From: a virus
Reading direction: 5' to 3' (one strand)
Virus record (IMG/VR): IMGVR_UViG_3300042879_003010
Location: 1 to 36,568 of that record
Length of the DNA stretch: 36,568 bases
Part shown: in pieces, positions 1-36,568 of the stretch
Layout of the letters: each line of letters starts with the position of its first letter
Position numbering within the stretch: position 1 is the stretch's first letter
Program-made: the position numbers and the translations under genes
The notes under the pieces: model-generated
What the model saw: the letters and a program-made list of their open reading frames with translations, nothing else
Database searches by the model: none
Told to the model about the DNA's origin: nothing

Positions 1-98
1 CGCAGGAGCAGCGGGAGCCGCACCGTGTGCTGCTGTCGGCGCGGCTGTCGATCCAGGCGACGCAGCGGGCATTGACGTGGGACCGCCGACCTAGGTAG
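1..98 (+). CDS. C-terminal end of an unidentified gene (partial)
   Basis: An open frame enters from the left edge and stops at TAG 96-98, giving about 31 residues that end in LTWDRRPR. Its third codon positions are almost all G or C, as in the real genes here, whereas the frame ending at 92-94 is less biased. It runs rightwards and so converges on the leftward lysis genes. No family can be recognised from so short a tail. It is not in frame with the gene cut at the right end of the window, so there is no evidence that the two pieces are one gene across a circular join. Confidence 0.4.
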   Translation, partial: QEQREPHRVLLSARLSIQATQRALTWDRRPR

Positions 99-380
99 CC
101 TGTGGATGACTGCCCGCTTAGGATTATTGGTAAGAGACTACTTCCCTAATACAGCACAACATCTAGTGTGCTGTCGGGCTGTTTCCCTACTATACATTAT
201 CCGGGATGACGCAACATCGCAGGAACACGCCGCTAAGCCATTGGCTTCAAAGGCAATGCGTTGCGCGCTTTGTCTTGCGGCGGGGCTTCAACCGGCGTGC
301 CATCTATATCTAGATGCTTGCCCCGGACGCGCGGCCTATTTCGAGGGGGCACAGCAAGCCCCATGCCAAGGCGCCGCGTT
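99..380. other. AT-richer non-coding segment beyond the lysis genes
   Basis: About 280 bp lie between the partial gene at the left edge and the Rz1 stop. The first 150 bp are visibly richer in A and T than anything nearby. Open frames crossing it have poor codon bias and no ribosome site, so I call no gene. It contains a perfect 8-bp hairpin (152-175) and a smaller one (GGGGC/GCCCC, 346-362), neither followed by a T-run. Convergent transcription makes a termination or attachment role plausible, but neither is shown. Confidence 0.45.
152..175. repeat. Perfect inverted repeat, 8-bp arms, 8-nt loop
   Basis: ACAGCACA at 152-159 is exactly complementary to TGTGCTGT at 168-175. It is GC-moderate, has no U-tract on either side, and sits where rightward and leftward transcription should meet. 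It could be a weak bidirectional terminator or a protein-binding palindrome. The arms contain TGTGCTG, which only partly resembles the TGTGCA operator half-site of the switch region. Confidence 0.55.
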
Positions 381-596
381 CTACCGACACACCGCCCGGT
401 TGAACGCACGATCCGCCGCCATCGCGTCCATCAGGCGCGGCAGGGCGGCGCCAGGCGGCAGGGCGGCAAGCTCATCTGCCGCTTGCCGCTGAACGGCTGG
501 GGGGAACTCCGTCACCCGGGGGCATGGGCGGTCAGAAACGGCCGCCGCGCAGCCGGTCAAGAGCGCCATCGCGCTCAGCATCACGAGCCGCCGCAT
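381..596 (-). CDS. Rz1: Rz1-like outer-membrane spanin lipoprotein
   Basis: A 71-residue lipoprotein. It has a positively charged start (MRRL), a short hydrophobic stretch and a lipobox LTGC with the lipidated cysteine at residue 16. The rest is a short periplasmic domain that includes a proline pair near LAALPPG. The gene starts inside the upstream Rz-like gene in another frame and runs past its end, the classic nested Rz/Rz1 layout. In that system the o-spanin in the outer membrane joins the i-spanin to disrupt the outer membrane in the last step of lysis. The start is the ATG at 596; the longer frame upstream lacks a signal peptide. The call rests on architecture, since spanins diverge strongly in sequence. 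Confidence 0.75.
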   Translation of the reverse strand: MRRLVMLSAMALLTGCAAAVSDRPCPRVTEFPPAVQRQAADELAALPPGAALPRLMDAMAADRAFNRAVCR

Positions 597-744
597 TGCC
601 TGCCTCCCTTGCCTGTTCGCCCCTCGCCGCCGCCTCGGCCCGCAGCCCGTCCCTGCCCGCCCGCTGGCCCCGCAGGAACGCCGCCAACACCACTCCGACG
701 GCAGCGGCAACAGCGGCGACGTAGCCCCAGATGCGCGGGATCAC
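532..744 (-). CDS. Rz: Rz-like inner-membrane spanin
   Basis: About 70 residues. One N-terminal membrane segment (roughly residues 6-24, rich in A and V, beginning IWGYVAAV) is followed by a charged, alanine-rich periplasmic helix likely to form a coiled coil. This is the layout of an i-spanin. The start is placed at GTG 744, which overlaps the stop of the holin-like gene (GTGA); GTG codons at 750 and 756 are alternatives that add two or four residues. Its 3' part overlaps the start of the Rz1-like lipoprotein gene. At about 70 residues it is shorter than lambda Rz (153). Confidence 0.7.
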   Translation of the reverse strand: MIPRIWGYVAAVAAAVGVVLAAFLRGQRAGRDGLRAEAAARGEQAREAGNAAARDAERDGALDRLRGGRF

Positions 745-884
745 CCGCACCCCCACTCGCGCGCCCGCTCGGCTACCGCCTCAAGCCAGCCGGCCGCGAC
801 CAGCAGCCCGGCCGCGACGCCGGCCGCGATGTAAGCCGGCGCCATCAGCACCGCCCACGCGGCCCATCCTGCCGCCCGCCTCAC
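741..884 (-). CDS. Small holin-like membrane protein
   Basis: A 47-residue peptide. It has a basic N-terminus (MRRAAG), a long hydrophobic stretch from about residue 7 to 36 and a charged C-terminus. The start is GTG 884, which overlaps the endolysin stop as GTGA; its own stop overlaps the Rz start in the same way. Its position between endolysin and spanins, its small size and its single (possibly double) membrane span fit a holin or pinholin. The endolysin itself carries a C-terminal membrane anchor, so this peptide could instead modulate its release. Function is inferred from position. Confidence 0.6.
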   Translation of the reverse strand: MRRAAGWAAWAVLMAPAYIAAGVAAGLLVAAGWLEAVAERAREWGCG

Positions 885-1573
885 AGCACGCCCGCCATGC
901 GCCGCGTCCGCTGCCACTGGCGCCAGATCACCCACGCGGCCCCGGCGGCGATCAGTGCGACCACCACCCACGGCCCGAACCGCCCGAGCGTCTCGCCGAT
1001 CGCCGGCACATGCGGCAGCATCTCCGCCAGCGTCACGCTGCCGACTGCCACGCCGGCCACCTGCGCCCCCGTCTGCGCCGCAGGCTGCTCCGGCAGCGGC
1101 GCGGGCGCCAGGTCAAAGCCCGCCATGCGGAGGCCCTCGTCAAGCGTGGCGTCGGTCCACCCGTAATGCGTGAACGGCCAGCGCAGCCCGGCCTCGTGCT
1201 CGGCGATCGCGACCAGCAGGACGCGCATGGTCCGCACGTCCTGGACCGCGATCTCCTCGTTCGCCCCGAGGCCGAGCTCACGCGCGACGCGGGCGATATA
1301 GGCGCCCGTGTCCTGGGTGTATGCCTGCCCGTTCGCCTCGCCTCGCGGCGGCGCCCATCGGGTGATGATGCCGGAGACCGTCTTGATGCGGTCCCGCTCG
1401 GCGTAGGTCATGATCTGCCGGGCGGCGGCGCGGAAGCCGTGCTCCGGGGTGGCGAAGCGGGCAAAGCCGTTCTCCCCCCTGCCCTGCTGCCCCTGCCACT
1501 GCACCCTCTCGACGAAGCGCAGGTTCCCGGGGTTGTTGTTCCGCACCGCCAGCGGTGCCCGTCGCGTGGTCAT
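881..1573 (-). CDS. Peptidoglycan hydrolase (P5-like endolysin) with C-terminal membrane anchor
   Basis: 230 residues. The N-terminal domain carries the RNNNPGNLR signature (residues 11-19), then a W-G pair, ARFATPEHGFRA (38-49) and IITRWAPP (69-76). These are typical of phage lytic enzymes annotated as structural protein P5 or muramidase-like. A Pro/Ala-rich linker near residue 160 leads to a strongly hydrophobic segment at about 200-217 (PWVVVALIAAGAAW) and a basic tail, so the enzyme is probably anchored in the inner membrane with the catalytic domain outside. The start is ATG 1573, overlapping the preceding stop as ATGA. It heads the lysis cassette. Glycosidase versus transglycosylase cannot be decided from the motifs. 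Confidence 0.8.
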   Translation of the reverse strand: MTTRRAPLAVRNNNPGNLRFVERVQWQGQQGRGENGFARFATPEHGFRAAARQIMTYAERDRIKTVSGIITRWAPPRGEANGQAYTQDTGAYIARVARELGLGANEEIAVQDVRTMRVLLVAIAEHEAGLRWPFTHYGWTDATLDEGLRMAGFDLAPAPLPEQPAAQTGAQVAGVAVGSVTLAEMLPHVPAIGETLGRFGPWVVVALIAAGAAWVIWRQWQRTRRMAGVL

Positions 1574-1788
1574 GCCTCGCCTTCCTCTTGCTCCGCCGGC
1601 ACGAAGGCCGGCACGTTGTCATCGTCGCGGATCAGTTCCCGCCTTCCGCACTCACAGCACGTCCACCGTTCCGCCGGCCGCGCGTATTCGATGGCGCCCT
1701 GCCAGCCGCACGCTAGGCAAATGGCGTCGCTGGTAAACCGGATGCCTACGCCAGCCCGCGCGCGGCGCCGCAGATCATGCCGCCGCAC
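1570..1788 (-). CDS. Zinc-ribbon protein
   Basis: About 72 residues from GTG 1788. ATG 1842 in the same frame would add 18 residues but would overlap the upstream gene by 68 bp. The centre has two CxxC knuckles (CLACGWQG and CCECGRREL) spaced by about 18 residues, which is a zinc-ribbon. The C-terminus is very acidic (ELIRDDDN, EQEEGEA). It sits between the metallophosphoesterase and the endolysin with overlaps on both sides, so it is co-translated with them. Such ribbons bind nucleic acid or protein; the role here is unknown. Confidence 0.65.
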   Translation of the reverse strand: MRRHDLRRRARAGVGIRFTSDAICLACGWQGAIEYARPAERWTCCECGRRELIRDDDNVPAFVPAEQEEGEA

Positions 1789-2893
1789 CGGCCCGCACCC
1801 GGACACGAGGCTTGCGAAGCCATGCGAGGTAGTCAGCGCCATCGCCGGCGTCGCTGAAGCATCGGATCCGCCAATCGCTTGGCGAGCATACCGCGACGAT
1901 GGATTGCCCTCGGTCCTGCTGTTGTCCGAAGCCGCTCACATGCGCGTAGCTGTCGAGCGCCTTGTAGCCGCGCGCTCGGGCCAGCCACGACACGCGGCCC
2001 GTGTGTTCGTCCTGTTCCTCAGCCAGCGCGAAGGTGTGCCGATGTGCTGCGATGTAGATGTCTGCTTCTTGCCCGCCGAGTTTCGCCCGACGCATCGGCG
2101 CGTGCAGCTTGTTCCACATGCTCGACCCGGGGAAGTCGTGCGCGGCCTCGATCTTCCACGACGCCTCGCCGCAGGCGACGACGAACTGCGCGGACCAATC
2201 GACCACTGGCGTGCCGCTTGCGATCCATCTCAGCGGGTCGCCCGCACCGGACCACATGTCGTGATTGCCCCTCAACAGCAGGAGCCAGCCGGGGCGCTTG
2301 AGCATCCATTCTGCGAAGCGCCAGGCGTCGCTTGCTGTCGTGCCCTGCTCTGCGTAGAGGCGTTGCAGTCGGCCGATCCAGTTGTTCGTCCAGTCCCCCA
2401 TGCCGACGCCGAAAATGCGCTGCTCCGGCCCCATGAGAGACAGGTGTCGCTCCAGCGTCGGCAGGTCGCATCCGTCATCGTCCGCGTGCGGATCGCCGAC
2501 GAACATCAGGGCAAAGGGCTCAGTCCCGTGGACTTCGAAGCGCATCCACCGCTTTGCGTCTGCGCTGGCCCGCTTCCGTAGGAATGCGGCCTTGCGCCGC
2601 TGGATCAGGTCCTCGACGGGCTCATGCGATGGCGGCAGGTCGGGCGTCGTGAAGGGGCGCTGTTCTTGCTGCGCTGCGAGTGCCCAGTCCGGCACGCGCC
2701 CGAGTTGTTCCTTGATCGAGCGCAGGCGGTTGTGCAGCGTGGCCGCTGGCATGCCGAGCCGCTGGGCGGCGATCGCCACCGCCCCGAGCCCGTTCCCTGT
2801 GCTTCCTGGCGGCCGATACCCTTCGCGCAGCGCGCGCTCGACTTCGCGGAGAGATCGCTCCGCTTCGAGTAAGGAAAGCGGAGGCGCTGGCAT
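1775..2893 (-). CDS. Metallophosphoesterase with N-terminal helix-turn-helix
   Basis: 372 residues. Calcineurin-type phosphoesterase motifs appear in order: GDPHAD (133-138), GMGDW (164-168), RGNHD (208-212), AHDFPG (251-256) and AHRHT (283-287), so the two-metal site appears complete. Residues 1-110 are extra: a helical segment around 35-65 (GAVAIAAQRLGMPAATLHNR) reads as a helix-turn-helix. This suggests a DNA- or RNA-directed phosphodiesterase or nuclease; substrate is unknown. The start is ATG 2893, preceded by GAGAGGA inside the end of the previous gene. It sits among late genes next to lysis, not with replication genes, which is unusual for a DNA-repair type enzyme. Confidence 0.85.
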   Translation of the reverse strand: MPAPPLSLLEAERSLREVERALREGYRPPGSTGNGLGAVAIAAQRLGMPAATLHNRLRSIKEQLGRVPDWALAAQQEQRPFTTPDLPPSHEPVEDLIQRRKAAFLRKRASADAKRWMRFEVHGTEPFALMFVGDPHADDDGCDLPTLERHLSLMGPEQRIFGVGMGDWTNNWIGRLQRLYAEQGTTASDAWRFAEWMLKRPGWLLLLRGNHDMWSGAGDPLRWIASGTPVVDWSAQFVVACGEASWKIEAAHDFPGSSMWNKLHAPMRRAKLGGQEADIYIAAHRHTFALAEEQDEHTGRVSWLARARGYKALDSYAHVSGFGQQQDRGQSIVAVCSPSDWRIRCFSDAGDGADYLAWLRKPRVRVRAGAAA

Positions 2894-2896
2894 GTG

Positions 2897-3064
2897 TCAT
2901 TCCTCTCGCTTGATCGGCGCAGCGGGCAGCCTGTAAGGGCAGTCAGCGCGCGTGAAGTCGCCATCGGGCGGACAGCCGCACCTCGCGACCACACCGCCGA
3001 GCGCGACGCCATCAGCGGACACGGCAGGCCAGCGCGGCAGGCCGGATCGAGGGAGTGGCGTCAT
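2897..3064 (-). CDS. Small cysteine-containing hypothetical protein
   Basis: 55 residues from ATG 3064, which overlaps the preceding stop as ATGA. It has three cysteines in the segment CGCPPDGDFTRADC, possibly a metal site or disulfide pair, and no hydrophobic segment. Its last codons supply the ribosome site of the metallophosphoesterase. No family was recognised. Confidence 0.55.
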   Translation of the reverse strand: MTPLPRSGLPRWPAVSADGVALGGVVARCGCPPDGDFTRADCPYRLPAAPIKREE

Positions 3065-3327
3065 TGGCGGATCAGCCCGACCGCGAGGCCAGCCGCCAGG
3101 ATGGCGAGCAGGCCGGTGGTGACGACGCGGACGGTCGTCTCGTAGGCTGTCTTGCGTGCCGATCGCCAAGCATCCAGCAGCCCGCGAAGGCTGCGGATAT
3201 CGGTCGCCGCTGTCTCGTCATGCAGCCCGAGTTCCCGAAGCGCCTCGCGCGCGCCGAGCTTCGCCGCGTTCGCCATCGCGCGCTCAAGCTGCACGACGGT
3301 TAGTGTGATGGTTTCTTCGTGTTTCAT
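3061..3327 (-). CDS. Small protein with C-terminal membrane segment (DUF6127-like)
   Basis: 88 residues from ATG 3327; the longer frame upstream is basic shadow sequence. An amphipathic N-terminal half (LTVVQLERAMANAAKLGARE) is followed by SLRGLLDAWRSARKTAYETTV and a C-terminal membrane segment (TTGLLAILAAGLAVGL). The AWR-AR-TA stretch before a terminal membrane helix resembles proteins annotated DUF6127 in alphaproteobacterial phages, as far as I recall. It could be a second holin or antiholin, since it lies upstream of the lysis genes with one membrane span and the rest on one face. Function unproven. Confidence 0.6.
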   Translation of the reverse strand: MKHEETITLTVVQLERAMANAAKLGAREALRELGLHDETAATDIRSLRGLLDAWRSARKTAYETTVRVVTTGLLAILAAGLAVGLIRQ

Positions 3328-3335
3328 GGCGAGCC

Positions 3336-3650
3336 TCAGAGGTCCGAGGCTGCGATGAACAGCGCGTCGATTTCGGCTTCCGTCAGGCCGAGCGCCGCGC
3401 CGATGCCGATCACGAGCGCCGCGTCTCGGCGGACCTCGTGGGCGTATTCCCATTCGATCTGCGCTGTCCGCCCAGCTTGGGCGATGGCGGCGTCCACGTC
3501 GTCGAGCTTGCCGATGGCTTCGAGCGCGAGCCGCGCTTGCCGCATCGCTACGGCGGCCGGGACTTGCGGCGGAGGAGGCGCTACCGGCTCCGGCACAAAG
3601 TCCGGGTCGATGGTAGTCTCGCCCGTGGCGATGTTGTAGATCGTTCGCAT
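3336..3650 (-). CDS. Tail-fibre-associated hypothetical protein
   Basis: 104 residues from ATG 3650, which lies two bases past the tail fibre stop. The N-terminus (MRTIYNIATGETTIDPDFVP) followed by a proline run (PVAPPPPQVP) and helices resembles the layout of small tail-fibre assembly proteins that follow fibre genes in many phages. An upstream ATG in frame (3704) would extend it into the fibre gene and is not needed. A chaperone role for the fibre is inferred from position and layout only. Confidence 0.55.
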   Translation of the reverse strand: MRTIYNIATGETTIDPDFVPEPVAPPPPQVPAAVAMRQARLALEAIGKLDDVDAAIAQAGRTAQIEWEYAHEVRRDAALVIGIGAALGLTEAEIDALFIAASDL

Positions 3651-3651
3651 G

Positions 3652-4596
3652 TCAGCGCCTCCACTTGAGCACGAAGGAACCAGCGTCGAATGTGTCGGTG
3701 CCAACGCGCGTCACGCGGAAGCGGTCCAGCGTCGCGCCTAGGTCCACCCGGCCGCCACCGACCGAGGTAACGCCCTGCCGGGATACCGCATGAGATGAAA
3801 CCCAGATATTCCCTGTCATCCGGGCGAACATTACAATACCAGAGAGCCCGGCGCTGCCCGCCGCGCCGACCCGAAAGCCATTTGTGGACGCAGAAAACCC
3901 CGTGCCGATTGACGCTGCCGTATCGTACCCCGTCGTCACAAAGCCCGTGGAAATGCCAAGTTGTATAAGCAGATCATCTAAACCACTCAGCGAAATGCCG
4001 TCTACAAAGCAATCGAGATAGTTCGCCCAACTGGGGATAGACACCACGTCATGCGCGGTGCCCGAGGTCGTGGCGATGACGGCGGACACCCCGCCGCGAA
4101 GTTCGTTGTCCGCGCCGTCCACATACTGCTTCGTCGCCGCGCCCAGCGCCGCGCTAGGGTCGGCGTTTAGGATCAGCGCCCCCGAGAGCGTGCCGCCGAT
4201 CAGGGCCAGCCGCAGCGCGTCCTGCGCGTCCACATACGCCTTGCGGGCCGCCTGGTTCGCGAGCGTCGGGTCGCTGGCCGGCAGGACGCAGGGGGCCGAC
4301 AGCGTCGCCCCCGCCGCCGTCACCCCGCCGGTCACGGTCAGGGCCGCGGGCAGCGTCAGGTTGTTGCTGCCATCAAACGACAGCGCGGACAGCCCGAGCG
4401 TTGCCCGGCCTGCCGATGCGTCGATGTCGTCCAGGAGGCCGCGGCTCCAGGATGTCGTCTCCCCGCGCGTCAGGCTGGCGGTGAGGGCCAGCGCGATGTC
4501 CGAGAAGTTCGCGTTGACGGCCGTGGGGCTCGCCACCGTGCCGGCGACGAATGGCGCCTCCGGCAGACTGTAGTTCTGGTTCGTGTCGCGAGGCAT
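3652..4596 (-). CDS. Tail fibre protein
   Basis: 314 residues from ATG 4596. The N-terminus (PTAVNANFSDIALALTASLT) is a common fibre attachment pattern. Two KxYVDxxD repeats follow (KAYVDAQDALRLAL at about 118 and KQYVDGADNELRG at about 154), typical of trimeric phage fibre shafts. The C-terminal half (about 180-314) is Ser/Gly/Thr-rich beta-type sequence ending in FVLKWRR and is likely the receptor-binding tip. The DNA coding for this half (about 3655-4060) is clearly less GC-rich than the shaft, a sign of module exchange. It lies between the internal virion proteins and its small follower gene. Confidence 0.8.
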   Translation of the reverse strand: MPRDTNQNYSLPEAPFVAGTVASPTAVNANFSDIALALTASLTRGETTSWSRGLLDDIDASAGRATLGLSALSFDGSNNLTLPAALTVTGGVTAAGATLSAPCVLPASDPTLANQAARKAYVDAQDALRLALIGGTLSGALILNADPSAALGAATKQYVDGADNELRGGVSAVIATTSGTAHDVVSIPSWANYLDCFVDGISLSGLDDLLIQLGISTGFVTTGYDTAASIGTGFSASTNGFRVGAAGSAGLSGIVMFARMTGNIWVSSHAVSRQGVTSVGGGRVDLGATLDRFRVTRVGTDTFDAGSFVLKWRR

Positions 4597-4642
4597 GGAT
4601 TTTTCCCGTGCTCTGTCGCCCCGCCTGTGCTAGCCGCGGGGG

Positions 4643-4918
4643 ATGGAGTTTGCCTGGAGAGTGATCGAGAAGATCGCTTACGCGCTGCCAATCATGCTGG
4701 CGGTCACCGGCGTGGTCGGTTTCTGCATCGGCTTTCTGTCCGCTATCGCGCCGTGGCTGGAGGAAGTCCGGGACCGTCGTATTGCCCGCCGACATTCCCG
4801 GCGCCTCGTTGCAGCGATCGCGCGAGCGACCCGGAAAGGCGGCCTCGCGCTGCATCTGCAAGCTCACGCTCGACAAGGGCACGGGCGAGCCGAACCCGCT
4901 CGTCCGCATTCGTCGTGA
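4643..4918 (+). CDS. Possible opposite-strand small membrane protein (doubtful)
   Basis: An open frame of 91 codons that begins in the 146-bp gap between the tail fibre start and the next leftward gene, then runs antisense into that gene. The first 47 residues look real: MEFAWRVIEKIAYA, a membrane segment (LPIMLAVTGVVGFCIGFLSAI), then EEVRDRRIARRHSRR. The remainder reads like shadow sequence. GGGGG lies just before the ATG as a possible ribosome site. It may be a small membrane protein with a non-functional tail, or chance. Confidence 0.35.
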   Translation: MEFAWRVIEKIAYALPIMLAVTGVVGFCIGFLSAIAPWLEEVRDRRIARRHSRRLVAAIARATRKGGLALHLQAHARQGHGRAEPARPHSS

Positions 4919-6893
4919 ACAGGATCCGCCCATAGTCGCCGGCATTGCGCTCAAGGTTCCGCGCGCGACCGCCGCGGCTCATCTGCTCTTGCAGCACCTG
5001 CGCCGTATAGTCCGTTCCCCCGAACCGCTGGGCACGCAGCAGCGCACCGAGGTTCAAGCCGCTATCGTTCGGCTCTGCCCCCATGAGGCTGCCGAGGATT
5101 GGGCCGCGGGGCGGGTTCGCCAAGTCCTCGCGGCGCGCGGTCAACGGCATGGTCGGGCTGCCGCTGGCAGGGTTCACGGCACGGTTGGTCTGCGCGATGG
5201 CGGTTTCCTGCTCCAACATGCGGGCGAACTGCCGGAACTCCTCATCGCTGTTGAAGGCGGCGCGTAGCCGCTCGCGGACAAGCTCGGAGCCGAACATCTG
5301 ACGGACGCGCGTGGCTTCCGCGCCATCCGCAGACGCATTCACCCTGTCCATCAGGCCGCGCGCCACGCCGAGCCGGAAGAACTCTTGTTCGCCGGGAGTA
5401 AGCCGGGCGATCTCTCGCGCCGAAACATCTGCCTGCTCGGCGCCGTCTGATAGTATCCGCCTGCCAAGCCTCATGGCGTCCATAAGGTAGGAAGGCCCGG
5501 CCCATGCGTCGAGAGCTTGAGCGTATACGGGGAACCTGTCGCGCAAGATCGAGACGAGCTCAGACCGCTGCCGTTCATACTGCAAGCCAAGTTGAGTGGG
5601 TCGGCCCGTTTGCGGGTTGACATTTTCGCGCGACAACTCGTCGAGGCCACGCTTCACTGCGTCGAAAAGCCGCAGGTTCTCCATGCGGCCCTCAAGCACC
5701 CATTGGCCATTCTCGCCGCGGACGGCCCCCACGCTTTCGGGATCGAACAGGAACCGTTGCGCTTGCGCTGGCGCTTCACCTTCACGGATGGCTTGGAGGT
5801 AGAGCGCGCGCCCTTCCTCTTCCATCACATTGAGGCCGCGTCGCAAGGCTTCCTGGCCGACGCGCCCGCCGACGATCGGCTCAAGGCTCTCGACGACAGT
5901 CCCCGGCACGCGAATGTTCCACGCGCGATCATACAGCGGACGCGCACCCTGGCTGCGCTGATCCAGCAGCGCCTGCATCTCGGCCCGGTAATCGTCGGCA
6001 TTGATCGTGCGCCGGATGGTATCGCGCAGCCGTTCCGCCTGCGCCGGGCCACTGCGCTCGGCAAGCAGTTCCGTCGCGCGGCGCTGCCCCTCGCCAGGCA
6101 TGCGCGCGATCGCCGCGCCCGCCTGCCGGGTGTTCTCCCCGACCAGATCGACGATGCCGACAGGCGCCGTGCCTGCCTCCTCTGCACGACGAAGCACCTC
6201 AGCCGGCGTGACGGCATCGCGCTCGAAGTCGCGCAATGCCAGACGCTGGGCCGGGGCCGTGCGGTCTACCATCCCCGTCATCCGGCCGACGAGATTGCCG
6301 ACCCCCGCGGCGCCTGCCATCGCGGGTGGCACTGCTGCCCCGATAGCGCCGCCAAGAAGCGCGCCCTCCGCCGCGTTCATCGCGCGAGGAACCGCGCCGC
6401 CCTCGCCCTGCCCGAAGCCGGCGACGCCGCCCAATGTCGCCCCTGTGACTGCGCTGCGCGCCATGGCGCCCGGCATGGACCCAGCCGACCCCATGAACCG
6501 CAGCGGCACAGCAGCCCCGCCCGCGATCTGGCCCGCAACGGACAGCATGGGATTGCGCTGGTCAAAGCCCGCGTCACGATCTCGCTCGGACTGAAGATTG
6601 GCCGCGTACCGCTCGCCCCAGCTGCCAGGCTGACCAGTCACCGCGCCGACGGTGGCATTGCCCGCCGCCGCGAGCTCGTCCGCGAAGTTGAACGAGGCGC
6701 CGCGTGCCAGGGTCCGAACGGCATTGTCCGCGAGCCCCAGGCCGGTGCCAGCGAACAGGCGCAGGAACTCGCCGGTCGTCATCGGCGATCGAGGTTCCTC
6801 GGTTACGCGGAATGCCCCCCACTGGTCACGCGGAGGCGGCGGCTCGGCGTTCACGATGGGGAACGCAGCCCACTGATCGGCGCTGTTGGTCAT
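4743..6893 (-). CDS. Large internal virion (ejection-type) protein
   Basis: 716 residues from ATG 6893, overlapping the previous stop as ATGA. N-terminal repeats DQWAAF and DQWGAF (residues 6-11 and 23-28) precede a Gly/Ala-rich low-complexity region (about 120-200: GATLGGVAGFGQGEGG, GALLGGAIGAAV) that could be membrane-active. The rest is long, charged and helical. Such large alanine/glycine-rich proteins between fibre and adaptor genes in podoviruses are usually internal core or DNA-ejection proteins. No enzymatic motif was found. The assignment rests on composition and position. Confidence 0.6.
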   Translation of the reverse strand: MTNSADQWAAFPIVNAEPPPPRDQWGAFRVTEEPRSPMTTGEFLRLFAGTGLGLADNAVRTLARGASFNFADELAAAGNATVGAVTGQPGSWGERYAANLQSERDRDAGFDQRNPMLSVAGQIAGGAAVPLRFMGSAGSMPGAMARSAVTGATLGGVAGFGQGEGGAVPRAMNAAEGALLGGAIGAAVPPAMAGAAGVGNLVGRMTGMVDRTAPAQRLALRDFERDAVTPAEVLRRAEEAGTAPVGIVDLVGENTRQAGAAIARMPGEGQRRATELLAERSGPAQAERLRDTIRRTINADDYRAEMQALLDQRSQGARPLYDRAWNIRVPGTVVESLEPIVGGRVGQEALRRGLNVMEEEGRALYLQAIREGEAPAQAQRFLFDPESVGAVRGENGQWVLEGRMENLRLFDAVKRGLDELSRENVNPQTGRPTQLGLQYERQRSELVSILRDRFPVYAQALDAWAGPSYLMDAMRLGRRILSDGAEQADVSAREIARLTPGEQEFFRLGVARGLMDRVNASADGAEATRVRQMFGSELVRERLRAAFNSDEEFRQFARMLEQETAIAQTNRAVNPASGSPTMPLTARREDLANPPRGPILGSLMGAEPNDSGLNLGALLRAQRFGGTDYTAQVLQEQMSRGGRARNLERNAGDYGRILFTTNADERVRLARALVERELADAARGRLSGSLARSLQRGAGNVGGQYDGPGLPPATAR

Positions 6894-8287
6894 CGGCGGG
6901 GGACCTGTCGGACTTGCCCGTCAGGCGTCAGGAACCGATCGCCCGGACGCAAGCGCCCCTGCTGAACGGCTCGGTTGACGTCCGCCGGGCTGGAGAATGT
7001 CGGGAGGGGTGGCTCTGCCCCGGCCGCCCCTGGCCCGGGCGGCGGCGGCGAGGCCGGCGAGGAAAGCGTCTGCTGCAGCATCTGCCTTTCCTCCGGCGAG
7101 AATACCGATCCCAGCGCGTCCAGACGATCCATGAGGTCGGGCCGGCCGATATTCTCACGCCAGACTCGCGCTTCATCGATTCGGCGGCGCATGAGCCGTT
7201 CGCCCAAATCGATCAGAGCGAGATTGCCTTCCCGCGTGTTGCCGAGCCGCGGCACCGCCTGCAGGAACAGAGCCATATCCCGGTCGCTTGTCGCGCCGCT
7301 GCCGGGCAGCCGCTGCAAGGCCGCCATCTGGTTCCGCAGAGAGGTCAGCACCTCGGCCTCGGACGTGCCTGGGAGGTCATAGCCAAGCGCGCGCGCCGTC
7401 TGCCCGATGATGGGCAGCAGTTGCGCCCCCATGCCCTCTGGGACCGCTCTCACGGCTTCGCGCGCTCGCTCGAACATGGCGAGCAGTCCGCGCGCTTGGT
7501 TTGTTCCTTCACTGACCTGCTGCAGCGTCTGCGCGTCCGCACGCAGCAGCGCGCCCTCTTGCGGGGGGTTGATGACGTTCGTCTGCGGCGGCTGGCCGCG
7601 CCGTTCCAGAATGTTTCGGGCAAGCTCCTGCGCTTGGGGGCTGCCGGGCTCGATGCCAGCCGCGCCGAGTAGCCGCTGGAACTCGTCCGGCGCAGGCTCC
7701 GGCAGCCCGGGAATGCGCTCCGCCGTCCCATCCGGCCGCATCCGGAAGCCCGCCGGCAGTTGCGGCTGGTTGCGCGTGCCCGCCTGGATCCGCGCGACCT
7801 CAAGCTGCGTGGCCCGCTGCCCGGCGACCAGCCGCTCCTGCGCCGCCCGCTGCGCGCGGTCCCGGTCAAGGTCAAGCTGCGCCCGCGCCGCCGGGTTCGT
7901 CACGGACAGCAGCGCCAGGGCATCCTCGCGCGCGGGCCCGGTGCTCGCCGGTCGCGCCGGGCCCATCTGCCCCTCAGGCACCGGGTTGCCCTGCGTCACG
8001 CCGATGACGGCATCCATCTGTGCGCGCTGCCGTTCGTCCTGCCCGCGGAGGGCTTCGGCGATCGCGGTGTTGCGGGCTGTGCGCTCGCGCTCGTCGGCAT
8101 CTGCGGCCATGTACCCGCCGAGAGCGCCGGTCAGGCCCTGGGCGAGGGCTGCGCCGAGCGAGTAGACGGGGCGGCCTGTGGTTGCGCCTGCGGTCAGCCT
8201 TTCGGCGAGGCTGCGGCGTGTTCTCTCGGACTGCCCCGCCTGGCCGAGTTGGCCGAGCGCGATTGCTGTTGCGAGATCAGTAGCCAT
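6890..8287 (-). CDS. Internal virion protein, helical
   Basis: 465 residues from ATG 8287, with a good ribosome site (GGAGGTGG) upstream. The N-terminus is small-residue-rich (LATAIALGQLGQAGQ, GAALAQGLTGALGGYMAA) and could insert in a membrane. It is followed by long charged helices rich in Arg, Gln and Ala. The C-terminus has a proline stretch (SPPPPGPG) and a small GDRFLTPDGQVRQV motif. Its stop overlaps the start of the 716-residue protein, and both are probably ejected with the DNA. Function is inferred from context. Confidence 0.6.
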   Translation of the reverse strand: MATDLATAIALGQLGQAGQSERTRRSLAERLTAGATTGRPVYSLGAALAQGLTGALGGYMAADADERERTARNTAIAEALRGQDERQRAQMDAVIGVTQGNPVPEGQMGPARPASTGPAREDALALLSVTNPAARAQLDLDRDRAQRAAQERLVAGQRATQLEVARIQAGTRNQPQLPAGFRMRPDGTAERIPGLPEPAPDEFQRLLGAAGIEPGSPQAQELARNILERRGQPPQTNVINPPQEGALLRADAQTLQQVSEGTNQARGLLAMFERAREAVRAVPEGMGAQLLPIIGQTARALGYDLPGTSEAEVLTSLRNQMAALQRLPGSGATSDRDMALFLQAVPRLGNTREGNLALIDLGERLMRRRIDEARVWRENIGRPDLMDRLDALGSVFSPEERQMLQQTLSSPASPPPPGPGAAGAEPPLPTFSSPADVNRAVQQGRLRPGDRFLTPDGQVRQVPRR

Positions 8288-8334
8288 TTGGCCACCTCCG
8301 ATGATATGCGAGACGGGGCGAAGGAGAGGAACCG

Positions 8335-8583
8335 ATGCGGGCGATGGTGCTGCTGGCCGCCGTGGTGCTGGCGGGGTGTGCTGGCCCCGAATTGGCGGGC
8401 AATGCCGAAGGCGGCGTTGTCACCTATGGGACAAGCCGCGCTTCACAGGACTGGCACGGTCGGGGCGCGAACGTCGGCTTTTCGATGGCAGAACGGCATT
8501 GCCGCAGTTTCGGCCGCGCCGCCCGCGTGCTCACTGTAGATGATCTTGGCGGCGCTCTTGTGTTCGAGTGCTTGAGGACTTAG
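8335..8583 (+). CDS. Lipoprotein on the opposite strand inside the late operon (moron-like)
   Basis: 82 residues with a clear lipoprotein signal: MRAMVLLAAVVLAGC, lipobox LAGC, lipidated Cys15. The mature part (about 67 residues) has two further cysteines (56 and 79) that could pair, and a segment MAERHCRSFGRAARV. An excellent ribosome site (AAGGAGAGGA) precedes ATG 8335. It is the only well-supported rightward gene in the leftward structural block: it starts 47 bp from a divergent start and ends convergently, overlapping the next stop by 4 bp. Single lipoprotein cassettes of this kind are often morons expressed from the prophage; superinfection exclusion or a cell-surface change is possible but not shown. 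Confidence 0.75.
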   Translation: MRAMVLLAAVVLAGCAGPELAGNAEGGVVTYGTSRASQDWHGRGANVGFSMAERHCRSFGRAARVLTVDDLGGALVFECLRT

Positions 8584-9347
8584 CGGCGCCCGAGGTATCC
8601 ACCCAGCGCCGACCCACCAGCGCCAAACAAAGCCCCCAGCGCCCCCATGTTCGCGCCATACTGCGCGGTCCGCTGGTTGTAGTTGTTTTGCACCATCCCC
8701 ATCAGGTCCGGCGCGTTCACACCCACCGGCGCCACCTGCGCGGCCTGCGGCGTCATCAGCCCAGGCCCAAGGCCGAACACCAGCGCAAGCTCGTTCACCC
8801 GCTGCGCCCGCTGCGCGTTGTCGAACGCCGCCGACGCACGGCTCTCGCCAAGCCCCGCCGTCACCGCCTGCATCCGCGCATCCGTCCGCGCACGCGCAAG
8901 CTCGTCCGCCGCCCGCGCATAGGCCTCGGACCCAGGCACGAACCCCTGCGCCAGCAGGCGCCCCTCCAGCGCCTCCCGGTCCCGCTGGAACTGCGGCTCC
9001 ATCCGCGACATGATGCCCGCCGTCGCACGATCCCGCGCGTCAGCATCCGACACCGCCATCGGCTGCATCAGCGCCGTCCGCGCCATCGGCAACATGTCGA
9101 GCGCAAGCTGCCCGCTCTGGACGTCCAGCGCCTCGCCCTGGTTCGCGATCTGCTGCTGACCGGGCGATAGCTCGACCATCGTCTCCCAGCGATCGCCGCC
9201 CAGGTCCCGGTTCCGGACAGTCCCGAAGGGCGTCACCGTGTCGCCGCGGTTCAGCCGCGCCTGCACCCTCGCCGCGTCGGTGTTCACCGCCATCTGCTGC
9301 TGTGCCGTCGCCATCGGGTCCGGCGGCGCAGGTGCGCGCTTGCCCAT
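8580..9347 (-). CDS. Structural/internal virion protein
   Basis: 255 residues from ATG 9347. The N-terminus MGKRAPAPPDPMATAQQQ leads to a segment TPFGTVRNRDLGGDRWETMV, then a helical centre with REALEGRLLAQGFVPGSEAY. The C-terminus has NNYNQRTAQYG followed by a glycine-rich hydrophobic stretch (LGALFGAGGSALGGYL). Proteins with a P-FG-...-W start, an L-QG--PGSEAY motif and a glycine-rich tail occur beside ejection genes in alphaproteobacterial podoviruses. I therefore take it as a smaller ejection or tail-associated protein. No catalytic motif is seen. Confidence 0.6.
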   Translation of the reverse strand: MGKRAPAPPDPMATAQQQMAVNTDAARVQARLNRGDTVTPFGTVRNRDLGGDRWETMVELSPGQQQIANQGEALDVQSGQLALDMLPMARTALMQPMAVSDADARDRATAGIMSRMEPQFQRDREALEGRLLAQGFVPGSEAYARAADELARARTDARMQAVTAGLGESRASAAFDNAQRAQRVNELALVFGLGPGLMTPQAAQVAPVGVNAPDLMGMVQNNYNQRTAQYGANMGALGALFGAGGSALGGYLGRR

Positions 9348-9348
9348 G

Positions 9349-9828
9349 TCAGGACTCCTTGCCGTAGCGCTTGACCCACTCCGGGGCCAGCATGGAACAG
9401 ATCACCGCATGCTGCCGCACGCCGAAGTGGTGCCGCAGCGTCGCCTCCCGCTTCATCCCGACCCCCTCGTTGAACCGCAGCGCCCGCTCATTCGCGGCCG
9501 GCGTCGCCGTCCACACCTTGAACACCTGCGCGCCGAGCCGACCGCGGAACGCAACGCCGAGGATCGCCCCGACCACCGCCCGCGTCGCCCACAGCGGCGT
9601 ATCGGCCGCGGCACTCAGCTGCACCGTGCCTGCCTTCGGCTGCCAATCGTGAAACACCACCACCGCCGCCAGCGTCTGCCGGCGCACCACTCCGACCGCC
9701 CACGCCGCCGCAAAGCCATCCTCCCCGATCGTCGGGATGCGCCGCCCAGCCCAGCGCAGCAGCTCGCCATTGCGCGGGTCCGACTGCGGGAACCCGAGCA
9801 GCGGCAGGTTCGCCGGCAGGACACTCAC
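9349..9828 (-). CDS. GNAT-family acetyltransferase
   Basis: 159 residues from GTG 9828, which overlaps the preceding stop as GTGA; the longer frame upstream is basic shadow sequence. The fold pattern fits GNAT: AVGVVRRQTLAAVVVFHDW (early strands), a central RAVVGAILGVAFRGRLG helix region where acetyl-CoA would bind, and the late NERALRFNEGVGMKREA motif typical of acceptor-side GNATs. Small GNATs occur in virion gene clusters of several phages and may modify a virion or host protein. The substrate is unknown. It lies between the gp10-like tail protein and an internal virion protein. Confidence 0.7.
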   Translation of the reverse strand: MSVLPANLPLLGFPQSDPRNGELLRWAGRRIPTIGEDGFAAAWAVGVVRRQTLAAVVVFHDWQPKAGTVQLSAAADTPLWATRAVVGAILGVAFRGRLGAQVFKVWTATPAANERALRFNEGVGMKREATLRHHFGVRQHAVICSMLAPEWVKRYGKES

Positions 9829-11504
9829 CGCACCGGCCCCCCGGCCTCGAACACGACGTTCGACCCGAGCCACGCCGGCCGGCCGGTGCCGCTGGTCATC
9901 CTGAGATGGACCGCCATCGCATGGCCCTCGCTCGATGCCGTCCGCCAGGCGCGCGTGACGCCGCCAGGCGCCCCGCCCCACACGCCGACGCCCCAGGATC
10001 CGACGCCCCAGACCAGCGCCCCGCCACTGCCGCCCGATGCCGGAAGCGACGGCGGATCGGCATCGGGCCCCAGCGCGTCGATCACCGGCTGCGGGACGCG
10101 CCAGTCCGTCACCGCCCGGACCTGCCGGATGATGCCGTCCCCGTCCTCGAGGATCGCCTGCACCAGGTGCCCGTGCTTCGTCCGGCCGGGCGCCCCGAGC
10201 GCCTGGAAGCCGGTCAGGCCCTCGGACCGGATGCCCGCCCCGCCGTCCGACGTGTCCGCGCCGTAGAGCAGCACGCGCCCCCAGCCGCCCGTGTTGTGTG
10301 CCGCCGGCGCGAGTGCCGAGGGCTCGGCCACCTGCACGCCCGCGGCCTGCGTCCGGGTGAAGGTGAACAGCGGCGACAACGCCCCCGGCTCAAGCAGCGT
10401 CTCGGATGGCGTGGCGTAGTCCCCGGCGAACGCCCGGCCGCCCAGGCCTTCCGCCCACACCGACGCCGGGATGCCGGCCCATCGCGTGACGGCCCCGCCT
10501 TCGCTGACGACGATCTGCTGCGCCGAGGCGCTGCCCCAGGGCACATTCACCACGACGATGCCGAGGCCCGTCAGCGGAGTGACCGCCCATCCTGCCAGCG
10601 CGCTGCGCGTGTCCGCGATCTCGCGCCAGCTTGGGGCGATGCGCCGCGTCAGCCCTGCCCGCTCCTGCACCGTCTGCGCGTCCGCGCCGGAGCGCAGCGC
10701 GGACAGTGGCAGCAGCCCGCCGGCCGTCACCGCCAGGGCATCGCCGCCATAGGCCACGACGCAGCGATGCGGCGCCCCGAGCAACCGCGGGATGCGCCAG
10801 CGCCCGACCAGCGTCCATGTCGTGGCCGAAGACGGATCGGTCCCGGCGTAGACGATCGCCTCCTCGTTGCTCGTCAGGATCACCGTGAGGCTCTGCGGCC
10901 CGGCCCCGCCATCGCCCGACAGCGTGGTCATAGCGACGACGCCGCCGCCGCGCTGGGCGACGCCCTGGAGGGGGAACTCGGTGAAGGTGCCGCCGATCGC
11001 GCCCGCGGCGCCGTAGTAGAACGACAGCTGCGTGGCGTTCCCGACGAACATCCGGCCATGCGCCGCGCCGGCCCATGAGACGCCGCCGGTCACGCCCGTG
11101 CCTGTCCAGGTGGCCCAGGTGGTGCCGTTGAAGGTGCGCGGCGTGTCCACGCCGTTGAACGCAAACAGGAACTGTCCGCCCGAAGCCGAGAACTGGATCG
11201 AGGACCACCGGGCGTTCGTCAGCCCGGACACGACCGGAGCGCCGACCGTCCCGGGCGCCGTCACGTCATAGATGCCGGTGCCGGAGGCCGCGAACAGCAG
11301 CTCGCTCGCGCCGTTCCAGCTCAGCAGCCCCTCGACCTGCGCCGGAAGCCCCCTCGCCCACACCCGCCAGCCGCGGCGCACGCGCGGGACGCCGCGCTCG
11401 ATGGTGAAGTTGTCCACGATCGGCCCGAAGCCCGGGCGCATGGCCGTGATCGGGTCGCGCGTGTTCCAGCCGAGCGAGAGCGGCGCGATGAAGGCGTTTG
11501 GCAT
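9825..11504 (-). CDS. gp10-like tail/portal-stabilising protein
   Basis: 559 residues from ATG 11504, the start MPNAFIAPLSLGWN; the upstream extension lacks coding character. The protein is beta-rich with repeated blades containing W, G and T (GLLSWNGASELLFAASGTG, WSSIQFSASGGQFLFAFNG, GRMFVGNATQLSFY). This is a propeller-like pattern seen in podoviral proteins that sit under the portal and hold packaged DNA, such as P22 gp10. Order and size fit: it lies in the same operon as the gp4-like adaptor. The C-terminus is rich in GVG/GVW repeats (LVWGVGSWGVGVWGG). Homology to gp10 itself cannot be shown without a profile search. Confidence 0.6.
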   Translation of the reverse strand: MPNAFIAPLSLGWNTRDPITAMRPGFGPIVDNFTIERGVPRVRRGWRVWARGLPAQVEGLLSWNGASELLFAASGTGIYDVTAPGTVGAPVVSGLTNARWSSIQFSASGGQFLFAFNGVDTPRTFNGTTWATWTGTGVTGGVSWAGAAHGRMFVGNATQLSFYYGAAGAIGGTFTEFPLQGVAQRGGGVVAMTTLSGDGGAGPQSLTVILTSNEEAIVYAGTDPSSATTWTLVGRWRIPRLLGAPHRCVVAYGGDALAVTAGGLLPLSALRSGADAQTVQERAGLTRRIAPSWREIADTRSALAGWAVTPLTGLGIVVVNVPWGSASAQQIVVSEGGAVTRWAGIPASVWAEGLGGRAFAGDYATPSETLLEPGALSPLFTFTRTQAAGVQVAEPSALAPAAHNTGGWGRVLLYGADTSDGGAGIRSEGLTGFQALGAPGRTKHGHLVQAILEDGDGIIRQVRAVTDWRVPQPVIDALGPDADPPSLPASGGSGGALVWGVGSWGVGVWGGAPGGVTRAWRTASSEGHAMAVHLRMTSGTGRPAWLGSNVVFEAGGPVR

Positions 11505-11514
11505 GGCGGCCCGG

Positions 11515-12651
11515 CTACAGCGCGGCGACCGCGGCTTGCAGGTCGCCGTCGGCCAGCGCCGTCGGCAGCAGGCGAAGCAGGCCCATGCTGCCGAACAGCG
11601 CGAGGCCGCCGGTGACATTCGCGCCAATGCGGATTGTCGTCAGGCCCGCGGTCGGGCCGCCGGTTACTGCGACCACCGCCGCGCCGTTGAGACTGCCCGC
11701 CATGCGTCCCCCGCTGATCGTGAAGCCTGCCCGGAACGCTGTCCCGGGTGTCATGTTGCCGAGGCTCGCGCTGGACGCCGCCGCCGACAGGACGCGCCGG
11801 ACGCCGACGTTCGTGCCGCTGTAGTTCAGGAGCGTGAAGCGGTTGTTCTCCGTGCCGTCATCCATCTGAACGAGGGTATGCTCGACGCCCGACGTGCCGA
11901 ACGCGACAGGCATCAGCGCGTGGACCAGGACCGTAGCCGGGCCACCGGCTGCGATGCCCAGGCTGGCAAGCGGCGCCGTCACGAGGTCCGCGCCGCGCGT
12001 CGAGACGGCAGGCGCACCGGCCGGCGGCAGGATCGGAGTGGAAGCGAAGGCGCCAAGCTCAAGCTGGGGCGCGCCGATGCGGAACGTGGCATCTATGGCT
12101 ACGCTGATCTGCGGCGTCCATGCTATCTGAGTGCCCGCGCGCCCGGTTGTCGCGCCGGTTAGCGTCCGCGTGTGCGAGATGCGCCCGCCGGACAACGCGC
12201 CGCCCGTGATGGCGGTGAAGCTCGTAGAACCCTGCGTGACAAACACATTCGCAGCCGTCCATTCGGTGACGAACATCGTGAGGTTAGTGATACCCGCCAG
12301 CGACCCGCCGACCAGCCGCACGAAGGCGCTATGCGTCCACACCTCATTTTGCGCCGCCGTCGGGTAAGTCTGATCAGCGCGAATGAGCACGCCGAGCCCC
12401 GTCGTGCTGGTCCCACTCAACCGGATATCCACATACGGGATGCCCGCTTCGGTGCCGCTGCCGACGATGTTGAACACCACGCCGCCAGTCGGGAACATCG
12501 CCCAGTTCGTCGGCGCCGTCCCCGGCGTCCCCGCCACCGCACCCTCGCAGCGCGGATTGCGAATGTCGTTCCGACGCTGCCCCTCGATCTCAAGCCAGCG
12601 ATCCGGCAGCAGATATCGCGGCTGATCCGCGCTGAAAAGCTGCCACGTCAT
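11515..12651 (-). CDS. Head-spike/fibre-like protein with carbohydrate-binding-like modules
   Basis: 378 residues from ATG 12651. After a short lead it contains NPRCEGAVAGTPGTAPTNW (from about residue 32), the opening of a jelly-roll module found in phage head-spike and fibre proteins, followed by GTEAGIPYVDIRLSGTS. A second beta-rich part (about 235-370) contains GVEHTLVQMDDGTENNRF and resembles concanavalin-like lectin folds. It likely decorates the virion or helps attachment. It lies between the adaptor and the gp10-like gene, with its stop 11 bp before the next start. Confidence 0.65.
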   Translation of the reverse strand: MTWQLFSADQPRYLLPDRWLEIEGQRRNDIRNPRCEGAVAGTPGTAPTNWAMFPTGGVVFNIVGSGTEAGIPYVDIRLSGTSTTGLGVLIRADQTYPTAAQNEVWTHSAFVRLVGGSLAGITNLTMFVTEWTAANVFVTQGSTSFTAITGGALSGGRISHTRTLTGATTGRAGTQIAWTPQISVAIDATFRIGAPQLELGAFASTPILPPAGAPAVSTRGADLVTAPLASLGIAAGGPATVLVHALMPVAFGTSGVEHTLVQMDDGTENNRFTLLNYSGTNVGVRRVLSAAASSASLGNMTPGTAFRAGFTISGGRMAGSLNGAAVVAVTGGPTAGLTTIRIGANVTGGLALFGSMGLLRLLPTALADGDLQAAVAAL

Positions 12652-12670
12652 GCGTCACACCCGCGGCGCA

Positions 12671-13378
12671 TCAAGGGATCACCACCGTCTGGCCGTTGCC
12701 GAGCCCGACCGGCGCGTTCCCCGCAGGCTTCAGCCCGCCCATGCCCAGCACCCCAAGCGGACGGTCATCCGCGATCGTCCTCGCCAGCGCCGACGCATAC
12801 AGCCCCGCGGCGCCCGCCGAGTTCAGGCCCCGCGCATCCCGCCACAGCGCCAGCATCGCCAGCGTGATCAACCGCTCGTCCACGAGCGCCACGTCATTGT
12901 CCGCGCCCCAGGTCTCCCGCGACGTCGCCCCGTTCACCACAGGCCGGCCCGTCACATAACGCAGCGACAGCGATCCGCCCGGCGCAGGCTGCGCCAGCAG
13001 ATGCAGCGCCCCCTCGGACAGGCGGAACACAGGCCCGCTGGACGCCACCGGGGGCCGCAGCAGCGCCTCGAACTCCGGCTCGCTCACCGGCCCGCGCGCC
13101 GCATAGGACAGGTCCGTCAGCCACACGGTGCCCGGCACCAGCCGCCCGAAATCCACCGGCAGCGCCACCACCTGCGACGCCGACGGCGACAGCGCGACCG
13201 TGTAGGTCCGCAGCAGCCGCTGCCAGTCATGCGCGTCCGAGACCATCCGCAGCGCCTCGCGCGCGAACTCGACGACCTCCTGCTCTGTCTCAGCCGTGCT
13301 GCTCAGCCACACGCCGGGCGGAGGCGCACCAAGCCCGGCGCGCAGCCAGAACGACGCGCAGATGGTCGCGAGAGACAT
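12671..13378 (-). CDS. Head-tail adaptor (P22 gp4-like)
   Basis: 235 residues from ATG 13378. The N-terminal half has EVVEFAREALRMVSDAHDWQ (residues 34-53), then LPVDFGRLVPGTVW (about 73-86). This combination of a helix ending in a Trp residue followed by a D-F-R strand is common in phage adaptor proteins that bind the portal ring. A later segment has LRYVTGRPVV and long helices (ITLAMLALWRDARG). Position shortly after coat and before the gp10-like gene agrees. It would form the first connector ring below the portal. Confidence 0.7.
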   Translation of the reverse strand: MSLATICASFWLRAGLGAPPPGVWLSSTAETEQEVVEFAREALRMVSDAHDWQRLLRTYTVALSPSASQVVALPVDFGRLVPGTVWLTDLSYAARGPVSEPEFEALLRPPVASSGPVFRLSEGALHLLAQPAPGGSLSLRYVTGRPVVNGATSRETWGADNDVALVDERLITLAMLALWRDARGLNSAGAAGLYASALARTIADDRPLGVLGMGGLKPAGNAPVGLGNGQTVVIP

Positions 13379-13379
13379 C

Positions 13380-13706
13380 TCAGGTCACGACCGTGCTGCC
13401 AGGCGCCCGGCCGACCGTCTGCGGCCAGTCACGCCGACGCGCCCACAGCCAGTAAGTCCCGGCCGGCGTCGGCCGCGTGGTCGCGCGGCTGAACGTCGCG
13501 CCAAGCCCGGCCCCGACCGTCGCGACACCCCAGCCCGTCGTCGGCGGAGTGTCCGGCGACAGGCTCCAGGCCGTCTCGACCACGGCACCGCCAGGCGACA
13601 CGTCGCCCGTGACCGTCACCGCGCTGCTCGCAGCCCCGCCCGTCGGGGTGGCAGGCGACACGCTGCCGCGCCGCCGGATGTTCTGGCCGATATTCCGCAC
13701 AGCCAT
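13380..13706 (-). CDS. Small virion-type hypothetical protein
   Basis: 108 residues from ATG 13706; the A of its ATG is the last base of the preceding TGA stop. After a basic start (MAVRNIGQNIRRRGS) it is Thr/Gly/Val-rich beta-type sequence with TAWSLSPDTPPTTGWG and GTYWLWARRRDW, similar in feel to an immunoglobulin-like or decoration domain. It has no signal peptide, no cysteines and no membrane segment. A minor head or connector protein is likely from position only. Confidence 0.55.
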   Translation of the reverse strand: MAVRNIGQNIRRRGSVSPATPTGGAASSAVTVTGDVSPGGAVVETAWSLSPDTPPTTGWGVATVGAGLGATFSRATTRPTPAGTYWLWARRRDWPQTVGRAPGSTVVT

Positions 13707-14374
13707 CAGACCGTTTCCTTCTTCGCCGCCGCCGGGCGCCCGCCGCGCCTCGGCTCCTCACGCTCCTGGACGCTCCGGCGCACCAGCGCCTCGAGCTCCG
13801 CGACACGCTCGCGCAGCCCCTCGACCTCTTCCTGCGCCGCCTTCGCCCGGGCATCGGCCTGCGCCAGCGGCGCCTGGGCATCCGCCGCCGTCAGGAACCT
13901 CTGCGCTCGGTCCCGCAGCTCGCGCGCGCCGGAGATCGCCTTGAGCGCCCCGTCCGGCAGCTGCGCCAGCATCTCGATTGAGCCGACACCCGCCGCACGC
14001 AGCCCCGCGATCTCGTCCACCCGCAGGTTCAGCAGGGCCAGCGGCGTCCCCGACGCGGCCTCTTGCTGGTTCGCCATCCACTTCTCGGCGATGTCCCGCA
14101 CGAACGGCCAGTGGTCCGGCTCCTCGACGACGAAGCGATCCGAGCCGGCAGGCCAGCGCAGCATGTTCCGGTCGAGCGTGCTCTTGTCGCCGGGGTAATG
14201 CTGCCGCACCACGAGCACCCGGTCGAACACCGGCCGGCCCGCGTCGCGCGACAACGGAATGTTCTCGACCGCCTCGAAGCGGAACGACACGAAGCGATGC
14301 GTCGGCATCGTCTGCCCCATCGCATTCGTGAAGTGACCGCCGTCGGCGATCGAAAAGACCTGGCTCTCTTCCAT
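13706..14374 (-). CDS. Coat-adjacent virion-associated protein with C-terminal coiled coil
   Basis: 222 residues from ATG 14374, chosen because GAGGGG lies 5 bases upstream; ATG 14407 in frame would start within the terminator hairpin. The N-terminal part contains DRVLVVRQHYPGDKSTLDR and WPFVRDIAEKWMANQQ. The centre has LRVDEIAGLRAAGVGSIEMLAQLPD, a helix-hairpin-helix-like pattern. The C-terminus (about 165-222) is a long Ala/Glu/Arg coiled coil ending in GRPAAAKKETV. It follows the coat gene after a hairpin terminator, so it is probably made in smaller amounts. Family not identified. Confidence 0.65.
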   Translation of the reverse strand: MEESQVFSIADGGHFTNAMGQTMPTHRFVSFRFEAVENIPLSRDAGRPVFDRVLVVRQHYPGDKSTLDRNMLRWPAGSDRFVVEEPDHWPFVRDIAEKWMANQQEAASGTPLALLNLRVDEIAGLRAAGVGSIEMLAQLPDGALKAISGARELRDRAQRFLTAADAQAPLAQADARAKAAQEEVEGLRERVAELEALVRRSVQEREEPRRGGRPAAAKKETV

Positions 14375-14388
14375 GGTGATCCCCTCGC

Positions 14389-14419
14389 GAAAGAAAGGGG
14401 CGGGCATGACGCCCGCCCC
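14389..14419 (-). terminator. Hairpin terminator after the coat gene
   Basis: On the leftward transcript, GGGGCGGGC and GCCCGCCCC form a perfect 9-bp GC stem with a 5-nt loop (14397-14419), followed at once by UUUCUUUC (14389-14396). It lies 7 bp after the coat stop. It is a good intrinsic terminator, probably partial because essential head-tail genes follow, which would make coat mRNA more abundant than downstream mRNA. Confidence 0.75.
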
Positions 14420-14426
14420 CGCCCCG

Positions 14427-15398
14427 TCAGTCCGTCCGCAGCAGGCCCTGGAGGGCCGAGTTGCTGACGGTCATGTTGCCCTTCCAGCCGATGATGCGGA
14501 TCATCGCATCCTGGTTCGTCGGCTCGCGATCCGACCCGACGCGATAGACGTCCATGCCGGACATCGGCCGCCAGAACAGGTAGTTCGTGTTCAGGAAGTA
14601 GATGCTGTTCGCCGGCGCCTGGCCACCCGAGCCGCCGTCGAGCACGACATCGGCGTTCCGGAACTTCGCCGTTACGAAGCCGGCGCGCGCCATCTCGTCG
14701 TCGATGATCGTCTGCCGGTCCGACATCGCGTCCATGAACAACTGGAACGCATTGCCGTCCGCCGGCGCGATGTCCGGCACGTCCGTCCCGCGCGTCACCG
14801 AGTTGTAGACCCGGCCCATGTGGTTCAGGATCGTCGCCGCCGTGGCCGCGGCGGTGAAGTTGACGCTCGACCGCTGGGCGACGTTCCGCCACCACGTCGC
14901 CGTGTTGCGGTTGATGTTGCCCACCGTGTTCGTGTTCGTCAGCGGCACGAGGAGCTGCAGGCCGCCGATCTGGTTGCCGCCGCCGCCCGTGCCGTCGGAG
15001 TAGACGCCGGTGTTGAGCAGGTTCGCGAGCGAGCGCTCCATGTTCTCCACGCGGGCGACGAGCATGTCGATCATCTGCTCGCGGCCACGGTTCTGCGCCA
15101 TCTCCAAGCCGGAGATGATCAGCGACGCATAGGCCTCGCGGATGGAGAACTCCGCCGCGGTGGCATGCTCGAACGCCGCCGTCGTGAGCGTGCCGAGGCC
15201 GGAATACCAGCCGACGTTCGTGGTCGCCGCGAAGTCGATCTCCTGCACGATCAGGCGCCCGCCGCTCACAGGCCGGGCGTTGCCGCGCCGGCGCATGCGA
15301 CGCAGGAGCGCGCTGTTCTGCGTGATGTTGTCGGCGAGCGCGCGCGTGCGGCTCTCGATCGTGGTGGTGATGAGGTTGTTGTAGTTCGCGTTGCTCAT
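14427..15398 (-). CDS. Major capsid (coat) protein
   Basis: 323 residues from ATG 15398. Typical HK97-fold coat features are visible in order: an N-terminal helix (LITTTIESRTRALADNI), GRLIVQEIDFAATTNVGWYSG (45-65, an E-loop-like strand pair), a long spine helix (REAYASLIISGLEMAQNRGREQMIDML) and a C-terminal domain with YFLNTNYLFWRPMSGMDVY. It follows the scaffold gene and is bounded downstream by a GC-rich terminator. It has no N-terminal delta domain or protease cleavage region, consistent with the separate scaffold gene. Confidence 0.85.
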   Translation of the reverse strand: MSNANYNNLITTTIESRTRALADNITQNSALLRRMRRRGNARPVSGGRLIVQEIDFAATTNVGWYSGLGTLTTAAFEHATAAEFSIREAYASLIISGLEMAQNRGREQMIDMLVARVENMERSLANLLNTGVYSDGTGGGGNQIGGLQLLVPLTNTNTVGNINRNTATWWRNVAQRSSVNFTAAATAATILNHMGRVYNSVTRGTDVPDIAPADGNAFQLFMDAMSDRQTIIDDEMARAGFVTAKFRNADVVLDGGSGGQAPANSIYFLNTNYLFWRPMSGMDVYRVGSDREPTNQDAMIRIIGWKGNMTVSNSALQGLLRTD

Positions 15399-15403
15399 GG
15401 CTC

Positions 15404-15427
15404 AACCGGCTTGTGGCCGGCTCCCTG
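15404..15427 (-). promoter_or_regulatory. Leader hairpin between ribosome site and coat start
   Basis: In the 31-nt gap before the coat ATG, the only purine-rich ribosome site (AGGGAG, 15422-15427) lies more than 20 nt upstream. Between it and the ATG the RNA can fold AGCCGGC-CACAA-GCCGGUU (7 pairs including one G-U). Folding would bring AGGG to about 5 nt from AUG. This may be a structure-dependent initiation site. The closer GGTTGAG is a weaker alternative ribosome site. Confidence 0.4.
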
Positions 15428-15429
15428 TC

Positions 15430-16365
15430 TCAGATGCGCCCACCGGCAGCCTCGAAGGCTTGCTCGACGGCCTCTCGCACGGTTTTCGGAACCGCTTGGG
15501 CAGGTGCGGCAGCCGTTCCCGGCGCCCCCCGCACGACAGCGGTGGCAGCCGCCTTTTCCGTGGCCCGACGCGCGCGATCGGCGGCTTCCTGCTTGGCACG
15601 CTCGGCGGTGAGCCGCTCGGCGAGCTTGGCAGAAATGTCCGGATGCGCCTGCGTCGCCATGGCATAGGCGGTAGGCAGGTCCGCCGCGACGTTCCCAATG
15701 AGCAGCGCGCGCATGGTGGCCCGAACCTTCGGATCGGCGCGGAACTCATAGGTCTCGTTGCGGTCGAAGTCGTTGATGGCGCGCTGGGCCTCGGCCTCAG
15801 CGATCGCCGCGCGCACACGCGCATCGATGTCCTGCACCGGCGCCTCGGCCGCCTGGCCTTGCGGCGCGGCAGGCGCAGGCGCCAGGGTCCGAAGGTCCAG
15901 GCCGCGCTGCTCGGCGAAGTGGCGCACGAACCCCGCCGGGTCGCGGCCAGCCCAGTCCGATGCGTGCAGCAGCTGCTCGATCGCCTGCGCCTCGGATCCG
16001 AACGTCGCCCGCAGCGCATCCCGGCGCGGGGTCAGCAGCCTGTCGATCGGCTCCAGCGCCTGGGCACGCTCGGCCGCCGCCCGCGCCTCGGCGGCCAGCG
16101 CCTTCGCGCGCTCGCGGGCCTGGGCCGGCGTCTGCTTCCAGATATCCCGGTCCAAGCCCACCGCATCGTCAAAGTCGTCGGGCTCGGCCTCTGCCTCGGG
16201 CGCCGCGTCGGCAGGCTGCTCCGGCGGGGCTGCCGCTTGGCTGGCGAACCGCCCGGCTTCGTCCCGCGGCGGCGTCGGCTTCTCCGCGGCCTCCGCCGCC
16301 CCGACGGTCTGCTCATAGGCGGCCTCGATCGCCTCGCGCAGCGAGGGCGACATCGTCTCTTCCAT
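15430..16365 (-). CDS. Scaffolding protein
   Basis: 311 residues from ATG 16365, with AGAGGA upstream. The composition is that of a scaffold: alanine- and glutamate-rich, helical, almost no hydrophobic core, a disordered acidic stretch (PDAAPEAEAEPDDFDDAVG) near residue 60, and a basic/amphipathic C-terminus (VREAVEQAFEAAGGRI) suited to coat binding. The segment GFVRHFAEQRGLDL and the repeated charged helices lie in the middle. It sits directly before the coat gene, as usual. It would guide procapsid assembly and then leave or be degraded; no protease domain is seen. Confidence 0.8.
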   Translation of the reverse strand: MEETMSPSLREAIEAAYEQTVGAAEAAEKPTPPRDEAGRFASQAAAPPEQPADAAPEAEAEPDDFDDAVGLDRDIWKQTPAQARERAKALAAEARAAAERAQALEPIDRLLTPRRDALRATFGSEAQAIEQLLHASDWAGRDPAGFVRHFAEQRGLDLRTLAPAPAAPQGQAAEAPVQDIDARVRAAIAEAEAQRAINDFDRNETYEFRADPKVRATMRALLIGNVAADLPTAYAMATQAHPDISAKLAERLTAERAKQEAADRARRATEKAAATAVVRGAPGTAAAPAQAVPKTVREAVEQAFEAAGGRI

Positions 16366-16380
16366 GTGATCCTCTGGGGG

Positions 16381-16710
16381 TTACAGGTAGCCCTGGCGCT
16401 GGAGGGCTGCTTTCATGGACTGCGCCACGCTCGGCCCTGTCGTCTCCGGCCGCGGCCCGCGTTCCTTGAGCCGGGCGAGCTCGCTCTTGCCGATCTCGGT
16501 CGCGCCATGCGCGCGCGTCACCTGGTTGTATCGCTCGCGGCTGTCATAGACCCGGCCGTCGATCGGGTGCTTGGTCTCGGCCATCACGCCCAGGACGAAC
16601 GGGCTATCCAGGAGCGTGGGCGCGCCGTTCTGGCCGCGATAGCGGGCGGCCCGCCACTTCTCCACCACCGCCTTGGCTTCCGGGCACCAGACATAGGTCT
16701 CGCGGGTCAT
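16381..16710 (-). CDS. Small phage protein between portal and scaffold
   Basis: 109 residues from ATG 16710, overlapping the previous stop as ATGA. The centre KHPIDGRVYDSRERYNQVTRAHGATEIGK resembles the segment 'P--G--I-SR-----T-A-G--EIG' found in small proteins beside portal and scaffold genes of podoviruses. The N-terminus has YVWCPEAKAVVEKW. No metal site is complete (one cysteine). Role unknown, probably head assembly or morphogenesis. Confidence 0.6.
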   Translation of the reverse strand: MTRETYVWCPEAKAVVEKWRAARYRGQNGAPTLLDSPFVLGVMAETKHPIDGRVYDSRERYNQVTRAHGATEIGKSELARLKERGPRPETTGPSVAQSMKAALQRQGYL

Positions 16711-17042
16711 AGCAGCAACAGCACCTCTTCATCGTCCTCTTCGATCTCGGCCATGCGTCGCGCGCGATCGAGCGACGCGGCGTCGAGGCCGAGGACCCGC
16801 CCGAGGTCGCGCAGGTCGCGCGCCACCACGCGGACGGGCTTGGCCGCGCCGGGGATGATCGGCCGCACTTCCGGCACCGCTTGGGGCGGTGCGGGCTCTG
16901 GCGGGGCAGCGGTGTCCTCGCGCTCGATCTGCCGGCGCGGTGGGTAGTAGAACTCCGCGACGCCACGACGACGGCGGGCCTGGGGCGTAGGCGGCGGAGG
17001 AGGCGGAGAGGCCCCTTGCGGCGCAAAAAGCGTCAGCAGCAC
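16707..17042 (-). CDS. Proline-rich small protein with acidic tail
   Basis: 111 residues from GTG 17042, 6 bp after the previous stop. The N-terminal half is proline- and arginine-rich (GASPPPPPPTPQARRRRG), then comes a helical part (VVARDLRDLGRVLGLDAASL) and an acidic tail EIEEDDEEVLLLL. No family was recognised. It is co-transcribed with head genes and overlaps the next gene as ATGA. It is probably a minor head or assembly factor. Confidence 0.5.
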   Translation of the reverse strand: MLLTLFAPQGASPPPPPPTPQARRRRGVAEFYYPPRRQIEREDTAAPPEPAPPQAVPEVRPIIPGAAKPVRVVARDLRDLGRVLGLDAASLDRARRMAEIEEDDEEVLLLL

Positions 17043-17048
17043 GGCGCG

Positions 17049-17216
17049 CTAGCCGTCGGCGGCTTCGAGCCGCGCGATGCTTTCCAGCGTCGTCGCCGTG
17101 TCCGCATCGTAATGCGCCACGAGGGCCAAGTCGCCGCGGTCAGCCGCAGCGGTTCGCGCGGCAGCGTTCGTCGCCAAGCGCGCACGAAGGATTTGCAGGG
17201 TCTGTTCGGGGGACAT
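17049..17216 (-). CDS. Short helical protein
   Basis: 55 residues beginning MSPEQTLQILRARLATNAAA and ending SIARLEAADG, a single-domain amphipathic helical protein. The start is ATG 17216, placed 6 bp after the stop of the fibre-like virion gene; GGGGG of the preceding bases may serve as ribosome site. It fills the only gap in this part of the operon and has coding-type third positions, so I take it as real. Function unknown. Confidence 0.6.
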   Translation of the reverse strand: MSPEQTLQILRARLATNAAARTAAADRGDLALVAHYDADTATTLESIARLEAADG

Positions 17217-17222
17217 GTCGCC

Positions 17223-18848
17223 TCACGCAAAGAAGATGTCGCCGACCACATCGTTCGCGGTCACCGCCGTCGCGTCCGCGTCCGCCGCACCGGTCACAAT
17301 CGTGAAGCCGATGCCTGTCGAGAACGTGATGCCCCCCTCGCTGAAGAATGACGCCACGCCGTTCGGCGGAATGCCGATCGTGCGCGCAACCGCGGCGCCG
17401 GCGGTCGGGGTGCCTGCCACGTTATGCAGCTTCACGAACCGCCAGGATGCCGTCGTGTTTGCGAAGAACCAGCCGAACACCTTGCCGGCCGTCGTCTTGA
17501 TGTTGGTCGCATTCGTGCTGCCGGCCGCGACGACGTGGCCGGCGGTCGTGTTGAGACCTGAGGCCGTGGCGCGGTACTGGACGCCCACGTCGCCCACGAG
17601 CGATGTCCCGGCGACCAGCGCTGGCTGCGTGAAGGTGACGGTGACGGTGCCCTGCTGCGCGACTGGCAGCGGATTGGCTGCACCATTGGCGCGGGCGCCC
17701 TGGATATAGACCGGCGTGTTCGGAAACTTCTCGACCGAGCAAAACGACATCGTCCAGGTTGTGCTGCTCGCCGGCGTTCCGATGTTGAACGCCCACAGGA
17801 AAACGTAGAGGTCGCGATTATCGTCCGGGATGTTTTCAACGCGGCTCGCCCGCGCCGCAACAGTCGGCGTGATTGTCGAGGCACGAAGCTGGTCGAACCA
17901 GAACACCTCGCGGCCCGTCAGTTCGGCGTGAATGACCGTTCCCGGCGAGGCCGTCGTGTTGATCGTCGCCGTCGTGTCGCCCGTCGCCCACCCGCGTCGC
18001 TGCGCGTCTACAGCCACGGCGGTCGCAGTCGTGCCGGTGAAGAGGTTGCGGACGTAGGAATGGCCGAACACGGTTGCCGTACAGGAGCCAGACGCCGGCC
18101 AGCCCGAAACCGTGAGGTTATAGGACACGCCCGGCACCACCGACGCGATGGCGTAGCGCCCCGGTACGCCGTTCGCCCCGACGATGCGGCCGAGCAAGAC
18201 GAACTGGCCGACGCTCGTGGCCGTAAACGGGTGCCCGGCCTGTGCGATTGTGATGCTGGTCGCGCTGTTGATCGTGACCGCGAGGCCCTCGCCGATCAGA
18301 TCAGCCAGCAGCACCGCGACGTTGTTCGCGGCCAAGCGCTGCGACAGGACGGTCGCGAACTTGAGCCGCAGCGAGCCGCGCCACGACTGGACAGAGCGGG
18401 TAAAAAACTCGGCATTGGCTGTCGTGCCCGCAACCACGCTAAGCGCGCCCGTTGCCTGCGAAAACGAGACGCCCGTGCCGGTGTGCGGCGTGACGAACTG
18501 CGACGAGATGACCGACGCGCCGACTTCGGAAAAGCTGACGTTCCAGACCTCCTGCCCGATCAGCCGCATCGGAATGCCGGGCGCTTCGTTGTCGGCGGGG
18601 CGCGTGATGAGCGCAGGCACTTTGCCGTTGATCGCCGAAATGGTCGCTTCGGTCGCAGCGCCGGCCGGCAATGGCAACGATCCCGCGGAGACCGGCAGCG
18701 GATTGGCTGCCGACACGTCGCCGTCGTTGACGCCGTCCGCGCCGTGGATCAACTTGATCCGCTGGAACTTATTCCCGCCGATGTCGTCAACCGCGACGGG
18801 AACCGCGTTCGGATCCGATGAAGGCAGATAGCCTACGCTGTCGCTCAC
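17223..18848 (-). CDS. Fibre- or decoration-like virion protein
   Basis: 541 residues from GTG 18848, overlapping the portal stop as GTGA. The N-terminus contains VAVDDIGGNKFQRIKLIHGADG and the phrase AANPLPVS, repeated later as AANPLPVAQQG. This pattern is common in phage virion proteins of unknown role that carry beta-sandwich domains. The body is Thr/Ser/Val/Gly-rich beta sequence. Position between portal and scaffold is unusual for a tail fibre and suggests a head fibre or decoration protein. Its GC content is lower than that of the portal gene, as is common for surface proteins. Confidence 0.65.
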   Translation of the reverse strand: MSDSVGYLPSSDPNAVPVAVDDIGGNKFQRIKLIHGADGVNDGDVSAANPLPVSAGSLPLPAGAATEATISAINGKVPALITRPADNEAPGIPMRLIGQEVWNVSFSEVGASVISSQFVTPHTGTGVSFSQATGALSVVAGTTANAEFFTRSVQSWRGSLRLKFATVLSQRLAANNVAVLLADLIGEGLAVTINSATSITIAQAGHPFTATSVGQFVLLGRIVGANGVPGRYAIASVVPGVSYNLTVSGWPASGSCTATVFGHSYVRNLFTGTTATAVAVDAQRRGWATGDTTATINTTASPGTVIHAELTGREVFWFDQLRASTITPTVAARASRVENIPDDNRDLYVFLWAFNIGTPASSTTWTMSFCSVEKFPNTPVYIQGARANGAANPLPVAQQGTVTVTFTQPALVAGTSLVGDVGVQYRATASGLNTTAGHVVAAGSTNATNIKTTAGKVFGWFFANTTASWRFVKLHNVAGTPTAGAAVARTIGIPPNGVASFFSEGGITFSTGIGFTIVTGAADADATAVTANDVVGDIFFA

Positions 18849-21058
18849 TGGATCACCCGCCTTGTGCCTGCCGCGCGCCCGTCAGGCCCGCGCACGATCT
18901 CCACCGGCGCCGCCATCAGCCGGGCCGCCTCCGCAATCGCCTGCGTGGCCTGGGCCATCTGCGCCGCGGCCTGCGTGGTCGCCTGCGCCGCCTCACTCGA
19001 CACCGCAGCCGCCTGCGTCACCTGCGCCGCAGCCTGCGCCAGCGGCGCAAGCGCCTCGCCCACAGCGCGCTCCGTCTCCTGCCCCAGGGACAGCGCCACT
19101 GTGGGCGCGCGCGTCTCGGCGCGCTCCGCCGCCTTCTGCGCGGCCTGCATCTCAGCAATCTGAAGCCGCACACCAAGCTCCGCCTGGTGCCGCTGCGCCT
19201 CGGCCGCAATCTCCATCTCCTTGACGCGCATCTGCACCTCGGCCTTGCCAGCCTCGATCTGCGCCCGAGACTGCAGCTCCGCCGCCTTGGCCTGCGCGTC
19301 CATCTGCGCCCGCTGCGCCTCAGCCTGCATCGCCATCTCCTCCGGAGACGGACCCTGCGGCACCCCCTGCGCCGGCGCCGGCTGCGACAGCGCCTGCATC
19401 GCGCGCTCGACCAGCTCCTCGGCCTCCTCGCCGCCGCGGAACCGCCGCACCGCCATCGTCAGCAGCCCGCCCACCATCTCCGCCATGGCACCGACCGCAT
19501 GCGGCGCCTGCATCGCCACGCCCTGCACGATCGGCATCGTACCGCTCAGGAACCCGGACACACCAGTCAGCAGCTCCGTCGCCGCCTGACGCTCAGCCAT
19601 CTCATCCGGCGCAATCGTGCTGTCCGTTTCCACGTCCACGCGGTAGGACCGCAGCGCATCCGGACCCTTGAGCAGCGCCAGCGCATCGCCCAGGTACTGC
19701 GCCTCGCTCTCAGGCAGCGCCTCGGCATTCGCCTCAGCGAAGATCGTCTCCGGCTCGAAATGCCCGCACACGACGTCCGCCATGATCTCGATCGCGTCGC
19801 GGCACCACCGCGCCACCTCCTGCTGCCGGTCGCGGACCCGGATCGAGCCCCACTGCGCCTTGATCTGCTGCGCCGTCGCCGTCTCGCTCGCAGCCGTCTG
19901 CCCGCGCAGGATGTCGGACAGCCCCGTGACCTCGTACGCGTCCCGCTTAACCGCCTCCCGGAGCTCAAGCAGCCGCGCCAGCGTCTCCGCGACCTCGTGC
20001 ACCGGCAGCCAGGCGATGGCGTCGTCCATCGGACGCCCCTGCCCTAGCGCCCAGCTGCTCACCGGCACCAGCGCGACCTCCTGGGCGCTGTCGAGGCCCT
20101 TCTGGATGTCCGCCTGCGTCTCGCCCGGCACGAAGCCAATCAGCTTGAGCGCCTTGGACAGCGCCGCGATCCGCGTCGTCAGGTCGTCAAGCTCCAGCGC
20201 CTGATCCTGGTAGTAGACAAAATCCGGCACCGGCACTGTGGACCCGGTCGTCATGGTCCCGAACATCGGCCGCGGGCACGGGAACCGCCCCCGCATCCGG
20301 AGCGGATACGGCCGCACGTCCAGCGGCTCCGGCACCGACCGATGCAGCCAGACCACCTCGCGGCGGGTCGCATCCCACACCTCGTAGACCGTGGCCTTGC
20401 CGATGACGTCGGCCTTCGCCTCGTTCGTCCCCGACGAGGTCTCCGCGGGCGCACGATCGAGCGGCACGGCCTTCGCCACGTCGCCGAACCTCTCGCGCAG
20501 CTCGTCGCGCGTCATGTAGGCGGCACGCCAGACAGCGCTCACCTCCGCCCAGGTCCGCGCGCCGGCGGTGAAGCCGAAGTCCCGCCAGTGGACCTGCTGC
20601 AGCACCGCGCGCTCGCCAGCCTCCGACGGCTCGTAGAACACCCACCCGACGCCCTGCCCGACCAGCAGATAGTCCTGCACCGCGGAGCGCGCCGCGAGGC
20701 CGAAATCCCCGCCCTTCTCGATCTGGCACGACAGCGACCTCTCGAGCAGCCGGGCCGCCACACGCCCGACCGGATCGCGATCGCGGAAGCGCCGGAACAC
20801 CCGCGGCTGGGGGTCGCGCGCGTAGACCGTCGGCGTCAGGACCTCGATATTCGCCCACAGCAGCGCGAACCGCCGCTCCGTCGTGTTGCCGTGTTCGCTC
20901 CGATAGCGCTTGGTGATCTTGTCCGCGCGCTCGGTATAGCCGTGCCGCTCGCGCTCGAACGCCTCGATCTCAGCCCGCCACCGGGACGCCAAGCCACGCG
21001 GCGGCGCGCCGAAGTCGGCCTCCGTCTCCGCCGCCGGCGCTGCACTGCCCTGGTCCAT
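18845..21058 (-). CDS. Portal protein
   Basis: 737 residues from ATG 21058; the A of its ATG is the last base of the terminase TGA stop. Portal-type signs: an N-terminal ERERHGYTERADKITKRYRSE helix, FALLWANIEVLTPTVYARDPQPRVF (about 64-88), SAVQDYLLVGQGVGWVFYEP (crown/wing), a stem-like VYYQDQALELDDLTTRIAAL near residue 282, and VKRDAYEVTGLSDILRGQT near 375. Residues about 550-715 are a long Ala/Gln/Glu helix with coiled-coil character, comparable to the P22 portal barrel. It would form the dodecameric DNA gate and dock terminase and the gp4-like adaptor. Confidence 0.85.
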   Translation of the reverse strand: MDQGSAAPAAETEADFGAPPRGLASRWRAEIEAFERERHGYTERADKITKRYRSEHGNTTERRFALLWANIEVLTPTVYARDPQPRVFRRFRDRDPVGRVAARLLERSLSCQIEKGGDFGLAARSAVQDYLLVGQGVGWVFYEPSEAGERAVLQQVHWRDFGFTAGARTWAEVSAVWRAAYMTRDELRERFGDVAKAVPLDRAPAETSSGTNEAKADVIGKATVYEVWDATRREVVWLHRSVPEPLDVRPYPLRMRGRFPCPRPMFGTMTTGSTVPVPDFVYYQDQALELDDLTTRIAALSKALKLIGFVPGETQADIQKGLDSAQEVALVPVSSWALGQGRPMDDAIAWLPVHEVAETLARLLELREAVKRDAYEVTGLSDILRGQTAASETATAQQIKAQWGSIRVRDRQQEVARWCRDAIEIMADVVCGHFEPETIFAEANAEALPESEAQYLGDALALLKGPDALRSYRVDVETDSTIAPDEMAERQAATELLTGVSGFLSGTMPIVQGVAMQAPHAVGAMAEMVGGLLTMAVRRFRGGEEAEELVERAMQALSQPAPAQGVPQGPSPEEMAMQAEAQRAQMDAQAKAAELQSRAQIEAGKAEVQMRVKEMEIAAEAQRHQAELGVRLQIAEMQAAQKAAERAETRAPTVALSLGQETERAVGEALAPLAQAAAQVTQAAAVSSEAAQATTQAAAQMAQATQAIAEAARLMAAPVEIVRGPDGRAAGTRRVIQ

Positions 21059-22488
21059 CAGATGCGCCCACCCGTGCGCGCGCGCTCAGGTCGCAGGTCC
21101 GCGATGCGGAACACACCCGGCGGCAATGGCTTCTGGACGGGCGGCGCGTCGCGCATCATCGGCCGCGACATGCAGGCATAGCGTATCTCGTCCGCCGCAT
21201 GGTCCTCGCCCTCTGTGTCCACGTCCTCGGCTCGCGAGGCATCGTGCTGCAGCGCCGGCAGCGTGCGGATCGCATCCACACACGTCGCGAAGATCAGCAT
21301 CATCGGCTGTCCCTCCGCATCGCCCTTGAGCCTCTGCCGCACCTGGTCCCAGCCGCCGAGCGCGCCCATCCGCGCGACCCGCGCGTTGTCCGCCGGCTTG
21401 AACGTCACGCCGGCACGCCCCATCCGCTCGGCGATCGAAGGCCCGCCGTCAGAGGAGAAGATCGCCGGATCGGCCACGCCAAGCACCTGACCAGGGTCCG
21501 AAGTCTCGCGGCGCTTGATGCCCGTCGCCACTTCCTCTGCCGTCAGCCGCAGCCCGACATTCGGCTCGCCCGTCGATCCGTACCACTCGCGGTACCGCAC
21601 CAGCGCACCCCGCGCGATGTCCGGCAGCGTGCCGTCCGACACCGCCCACCAGCCGACAGAGAACGGCCGCGCGCTGCCCCAATCGAGGGACCGGAACCGC
21701 TGCCAGTGCTCCGGCAGCGCCCGCGGCGCGATGATGTGCCGGCCGGCGTCGAACTCCGGGAAGAACGCGCCCGCGATGACCGACCAGTCGCCCTCCAGCC
21801 ACGCCCGCACGAGCTCCGGAGAGCCCGCGGCCTTGAGCCTCGACACGTAGTCCGCGCCGAGGTGCCGGTTGTCCGTCACGCGCGAGGGGATGTAGACCCG
21901 CTCCAGCCCGGTGCGGTCGTCGCGGATCACATGCCAGCCGAGCGGGGCCGGGTCGATGTAGCGCGCCCTCACCCACTGGTGTCCCGGCCCGCCCGGGTTG
22001 CCCGTCAGCCGGATGCGGCACGGCACGCCAGCGCCAGAGCGGAGCGTCGCGAACAGCTTCATGATCGGCGCAGGCGACGGGAAGTTCCCCGCCTCCTCGA
22101 CATACACCCGCGTGTAGCTGTGGCCCTGGTAGCCCTCGGCGTCCGCGTCACGCTCCAGGTAGGCGAATGTCAGCCGCGCGCCGCCTGGCATCACGCAGCG
22201 CATCGGCACCGCCGTGAACGTCGCGCCCAGCGGGCCGAACAGCGCCCGCGCCCGCTCGAATGTCTCCGCGAGCTCGACCCGCGTCCGGCGCACCATCAGG
22301 CCGATGGCAGCGGCTCCGTAGCGGTCCGCATGCACAGCCCATTCGCCGAGCACGCCGTCCGTCTTGCCCCCGCCGCGCGCGCCCCCGAAGAACGCCTCGA
22401 ACACCGGGCAGGTCAGCAGCGCAGTCTGCGGCCCCGGCTGCGGACGCCAGACTACCGAGGCGGCTTCGGCTTGTGCTGCTGTGCCCAC
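21058..22488 (-). CDS. terL: Terminase large subunit
   Basis: 476 residues from GTG 22488, overlapping the small subunit by 37 bp; the longer frame upstream is shadow sequence. ATPase motifs: Walker A GGARGGGKT (35-43), Walker B VYVEE (128-132) and coupling motif LTGNPGG (161-167). Nuclease acidic residues: D269 in RSLDWG, D340 in GVADPA and D433 in HAADEIRYA. It powers DNA packaging through the portal and cuts the concatemer. All key residues are present. Confidence 0.92.
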   Translation of the reverse strand: MGTAAQAEAASVVWRPQPGPQTALLTCPVFEAFFGGARGGGKTDGVLGEWAVHADRYGAAAIGLMVRRTRVELAETFERARALFGPLGATFTAVPMRCVMPGGARLTFAYLERDADAEGYQGHSYTRVYVEEAGNFPSPAPIMKLFATLRSGAGVPCRIRLTGNPGGPGHQWVRARYIDPAPLGWHVIRDDRTGLERVYIPSRVTDNRHLGADYVSRLKAAGSPELVRAWLEGDWSVIAGAFFPEFDAGRHIIAPRALPEHWQRFRSLDWGSARPFSVGWWAVSDGTLPDIARGALVRYREWYGSTGEPNVGLRLTAEEVATGIKRRETSDPGQVLGVADPAIFSSDGGPSIAERMGRAGVTFKPADNARVARMGALGGWDQVRQRLKGDAEGQPMMLIFATCVDAIRTLPALQHDASRAEDVDTEGEDHAADEIRYACMSRPMMRDAPPVQKPLPPGVFRIADLRPERARTGGRI

Positions 22489-22820
22489 GCCTCGGTCGTC
22501 TCCGCCTCGGCCGGCGCCGCGATGACGTAGCCGACACGCTCGCCCGCGCTGGTGATGTCCTGCGTCGGCGCACCGTCCATCCGGTCCGCCGCTTTGGCGA
22601 CCATCGTCGCGTGGTGCGGGTGGGTCGGATCCTGGAGGATCGCAATCCACCGCTCGGCAGCGAGCTCACGCGCGCCGCCCTCGATCATCAGGTCCGCGAC
22701 CGACCTCTTGCCCGCGCCGTTCTTGACCCCAGGCGGCCGGCCAGGACCGCCGCCGCGGTTGCCCGGCCCCTTCGCAGGGCCACCCCAGCCAGGACCGCCG
22801 ATGCCCCGCTGCTTCGTCAT
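22452..22820 (-). CDS. terS: Terminase small subunit
   Basis: 122 residues from ATG 22820. The N-terminus is a Gly/Pro/Arg/Lys-rich flexible region with GRPPGVKNGAGKRS (about 28-41), a common opening of small terminases in alphaproteobacterial phages. A helical domain follows (VADLMIEGGARELAAERWIAIL, then TMVAKAADRMDGAP), and the tail ends PKPPR. It recognises the packaging start and stimulates the large subunit. Position directly before the large-subunit gene supports the call; no classical helix-turn-helix is obvious. Confidence 0.75.
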   Translation of the reverse strand: MTKQRGIGGPGWGGPAKGPGNRGGGPGRPPGVKNGAGKRSVADLMIEGGARELAAERWIAILQDPTHPHHATMVAKAADRMDGAPTQDITSAGERVGYVIAAPAEAETTEAWAQQHKPKPPR

Positions 22821-22822
22821 GG

Positions 22823-22861
22823 TCAGCCCTTCCGGCCGCCCTTCTTTTTGCCGTAGCCCAT
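22823..22861 (-). CDS. 12-residue lysine/glycine micro-ORF
   Basis: ATG 22861 is preceded by an ideal ribosome site (AAGGAGG, 6 nt spacing) and encodes MGYGKKKGGRKG, stopping 2 bp before the terminase small-subunit ATG. The small subunit has no comparably strong site of its own, so this may be a leader that couples translation. The peptide is highly basic, so it may instead be a functional nucleic-acid-binding peptide. The 200 bp upstream (22862-23065) holds no gene; it includes the palindrome GTGTACAC (22901-22908). Confidence 0.55.
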   Translation of the reverse strand: MGYGKKKGGRKG

Positions 22862-23065
22862 AGTTGCCTCCTTGAGATAGCGCGCCCGCTCCCGACCATC
22901 GTGTACACCTAGTGCCCCCGCATACACGGTGACGCGCCGCCGCGCGCTGGTTCGGGGCGATCCGCCAGGCGGGCGCAGGCCAGCGGCTGGAGATGCGGGG
23001 GCTTGGGGGAGCGCCGGACACACGTCCTGCACGTTATCCCCTCATGGAGGCTTTTCGGTCCGGTG

Positions 23066-23596
23066 TCAAGCGTCTAGCTGCCAATGCTCCACCAGTCTCT
23101 CAAGCACAGCCAGCACCGCCCCGCGCGCCACATGCCGGGACTGCGACAGGCTCGACCCGATGTCCTCCAGCGTCAGCCCGGCGATCGCCACCATGTCGGC
23201 CACCCGCCGGCCGTGACGTCCGATGGCGTCCCGCGCGCGGCGCAGCTCGTGCTCGGCGTCGATCTGCATCTCGCTCGGGCCGTACCCCTGCCCCGGCTGC
23301 CGGACCGGCGGGCGATCGGGCCGCCAGCATGCCCCGCTGGCCCGCTCCGCCAGGTCACGATAGCGGTCGGCGGCCTCGCGCTGCTCGTCTGTGATCGAGC
23401 CCTCGCGCCAGAGCCGGTGATAGCCCGGGACGCGCTGGGCACCGCGGACGGTCCTGTGGGGATCGGCGACGTCCGGGCGATCGGCGATCTCGACGTCCTG
23501 CCGCTGTGGCACGAGGCGGCCATTGGCCCAGCGAGTGGGTCCGTAGTCAGAGGCCGGCTCGGTGCTGCGGGCGGCGGTACGGCGCGGGCTGGGCAT
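23066..23596 (-). CDS. DUF6456-like regulatory or packaging-associated protein
   Basis: 176 residues from ATG 23596, with GAGAGG upstream; the longer frame runs into the repeat region and is not coding-like. The N-terminus is basic and disordered. The middle has GYHRLWREGSITDEQREAADRYR, and the C-terminal half has ARDAIGRHGRRVADMVAIAG, then LTLEDIG and a terminal helix (AVLAVLERLVEHWQ). This arrangement resembles the DUF6456 domain of alphaproteobacterial proteins as I remember it. It is the first gene after the non-coding repeat region and precedes terminase, so a role in late-gene control or packaging-site recognition is plausible. Confidence 0.55.
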   Translation of the reverse strand: MPSPRRTAARSTEPASDYGPTRWANGRLVPQRQDVEIADRPDVADPHRTVRGAQRVPGYHRLWREGSITDEQREAADRYRDLAERASGACWRPDRPPVRQPGQGYGPSEMQIDAEHELRRARDAIGRHGRRVADMVAIAGLTLEDIGSSLSQSRHVARGAVLAVLERLVEHWQLDA

Positions 23597-23770
23597 GTCG
23601 CTACCTCTCGGGCGCGGGGGATTGGGGGGGGAGGACGGGTCGCGCGCGTGATTTTTGGGGGGAGATGTGTCGGAAGGCTTGGGAAGTGTCGACGTCAAGC
23701 CGTTGATATTGCGGCTTATTCCTGCTTTCCGACACTGCCGACGCTCCGACACATCGAACAAAACTTCCCG

Positions 23771-23814
23771 ATGTGCGTGTGTGCGGGCGCGCGTGTGTAT
23801 ATATATCATTTTAT
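23771..23814. promoter_or_regulatory. Alternating purine-pyrimidine tract and AT-rich stretch
   Basis: Bases 23771-23785 and 23787-23806 alternate purine and pyrimidine without a break (GT, GC and AT steps), interrupted only at 23786. The tract ends in TATATATATCATTTTAT (23798-23814), by far the most AT-rich stretch in the region. Such DNA is prone to Z-form under supercoiling and to melting, fitting an unwinding element. For leftward transcription, TATATA or TAAAAT on the other strand could be a -10 element. Confidence 0.5.
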
Positions 23815-23886
23815 GTGTCGGAAGTGTCGGAAGGGGGGGTAGAAGGGGTTAGTGCGTTGATGTTGCTGGAAAGTTTGTTCCGACGC

Positions 23887-23936
23887 GACTCCTTGCCGGG
23901 AAGAGTCGGAGTAGTGTCGGACAGGCGAGATGAGTC
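23887..23936. promoter_or_regulatory. Three GANTC methylation sites within 50 bp
   Basis: GACTC at 23887-23891 and GAGTC at 23903-23907 and 23932-23936 match GANTC, the site methylated by CcrM in Alphaproteobacteria. Two of them overlap near-copies of the TGTCGGA repeat. GcrA binds promoters with methylated GANTC, and this phage encodes a GcrA-type protein, so this may be its target. The link is inference. Confidence 0.45.
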
Positions 23937-23948
23937 GGAGGGGCGCCA

Positions 23949-25172
23949 TTATGTCCGTGCCCACACGCGCCGTCCTGTGGCGCCGCGCCCCACTCGTCGC
24001 TGCTGCCACCCAGCGCGTCGGAGGCAGGCGACGGCGCGGAGGACGGCCTTGCGGTCCTGCCGGTCCTTGGGGATGCCCAGAGGCTCGCTGAGGATGACCG
24101 CGGTCGAGACCTCGCGGTGGTCGGCATGCTGCTGGAGCCAGTCGCCGATCGCCCCGTCCCAGGGGTCCTCGATGACGCTGTCGGCGGCGAGCCGCTCGGC
24201 CTCGTCACGCACCTCGTCCTCCAGCCAATGGGGCTGTCCCAGCGCGTCATAGGTGCAGGCCTCGGCCCAGAGCTGGTCGCGATTGGCGGCGACCCAGTCG
24301 GCGTCGGCGTGGGCGCAGGCCACGGGCCAGAAGCGGCGGTTCCCGGTATCGTCCCGGAGGTAGTCGTCCCGGTTCGAGGTCCCGATGATGACGACTTGCC
24401 GCGGTGTCTCGATGATCTGCCGGCCGTAGGGCGGGCGGTATCGGTCCACCTGCCGGGAGAGGAAGGCCTTCACGGTCTCGGGCTCGGCGCGGATCAGGTG
24501 ATCGACCTCGGCCATCTCGACGCACCACACGCCGGCGAGGGACTGGGCGGCGTCCTTGCCGCCGAGATCGGCGGGCAGGTAGTCTGTGGTCCACTCGGCG
24601 CCATGGAGGGCGCGGACGGTGCGGGACTTGCCGATGCCCTGCCCGCCGCTCAGGACGGGCATGGCGTCGTGCTTGACGCCGGGGTTGCGGACGCGGCGGA
24701 CGGCGGCGACCATGTGGCAGCGGCCCACGGCGCGGGTATAGGGCGTATCGGCGGCGCCGAAGGCGCGGATCAGCCACTGATCCACGCGCGGCAGGCCATC
24801 CCAGCGCAGGCTGTCGAGGTAGACGCGCACCGGGTGGAAGCGGTTGAGGGCGGCGACGGCGTGCATCGCGCCCTCGACCTGCGTGAGCTTGAAGCTGGCG
24901 CTCTCCTGTTCGAGATGCGCCAGGATGCAATGGACGTCGGCGGCGTCCCAGATGCGTGGGTAGGGCCCGGGCAGCGGGTCGAAGGCCGCGGAGGGCGGGG
25001 CGCGGGTGATGACGGGGCGGTTCGCCAGCTCGTCCCACGCGACGATGCCGGCGAGCGCGGGGGACTTGCCGATCAGCAGCATGGCGTTCGCGGTGGTGGC
25101 GAGGACTTGGTTCTTGTCGCCCTTGGCCAGGCCATGCCGCCATGTGGGTAGCTCGATGACGCTGGTGCTCAT
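23949..25172 (-). CDS. VirE-type P-loop ATPase (replicative helicase-like)
   Basis: 407 residues from ATG 25172, overlapping the primase stop as ATGA. Features: SLRWDGLPRVDQWL (121-134), a hallmark of virulence-associated E proteins; Walker A GGQGIGKS (176-183); a Walker B-like VWCVEMAEVD; and GTSNRDDYLRDDTGNRRFWPV with the sensor asparagine. C-terminal helices may bind DNA. Proteins of this family act with primase-polymerases as phage or island replication helicases, similar to D5/SF3 ATPases. It is the last gene of the replication operon and abuts the putative origin. Confidence 0.85.
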   Translation of the reverse strand: MSTSVIELPTWRHGLAKGDKNQVLATTANAMLLIGKSPALAGIVAWDELANRPVITRAPPSAAFDPLPGPYPRIWDAADVHCILAHLEQESASFKLTQVEGAMHAVAALNRFHPVRVYLDSLRWDGLPRVDQWLIRAFGAADTPYTRAVGRCHMVAAVRRVRNPGVKHDAMPVLSGGQGIGKSRTVRALHGAEWTTDYLPADLGGKDAAQSLAGVWCVEMAEVDHLIRAEPETVKAFLSRQVDRYRPPYGRQIIETPRQVVIIGTSNRDDYLRDDTGNRRFWPVACAHADADWVAANRDQLWAEACTYDALGQPHWLEDEVRDEAERLAADSVIEDPWDGAIGDWLQQHADHREVSTAVILSEPLGIPKDRQDRKAVLRAVACLRRAGWQQRRVGRGATGRRVWART

Positions 25173-25975
25173 GTGCGGGCCCTCATGCCGGCCTGGAGTC
25201 CGCTGCGGATGGTCGCGGCGGCCTCTGCGTGTGTCAGGCCGATGCGCTGTGCGCCGGCCATCAGGGTCTGCTCGGCCTGCTGCTCGGCGAAGCGCGCCCC
25301 GACCAGGATCCCGAGGCGGTACGCGCAGCGGTTGAGCGTGGCGTTGCGCGTGCCGGGGGCGGCGCTGACCAGGCGGTCGAATGCACGATCCACGGCCCGC
25401 TGCAGGTGAGCGTCGGAGAGGCTGGCGGGGTCGCGCAGCTCGCGCTCGGGCTCGGCGGGCGGCGAGAGGATGGAGGTCAGCCAGGCGGGCGCGATGGGCG
25501 GCGCGGTGACCCATGGCGGTGTAATCCAGCGATAGGCGGTGCCGGTGCGGTGATGGATGGTCGGCGGGACGGTGATGGAGTGCCGTCCGCGGCGCGGGTC
25601 GATGCCGGGGCGCCAGCCGGGCTGTCCGATCAGGGGGCCGGTATGGGCTTGGAACACGACGAGCCAGCCGCCGCCGCCTGTGCGGACGGTCGGGGCTGGC
25701 GGCAGGGCGCCATGGCGGGTGGTGAGCTCGCGCATGGACGCGGCGCCATCGGCGTCGGGCTTCTGGTCTACGTCGAGGGCCCAGATGCCGGAGGGGCCGC
25801 ACACGACCTGCCAGCCGCAGCCGGAATACTCGCGCGCCCATGCGGCAAGGGTGTCGAGGTCGTGTGTCGCGGCGTCGTGCGCGCCCTTGAAGGCGGCGAC
25901 GCGGCTGCGCGGGGCGCGGGGGAACAGGTGCCAGCCGAGAAGGGCGAGGCGCTCGACATCGTCCGGCAGGCTCAT
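25169..25975 (-). CDS. Bifunctional primase-polymerase (prim-pol)
   Basis: 268 residues from ATG 25975, overlapping the nuclease stop as ATGA. Prim-pol motifs: GWHLFPR (14-20), WALDVDQK with the metal-binding pair D68 and D70, VRTGGGGWLVVFQ (97-109), and GIDPRRGRHSITVPPTIH (124-141) with the conserved basic and histidine residues, followed by YRWI. The C-terminal part (about 180-268) is helical (RAVDRAFDRLVSAAPGTRNATLN), as in primases coupled to a VirE/D5 helicase. It would synthesise primers at the phage origin. No zinc-ribbon is visible. Confidence 0.85.
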   Translation of the reverse strand: MSLPDDVERLALLGWHLFPRAPRSRVAAFKGAHDAATHDLDTLAAWAREYSGCGWQVVCGPSGIWALDVDQKPDADGAASMRELTTRHGALPPAPTVRTGGGGWLVVFQAHTGPLIGQPGWRPGIDPRRGRHSITVPPTIHHRTGTAYRWITPPWVTAPPIAPAWLTSILSPPAEPERELRDPASLSDAHLQRAVDRAFDRLVSAAPGTRNATLNRCAYRLGILVGARFAEQQAEQTLMAGAQRIGLTHAEAAATIRSGLQAGMRART

Positions 25976-26286
25976 CGCAGGGCCTCGCTGAGGGCGTCGG
26001 GGTCGCGGCAGACGAGGCCGATGCCGCCGGCGGCGCGGACGGCGGCGAGGAACCGCTCCTGCTCGGGCGTCAGGCGTCCGCGTGTGGTCTTGCACTCGAC
26101 GGCGGTGAACACGGCGACGCCGTTGCGGGGTGTCCATCCGATGAGGTCGGAGGAGCCGACGTGCAGGCCGAAGCGAATGAGGCGGCCGCGGGCGTCGTGG
26201 AGTGCGCCTGTGTTGTTCCGGAATAGGGTGGCGCCGGCGCGGCTGGCGGCGACGCGCGCGGCGGCGAGGATGTCGGCCTCGGTCAT
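25972..26286 (-). CDS. VRR-NUC domain nuclease
   Basis: 104 residues from ATG 26286; upstream extension lacks coding character. The PD-(D/E)xK core is visible: GSSDLIG with D47, then VECKTTRGRLTPEQERFL with E64 and K66. This is a stand-alone VRR-NUC protein, a family linked to Holliday-junction or flap cleavage in phage recombination and replication. It lies between the DUF3987-like fragment and the primase and overlaps the latter. It may process replication intermediates and cooperate with the RecT pathway encoded on the right arm. Confidence 0.85.
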   Translation of the reverse strand: MTEADILAAARVAASRAGATLFRNNTGALHDARGRLIRFGLHVGSSDLIGWTPRNGVAVFTAVECKTTRGRLTPEQERFLAAVRAAGGIGLVCRDPDALSEALR

Positions 26287-26299
26287 TGGGTGAGCGTGC

Positions 26300-27073
26300 T
26301 CACGGCACGAGCTCCCACGCATCGCGCCTAGCCTTGCCGTCGACCTCGGTGCCGTCCGGCAGTTGTCGGACGTGTCCACGGTCGGCGAGGATTTCCACGA
26401 TCCGCCGCGCCGTCCTTGAGTCCCGGAGCGCGTGTGGACCGAGCTGATAGATTGTCGCTAAGTGCAAGCGAGGCTCGCCACGCTCCACCCACCATCGCAA
26501 GAGCTTTTCGGCAAGTTCAAAGTCGAGGCTTGCATGGGAGGCAAGCAACGACCGGCCTGCTAATGCCCGCGACGCTTCGCGCTCATGCTCCTGCGCGGTG
26601 CGGTGCTGTTCCTCCGCACCGAACCGCATAGAAAGCAGCCATGAGTCTTCGTGCTGCTCTGCGCTTAGGTCTTGGCGCGCGTGAACTGCTGGGGCTGAAT
26701 AGCGCAGCGCCGCGACAGTAAGCGCCATCGCCGGCGTTGCGCCACACGAGGCGACTTCAGCCTTAGCAATGGTTTCCCCCACCGTGGCGATCCAAGGCGG
26801 CAAGCGGTCCTTTACGGTTTGCCGTCCACTCAGCGACCAAGTCGAGCCAGCACGAACCAGCGTCGCCGCGGCGTCGATCGAGTGCAGCCACGGCACATCG
26901 AACCCGTCCTCGAAAACATCGCGCGTTTCCTGGTGCCAGATCAGCCAGGGTGCCCGGCGCAACAGCGCGGACAGCCGCTGCTCTAGCTGCGGCGATGGCG
27001 CGCTGGATCGCTCGATTGCTTCGGCGATGGCGAGGATGTCGGCTTGCGACGGTGGCGGCTGCGGCTCGCCCAT
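26300..27073 (-). CDS. DUF3987-like C-terminal fragment, atypical composition
   Basis: 257 residues from ATG 27073, overlapping the helicase stop as ATGA; the longer frame upstream is basic shadow sequence. The C-terminal third (LDFELAEKLLRWWVERGEP, then YQLGPHALRD, then RRIVEILADRGHVRQL) resembles the end of DUF3987/YfjI-type proteins, where a winged-helix-like module follows an ATPase. No Walker A is visible, so the ATPase part is absent. Codon use is less GC-biased than in the neighbours, suggesting recent import. It may be a truncated helper of the primase-helicase module. Confidence 0.55.
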   Translation of the reverse strand: MGEPQPPPSQADILAIAEAIERSSAPSPQLEQRLSALLRRAPWLIWHQETRDVFEDGFDVPWLHSIDAAATLVRAGSTWSLSGRQTVKDRLPPWIATVGETIAKAEVASCGATPAMALTVAALRYSAPAVHARQDLSAEQHEDSWLLSMRFGAEEQHRTAQEHEREASRALAGRSLLASHASLDFELAEKLLRWWVERGEPRLHLATIYQLGPHALRDSRTARRIVEILADRGHVRQLPDGTEVDGKARRDAWELVP

Positions 27074-28488
27074 CAAGCGGTCCTCCGCTCTCGCGTCCGC
27101 AGCACGTGATGCACCCAGCCGGGCGAGTACCCGCGCGCGGCGGCCACGGCGGCGAGCTGCTCGCGCGTGCGGGCGTGGCGCAGCACGTCGCGCAGCGGCG
27201 AGGCCCGGAGGTCCGTCCCCGGCGCCCAGCCGACGCGCACCGTCTCCGTCAGGTCCACGAGCTCCCCGGCGATGACCTCGGGCGCCTTGCGCTCGCTGCT
27301 GCCGCTGGCGGTGTCGGGTGCCAGGCCACAGGGTGCCGTGGTGCAGTCCGGAGCCTCGCCGGCGGCGAACACGCGGTAGCAGGCTGGGCACTGCCGGACA
27401 GGCGGCGTCTCGCGCCGCGCGGCCTTGCCATCGAGCGACCACTCGCGCGGCGCGTCGGCCAGGCCGTGGGCGATGCCATTGCCGACGTGGTCAATGATGA
27501 CGGCGTGCGAGCCGTCGGGCTTGGGGCGCAGGACGCGGCCGACCTGCTGCATGTAGAGGCCCAGGGACTTGGTCGGCCGGAGCAGGATCGCGGCGCCGAT
27601 CGCGGGCACGTCGAATCCCTCGGAGATCAGGTCGCAGGAGGTGATGACGCGGATCGTGCCGCGTCGCAGTCCGTCGAGGGCGGCGGCGCGTGCATGCGGC
27701 GCCATGCCCCCATCGACGGCGGCGGCGGGGATGCCGGCGGCGCGAAAATCCGCGGCGACCTGCTCGGCGAAGGCGACGGTCGGGCAGAACGCGACGGCGG
27801 GCAGGCCATCGGCGCGCTGGCGGTATTCGGTGACGGCGCAGCCGACGATGCGCTGCTTGACCATAGCGGCAGCGACATCGGCGGCGTTGTAATCGCCCGC
27901 GGTGGTGCGAATGCCGGAGGTGTCGAACGCCTCGGGCGTGGACCAGTGCCGGAACGGCGCCAGGTGCCCGCGCTCGATCAGGTCGCGGACGGACGGGCCG
28001 ACGACCATGGCGTCGAACGCGACGCGCAGGCCCTTGCCGTCCTGCCGCTCGGGGGTGGCGGTGACGCCGAGAATGCGGGCGCGGGGCCATGCAGCGGCGA
28101 GCGTCGCCCAGGTGCCGGCGACGGCGTGGTGCGCTTCGTCGATCACGAGGAGGTCGGGCACGTCGAGATGCTGGGTGCGGCGTGCGAGGGTCTGGACCAT
28201 GCCGACCTGGACGGGCTGGCCGTTGCGGGGGTGTCCGGCGGCGATCATGCCGTGCGGCACGCCCATGGCGGTGAGTGCGCCGCTGATCTGCTGGACGATC
28301 TCGATCCGATGTGCGGTGATGACGACGCGCTTGCCGCGCTCTGCGACGCGGCGTGTGAGGTCCGCGAACGCCACGGTCTTGCCGCCGCCGGTGGGCAGGA
28401 CGGCGAGGACGCGACGATGCGCGCGGAATGCCTCGCGCGCATCGTCGAGCAGCTGGGCCTGATAGTCTCGGAGGACGGGCGGGGTCAC
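27073..28488 (-). CDS. SF2 DEAD/DEAH-box helicase
   Basis: 471 residues from GTG 28488, overlapping the 29-residue gene as GTGA. Motifs: RDYQ (Q-like, 7-10), PTGGGKT (32-38), VITAHR (56-61), DEAH (117-120), TATP (143-146), then SCDLISEGFDVPAIGAAILL and QQVGRVLRP (motifs V and VI). A four-cysteine segment (CPACYRVF...C...C) follows the helicase core and may bind zinc. The C-terminal helices may contact DNA. It resembles phage and RadD-like helicases that unwind branched DNA during replication or recombination. All helicase motifs appear intact. Confidence 0.9.
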   Translation of the reverse strand: MTPPVLRDYQAQLLDDAREAFRAHRRVLAVLPTGGGKTVAFADLTRRVAERGKRVVITAHRIEIVQQISGALTAMGVPHGMIAAGHPRNGQPVQVGMVQTLARRTQHLDVPDLLVIDEAHHAVAGTWATLAAAWPRARILGVTATPERQDGKGLRVAFDAMVVGPSVRDLIERGHLAPFRHWSTPEAFDTSGIRTTAGDYNAADVAAAMVKQRIVGCAVTEYRQRADGLPAVAFCPTVAFAEQVAADFRAAGIPAAAVDGGMAPHARAAALDGLRRGTIRVITSCDLISEGFDVPAIGAAILLRPTKSLGLYMQQVGRVLRPKPDGSHAVIIDHVGNGIAHGLADAPREWSLDGKAARRETPPVRQCPACYRVFAAGEAPDCTTAPCGLAPDTASGSSERKAPEVIAGELVDLTETVRVGWAPGTDLRASPLRDVLRHARTREQLAAVAAARGYSPGWVHHVLRTRERRTA

Positions 28489-28574
28489 GGGAACGGGTAG
28501 CCGTGCCAAGCGCCGCCGGGGGCGCCGACGACCCAGAACCAAATGCCCATCTCGACGATTCGGGCCTGGGTCAT
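28485..28574 (-). CDS. 29-residue micro-protein
   Basis: ATG 28574 is preceded by GGAGGACCGC, a strong ribosome site, and encodes MTQARIVEMGIWFWVVGAPG followed by nine more residues. The stop overlaps the helicase GTG start as GTGA, and its own ATG overlaps the previous stop as ATGA. The aromatic central part (WFWVV) could bind a membrane or a protein. It may also serve chiefly to couple helicase translation. No family recognised. Confidence 0.5.
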   Translation of the reverse strand: MTQARIVEMGIWFWVVGAPGGAWHGYPFP

Positions 28575-28747
28575 GCGGTCCTCCGAAAATCCCGCCGCCG
28601 GCCCGTCTGGCGAGGTGCCGGCGGCGGTAGGTTGCGCGCGGGGGGAGGAGATACCCGCGCCTCGGCGGCATGATCGCCGAGCTTGTCGGCCAGCCGCTCG
28701 CAAGCGGTGGCGATGGCGTAGGAGATGAGCGCGGCTGTCGGCGTCAT
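28571..28747 (-). CDS. 58-residue hypothetical protein
   Basis: Starts at ATG 28747, four bases after the GcrA stop, and ends in an ATGA overlap with the next gene. The first 30 residues form an amphipathic helix (TAALISYAIATACERLADKL), and the rest is proline/arginine-rich (PPPARNLPPPAPRQTGRRRD) and probably disordered, suited to nucleic-acid or protein binding. Third codon positions are coding-like. No family recognised. Confidence 0.55.
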   Translation of the reverse strand: MTPTAALISYAIATACERLADKLGDHAAEARVSPPPARNLPPPAPRQTGRRRDFRRTA

Positions 28748-28751
28748 GGCG

Positions 28752-29222
28752 TCATGCTGCCGCCTTCGTGTCGGTGCCCTTCGCCCGGTGCTTGTCGCAC
28801 CAGGGGAACGCGCAGCCCGTGGCGATCGGCTCGCCGCAATAGAGATGCGTGGCGCGCGCGCGGTGGTCCCAGAGCGGCCAGAGGCAGCCGCCGCGGCGGA
28901 TGTCGCGCGGCAGAGGCGCGGGCAACGCCTTGGGCGGCGGCGGGGCCTTCAACGGCCGCGGTCCTTTCACCACCCGAGGCGCGGCCACCCGTGCCGGCGG
29001 GGCCTTGGCGCGGGACTTGCGCGGCTTCGGCGGCTCGCCCTCCGCCAAGCGCCGGATGGGCGACAGGCGAGCGGCGAGCTTGAGCCGCCGCGCGCGGCCG
29101 ATGACGCTGTTCTTCGTGCAGCGCAGCGACACGCCGATCGCGGATGTCGACACGCCGGCGTCCCACATCGTGCGGAGCAGCTCGTCGCGATCAGCCGTCC
29201 AGGGGACCTCACCGCGGCTCAC
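28752..29222 (-). CDS. gcrA: GcrA-family transcription regulator
   Basis: 156 residues from GTG 29222, overlapping the preceding stop as GTGA; the longer frame upstream is shadow sequence. The N-terminal HTH is diagnostic: WTADRDELLRTMWDAGVSTS (8-27), then CTKNSVIGRARRLKL (35-49). A Pro/Lys/Arg-rich linker (about 60-105) follows, then the sigma-factor-binding-like C-terminal domain (GGCLWPLWDHRARATHLYCG, ending PWCDKH). Known GcrA binds sigma-70 holoenzyme and promoters bearing CcrM-methylated GANTC. A phage copy could redirect host RNA polymerase to phage promoters, possibly those at 23887-23936. Confidence 0.85.
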   Translation of the reverse strand: MSRGEVPWTADRDELLRTMWDAGVSTSAIGVSLRCTKNSVIGRARRLKLAARLSPIRRLAEGEPPKPRKSRAKAPPARVAAPRVVKGPRPLKAPPPPKALPAPLPRDIRRGGCLWPLWDHRARATHLYCGEPIATGCAFPWCDKHRAKGTDTKAAA

Positions 29223-29536
29223 GAGCGATCCACCGTGCGATGGCCCGGAGCATCCTGGCGCGTGTTCTGAGCAGCGCGATCCGCGCGCAGAGCATCCAGA
29301 CGCGCGGCGAGCGCGCCGGCCATGGCGTCGTCGCGGGCTGCCATCTTGAGGAGGGTTTCGGCGAGTGGCCGGCCGCGTCCGCGGAGCCAGTTGCGCGCGG
29401 TTTCGAGGGGCACGTCGGCGGCGCGAGCGGCGCGCTTGGCGGCGTGTGCGGGCCATGCAGCGCGGAGGAGCGTGGGCACGTCCTGCCCTATCTCTCCGCT
29501 GGCGTGCGGCGTCGGCGGGGGCCAGATTGCGACCAT
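29219..29536 (-). CDS. HTH-like early regulator
   Basis: 105 residues from ATG 29536, 4 bp after the Cro-like stop. The core AAKRAARAADVPLETARNWL (about residues 34-53) reads as a helix-turn-helix. It is followed by RGRGRPLAETLLKMAARDDA and a helical tail, then a polar C-terminus. Second gene of the leftward early operon, it has the position and size of a CII-type or secondary phage regulator, though no such homology is shown. The stop overlaps the GcrA start. Confidence 0.65.
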   Translation of the reverse strand: MVAIWPPPTPHASGEIGQDVPTLLRAAWPAHAAKRAARAADVPLETARNWLRGRGRPLAETLLKMAARDDAMAGALAARLDALRADRAAQNTRQDAPGHRTVDRS

Positions 29537-29540
29537 GACG

Positions 29541-29744
29541 CTACGACGCCCTCTCGAACGCCTTGGCCAGGTCCGGCCGCAGCACCCCGGCATCGATGCC
29601 GGTCGCGCGGGCCACTGCTTCCACCCGGTCTGCGGGGACGCGGTTCGCCGCCCATCGAAGGACGGTCGAATGCTTGACGCACAAGGCTCGCGCCAAGTCG
29701 GAGGCGCTCCCTCGGCGTTGCTTGAGATGATCGGCTAGGGTCAT
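29541..29744 (-). CDS. Cro/YdaS-type repressor
   Basis: 67 residues from ATG 29744. SASDLARALCVKHSTVLRWA (12-31) is an XRE-type helix-turn-helix. NRVPADRVEAVARATGI and LRPDLAKAF match the Cro/YdaS pattern in which 'RV--IE-ATG---LRPD' follows the recognition helix. It is the first gene of the leftward replication operon and lies divergently from the repressor. The start lies about 7 bp from the predicted -10, so the mRNA may have almost no leader, and no ribosome site is seen. It would bind the same TGTGCA-type operators and shut off the opposing repressor. Confidence 0.8.
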   Translation of the reverse strand: MTLADHLKQRRGSASDLARALCVKHSTVLRWAANRVPADRVEAVARATGIDAGVLRPDLAKAFERAS

Positions 29745-29751
29745 GGCGGGC

Positions 29752-29780
29752 ACTGTGCAACCACTGCACACTGTGGTCAA
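29752..29780 (-). promoter_or_regulatory. Left early promoter with overlapping operator
   Basis: On the leftward strand, TTGACC (29775-29780) and CACAGT (29752-29757) are spaced by 17 bp as -35 and -10. The palindrome TGTGCA-ACCAC-TGCACA (29754-29770) fills the spacer, so bound repressor would exclude polymerase. The architecture closely copies that of the right promoter. Confidence 0.65.
29754..29770. promoter_or_regulatory. Operator O1 (TGTGCA-N5-TGCACA)
   Basis: A perfect 6-bp inverted repeat with a 5-bp centre lying between -35 and -10 of the left promoter. The same half-site is found at three other places in the switch region. Confidence 0.75.
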
Positions 29781-29787
29781 GCGGAAA

Positions 29788-29804
29788 TGTGCAGTCATTG
29801 CAAC
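29788..29804. promoter_or_regulatory. Operator O2 (imperfect)
   Basis: TGTGCA-GTCAT-TGCAAC; the first four bases of the second arm match. It sits 7 bp upstream of the left promoter -35, and contains TTGCAA (29798-29803), a possible -35 for the repressor gene. Confidence 0.65.
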
Positions 29805-29838
29805 GACGCGGACAGACGCGGCGTGGCAGTCTCACCGT

Positions 29839-30165
29839 ATGAGCAAGGCACACCCGATACGCGAACACCTGGGCGCATGGCGCAGGCACTTCGGATGGTC
29901 TCTCACAAAGCTTGCGAACGAAATAGGAACGTCGCATTCTACCTGCCAACGACAGGAAGCAGGGAAGATTGGCGTGGACGAGACGACTTTTGCAGCAATC
30001 GCCAAGGCTTACGGGATTTCCGTGGCCGAGTTGTCGGCGTCTCTGGCCGATGCGGACCGGGCGCGCGAGCTTGGTCGGCTGCTCGACGTGGCGCGTCGGC
30101 TGGATGCGAAGGGGCTGCGGACCCTAGCGGACCTGTCGGAGCAGTTCGCCCCTCGAAAGGGCTAG
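29839..30165 (+). CDS. Short XRE-family repressor (CI-like, no peptidase domain)
   Basis: 108 residues from ATG 29839. The N-terminal HTH (LGAWRRHFGWSLTKLANEIG, then TSHSTCQRQEAGKIGVD, then FAAIAKAYGISVAEL) is a clear XRE fold at residues 10-65. The C-terminal 40 residues are helical (RELGRLLDVARRLDAKGLRT), probably for dimerisation. There is no S24/LexA-type domain, so RecA-driven self-cleavage is not expected and induction must work differently. The gene has no ribosome site of its own. It faces away from the Cro-like gene and lies between the two operator pairs. Confidence 0.8.
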   Translation: MSKAHPIREHLGAWRRHFGWSLTKLANEIGTSHSTCQRQEAGKIGVDETTFAAIAKAYGISVAELSASLADADRARELGRLLDVARRLDAKGLRTLADLSEQFAPRKG

Positions 30166-30176
30166 CCTGAAAAAAA

Positions 30177-30193
30177 AGTGCATCCACTGCACA
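30177..30193. promoter_or_regulatory. Operator O3
   Basis: AGTGCA-TCCAC-TGCACA, one base different from the consensus half-site. It lies 7 bp upstream of the right promoter -35, exactly as O2 does at the left promoter. Confidence 0.7.
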
Positions 30194-30200
30194 AATAGGC

Positions 30201-30230
30201 TTGACCCGTTCTGTGCATCGGTTGCACATT
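30201..30230 (+). promoter_or_regulatory. Right early promoter with operator O4
   Basis: TTGACC (30201-30206) and CACATT (30225-30230), 18 bp apart, form a plausible promoter for the rightward operon. The perfect palindrome TGTGCA-TCGGT-TGCACA (30212-30228) overlaps the spacer and -10. A strong ribosome site (AAGGAGGG) then precedes ATG 30256. Confidence 0.7.
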
Positions 30231-30255
30231 CCCTCCTGCCACCAAGGAGGGACCA

Positions 30256-30528
30256 ATGGCAGACATCGAACCCCAAGACCCCGCGCCGACCGAGCGCCCG
30301 CTGCCGTTCACGCTGCCCCAGCCGGACGCGCCGGCCGAGGCTGCCGCGCCGTTCGCCTGCATCGCGGCGACCGACGGTCGCGTGATCCGGATCGACGTGT
30401 CGGCTGGCGGCCGGCTGGTCGAGCTCACGATCGAGGGTCGCCGCCCCGTGATCCTCGACCACTACCAGACCGCGGCGATGCAGGCCGCGCTCGACGACAT
30501 CCTGTCCGGCTGCACGAGGCGGCCATGA
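30256..30528 (+). CDS. First gene of the right operon, hypothetical
   Basis: 90 residues with an ideal ribosome site (AAGGAGGG). The N-terminus is proline-rich and acidic (MADIEPQDPAPTERPLPFTL), followed by a compact beta-type domain (RVIRIDVSAGGRLVELTIEG) and a helix (DHYQTAAMQAALDDILSGC). No family recognised. As the first gene behind the repressed promoter it should be strongly expressed early, typical of host-takeover or anti-restriction proteins; that is position-based inference. Confidence 0.65.
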   Translation: MADIEPQDPAPTERPLPFTLPQPDAPAEAAAPFACIAATDGRVIRIDVSAGGRLVELTIEGRRPVILDHYQTAAMQAALDDILSGCTRRP

Positions 30529-30962
30529 CCGACAACATCACCATCAAGCGTTGGGACACGGAGGCCGTCATTTACGACGGCCCTCGTAACGGGCTGGCGG
30601 GGCGCAACCTGATCCACGCCCGACTGGACGGCGCTGACCTGCGCGGCGTGGACCTGACCAGCGCTCAGCTGATCCTGGCACACATGTCCGACGCCGACCT
30701 GAGCGGCGCCAAGCTGCGGGACGCCGTCATGATTCACGCCGTCATGGTCAGCACCGTGTTGCGGGACGCGGACCTGTCCGGAGCCTTCCTGATCGAGGCC
30801 AGCATGATGGGCGCCGATCTCCGCGGCGCCAAGCTGATCCGCGCCGATCTTCGCAGCGCTAACCTAGTCGACGCCGATCTCACCGGTGCCGACCTCAGCC
30901 GCACGCGTATGGATGGCGCCAACTTGCGCGGCGCGATTCTGCCGGAGGGGGGCAAGCCATGA
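30525..30962 (+). CDS. Pentapeptide-repeat protein
   Basis: 145 residues from ATG 30525, overlapping the previous stop as ATGA. From about residue 30 to 138 it consists of about twenty A(D/N/K)LxX pentapeptides (for example GADLRGVDLTSAQL, DADLSGAFL, GADLRGAKLIRADL), which form a right-handed quadrilateral beta-helix. The first 30 residues (KRWDTEAVIYDGP) are a short cap found in several phage members. Such proteins can mimic DNA and inhibit gyrase or bind other enzymes. Its early position suggests a role against the host, but this is unproven. Confidence 0.85.
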   Translation: MTDNITIKRWDTEAVIYDGPRNGLAGRNLIHARLDGADLRGVDLTSAQLILAHMSDADLSGAKLRDAVMIHAVMVSTVLRDADLSGAFLIEASMMGADLRGAKLIRADLRSANLVDADLTGADLSRTRMDGANLRGAILPEGGKP

Positions 30963-31225
30963 CCATGGCCCCCGACCCGCACCACCCGGTGCGCCCGTTC
31001 GCCGACCCGCCGGCGTATCGGCGGTATCCCGTCGCCGAGCCGCCGGCACGCACCCCGGCCTGGCGCCGCGCGCTCGCGGTCAGCGGGATCGCGATCGTCG
31101 AGGGGTTCGCCCTCGTGTTCGGCCTGCTCGCCATCGCAATCGCCTCGCTGCTCCTCTTCGGAGACGCGGCCAGCATCAACGCCTGGGGCCTCTGGCTGCA
31201 GGGCATCGTGGAGGCAGTGCGATGA
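30959..31225 (+). CDS. Small membrane protein
   Basis: 88 residues from ATG 30959 (ATGA overlap). A 37-residue Pro/Arg-rich cytoplasmic lead (including VRPFADPPAYRRYPVAEPPA) is followed by one long or two short membrane segments between residues 40 and 67 (VSGIAIVEGFALVFGLLAIA) and a short C-terminus. No family recognised. Possible roles include exclusion or a change in host envelope. Confidence 0.6.
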   Translation: MTMAPDPHHPVRPFADPPAYRRYPVAEPPARTPAWRRALAVSGIAIVEGFALVFGLLAIAIASLLLFGDAASINAWGLWLQGIVEAVR

Positions 31226-31593
31226 TCGGGTTCCGCATGACTTGGCTGGAGGCCGAGACCGAGGCCGAGCGCGAAGCGGTGCGCGACGCCGGGCACGAGC
31301 TGTTCAGCGTCGCCGAAGAGGCGGGCATGCTGCTTGACCGCAGCGACTGGTCGGAGGAGCACGATCTGGCGCAGATCAAGGCGTACACCGCGCGCATGCG
31401 ACGGCTGTATGTCGAGATGCGGCTTGCCCTCGGCGTGCCCCTCCCCCGCACGCGCCTGCCGGGCTGCAGCGTCACGCACGATCAGGATCCTGGGCTGTCT
31501 GCGCTGCGCCGGATGATCGGCGCCGGCGAGACGGTGCCGGAGCATGTGTGGGAGTCCGCCTACCGCCAGATGACGCGGGGGGGGCGGCCGTGA
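31222..31593 (+). CDS. Hypothetical helical protein
   Basis: 123 residues from ATG 31222, overlapping the previous stop as ATGA; a long frame that begins upstream at 30886 is shadow sequence. The protein is charged and helical (TWLEAETEAEREAVRDAGHE, then YTARMRRLYVEMRLALGV). The C-terminal part (SALRRMIGAGETVPEHVWES) may form a small domain. No membrane span or cysteine pair was found. Function unknown. Confidence 0.6.
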   Translation: MIGFRMTWLEAETEAEREAVRDAGHELFSVAEEAGMLLDRSDWSEEHDLAQIKAYTARMRRLYVEMRLALGVPLPRTRLPGCSVTHDQDPGLSALRRMIGAGETVPEHVWESAYRQMTRGGRP

Positions 31594-32075
31594 CGACGCC
31601 TCGCCACTACACCGAGCAGCTGGCCGCCATTGCGGACCCGCTGATCCTGGCGGACCCGTTCCAGCCGGCGCGCAACGCCGCGGCGGCTGTGGCTGCAGCG
31701 CACGAGGTCGGCGACCTGGTCGCCGCCGGGCAGGCAGTCGGGCGGCTGATCCACCAAGTCGAGACCGCGGCCGAAGAGATGACCGCGGCTGCCGCCGCAC
31801 TCCGCGGCGCGCTGGCCCGGGTGATGGGGGACACCGGCATGACGCAGGTCCGGACCGAGACCGGCACTTGGCACGTCCGCGAGCCGACCGCGCGCGTGGT
31901 GATCACGGACGAGGCGGCGATCCCGCCGACATTGATGGAGCAGCCCCCGCCGCGACCGGACAAGGCGGCGATCGCGCGGGTGCTGAAGGCCGGCGGCACG
32001 TGCCCCGGCGCGACGATGAACAACGGCGGGGGGCCTGTGCTGGCGTTCCGCTCCAAGCAGGAGACCAAGCAATGA
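31590..32075 (+). CDS. Siphovirus Gp157-like protein
   Basis: 161 residues from GTG 31590, overlapping the previous stop as GTGA. The helical N-terminal part (about 40-85) contains VGRLIHQVETAAEEMTAAAA. The C-terminal part is characteristic: VREPTARVVITDEAAIP, then DKAAIARVLKAGGTCPGATM. The pattern 'I-DE--IP----- PDK--I---LK-G--VPGA' belongs to the Gp157 family, whose members lie next to recombination genes and are reported to confer phage resistance. RecT follows with an ATGA overlap, so the two probably act together in phage DNA metabolism. Confidence 0.75.
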   Translation: MTTPRHYTEQLAAIADPLILADPFQPARNAAAAVAAAHEVGDLVAAGQAVGRLIHQVETAAEEMTAAAAALRGALARVMGDTGMTQVRTETGTWHVREPTARVVITDEAAIPPTLMEQPPPRPDKAAIARVLKAGGTCPGATMNNGGGPVLAFRSKQETKQ

Positions 32076-32938
32076 GCCTCACGACGACGCGCCCCGGCGC
32101 TGGCGCCCTGGCGCTGCTGCCGCAAAACCAGCGGGACGCGATGGAGCTCGCGGCCATGATGTGCAAGGCCGGGTTCTTCCCGAAGGAGCTGCAAAGCCCC
32201 GGCGCCTGCCTGTTCGTGGTCGAGCAGGCGATGCGCTGGAACATGAGCCCCTATGCGGTCGCGACCGAGATCAGCTTCCCCCAGGGCAAGCCGATGTTCT
32301 CGGGCAAGCTGGTCGCCGCGGCGATCCAGTCCTCCGGCGCGATCGCGGGTCGGCTGCACTACGCCTATGCCGGCGAGGGCGACGCGCGAACGGTAACGGT
32401 CTCCGGCACGCTGCGCGGCGAGGCGCAGCCCGTGAGCATCGATGTCCGGCTGAAGGATGCCCGGACATCCAATCAGCACTGGACCAAGAGCCCGGACCAG
32501 ATGCTTGCCTATCACGGCGCGCGGGTGTGGGCCCGGCGCTACTGCCCGGAAGTGATGCTGGGCGTCTACGCTCCCGAGGAGTTCGACGAGCTGGCCGCCG
32601 AGCCGCTGCCGCCAGCGCGCGGGCCGGTGATGGACGCCGAGCCCGCCCCTCCCCGCCAGCCGATGGCATCTGGCCCGACCATCACCGACGGCTGGCCGAT
32701 CCTGAAGCCGGCGGACGGCAGTCTCGTGACCGTGAAGCCCGGGGCGTGGGGGCCGGCGATCCGCAAGGCGCTGTCGATGCTCGAGAGCCCGGAGGCTGTG
32801 CGCGAGTGGCGGGACGCGATGGCGCCGCACTTCGCCGTGGTGGCCGCGGCGGGCGGCTCGGACGACGTGGACGCCGCCCAGGCCGCGGTGGCGGATCGCG
32901 TGGACGCGCTGGCTGGCGTCGGGGAGGCCGCGGCATGA
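32072..32938 (+). CDS. recT: RecT-family single-strand annealing protein
   Basis: 288 residues from ATG 32072. The conserved core is clear: FFPKELQSPGACLFVVEQAM, then NMSPYAVATEISFPQGKPMF, SGKLVAAAIQSSGAIAGRL and KSPDQMLAYHGARVWARRYC (residues 25-165). The C-terminal third is Pro/Ala-rich and variable (EPAPPRQPM onwards). RecT binds ssDNA and anneals complementary strands. No RecE-type exonuclease lies next to it, so it may use a host exonuclease or the VRR-NUC protein. The Gp157-like gene overlaps it upstream. Confidence 0.9.
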   Translation: MSLTTTRPGAGALALLPQNQRDAMELAAMMCKAGFFPKELQSPGACLFVVEQAMRWNMSPYAVATEISFPQGKPMFSGKLVAAAIQSSGAIAGRLHYAYAGEGDARTVTVSGTLRGEAQPVSIDVRLKDARTSNQHWTKSPDQMLAYHGARVWARRYCPEVMLGVYAPEEFDELAAEPLPPARGPVMDAEPAPPRQPMASGPTITDGWPILKPADGSLVTVKPGAWGPAIRKALSMLESPEAVREWRDAMAPHFAVVAAAGGSDDVDAAQAAVADRVDALAGVGEAAA

Positions 32939-33765
32939 TCCAGCAGGCCCTGGAGCGCGTGCGCGCCGAGCTGCGTGCGGTGGAGGCGAGCCTGGCACGG
33001 GCGCACGCGTCGCTGTCGCAGGTGGCCGCCGCGGCCGAGGCATCGCCGCAGGCAGGGCCGGATCGCCGGAAGCTGTCGCGTGTGTGGTCGCCCGAGCGTG
33101 ATGCGCTGCTGGACGCGGAGTATGGGCTGGGCGACCACCCGCGGCTGCTGGCCCGGCTCAATGCGCTGCCGCATCACGCTCCGGTCCGGAGCATCGGGGC
33201 CATGATCCAGCGCGCCTGTGCGCGCGGGCTGCGGATAGCGCCCGCGGTGAAGGCCGCGACCCGCAGGGATGTGGGGCGGCGCGTGGCGCTGCTGCGTCGT
33301 GGCGTGCCGTCGCCGAACGCTGCGACGCCGATCACCTGGGTCGGTCGGCGCGCGGAGCTGCTGCTCGAATACCCGACGGTGCCGAGCCTGTCGGATCTGC
33401 TGGATCGGATCAACGCGGAGCCTGGTCCTGTGGTCACGGGCAAGGCGATGCGTGCTGCGGCGCTGAAGCGTGGGCTGAAGCGGGACAAGCAGGCGATGCG
33501 GCGTGCGATCTCGGAGGCGCGTCGCGCGCGTGCGCCTCGCGCTGCGGCTGTCGAGCCCCCTCCGGCGCCTGTGGTGCCTGTGGTGCCTGTGGTGCCCCCG
33601 GCGCCTGTGGCGCCGGTATCGGCGCACGAGCAGCAGCGCGAGCGGGTGCGCCGCGCGCTGGAGAAGGGCGTGTCTGACTGGGCGATGTGGGCGGCGCAGC
33701 AGCGGATGCACCTGCGCGAGGTCTACCGGATCAAGGGCGAGATCATGAGGGAGAGCGAGCGATGA
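32935..33765 (+). CDS. Two-module DNA-binding-like protein
   Basis: 276 residues from ATG 32935 (ATGA overlap). After an N-terminal helix (LERVRAELRAVEASLARAHA), residues about 48-105 form a module (VWSPERDALLDAEYG, then IGAMIQRACARGLRI) similar to a GcrA/Myb-type HTH. A looser copy follows at about 130-185 (ITWVGRRAELLLEY, then TGKAMRAAALKRGLKR). A low-complexity linker PAPVVPVVPVVPPAPVAPV (about 214-232) leads to a C-terminal helix pair (VSDWAMWAAQQRMHLREVYR) that may be a third HTH. It is likely a regulator or DNA-binding partner of RecT. Confidence 0.6.
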   Translation: MIQQALERVRAELRAVEASLARAHASLSQVAAAAEASPQAGPDRRKLSRVWSPERDALLDAEYGLGDHPRLLARLNALPHHAPVRSIGAMIQRACARGLRIAPAVKAATRRDVGRRVALLRRGVPSPNAATPITWVGRRAELLLEYPTVPSLSDLLDRINAEPGPVVTGKAMRAAALKRGLKRDKQAMRRAISEARRARAPRAAAVEPPPAPVVPVVPVVPPAPVAPVSAHEQQRERVRRALEKGVSDWAMWAAQQRMHLREVYRIKGEIMRESER

Positions 33766-34028
33766 CCGACACGAGCCGCGAGGCGGTGGAGATGCGAGCG
33801 CAGCAACACGACGGCACCTCCGCCATAGTCCCGGGACTGTTGCGCGCTTGGTACCGCGAGACCGCCGACCTGTTGCGCGCCCTGGTGGACGAGCGGGACC
33901 GGCTGCGGGATGCGATGCAACGCATCGCTTATGATTATCGTGTGGGGGATGAGGCCATCAATCTGGACGACACCCCGAGCGCCATCGCCCGCGCAGTCCT
34001 CGCCAAGCCCAAGGGAGAAACGCCATGA
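33762..34028 (+). CDS. Hypothetical protein, first member of a duplicated pair
   Basis: 88 residues from ATG 33762 (ATGA overlap). Residues 3-46 are almost identical to residues 5-48 of the next gene (core TSAIVPGLLRAWYRETADLL). This segment is helical, with the pattern W--E-ADLLRALVDERD. The C-terminal half is unique (DAMQRIAYDYRVGDEAINLD, then IARAVLAKPKGETP). Small proteins with EAV-RLA--WYRETADLL segments occur in phage early regions as unknowns. Function unknown. Confidence 0.65.
   Translation: MTDTSREAVEMRAQQHDGTSAIVPGLLRAWYRETADLLRALVDERDRLRDAMQRIAYDYRVGDEAINLDDTPSAIARAVLAKPKGETP
33768..33899 (+). repeat. 132-bp direct repeat, copy 1
   Basis: 44 codons repeated at 34037-34168 with three base differences in 132, one of which changes an amino acid (Met to Leu). 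The low number of silent differences indicates a recent duplication or gene conversion. The copies start 269 bp apart and both encode the N-terminal domain of a separate gene. Confidence 0.9.
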
Positions 34029-34432
34029 GCAAGCCCGACACGAGCCGCGAGGCGGTGGAGCTGCGAGCGCAGCAACACGACGGCACCTCCGCCATAGTCC
34101 CGGGACTGTTGCGCGCTTGGTACCGCGAGACCGCCGACCTGTTGCGCGCCCTGGTGGACGAACGTGACGAGCTCCAGGCCAAGCTACGCGGCGCGGCATT
34201 GGACCGCCTAGCAGCCAATGACGCGCCGCTACTGGACGCGGAAGCCGCCTTCGCTGCCGGAGCCGAGGCGATGCGGCGGGCGGCTCAGGATGCTTGTCAA
34301 GCAGCGTTTCAACCGGCGCCAGCGATGGACGCGACGGCAGTTAACGCCGTTCGCGCGGGAGTCGCCCTGTGCGTCGCCACCATCCGCGCCCTACCCCTGC
34401 CAACACCCAAGATGGAGACGAGCAATGACTGA
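34025..34432 (+). CDS. Hypothetical protein, second member of a duplicated pair
   Basis: 135 residues from ATG 34025 (ATGA overlap). The N-terminal 48 residues repeat those of the preceding gene. The rest (LQAKLRGAALDRLAANDAPL, then GAEAMRRAAQDACQAA, then AGVALCVATIRALPLP) is a different helical domain similar in style to other small phage proteins with 'F--G---M---A' helices. So the pair shares one module and has distinct partners. Function unknown. Confidence 0.65.
   Translation: MSKPDTSREAVELRAQQHDGTSAIVPGLLRAWYRETADLLRALVDERDELQAKLRGAALDRLAANDAPLLDAEAAFAAGAEAMRRAAQDACQAAFQPAPAMDATAVNAVRAGVALCVATIRALPLPTPKMETSND
34037..34168 (+). repeat. 132-bp direct repeat, copy 2
   Basis: Partner of 33768-33899. 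Differences: ATG/CTG at codon 9 of the repeat, and silent third-base changes in codons 42 (GAG/GAA) and 43 (CGG/CGT). Confidence 0.9.
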
Positions 34433-34931
34433 CCAAAACGGCTGGCCCGATGCCAGCACGCCCGGCGTGCCGCTGAACCCGGAGCGGGATGGCACGCATG
34501 TGCTAGATGCTGGACCCGACCGTACCGGGAAACGCCGACGCATCGTCGCGCTGTGGGCTTGTGGCCGATGGCATCCACTTGGCGCCGACTACTACGTCCT
34601 AGCGCGCGACGCAGCCAATTCGGACTGGCAGTATGTCGGCCCCTGCCACACGCCCGCCGAGGTCGCCGCGCTGGTCGAGGCCGCGCGGCGGGAGGAGCGC
34701 GATGGGTTGCAAGCGTCGCTCGATACCATCGCAGCGCAGCGCGACGCCGCCCTGAAAGACGGCTTCCTCGCAGGCTTCCGGGAGGGCGCAGCGAAGGAGC
34801 GGGAGGCGTGTGCGAAGGTGGCGGAGCGCGAGATGCGCGACCTGTTCGGAGACGCCGAGGAATATCAGCAGGGATGGAACGCCGGGATTGAAGCGGCAGT
34901 ATCCCGCATCCGCGCGCGAGGTGACGCATGA
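34425..34931 (+). CDS. Hypothetical protein with helical tail
   Basis: 168 residues from ATG 34425, which overlaps the previous gene by 8 bp. An N-terminal domain (HVLDAGPDRTGKRRRIVALW, then YYVLARDAANSDWQYVG) reads as a small beta fold. It is followed by long charged helices (LVEAARREERDGLQASLDTI, then FREGAAKEREACAKVAEREM) and a final GWNAGIEAAVSRIRARG helix. The tail motif EREACAKVAE and the A-SRIRAR end are common in small phage early proteins of unknown role. Confidence 0.65.
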   Translation: MTDQNGWPDASTPGVPLNPERDGTHVLDAGPDRTGKRRRIVALWACGRWHPLGADYYVLARDAANSDWQYVGPCHTPAEVAALVEAARREERDGLQASLDTIAAQRDAALKDGFLAGFREGAAKEREACAKVAEREMRDLFGDAEEYQQGWNAGIEAAVSRIRARGDA

Positions 34932-35392
34932 CCCGCACAGACTTGATCGCGCTGATCGCGCGCGTGGAAGCATCGACGGGGCCGGATCGCGAGTTGGATG
35001 AGCGCATCCATTCTGCGCGCGGCTTCTGTGTTCACCCTTGGTCTGCGCGCGTCCGCGAAGGCGCTCAGAGCGACACCGGTTTTTCCTGCTCTCTGTGCGG
35101 CGCCGATAGCTGGGGGAACAAAGGCAAAAACGGCGAGCGGCTATATGACGCCCCTCCCCACTACACCGGCATCGTTGACGCCGCGATGACGCTAGCGAGC
35201 AATTGGATCATCGAGGCGCTGGGCGACATGGTGGCCAATGGTATGCCGGGCGCGATGCTGCTGCTCAGCACTGACCCGATCAAGCACGCCTCGGGCATCG
35301 GCTACGGCACACGCGAAAGCGGCTGCTTGGCCCGCGCCCTCACCGCCGCCGCGCTGCGGGCGATGCTGGCCAGCATGGGAGACGACGCATGA
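34928..35392 (+). CDS. Hypothetical protein with YDAPPHYTGIVDAAM motif
   Basis: 154 residues from ATG 34928 (ATGA overlap). The N-terminal DLIALIARVEASTGPDRELD is common in phage early proteins. Three cysteines lie in the segment GFCVHPWS...CSLCG (CxxC at about 54-57), possibly a metal site. The pair APPHYTGIVDAAMTL and SGCLARALTAAALRAM is also typical of small phage unknowns that share the PPHYT-S-DAA--L pattern. Function unknown. Confidence 0.7.
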   Translation: MTRTDLIALIARVEASTGPDRELDERIHSARGFCVHPWSARVREGAQSDTGFSCSLCGADSWGNKGKNGERLYDAPPHYTGIVDAAMTLASNWIIEALGDMVANGMPGAMLLLSTDPIKHASGIGYGTRESGCLARALTAAALRAMLASMGDDA

Positions 35393-35643
35393 GCCCCGCC
35401 GAAGTGATCGCGCGGGCAATGGTTGCTGGCTACACGCGCGATGAGCGCCGCGAAGTCGGTGGCCGTGATGTGGAGGTTGCCGACGCCATCCTCGCCGCGC
35501 TCGACGCCGCCGGGCTGGCGGTGGTGCCGAAGGAGCCGACGCGGAAGATGATCGACGCGTTGAATGGCTATGCTCAATGCGTCGGCTACATCGAGGACGG
35601 CTACCGCGCGATGCTCGCAGCCGCGAAGGAGAGCGAGCAATGA
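35389..35643 (+). CDS. Hypothetical helical protein
   Basis: 84 residues from ATG 35389 (ATGA overlap). The helices VADAILAALDAAGLAVVPKE and KMIDALNGYAQCVGYIEDGY, then AMLAAAKESEQ, match the 'AA-L-A-GL-VVP--PT--M' pattern common in phage early proteins. The last codons include a ribosome site (AAGGAGAG) for the next gene. Function unknown. Confidence 0.65.
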   Translation: MSPAEVIARAMVAGYTRDERREVGGRDVEVADAILAALDAAGLAVVPKEPTRKMIDALNGYAQCVGYIEDGYRAMLAAAKESEQ

Positions 35644-35834
35644 GCCCCGAACAGAATATCGCGCGGCGGTTTTTGTGGATCAGCGGCTTTGCCGCCGGGC
35701 TCGCGGCTGTCCATCTACACCAACACAACTTCGCCCTAGGCGCGGCCATGGTTGCGGGTAGCGTCATGCTTTACGGCATGGCGAAGCTATGGGAACGCCA
35801 AAGCCGTCAAGCCGCGAAGGAGGGCGAGCCGTGA
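35640..35834 (+). CDS. Small two-span membrane protein
   Basis: 64 residues from ATG 35640 (ATGA overlap; the AAGGAGAG site lies just upstream). Two hydrophobic segments (FLWISGFAAGLAAVHL and FALGAAMVAGSVMLYGMA) are separated by HQHN, with a basic C-terminus. The size and two-span layout would fit a holin, but it lies in the early arm far from the endolysin. It could be an exclusion or membrane-remodelling protein. Confidence 0.65.
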   Translation: MSPEQNIARRFLWISGFAAGLAAVHLHQHNFALGAAMVAGSVMLYGMAKLWERQSRQAAKEGEP

Positions 35835-35953
35835 GCACGCTGTGGGAGGCGCTTTCGATTGCGCTGGCGTTGCTGAGCCTCGCGGCCGGGTTCCTGTGGA
35901 CCTTTATCCTGCCCGCGCTCGGGCTCGCTTGGCTGATGGGGTGGCTGACATGA
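35831..35953 (+). CDS. 40-residue hydrophobic peptide
   Basis: From GTG 35831 (GTGA overlap with the previous stop) to TGA 35953, encoding a very hydrophobic peptide (LWEALSIALALLSLAAGFLW, then FILPALGLAWLMGWLT) with one or two membrane spans and no charged loop. Its stop overlaps the next start as ATGA, so it is part of the translated operon. No family recognised. Confidence 0.6.
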   Translation: MSTLWEALSIALALLSLAAGFLWTFILPALGLAWLMGWLT

Positions 35954-36135
35954 CCCGCGACCGAGCCCGCGACCTGGCGGCGCGCATCCTGCGGGATGTG
36001 TTCCCGTCGGATGCGCCGCCCGCCAGCCATGACCCCGCGGAGGCGATCCGCGTCGGGATATGGCGCGACGCAGCCATCAGGATCGACATAGAGACAGCCC
36101 GCGATCTGCACCGTGCGGGATGGAGGGCGCCATGA
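35950..36135 (+). CDS. Small hypothetical protein
   Basis: 61 residues from ATG 35950 (ATGA overlap). Contains RARDLAARILRDVFPSDAPP and IRIDIETARDLHRAGWRAP, a short helical fold. Third codon positions are coding-like; no family recognised. Confidence 0.6.
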   Translation: MTRDRARDLAARILRDVFPSDAPPASHDPAEAIRVGIWRDAAIRIDIETARDLHRAGWRAP

Positions 36136-36383
36136 CAGAGCCGCCTGCGGTGACCGAGCACAAGAACGACTTCTTCGGCCGAGACGAATACGGTCGTACC
36201 CGCGTCCGGCGGGACGGGGCCACCCCGCAAGGCGAGGCGTGGTATCGCGTCGAATGGAAGCCGCCGGTCGAAGATGCCGTTTGGCTCTGGCACATGTGCG
36301 GCACCGCCACATGGCTGAACCTCACGGCGCAAGAGATCGAATGGGCGGAGGCGAACGGCAAGCGCAAGGGACAAGCCCCATGA
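36132..36383 (+). CDS. Small hypothetical protein, Trp-rich
   Basis: 83 residues from ATG 36132 (ATGA overlap). The protein carries charged N-terminal sequence (EHKNDFFGRDEYGRTRVRRD), then GEAWYRVEWKPPVEDAVWLW and HMCGTATWLNLTAQEIEWAE, an unusually Trp-rich small domain. No family recognised. It overlaps the next start. Confidence 0.6.
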   Translation: MTEPPAVTEHKNDFFGRDEYGRTRVRRDGATPQGEAWYRVEWKPPVEDAVWLWHMCGTATWLNLTAQEIEWAEANGKRKGQAP

Positions 36384-36568
36384 GCGCCCCGCCTGACATC
36401 GGCCCTGAGCTGCGCCGCATCGTCGAGACGGGCGATCCGCTGGCGACCGTCTACCGCGAGCTGATCGGCAAGTCCGCCCAGATCCGCATTCCGCTGACCG
36501 ATGTGGTGGACCTCAGGCGCGTGGCGACGGCGCTGCGTGTGCTGGCGTCTCGGCTGGAAGTCCTGTCG
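36380..36568 (+). CDS. Hypothetical protein, cut by the window end (partial)
   Basis: The first 63 residues from ATG 36380 (ATGA overlap), helical: ELRRIVETGDPLATVYRELI, then DVVDLRRVATALRVLASRLE. The frame is open at the edge. Reading on directly into the left edge of the window would give an unlikely cysteine/arginine-rich tail, so direct circular joining is not supported. Family unknown. Confidence 0.6.
   Translation, partial: MSAPPDIGPELRRIVETGDPLATVYRELIGKSAQIRIPLTDVVDLRRVATALRVLASRLEVLS

Follow-up and report, generated by a model that had tools for sequence, protein, structure and literature searches.

The repeat array behind the vapE gene in the window, an entire virus record of 36,568 bases, is very probably a replication origin, predicted here, that is bound by the VapE-like helicase encoded beside it. 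In the explanation that we favour, the C-terminal winged helix of the helicase would contact the iterons, and helicase hexamers would assemble on both repeat sets; the helicase would melt the intervening DNA, which is AT-rich and has alternating purines and pyrimidines, load itself onto the melted DNA and pass the template to the neighbouring primase-polymerase. We give this explanation as a whole, from the origin and helicase binding to the handover, a probability of roughly 0.86. An origin at this place had been proposed in an earlier, sequence-only reading of the same DNA, and the proposal is supported by the homology of the helicase to Rep, the position and non-random makeup of the array, its recurrence in relatives, repeats that have changed in concert in a near-twin phage, and covariation in two clades of related helicases. 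From these computed results we infer binding in the window phage, hexamer loading, the site of melting and origin activity.

The gap, its repeats and the neighbouring helicase

The proposed origin region in its entirety (23598–23945, without strand) is defined by the enrichment of the array, by relatives and by the near-twin. It occupies a gap bounded on one side by the stop codon of vapE and on the other, the packaging side, by a DUF6456-like gene (23066–23596, minus strand). The latter was identified by phrog_37226 (E=2e-10) and by a Pfam DUF6456 match whose E=0.0018 falls below the curated cut-off. The gap holds no convincing gene, and matches to the DUF6456-like protein are confined to the sequence past the ATG at 23596; this agrees with the earlier description of the array as lying in gene-free DNA between a primase/VirE module and the packaging genes. 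The vapE gene (23949–25172, minus strand) encodes a VapE/VirE-like AAA+ helicase of 407 aa, a Rep-like initiator according to Pfam, PHROG, PDB and fold comparisons. Directly upstream of it lies the Prim-Pol gene (25169–25975, minus strand), whose start was inferred inside the ORF 25169–26137 that gave the Pfam Prim-Pol match (E=8e-25). The terminase genes are located approximately 1–2.5 kb from the array. Further away, a small ORF (29541–29798) has a weak match to YdaS/Cro-type regulators and adjoins an HTH gene on the opposite strand (29743–30165). No Rfam matches and no tRNA genes were detected in the window.

Exact copies of TGTCGGA are present at 23668 (+), 23728 (−), 23745 (−), 23816 (+), 23825 (+) and 23915 (+), and GTCGGA, the same word with one changed base, occurs three more times, at 23879 (−), 23905 (+) and 23934 (+); the six exact and three one-mismatch copies in both orientations that had been reported earlier were all recovered. 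When at most one mismatch is allowed, the heptamer is found at 10 places in a 275-bp stretch, versus at most 5 elsewhere in the window. Dinucleotide shuffles of the gap (n = 2000) contained a mean of 0.09 and a maximum of 2 exact copies, as compared to the six observed. Indeed, the density of the heptamer, on which the value of the earlier observation hinged, is far higher in the gap (6 copies in 348 bp) than elsewhere (8 exact copies in the remaining 36,220 bases), and the window as a whole carries 14 copies where 4.7 +/- 2.2 are expected. Another word, CTGCGCC, reaches 6–8 copies per 400 bp in a coding region (18869–19418), where it probably stems from repetitive protein sequence.

The repeat unit is better supported as a 9-bp element, GTGTCGGAA / TTCCGACAC. 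The first iteron, GTGTCGGAA (23667–23675, plus strand), is backed by both exact-copy and mismatch counts, and is followed by a variant, GTGTCGAC (23686–23693, plus strand), recognized from the mismatch count and from alignment to the near-twin L002, in which it is the same. Beyond a dyad of the form AAGCCG-9-CGGCTT (23697–23717), exact-copy counts place two iterons on the minus strand, namely GTGTCGGAA at 23727–23735, which reads TTCCGACAC on the plus strand, and GTGTCGGA at 23745–23752. They also place the tandem direct pair GTGTCGGAAGTGTCGGAA (23815–23832) and the iteron GTGTCGGAC (23914–23922) on the plus strand. Partial iterons of sequence GTCGGA, counted as mismatch copies, are found at 23879–23884 on the minus strand and at 23905–23910 and 23934–23939 on the plus strand, the last two in the context GAGTCGGAG.

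At the centre of the array, a 20-bp alternating purine-pyrimidine tract, GCGCGCGTGTGTATATATAT (23784–23803; p=0.005 versus shuffles), runs into the AT-rich stretch TATATATATCATTTTAT (23798–23814), a candidate melting site that directly adjoins the tandem pair, as had been noticed from the sequence. The tract and the AT-rich stretch together are a candidate unwinding element. Iterons flank 23784–23814 on both sides; with this few repeats, a split by orientation of 5/6 does not exceed what chance would give.

The helicase itself matches the Pfam VapE-like_dom (E=1.2e-72), the DNA helicase family phrog_256 (E=1.5e-100) and, by sequence, PDB 7pds_A ('Similar to D. nodosus vapE'; E=1.1e-45). Its AlphaFold2 model has a pLDDT of 92.7 and, when submitted to Foldseek, gave 7pds ('PriRep1 with dsDNA') as the best match, with a TMq of 0.79. 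By both sequence and fold, the window helicase is a homologue of the self-loading SaPI1 Rep. The secondary structure of the model predicts a winged helix at the C-terminus (residues ~337–406). No DnaA box (TTWTNCACA) is present anywhere in the window, which speaks against a DnaA-dependent origin and is as expected with a self-loading initiator. GC skew, which had been suggested as a check, gave a divided answer: the cumulative curve of the window has its minimum at 23409, though the flanking genes share one direction, and in four other VapE phages the minimum does not lie at the array. Thus, we give GC skew little weight.

Arrays behind vapE in related phages

In the first five VapE relatives, an array was found past the helicase gene, either in the gap behind it or with one short gene in between (5/5), and every relative has a repeat word of its own; the array of Javan100 is degenerate, and its 7-mer test was not significant. 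For 15 of 20 helicase clusters, repeated 7-mers are in excess (p<0.02) in the 400 bp behind the VapE stop codon, as compared to 0–1 clusters of 20 when the same test is applied at offsets of -800, -400, +400 and +800. In a larger set, arrays were present behind VapE genes at 110 of 180 distinct loci versus 12 of 344 control segments. The other 70 of the 180 loci have no array within 700 bp by the same criterion, some of them carrying degenerate ones. Alternating purine-pyrimidine tracts (p<0.05) accompany 25 of 51 array loci and none of 49 control segments, and the longest of those behind vapE reach 48 bp (L100). Across 48 loci, the repeats of relatives tend to fall into two sets that face opposite ways (mean z=0.61), with 12 perfect splits. 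An origin is annotated in none of the full feature tables of four VapE phage records.

Proximity to the terminase genes, which in the window are within ~1–2.5 kb, could indicate that the repeats are a cos/pac packaging site. In Corynebacterium IME1320_01 and Streptococcus Javan100, however, the terminase genes are 4–8 kb from an array that lies behind the helicase gene, and in other VapE phages the distance is 2–8 kb, the array still following the helicase gene. In addition, where relatives by TerL have a different replication gene, this place is occupied by other words or lacks an array. We therefore rejected the packaging site, which we consider extremely improbable: the arrays of relatives follow vapE and have no comparable tie to the terminase. 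Arrays track the helicase gene, not the terminase, whatever gene lies downstream.

The same observation bears on the suggestion that a regulator uses the repeats as operators to control a late promoter, which would drive the DUF6456-like and packaging genes. The DUF6456-like and terminase genes, which are on the minus strand, do have the array immediately upstream, and dimeric regulators would suit repeats in both orientations. Nevertheless, no sigma-70-like promoter was found in 23000–25300, the array of relatives stays behind the helicase gene irrespective of what follows, and in related clades the word covaries with a C-terminal residue of the helicase. The operator reading, which had been offered as the alternative to an origin, thus retains little support, and we judge it very unlikely.

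An array is also present at this place in the close relatives compared, L002 and L003; its absence there would have counted against the earlier reading. The near-twin L002 has a TerL that is 97% identical to that of the window and a DUF6456-like protein that is 99% identical, and much of the DNA around the iterons in its gap is identical too, including the dyad at 23697–23717, although the adjoining iterons differ. Several of its aligned iterons read GGTCGACAC where the window has TTCCGACAC; the L002 contig does not include the helicase gene, so this concerted change is documented for the repeats and not for the protein. Such a change in near-identical phages could perhaps represent escape from incompatible replicons, satellites or origin-directed nucleases. 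Another close relative, L003, carries an array of yet another word at the same place. The conserved block of the window gap was found in L002 only, and a search of viral_contigs with the helicase of the window returned no close relative.

TerL relatives of the window without a recognisable vapE have other words or arrays, or no array, at this place. In L035 and L025, the arrays lie just behind an AAA_25 gene, which in L035 is fused to Prim-Pol, and this location suggests that whole replication modules are exchanged at this site. The repeats in question (L035:5739–6200 and L025:889–1257) are CGGGACA and ATCGGGG, each present eight times, within or over ORFs; a CGGGACA array is found in L029 as well.

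A wing residue and an iteron base

In two helicase clades, wing residue W+2, the second residue past the conserved wing tryptophan, pairs with iteron base -3, the third before ACA: a lysine at W+2 is accompanied by A or T, and an arginine by G. The rule, noticed in earlier comparisons, holds in 38 of 41 rows of a subsequent set and, out of sample, at 83 of 83 loci fetched later (29 with lysine and A/T, 54 with arginine and G). Exceptions lie outside the two clades (L136, L210, L240 and L531). A combined tree of 118 rows, which omits six that either sit on long branches or do not belong to the clades, including the first three of these exceptions, shows agreement throughout, and each trait changes 10 times on it. 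When well-supported branches are considered, there are 4–6 independent pairs, of which 4–5 are concordant and 0 opposed (p=0.06–0.125, short of the 0.05 level); on the combined 118-row tree, the corresponding count is 4 concordant pairs out of 4. A mutual-information scan of the entire family lacked specificity, with the residue-base pairs ranking 20 and 106 of 900. Because rows within one clade are not independent, and in view of L531 and the unspecific scan, we claim the rule for the two clades only.

In the AlphaFold2 model of the window helicase, W+2 is positioned on the first wing strand. Near-identical helicases exist whose origin word has changed along with the W+2 residue. A second pairing, between W+4 and base -1, is suggestive, the last batch having provided no clean out-of-sample case. 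A wider proposal can be formulated, to which we would give even odds: VapE-family helicases and their adjoining arrays may be widespread modular pairs of initiator and origin, found in both tailed phages and prophages, and a few wing residues (W+2, perhaps W+4) may set single iteron bases, so that the protein sequence would reveal the word. If these views are correct, the replication origin would be placed in a large class of phages, and the match between a single wing residue and a single iteron base would be a rule testable by single mutation.

Comparison with known initiator-iteron systems

Plasmid iterons often serve control besides initiation, and in phage P4 the origin and crr are separate sites. 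By analogy, the helicase-bound repeats of the window could form a control locus, for copy number, incompatibility or silencing, rather than the site where replication starts. We consider this very unlikely, since the stretch at the centre of the array, AT-rich and with purines and pyrimidines alternating, is what an origin would be expected to have, and since pri-rep-ori segments of PICIs, which have the same layout, drive replication when tested as a replicon (PMC6092414). In PICIs, an AT-rich region is flanked by two iteron sets (PMC6092414); the modules of those from Gram-negative bacteria, compared here by layout, resemble that of the window, although PICIs are satellites and the window is apparently a phage.

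The kind of origin predicted here is already known, and its breadth in tailed phages as well as the residue-base rule appear to be new; the literature search, which had most subscription papers outside its range, returned no paper on origins behind vapE in tailed phages. The closest counterpart is the SaPI Rep-ori system, whose helicase (SaPI1 Rep, 7pds) is homologous to the window VapE over nearly its whole length. The SaPI origin is reported to lie directly downstream of rep and to be made of iterons that are read by the C-terminal domain of Rep (PMC7581432), and short iterons directly behind the helicase gene are likewise found in the window. The two differ in that SaPIs are satellites, whereas the window apparently belongs to a tailed phage that carries packaging and structural genes of its own, in that its iteron word is not that of SaPI, and in that its origin is predicted.

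Cch2 of SCCmec also resembles our proposal, in that its C-terminal domain binds repeats located past the end of the gene that encodes it (PMC7581432). Unlike the window helicase, it belongs to the D5/Primase_Cterm helicase family, akin to SaPI5 Rep, and its iterons are just three, of 5 nt each. PLE RepA is set apart by its description, not being known as a VapE helicase, and its three repeats of ~30 bp are unlike the iterons of the window. Nonetheless, PLE RepA and ICP1 Odn offer a precedent for modular initiator-iteron pairs that are changeable under selection (PMC8263062).

Follow-up and report, generated by a model that had tools for sequence, protein, structure and literature searches.

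Judged by its gene order and its operator-promoter units, the immunity region described here is a lambda-type switch in mirror image, and over its rightward early promoter lies an RNA hairpin that would silence transcripts reading through from the repressor gene and be freed in transcripts that start at the promoter itself, a combined reading to which we assign a probability of roughly 0.62. The window, i.e. the whole stretch of DNA analysed, is the 36,568-base virus contig of IMG/VR record IMGVR_UViG_3300042879_003010, and the features of its switch are collected in Table 1. A prophage must transcribe its repressor gene and yet silence its early genes. In the window and several relatives an early operon directly follows the repressor gene in its reading direction, so that repression at the DNA level may not suffice by itself. 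A hairpin sorting read-through from promoter-started RNA would account for the avoidance of such a leak. The switch itself is of a known kind; the leader hairpin, which is conserved and widespread, was absent from the original prediction made for this region.

Table 1. Positions of the switch features and neighbouring genes in the window (left-unit operators and -35 given in the direction of reading).
Feature	Position	Strand	Details
Cro-like HTH protein, 67 aa	29541..29744	-	YdaS 2.5e-8, P22_Cro 3.3e-4
Predicted left -10, CACAGT	29752..29757	-	17 bp from TTGACC; register matches 100 independent sites (among the matches listed)
Left operator O2, TGTGCAGTGGTTGCACA	29770-29754	-	4 bp after TTGACC; overlaps -10
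Left (PR-like) -35, TTGACC	29780-29775	-	7 bp after O1
Left operator O1, GTTGCAATGACTGCACA	29804-29788	-	degenerate, 2 mismatches to half-sites
Repressor, 108 aa	29839..30165	+	HTH_3 4.5e-9; HTH only
Right operator O1, AGTGCATCCACTGCACA	30177-30193	+	11 nt past repressor stop codon
Right (PL-like) -35, TTGACC	30201-30206	+	7 bp after O1
Right operator O2, TGTGCATCGGTTGCACA	30212-30228	+	5 bp after TTGACC; overlaps -10
Predicted right -10, CACATT	30225..30230	+	from spacing and the unconstrained A25/A27/T29 signal in 100 sites (among the matches listed)
Predicted PL transcription start	about 30236-30238	+	
Hairpin	30230-30252	+	5' arm TCCCTCCT 30230-30237, N7 loop, 3' arm AGGAGGGA 30245-30252
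Shine-Dalgarno GGAGGG of first right gene	30246-30251	+	inside hairpin 3' arm
First gene of right operon, 90 aa	30256..30528	+	no Pfam/PHROGs family at E 0.1
GcrA-like cell-cycle regulator	28752-29456	-	early left operon; PF07750, 1.1e-12
Pentapeptide-repeat protein	30525-30962	+	second gene of right operon; 2.4e-43

Leftward from 29744 the window encodes the Cro-like helix-turn-helix (HTH) protein, a weakly HTH-like protein, a GcrA-like protein, a helicase and an endonuclease-like protein, followed by primase/helicase, terminase and portal. Rightward from 30256 lie the 90-aa protein, a pentapeptide-repeat protein, more small ORFs, a Gp157/Mu-Gam-like protein and RecT. The repressor gene sits between both operator-promoter units, divergent from the Cro-like gene and pointing into the right unit. 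No tyrosine integrase (PF00589) was found in the window, and as the contig is possibly incomplete, it is from the switch that we infer a temperate life. No S24 cleavage domain was found in the 108-aa product of the 327-bp repressor gene. A blastn comparison of 28755-30530 to named phages gave no match.

Two units of the form O1, 7 bp, TTGACC, 4 or 5 bp, O2 surround the short repressor gene exactly as originally predicted, and their core pattern (TTGACC-N4/5-TGTGCA-N5-TGCACA), found twice in the window, appeared in none of 100 shuffles. When up to two mismatches are allowed, the palindrome TGTGCA-N5-TGCACA occurs five times in the window (1.06 expected; five reached in one of 100 shuffles), and four of the five matches fall in the two units. 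The two inner palindromes, said to differ at only two of 17 bases, do so; these are the two O2s, each being the more distant of its pair from the repressor gene. By spacing, O2 does overlap the -10, with CACATT and CACAGT lying 17-18 bp from TTGACC, but both -10s are weak, and a generic sigma-70 scan of 29700-30300 found no promoter. The left-side O1 carries two to five mismatches across the PR units compared. The arrangement as a whole supports the idea of one repressor, encoded between two outward-reading units with operators overlapping their promoters, that would control both.

It had also been proposed that this is not the lambda layout, a view that the comparison contradicts. In lambda the repressor gene is flanked by operator-promoters, with cro and the replication genes on one side and the recombination genes on the PL side, and a terminator lies between the repressor gene and PL. 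As in lambda, the repressor gene of the window lies between two operator-promoter regions, diverges from the Cro-like gene and is aimed at the second promoter, PL; the replication genes (helicase and primase/helicase, leftward) are on the cro side and the recombination genes (Gam-like and RecT, rightward) on the other, giving a mirrored lambda map, and the same two-operator version is found in phage 16-3. The window differs from lambda in having two operators per side instead of three, in a repressor without an S24 domain (the self-cleaving type was not found), in the lack of a detected terminator between repressor and PL, in a cro predicted to be leaderless and in the hairpin over the PL start. 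A plus-strand terminator between the repressor gene and PL was searched for and none was found, the sole terminator-like match in 29700-30300 being on the minus strand at O1. Here, at 30178-30192, O1 and the preceding A-run form a terminator-like stem plus eight T, which could stop leftward antisense RNA; 0.6 such matches are expected.

A search for relatives with paired divergent units had been suggested, and such relatives exist. The pattern TTGAC-N5..7-TGTGCA-N5-TGCACA occurs in 47 IMG/VR stretches, of which 30 have an O1/-35/O2 unit by set criteria (both units of L030 fall outside these) and seven have two exact divergent units. A second IMG/VR scan returned 42 stretches, 28 already in the first set. 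Among species genomes an O1-containing pattern matched 11 stretches, ten with alphaproteobacterial titles, including Sphingomonas, Gluconobacter, Nitrobacter and Brevundimonas, and one in a Rhodoferax bin with no unit by the unit criteria. Exact patterns are rare in the species genomes sampled, recovering only the centre genome G001 among 385 and among 289 genomes, and none in the 119 genomes of G003's family. Repressor/cro-type HTH genes were found by an iterated profile near the unit in 52 of 73 records (window included), as a divergent pair in 40. The repressor used as an IMG/VR query gave 58 pattern matches, none of them confirmed; a repressor similarity search gave eight genomes, G001 being already known and seven being new. 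By eye, six of the seven show a PL-like unit and then an inverted repeat, L083 being without it, and in L078 the Shine-Dalgarno lies outside the first inverted repeat after the PL-like unit. In two genomes of Gluconobacter's family the repressors are 51-52% identical to that of the window, the layout is the same and the operators are slightly different. Four relatives with long intervals (L008, L010, L014 and L029) are nearer to lambda, with three cro-side operators (start-to-start spacings of 33 and 26-35) against two at the opposite unit; L010, with TGTGCA operators and three on the cro side, has an S24 repressor (7.1e-12). L023 and L126 lie on one IMG/VR contig, and L075 and L210 on contig C6 of G001; these are the loci of two hairpin promoters with different operators about 8.5 kb apart on one Gluconobacter contig, which suggests two switches or two joined elements.

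That the unit looks copied was not borne out by the 18 phages with both units, where only O2 is more alike within than between phages. The likeness of its central N5 is 0.578 within a phage and 0.383 between phages (P 0.0002), and the O2 half-sites are also more alike within phages (P 0.016), while O1 and both spacers are no more alike within than between these 18 phages (P 0.26, 0.45 and 0.51). Since both operators would share one binding specificity, the O2 likeness is accounted for without a recent duplication. Downstream the two sides are unlike: one looks leaderless and the other has a hairpin leader.

On the cro side, with bases numbered from the first T of TTGACC, the A of the window's ATG is at 37. 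Of 20 distinct PR units, 19 begin this ATG at base 36-38, 14 of them at 37. Counting a second L043 unit, which resembles a PR unit but has no ATG near base 37, the number of leaderless units becomes 19 of 21. The position tracks the -35 and not the operator, base 37 being kept as the gap from -35 to O2 varies from 3 to 5. As the ATG thus sits where transcription should start, the cro mRNA is predicted to begin at its AUG and to be leaderless.

On the PL side, the window's hairpin begins directly after the right O2, its anti-Shine-Dalgarno 5' arm lying almost wholly upstream of the predicted +1, and it reaches -14.6 kcal/mol (z -3.17; equalled in 3 of 200 shuffles). In relatives the first gene's Shine-Dalgarno is likewise usually within the 3' arm of a hairpin starting right after O2. 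To compare arms, the first 13 bases after O2 were paired with the next 52 bases, either their own or swapped between phages. Across 44 distinct PL units own arms gave -12.6 and swapped arms -9.14 kcal/mol (z -9.9; 0 of 10,000 permutations), and the same test on 20 PR units showed no such pairing (z -1.0). The test left out the weak, hairpin-less PL unit of L065, the unclassified L002 and the second L043 unit; L039, L042, L063 and the plus-strand unit of L069 were assigned to PL by eye. Phages that share the TGTGCA operator thus have many different arm sequences, each of which pairs with itself. A known RNA family was not recognized, as no Rfam match was found at E up to 1 in 29700-30300. In L035 and L080 a T-run follows the PL hairpin, which might there terminate read-through RNA instead of, or besides, hiding the ribosome site.

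In 41 TGTGCA-type units (the 44 PL units minus three without a start codon), removing the 5' arm raised the mean computed exposure of the Shine-Dalgarno from 0.22 to 0.45, with a rise in 34 and none in seven, so that the freeing is only partial on average; another phage's arm put in its place gave 0.31. In L031 the computed Shine-Dalgarno is already unpaired in read-through RNA (0.95). For the window, computed exposure of GGAGGG is 0.0 in read-through RNA, 0.52-0.69 for starts at base 35-37 and 0.40 for a start at base 38.

The hairpin is also found at promoters without the TGTGCA operator. An operator-free pattern, TTGAC-N26-CTCCATC-loop-GATGGAG, was scanned in IMG/VR and occurs in at least 120 stretches, compared with eight when the gap is changed by -4 and six when it is changed by +8. 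One of the six +8 matches holds a second TTGAC in the right register. Of the eight -4 matches, three, including a near-identical pair, combine a start codon with an ORF, and genuine variants may be among them. The at least 120 stretches, 118 of them new and two seen before, gave 100 distinct sites among the matches listed, to which the following counts refer. A start codon and ORF are present in 92 sites, 82 of these also having a -10 base (A25 or T29), and a start codon lies 5-9 nt after GGAG in 92; some of the remaining sites are probably chance matches. A TGTGCA-type O2 is present in only four of the 100 listed sites. The 32 bases before TTGAC share a word of at least six bases with the N26 in 86 of 99 listed sites (23.9 expected from cross-pairs), and the N26 holds an inverted repeat with arms of at least five in 57 of 100 (13.1 in shuffles), which indicates that O1/-35/O2 is a general plan in which the operator itself varies. 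Of the 100 listed sites, 68 have an upstream repressor-like HTH gene oriented toward them and two have only an HTH gene in the opposite orientation; in the other 30 no such gene was found, 15 of these having fewer than 800 bases upstream. Host information comes from the titled genomes and the named phages, and where hosts are known they are mainly alphaproteobacteria.

A -10 emerges unasked from the 100 listed sites at a spacing of 17 bp (A25 0.69, A27 0.47, T29 0.70), and with a 17-bp spacer and a +1 seven bases past the -10, the start falls at base 36, right after CTCC. Covariation in the outer stem is clearest between base 31 and the base after the Shine-Dalgarno (SD+1; 45 sites against 24.4 expected, z 5.0), is smaller at base 30 (z 2.2) and base 28 (z 2.4), and was not seen at base 29 (z 1.4), base 27 (z -0.9) or five inner positions in these listed sites. 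A compensatory scan showed no rescue: an A-C mismatch is found in 14 stretches and the restored G-C pair (CTCCGTC/GACGGAG) in 13, against at least 120 with A-T; a start codon, ORF and -10 base are present in nine of the 14 and six of the 13, respectively. This suggests that pairing alone does not decide that position and that sequence constraints act on the start-point bases as well, plausibly through a preference for A as the initiating base.

These observations can be joined as follows. The 108-aa repressor would bind two operators at each of the two promoters and thereby shut both the leftward PR-like operon (cro-like and replication genes) and the rightward PL-like operon (small genes, Gam-like protein and RecT). 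The repressor gene is aimed into the PL operon and ends 11 nt ahead of O1, no terminator having been found in between, so its transcripts should enter the early genes. Such read-through RNA would hold both arms and hide the Shine-Dalgarno, while RNA started at PL would begin at about the end of the anti-Shine-Dalgarno arm, lack most of it, and so have a free ribosome site and be translated. The hairpin over the PL start would in this manner render read-through harmless; PR would differ in that its mRNA starts at the cro AUG. The predicted +1 falls on base 36 for the generic set and, for the window, whose gap from -35 to O2 is one base longer, on about base 36-38, placing the CTCC arm at about -4 to -1; this prediction may be off by one or two bases, and the last arm base of the window may be transcribed. 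In 97 sites among the matches listed (100 minus three), the computed GGAG exposure steps from 0.00-0.02 for 5' ends at or before base 32 to about 0.37 at or after base 34, and since these sites were picked for the hairpin only the dependence on the 5' end is informative. This step implies that the hairpin can tell read-through from the repressor gene apart from PL-started RNA. In many relatives, including some of S24 type, the repressor gene ends hundreds of bases away, and a terminator could serve there.

An alternative is that PL starts upstream of the 5' arm and that the hairpin, then 5'-terminal, acts in the operon's own mRNA, as a regulated switch of the ribosome site, by stabilizing the RNA or as a put-like antitermination signal of the kind known from HK022. 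The strength and conservation of the hairpin would agree with this, as would the long inner stems left in the PL mRNA of several relatives (e.g. L014, L042 and 16-3). However, promoter geometry places the predicted +1 at about base 36-37, the same place as the cro AUG in the sister units, PR units have no such pairing, and an upstream start would leave the operon's own transcript with a buried Shine-Dalgarno (exposure about 0.01), so that we regard a role in that mRNA as rather unlikely. We consider it improbable that the inverted repeat serves another regulator as a DNA site, or reflects an initiation preference of the polymerase, with incidental pairing. The gap between at least 120 matches to CTCCATC/GATGGAG and 13 to its paired variant does tell that sequence matters besides pairing, but the TGTGCA-operator phages vary their arms and still self-pair (z -9.9), the outer flanks of the generic set covary (base 31 with SD+1, among the matches listed), and the 3' arm holds a Shine-Dalgarno at the proper distance from a start codon in nearly all listed sites. 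An ordinary two-operator lambda-type switch in which the leader hairpin has no role would need nothing beyond parts already known, and operators and promoters of these kinds are annotated in 16-3; matches at the correct register are nevertheless enriched at least 15-20 fold, which together with the own-arm pairing shows that the hairpin is maintained and makes this explanation very improbable.

Sorting of read-through from promoter-started RNA by a hairpin over the promoter, as preferred here, has precedents, IS10 being one case of the same logic. For T4 gene e, the ribosome site is reported to be hidden only on the longer, upstream-initiated RNA, which gives about 100-fold less lysozyme (PMC3014915), and the I-TevI leader is reported to follow the same hairpin logic (PMC2988022); in both, RNA from a promoter lying within the 5' arm is unable to fold the hairpin. 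In T4, a lytic phage, the device distinguishes the early from the late period, whereas the hairpin of the window would separate prophage (repressor) transcripts from early ones in temperate phages, at an operator-controlled TTGAC-type promoter. In the literature searched, mostly outside subscription journals, no description was found of such a hairpin in temperate-phage immunity regions, nor of read-through logic used to part prophage from early transcripts.

Two named phages carry the hairpin at PL. The immC record of phage 16-3 (DQ500118) annotates OL1 / -35 PL / OL2 and OR1 / -35 PR / OR2 around the repressor gene c, the same operator / -35 / operator order on both sides as in the window, and the c stop codon is 15 nt from OL1 (11 nt to O1 in the window). 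In its PL the annotated -10, TATAAC, is 17 bp from the -35; TCTCCTC occupies bases 30-36, base 37 is A, and GAGGAGA precedes the following ATG. The annotated features that the record shows do not include a hairpin. Unlike the window, 16-3 has its own operator (ACAATTGATTGT at OL2), a c gene of 792 bp against 327, and a first annotated PR-side ATG at base 49 from TTGACG, i.e. not leaderless as annotated. C is described as the only regulator known to act on both PL and PR (PMC3694467). Acetobacter phage phiAP1 (LC644972) resembles the window in its divergent XRE pair, its O1 / TTGACC / O2, its CTCCATCAC...GTGGTGGAG leader directly before an annotated gene and an annotated cro start at base 36; it differs in its operator, TTCGCA-N3-TGCGAA. 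It is presented as an active temperate phage in a survey of mitomycin-inducible phages (PMC8566455), the main text of which mentions neither "operator" nor "hairpin". A divergent HTH pair is also present in Rhizobium phage RHph_I1_23, where the 761 bases examined showed no such unit.

On balance we lean, by a small measure, towards regarding this promoter-embedded translational lock as a general part of temperate-phage immunity regions, observed here mainly where the known hosts are alphaproteobacteria. If so, whatever the repressor and operator, an anti-Shine-Dalgarno arm at about -4 to -1 of the promoter at which the repressor gene is aimed would limit early proteins to promoter-started RNA and act as a second layer of prophage silencing, independent of the repressor. 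Phages 16-3 and phiAP1 make this testable in culture, and the element could serve as a small portable leader for leak-free expression. The constant register of the hairpin next to varying operators may also aid in finding immunity regions whose operators are unknown.

Two further observations concern the neighbouring genes. The pentapeptide-repeat protein in the right operon is possibly a DNA mimic, and the GcrA-like regulator in the early left operon may link phage genes to the methylation-dependent transcription of the host.
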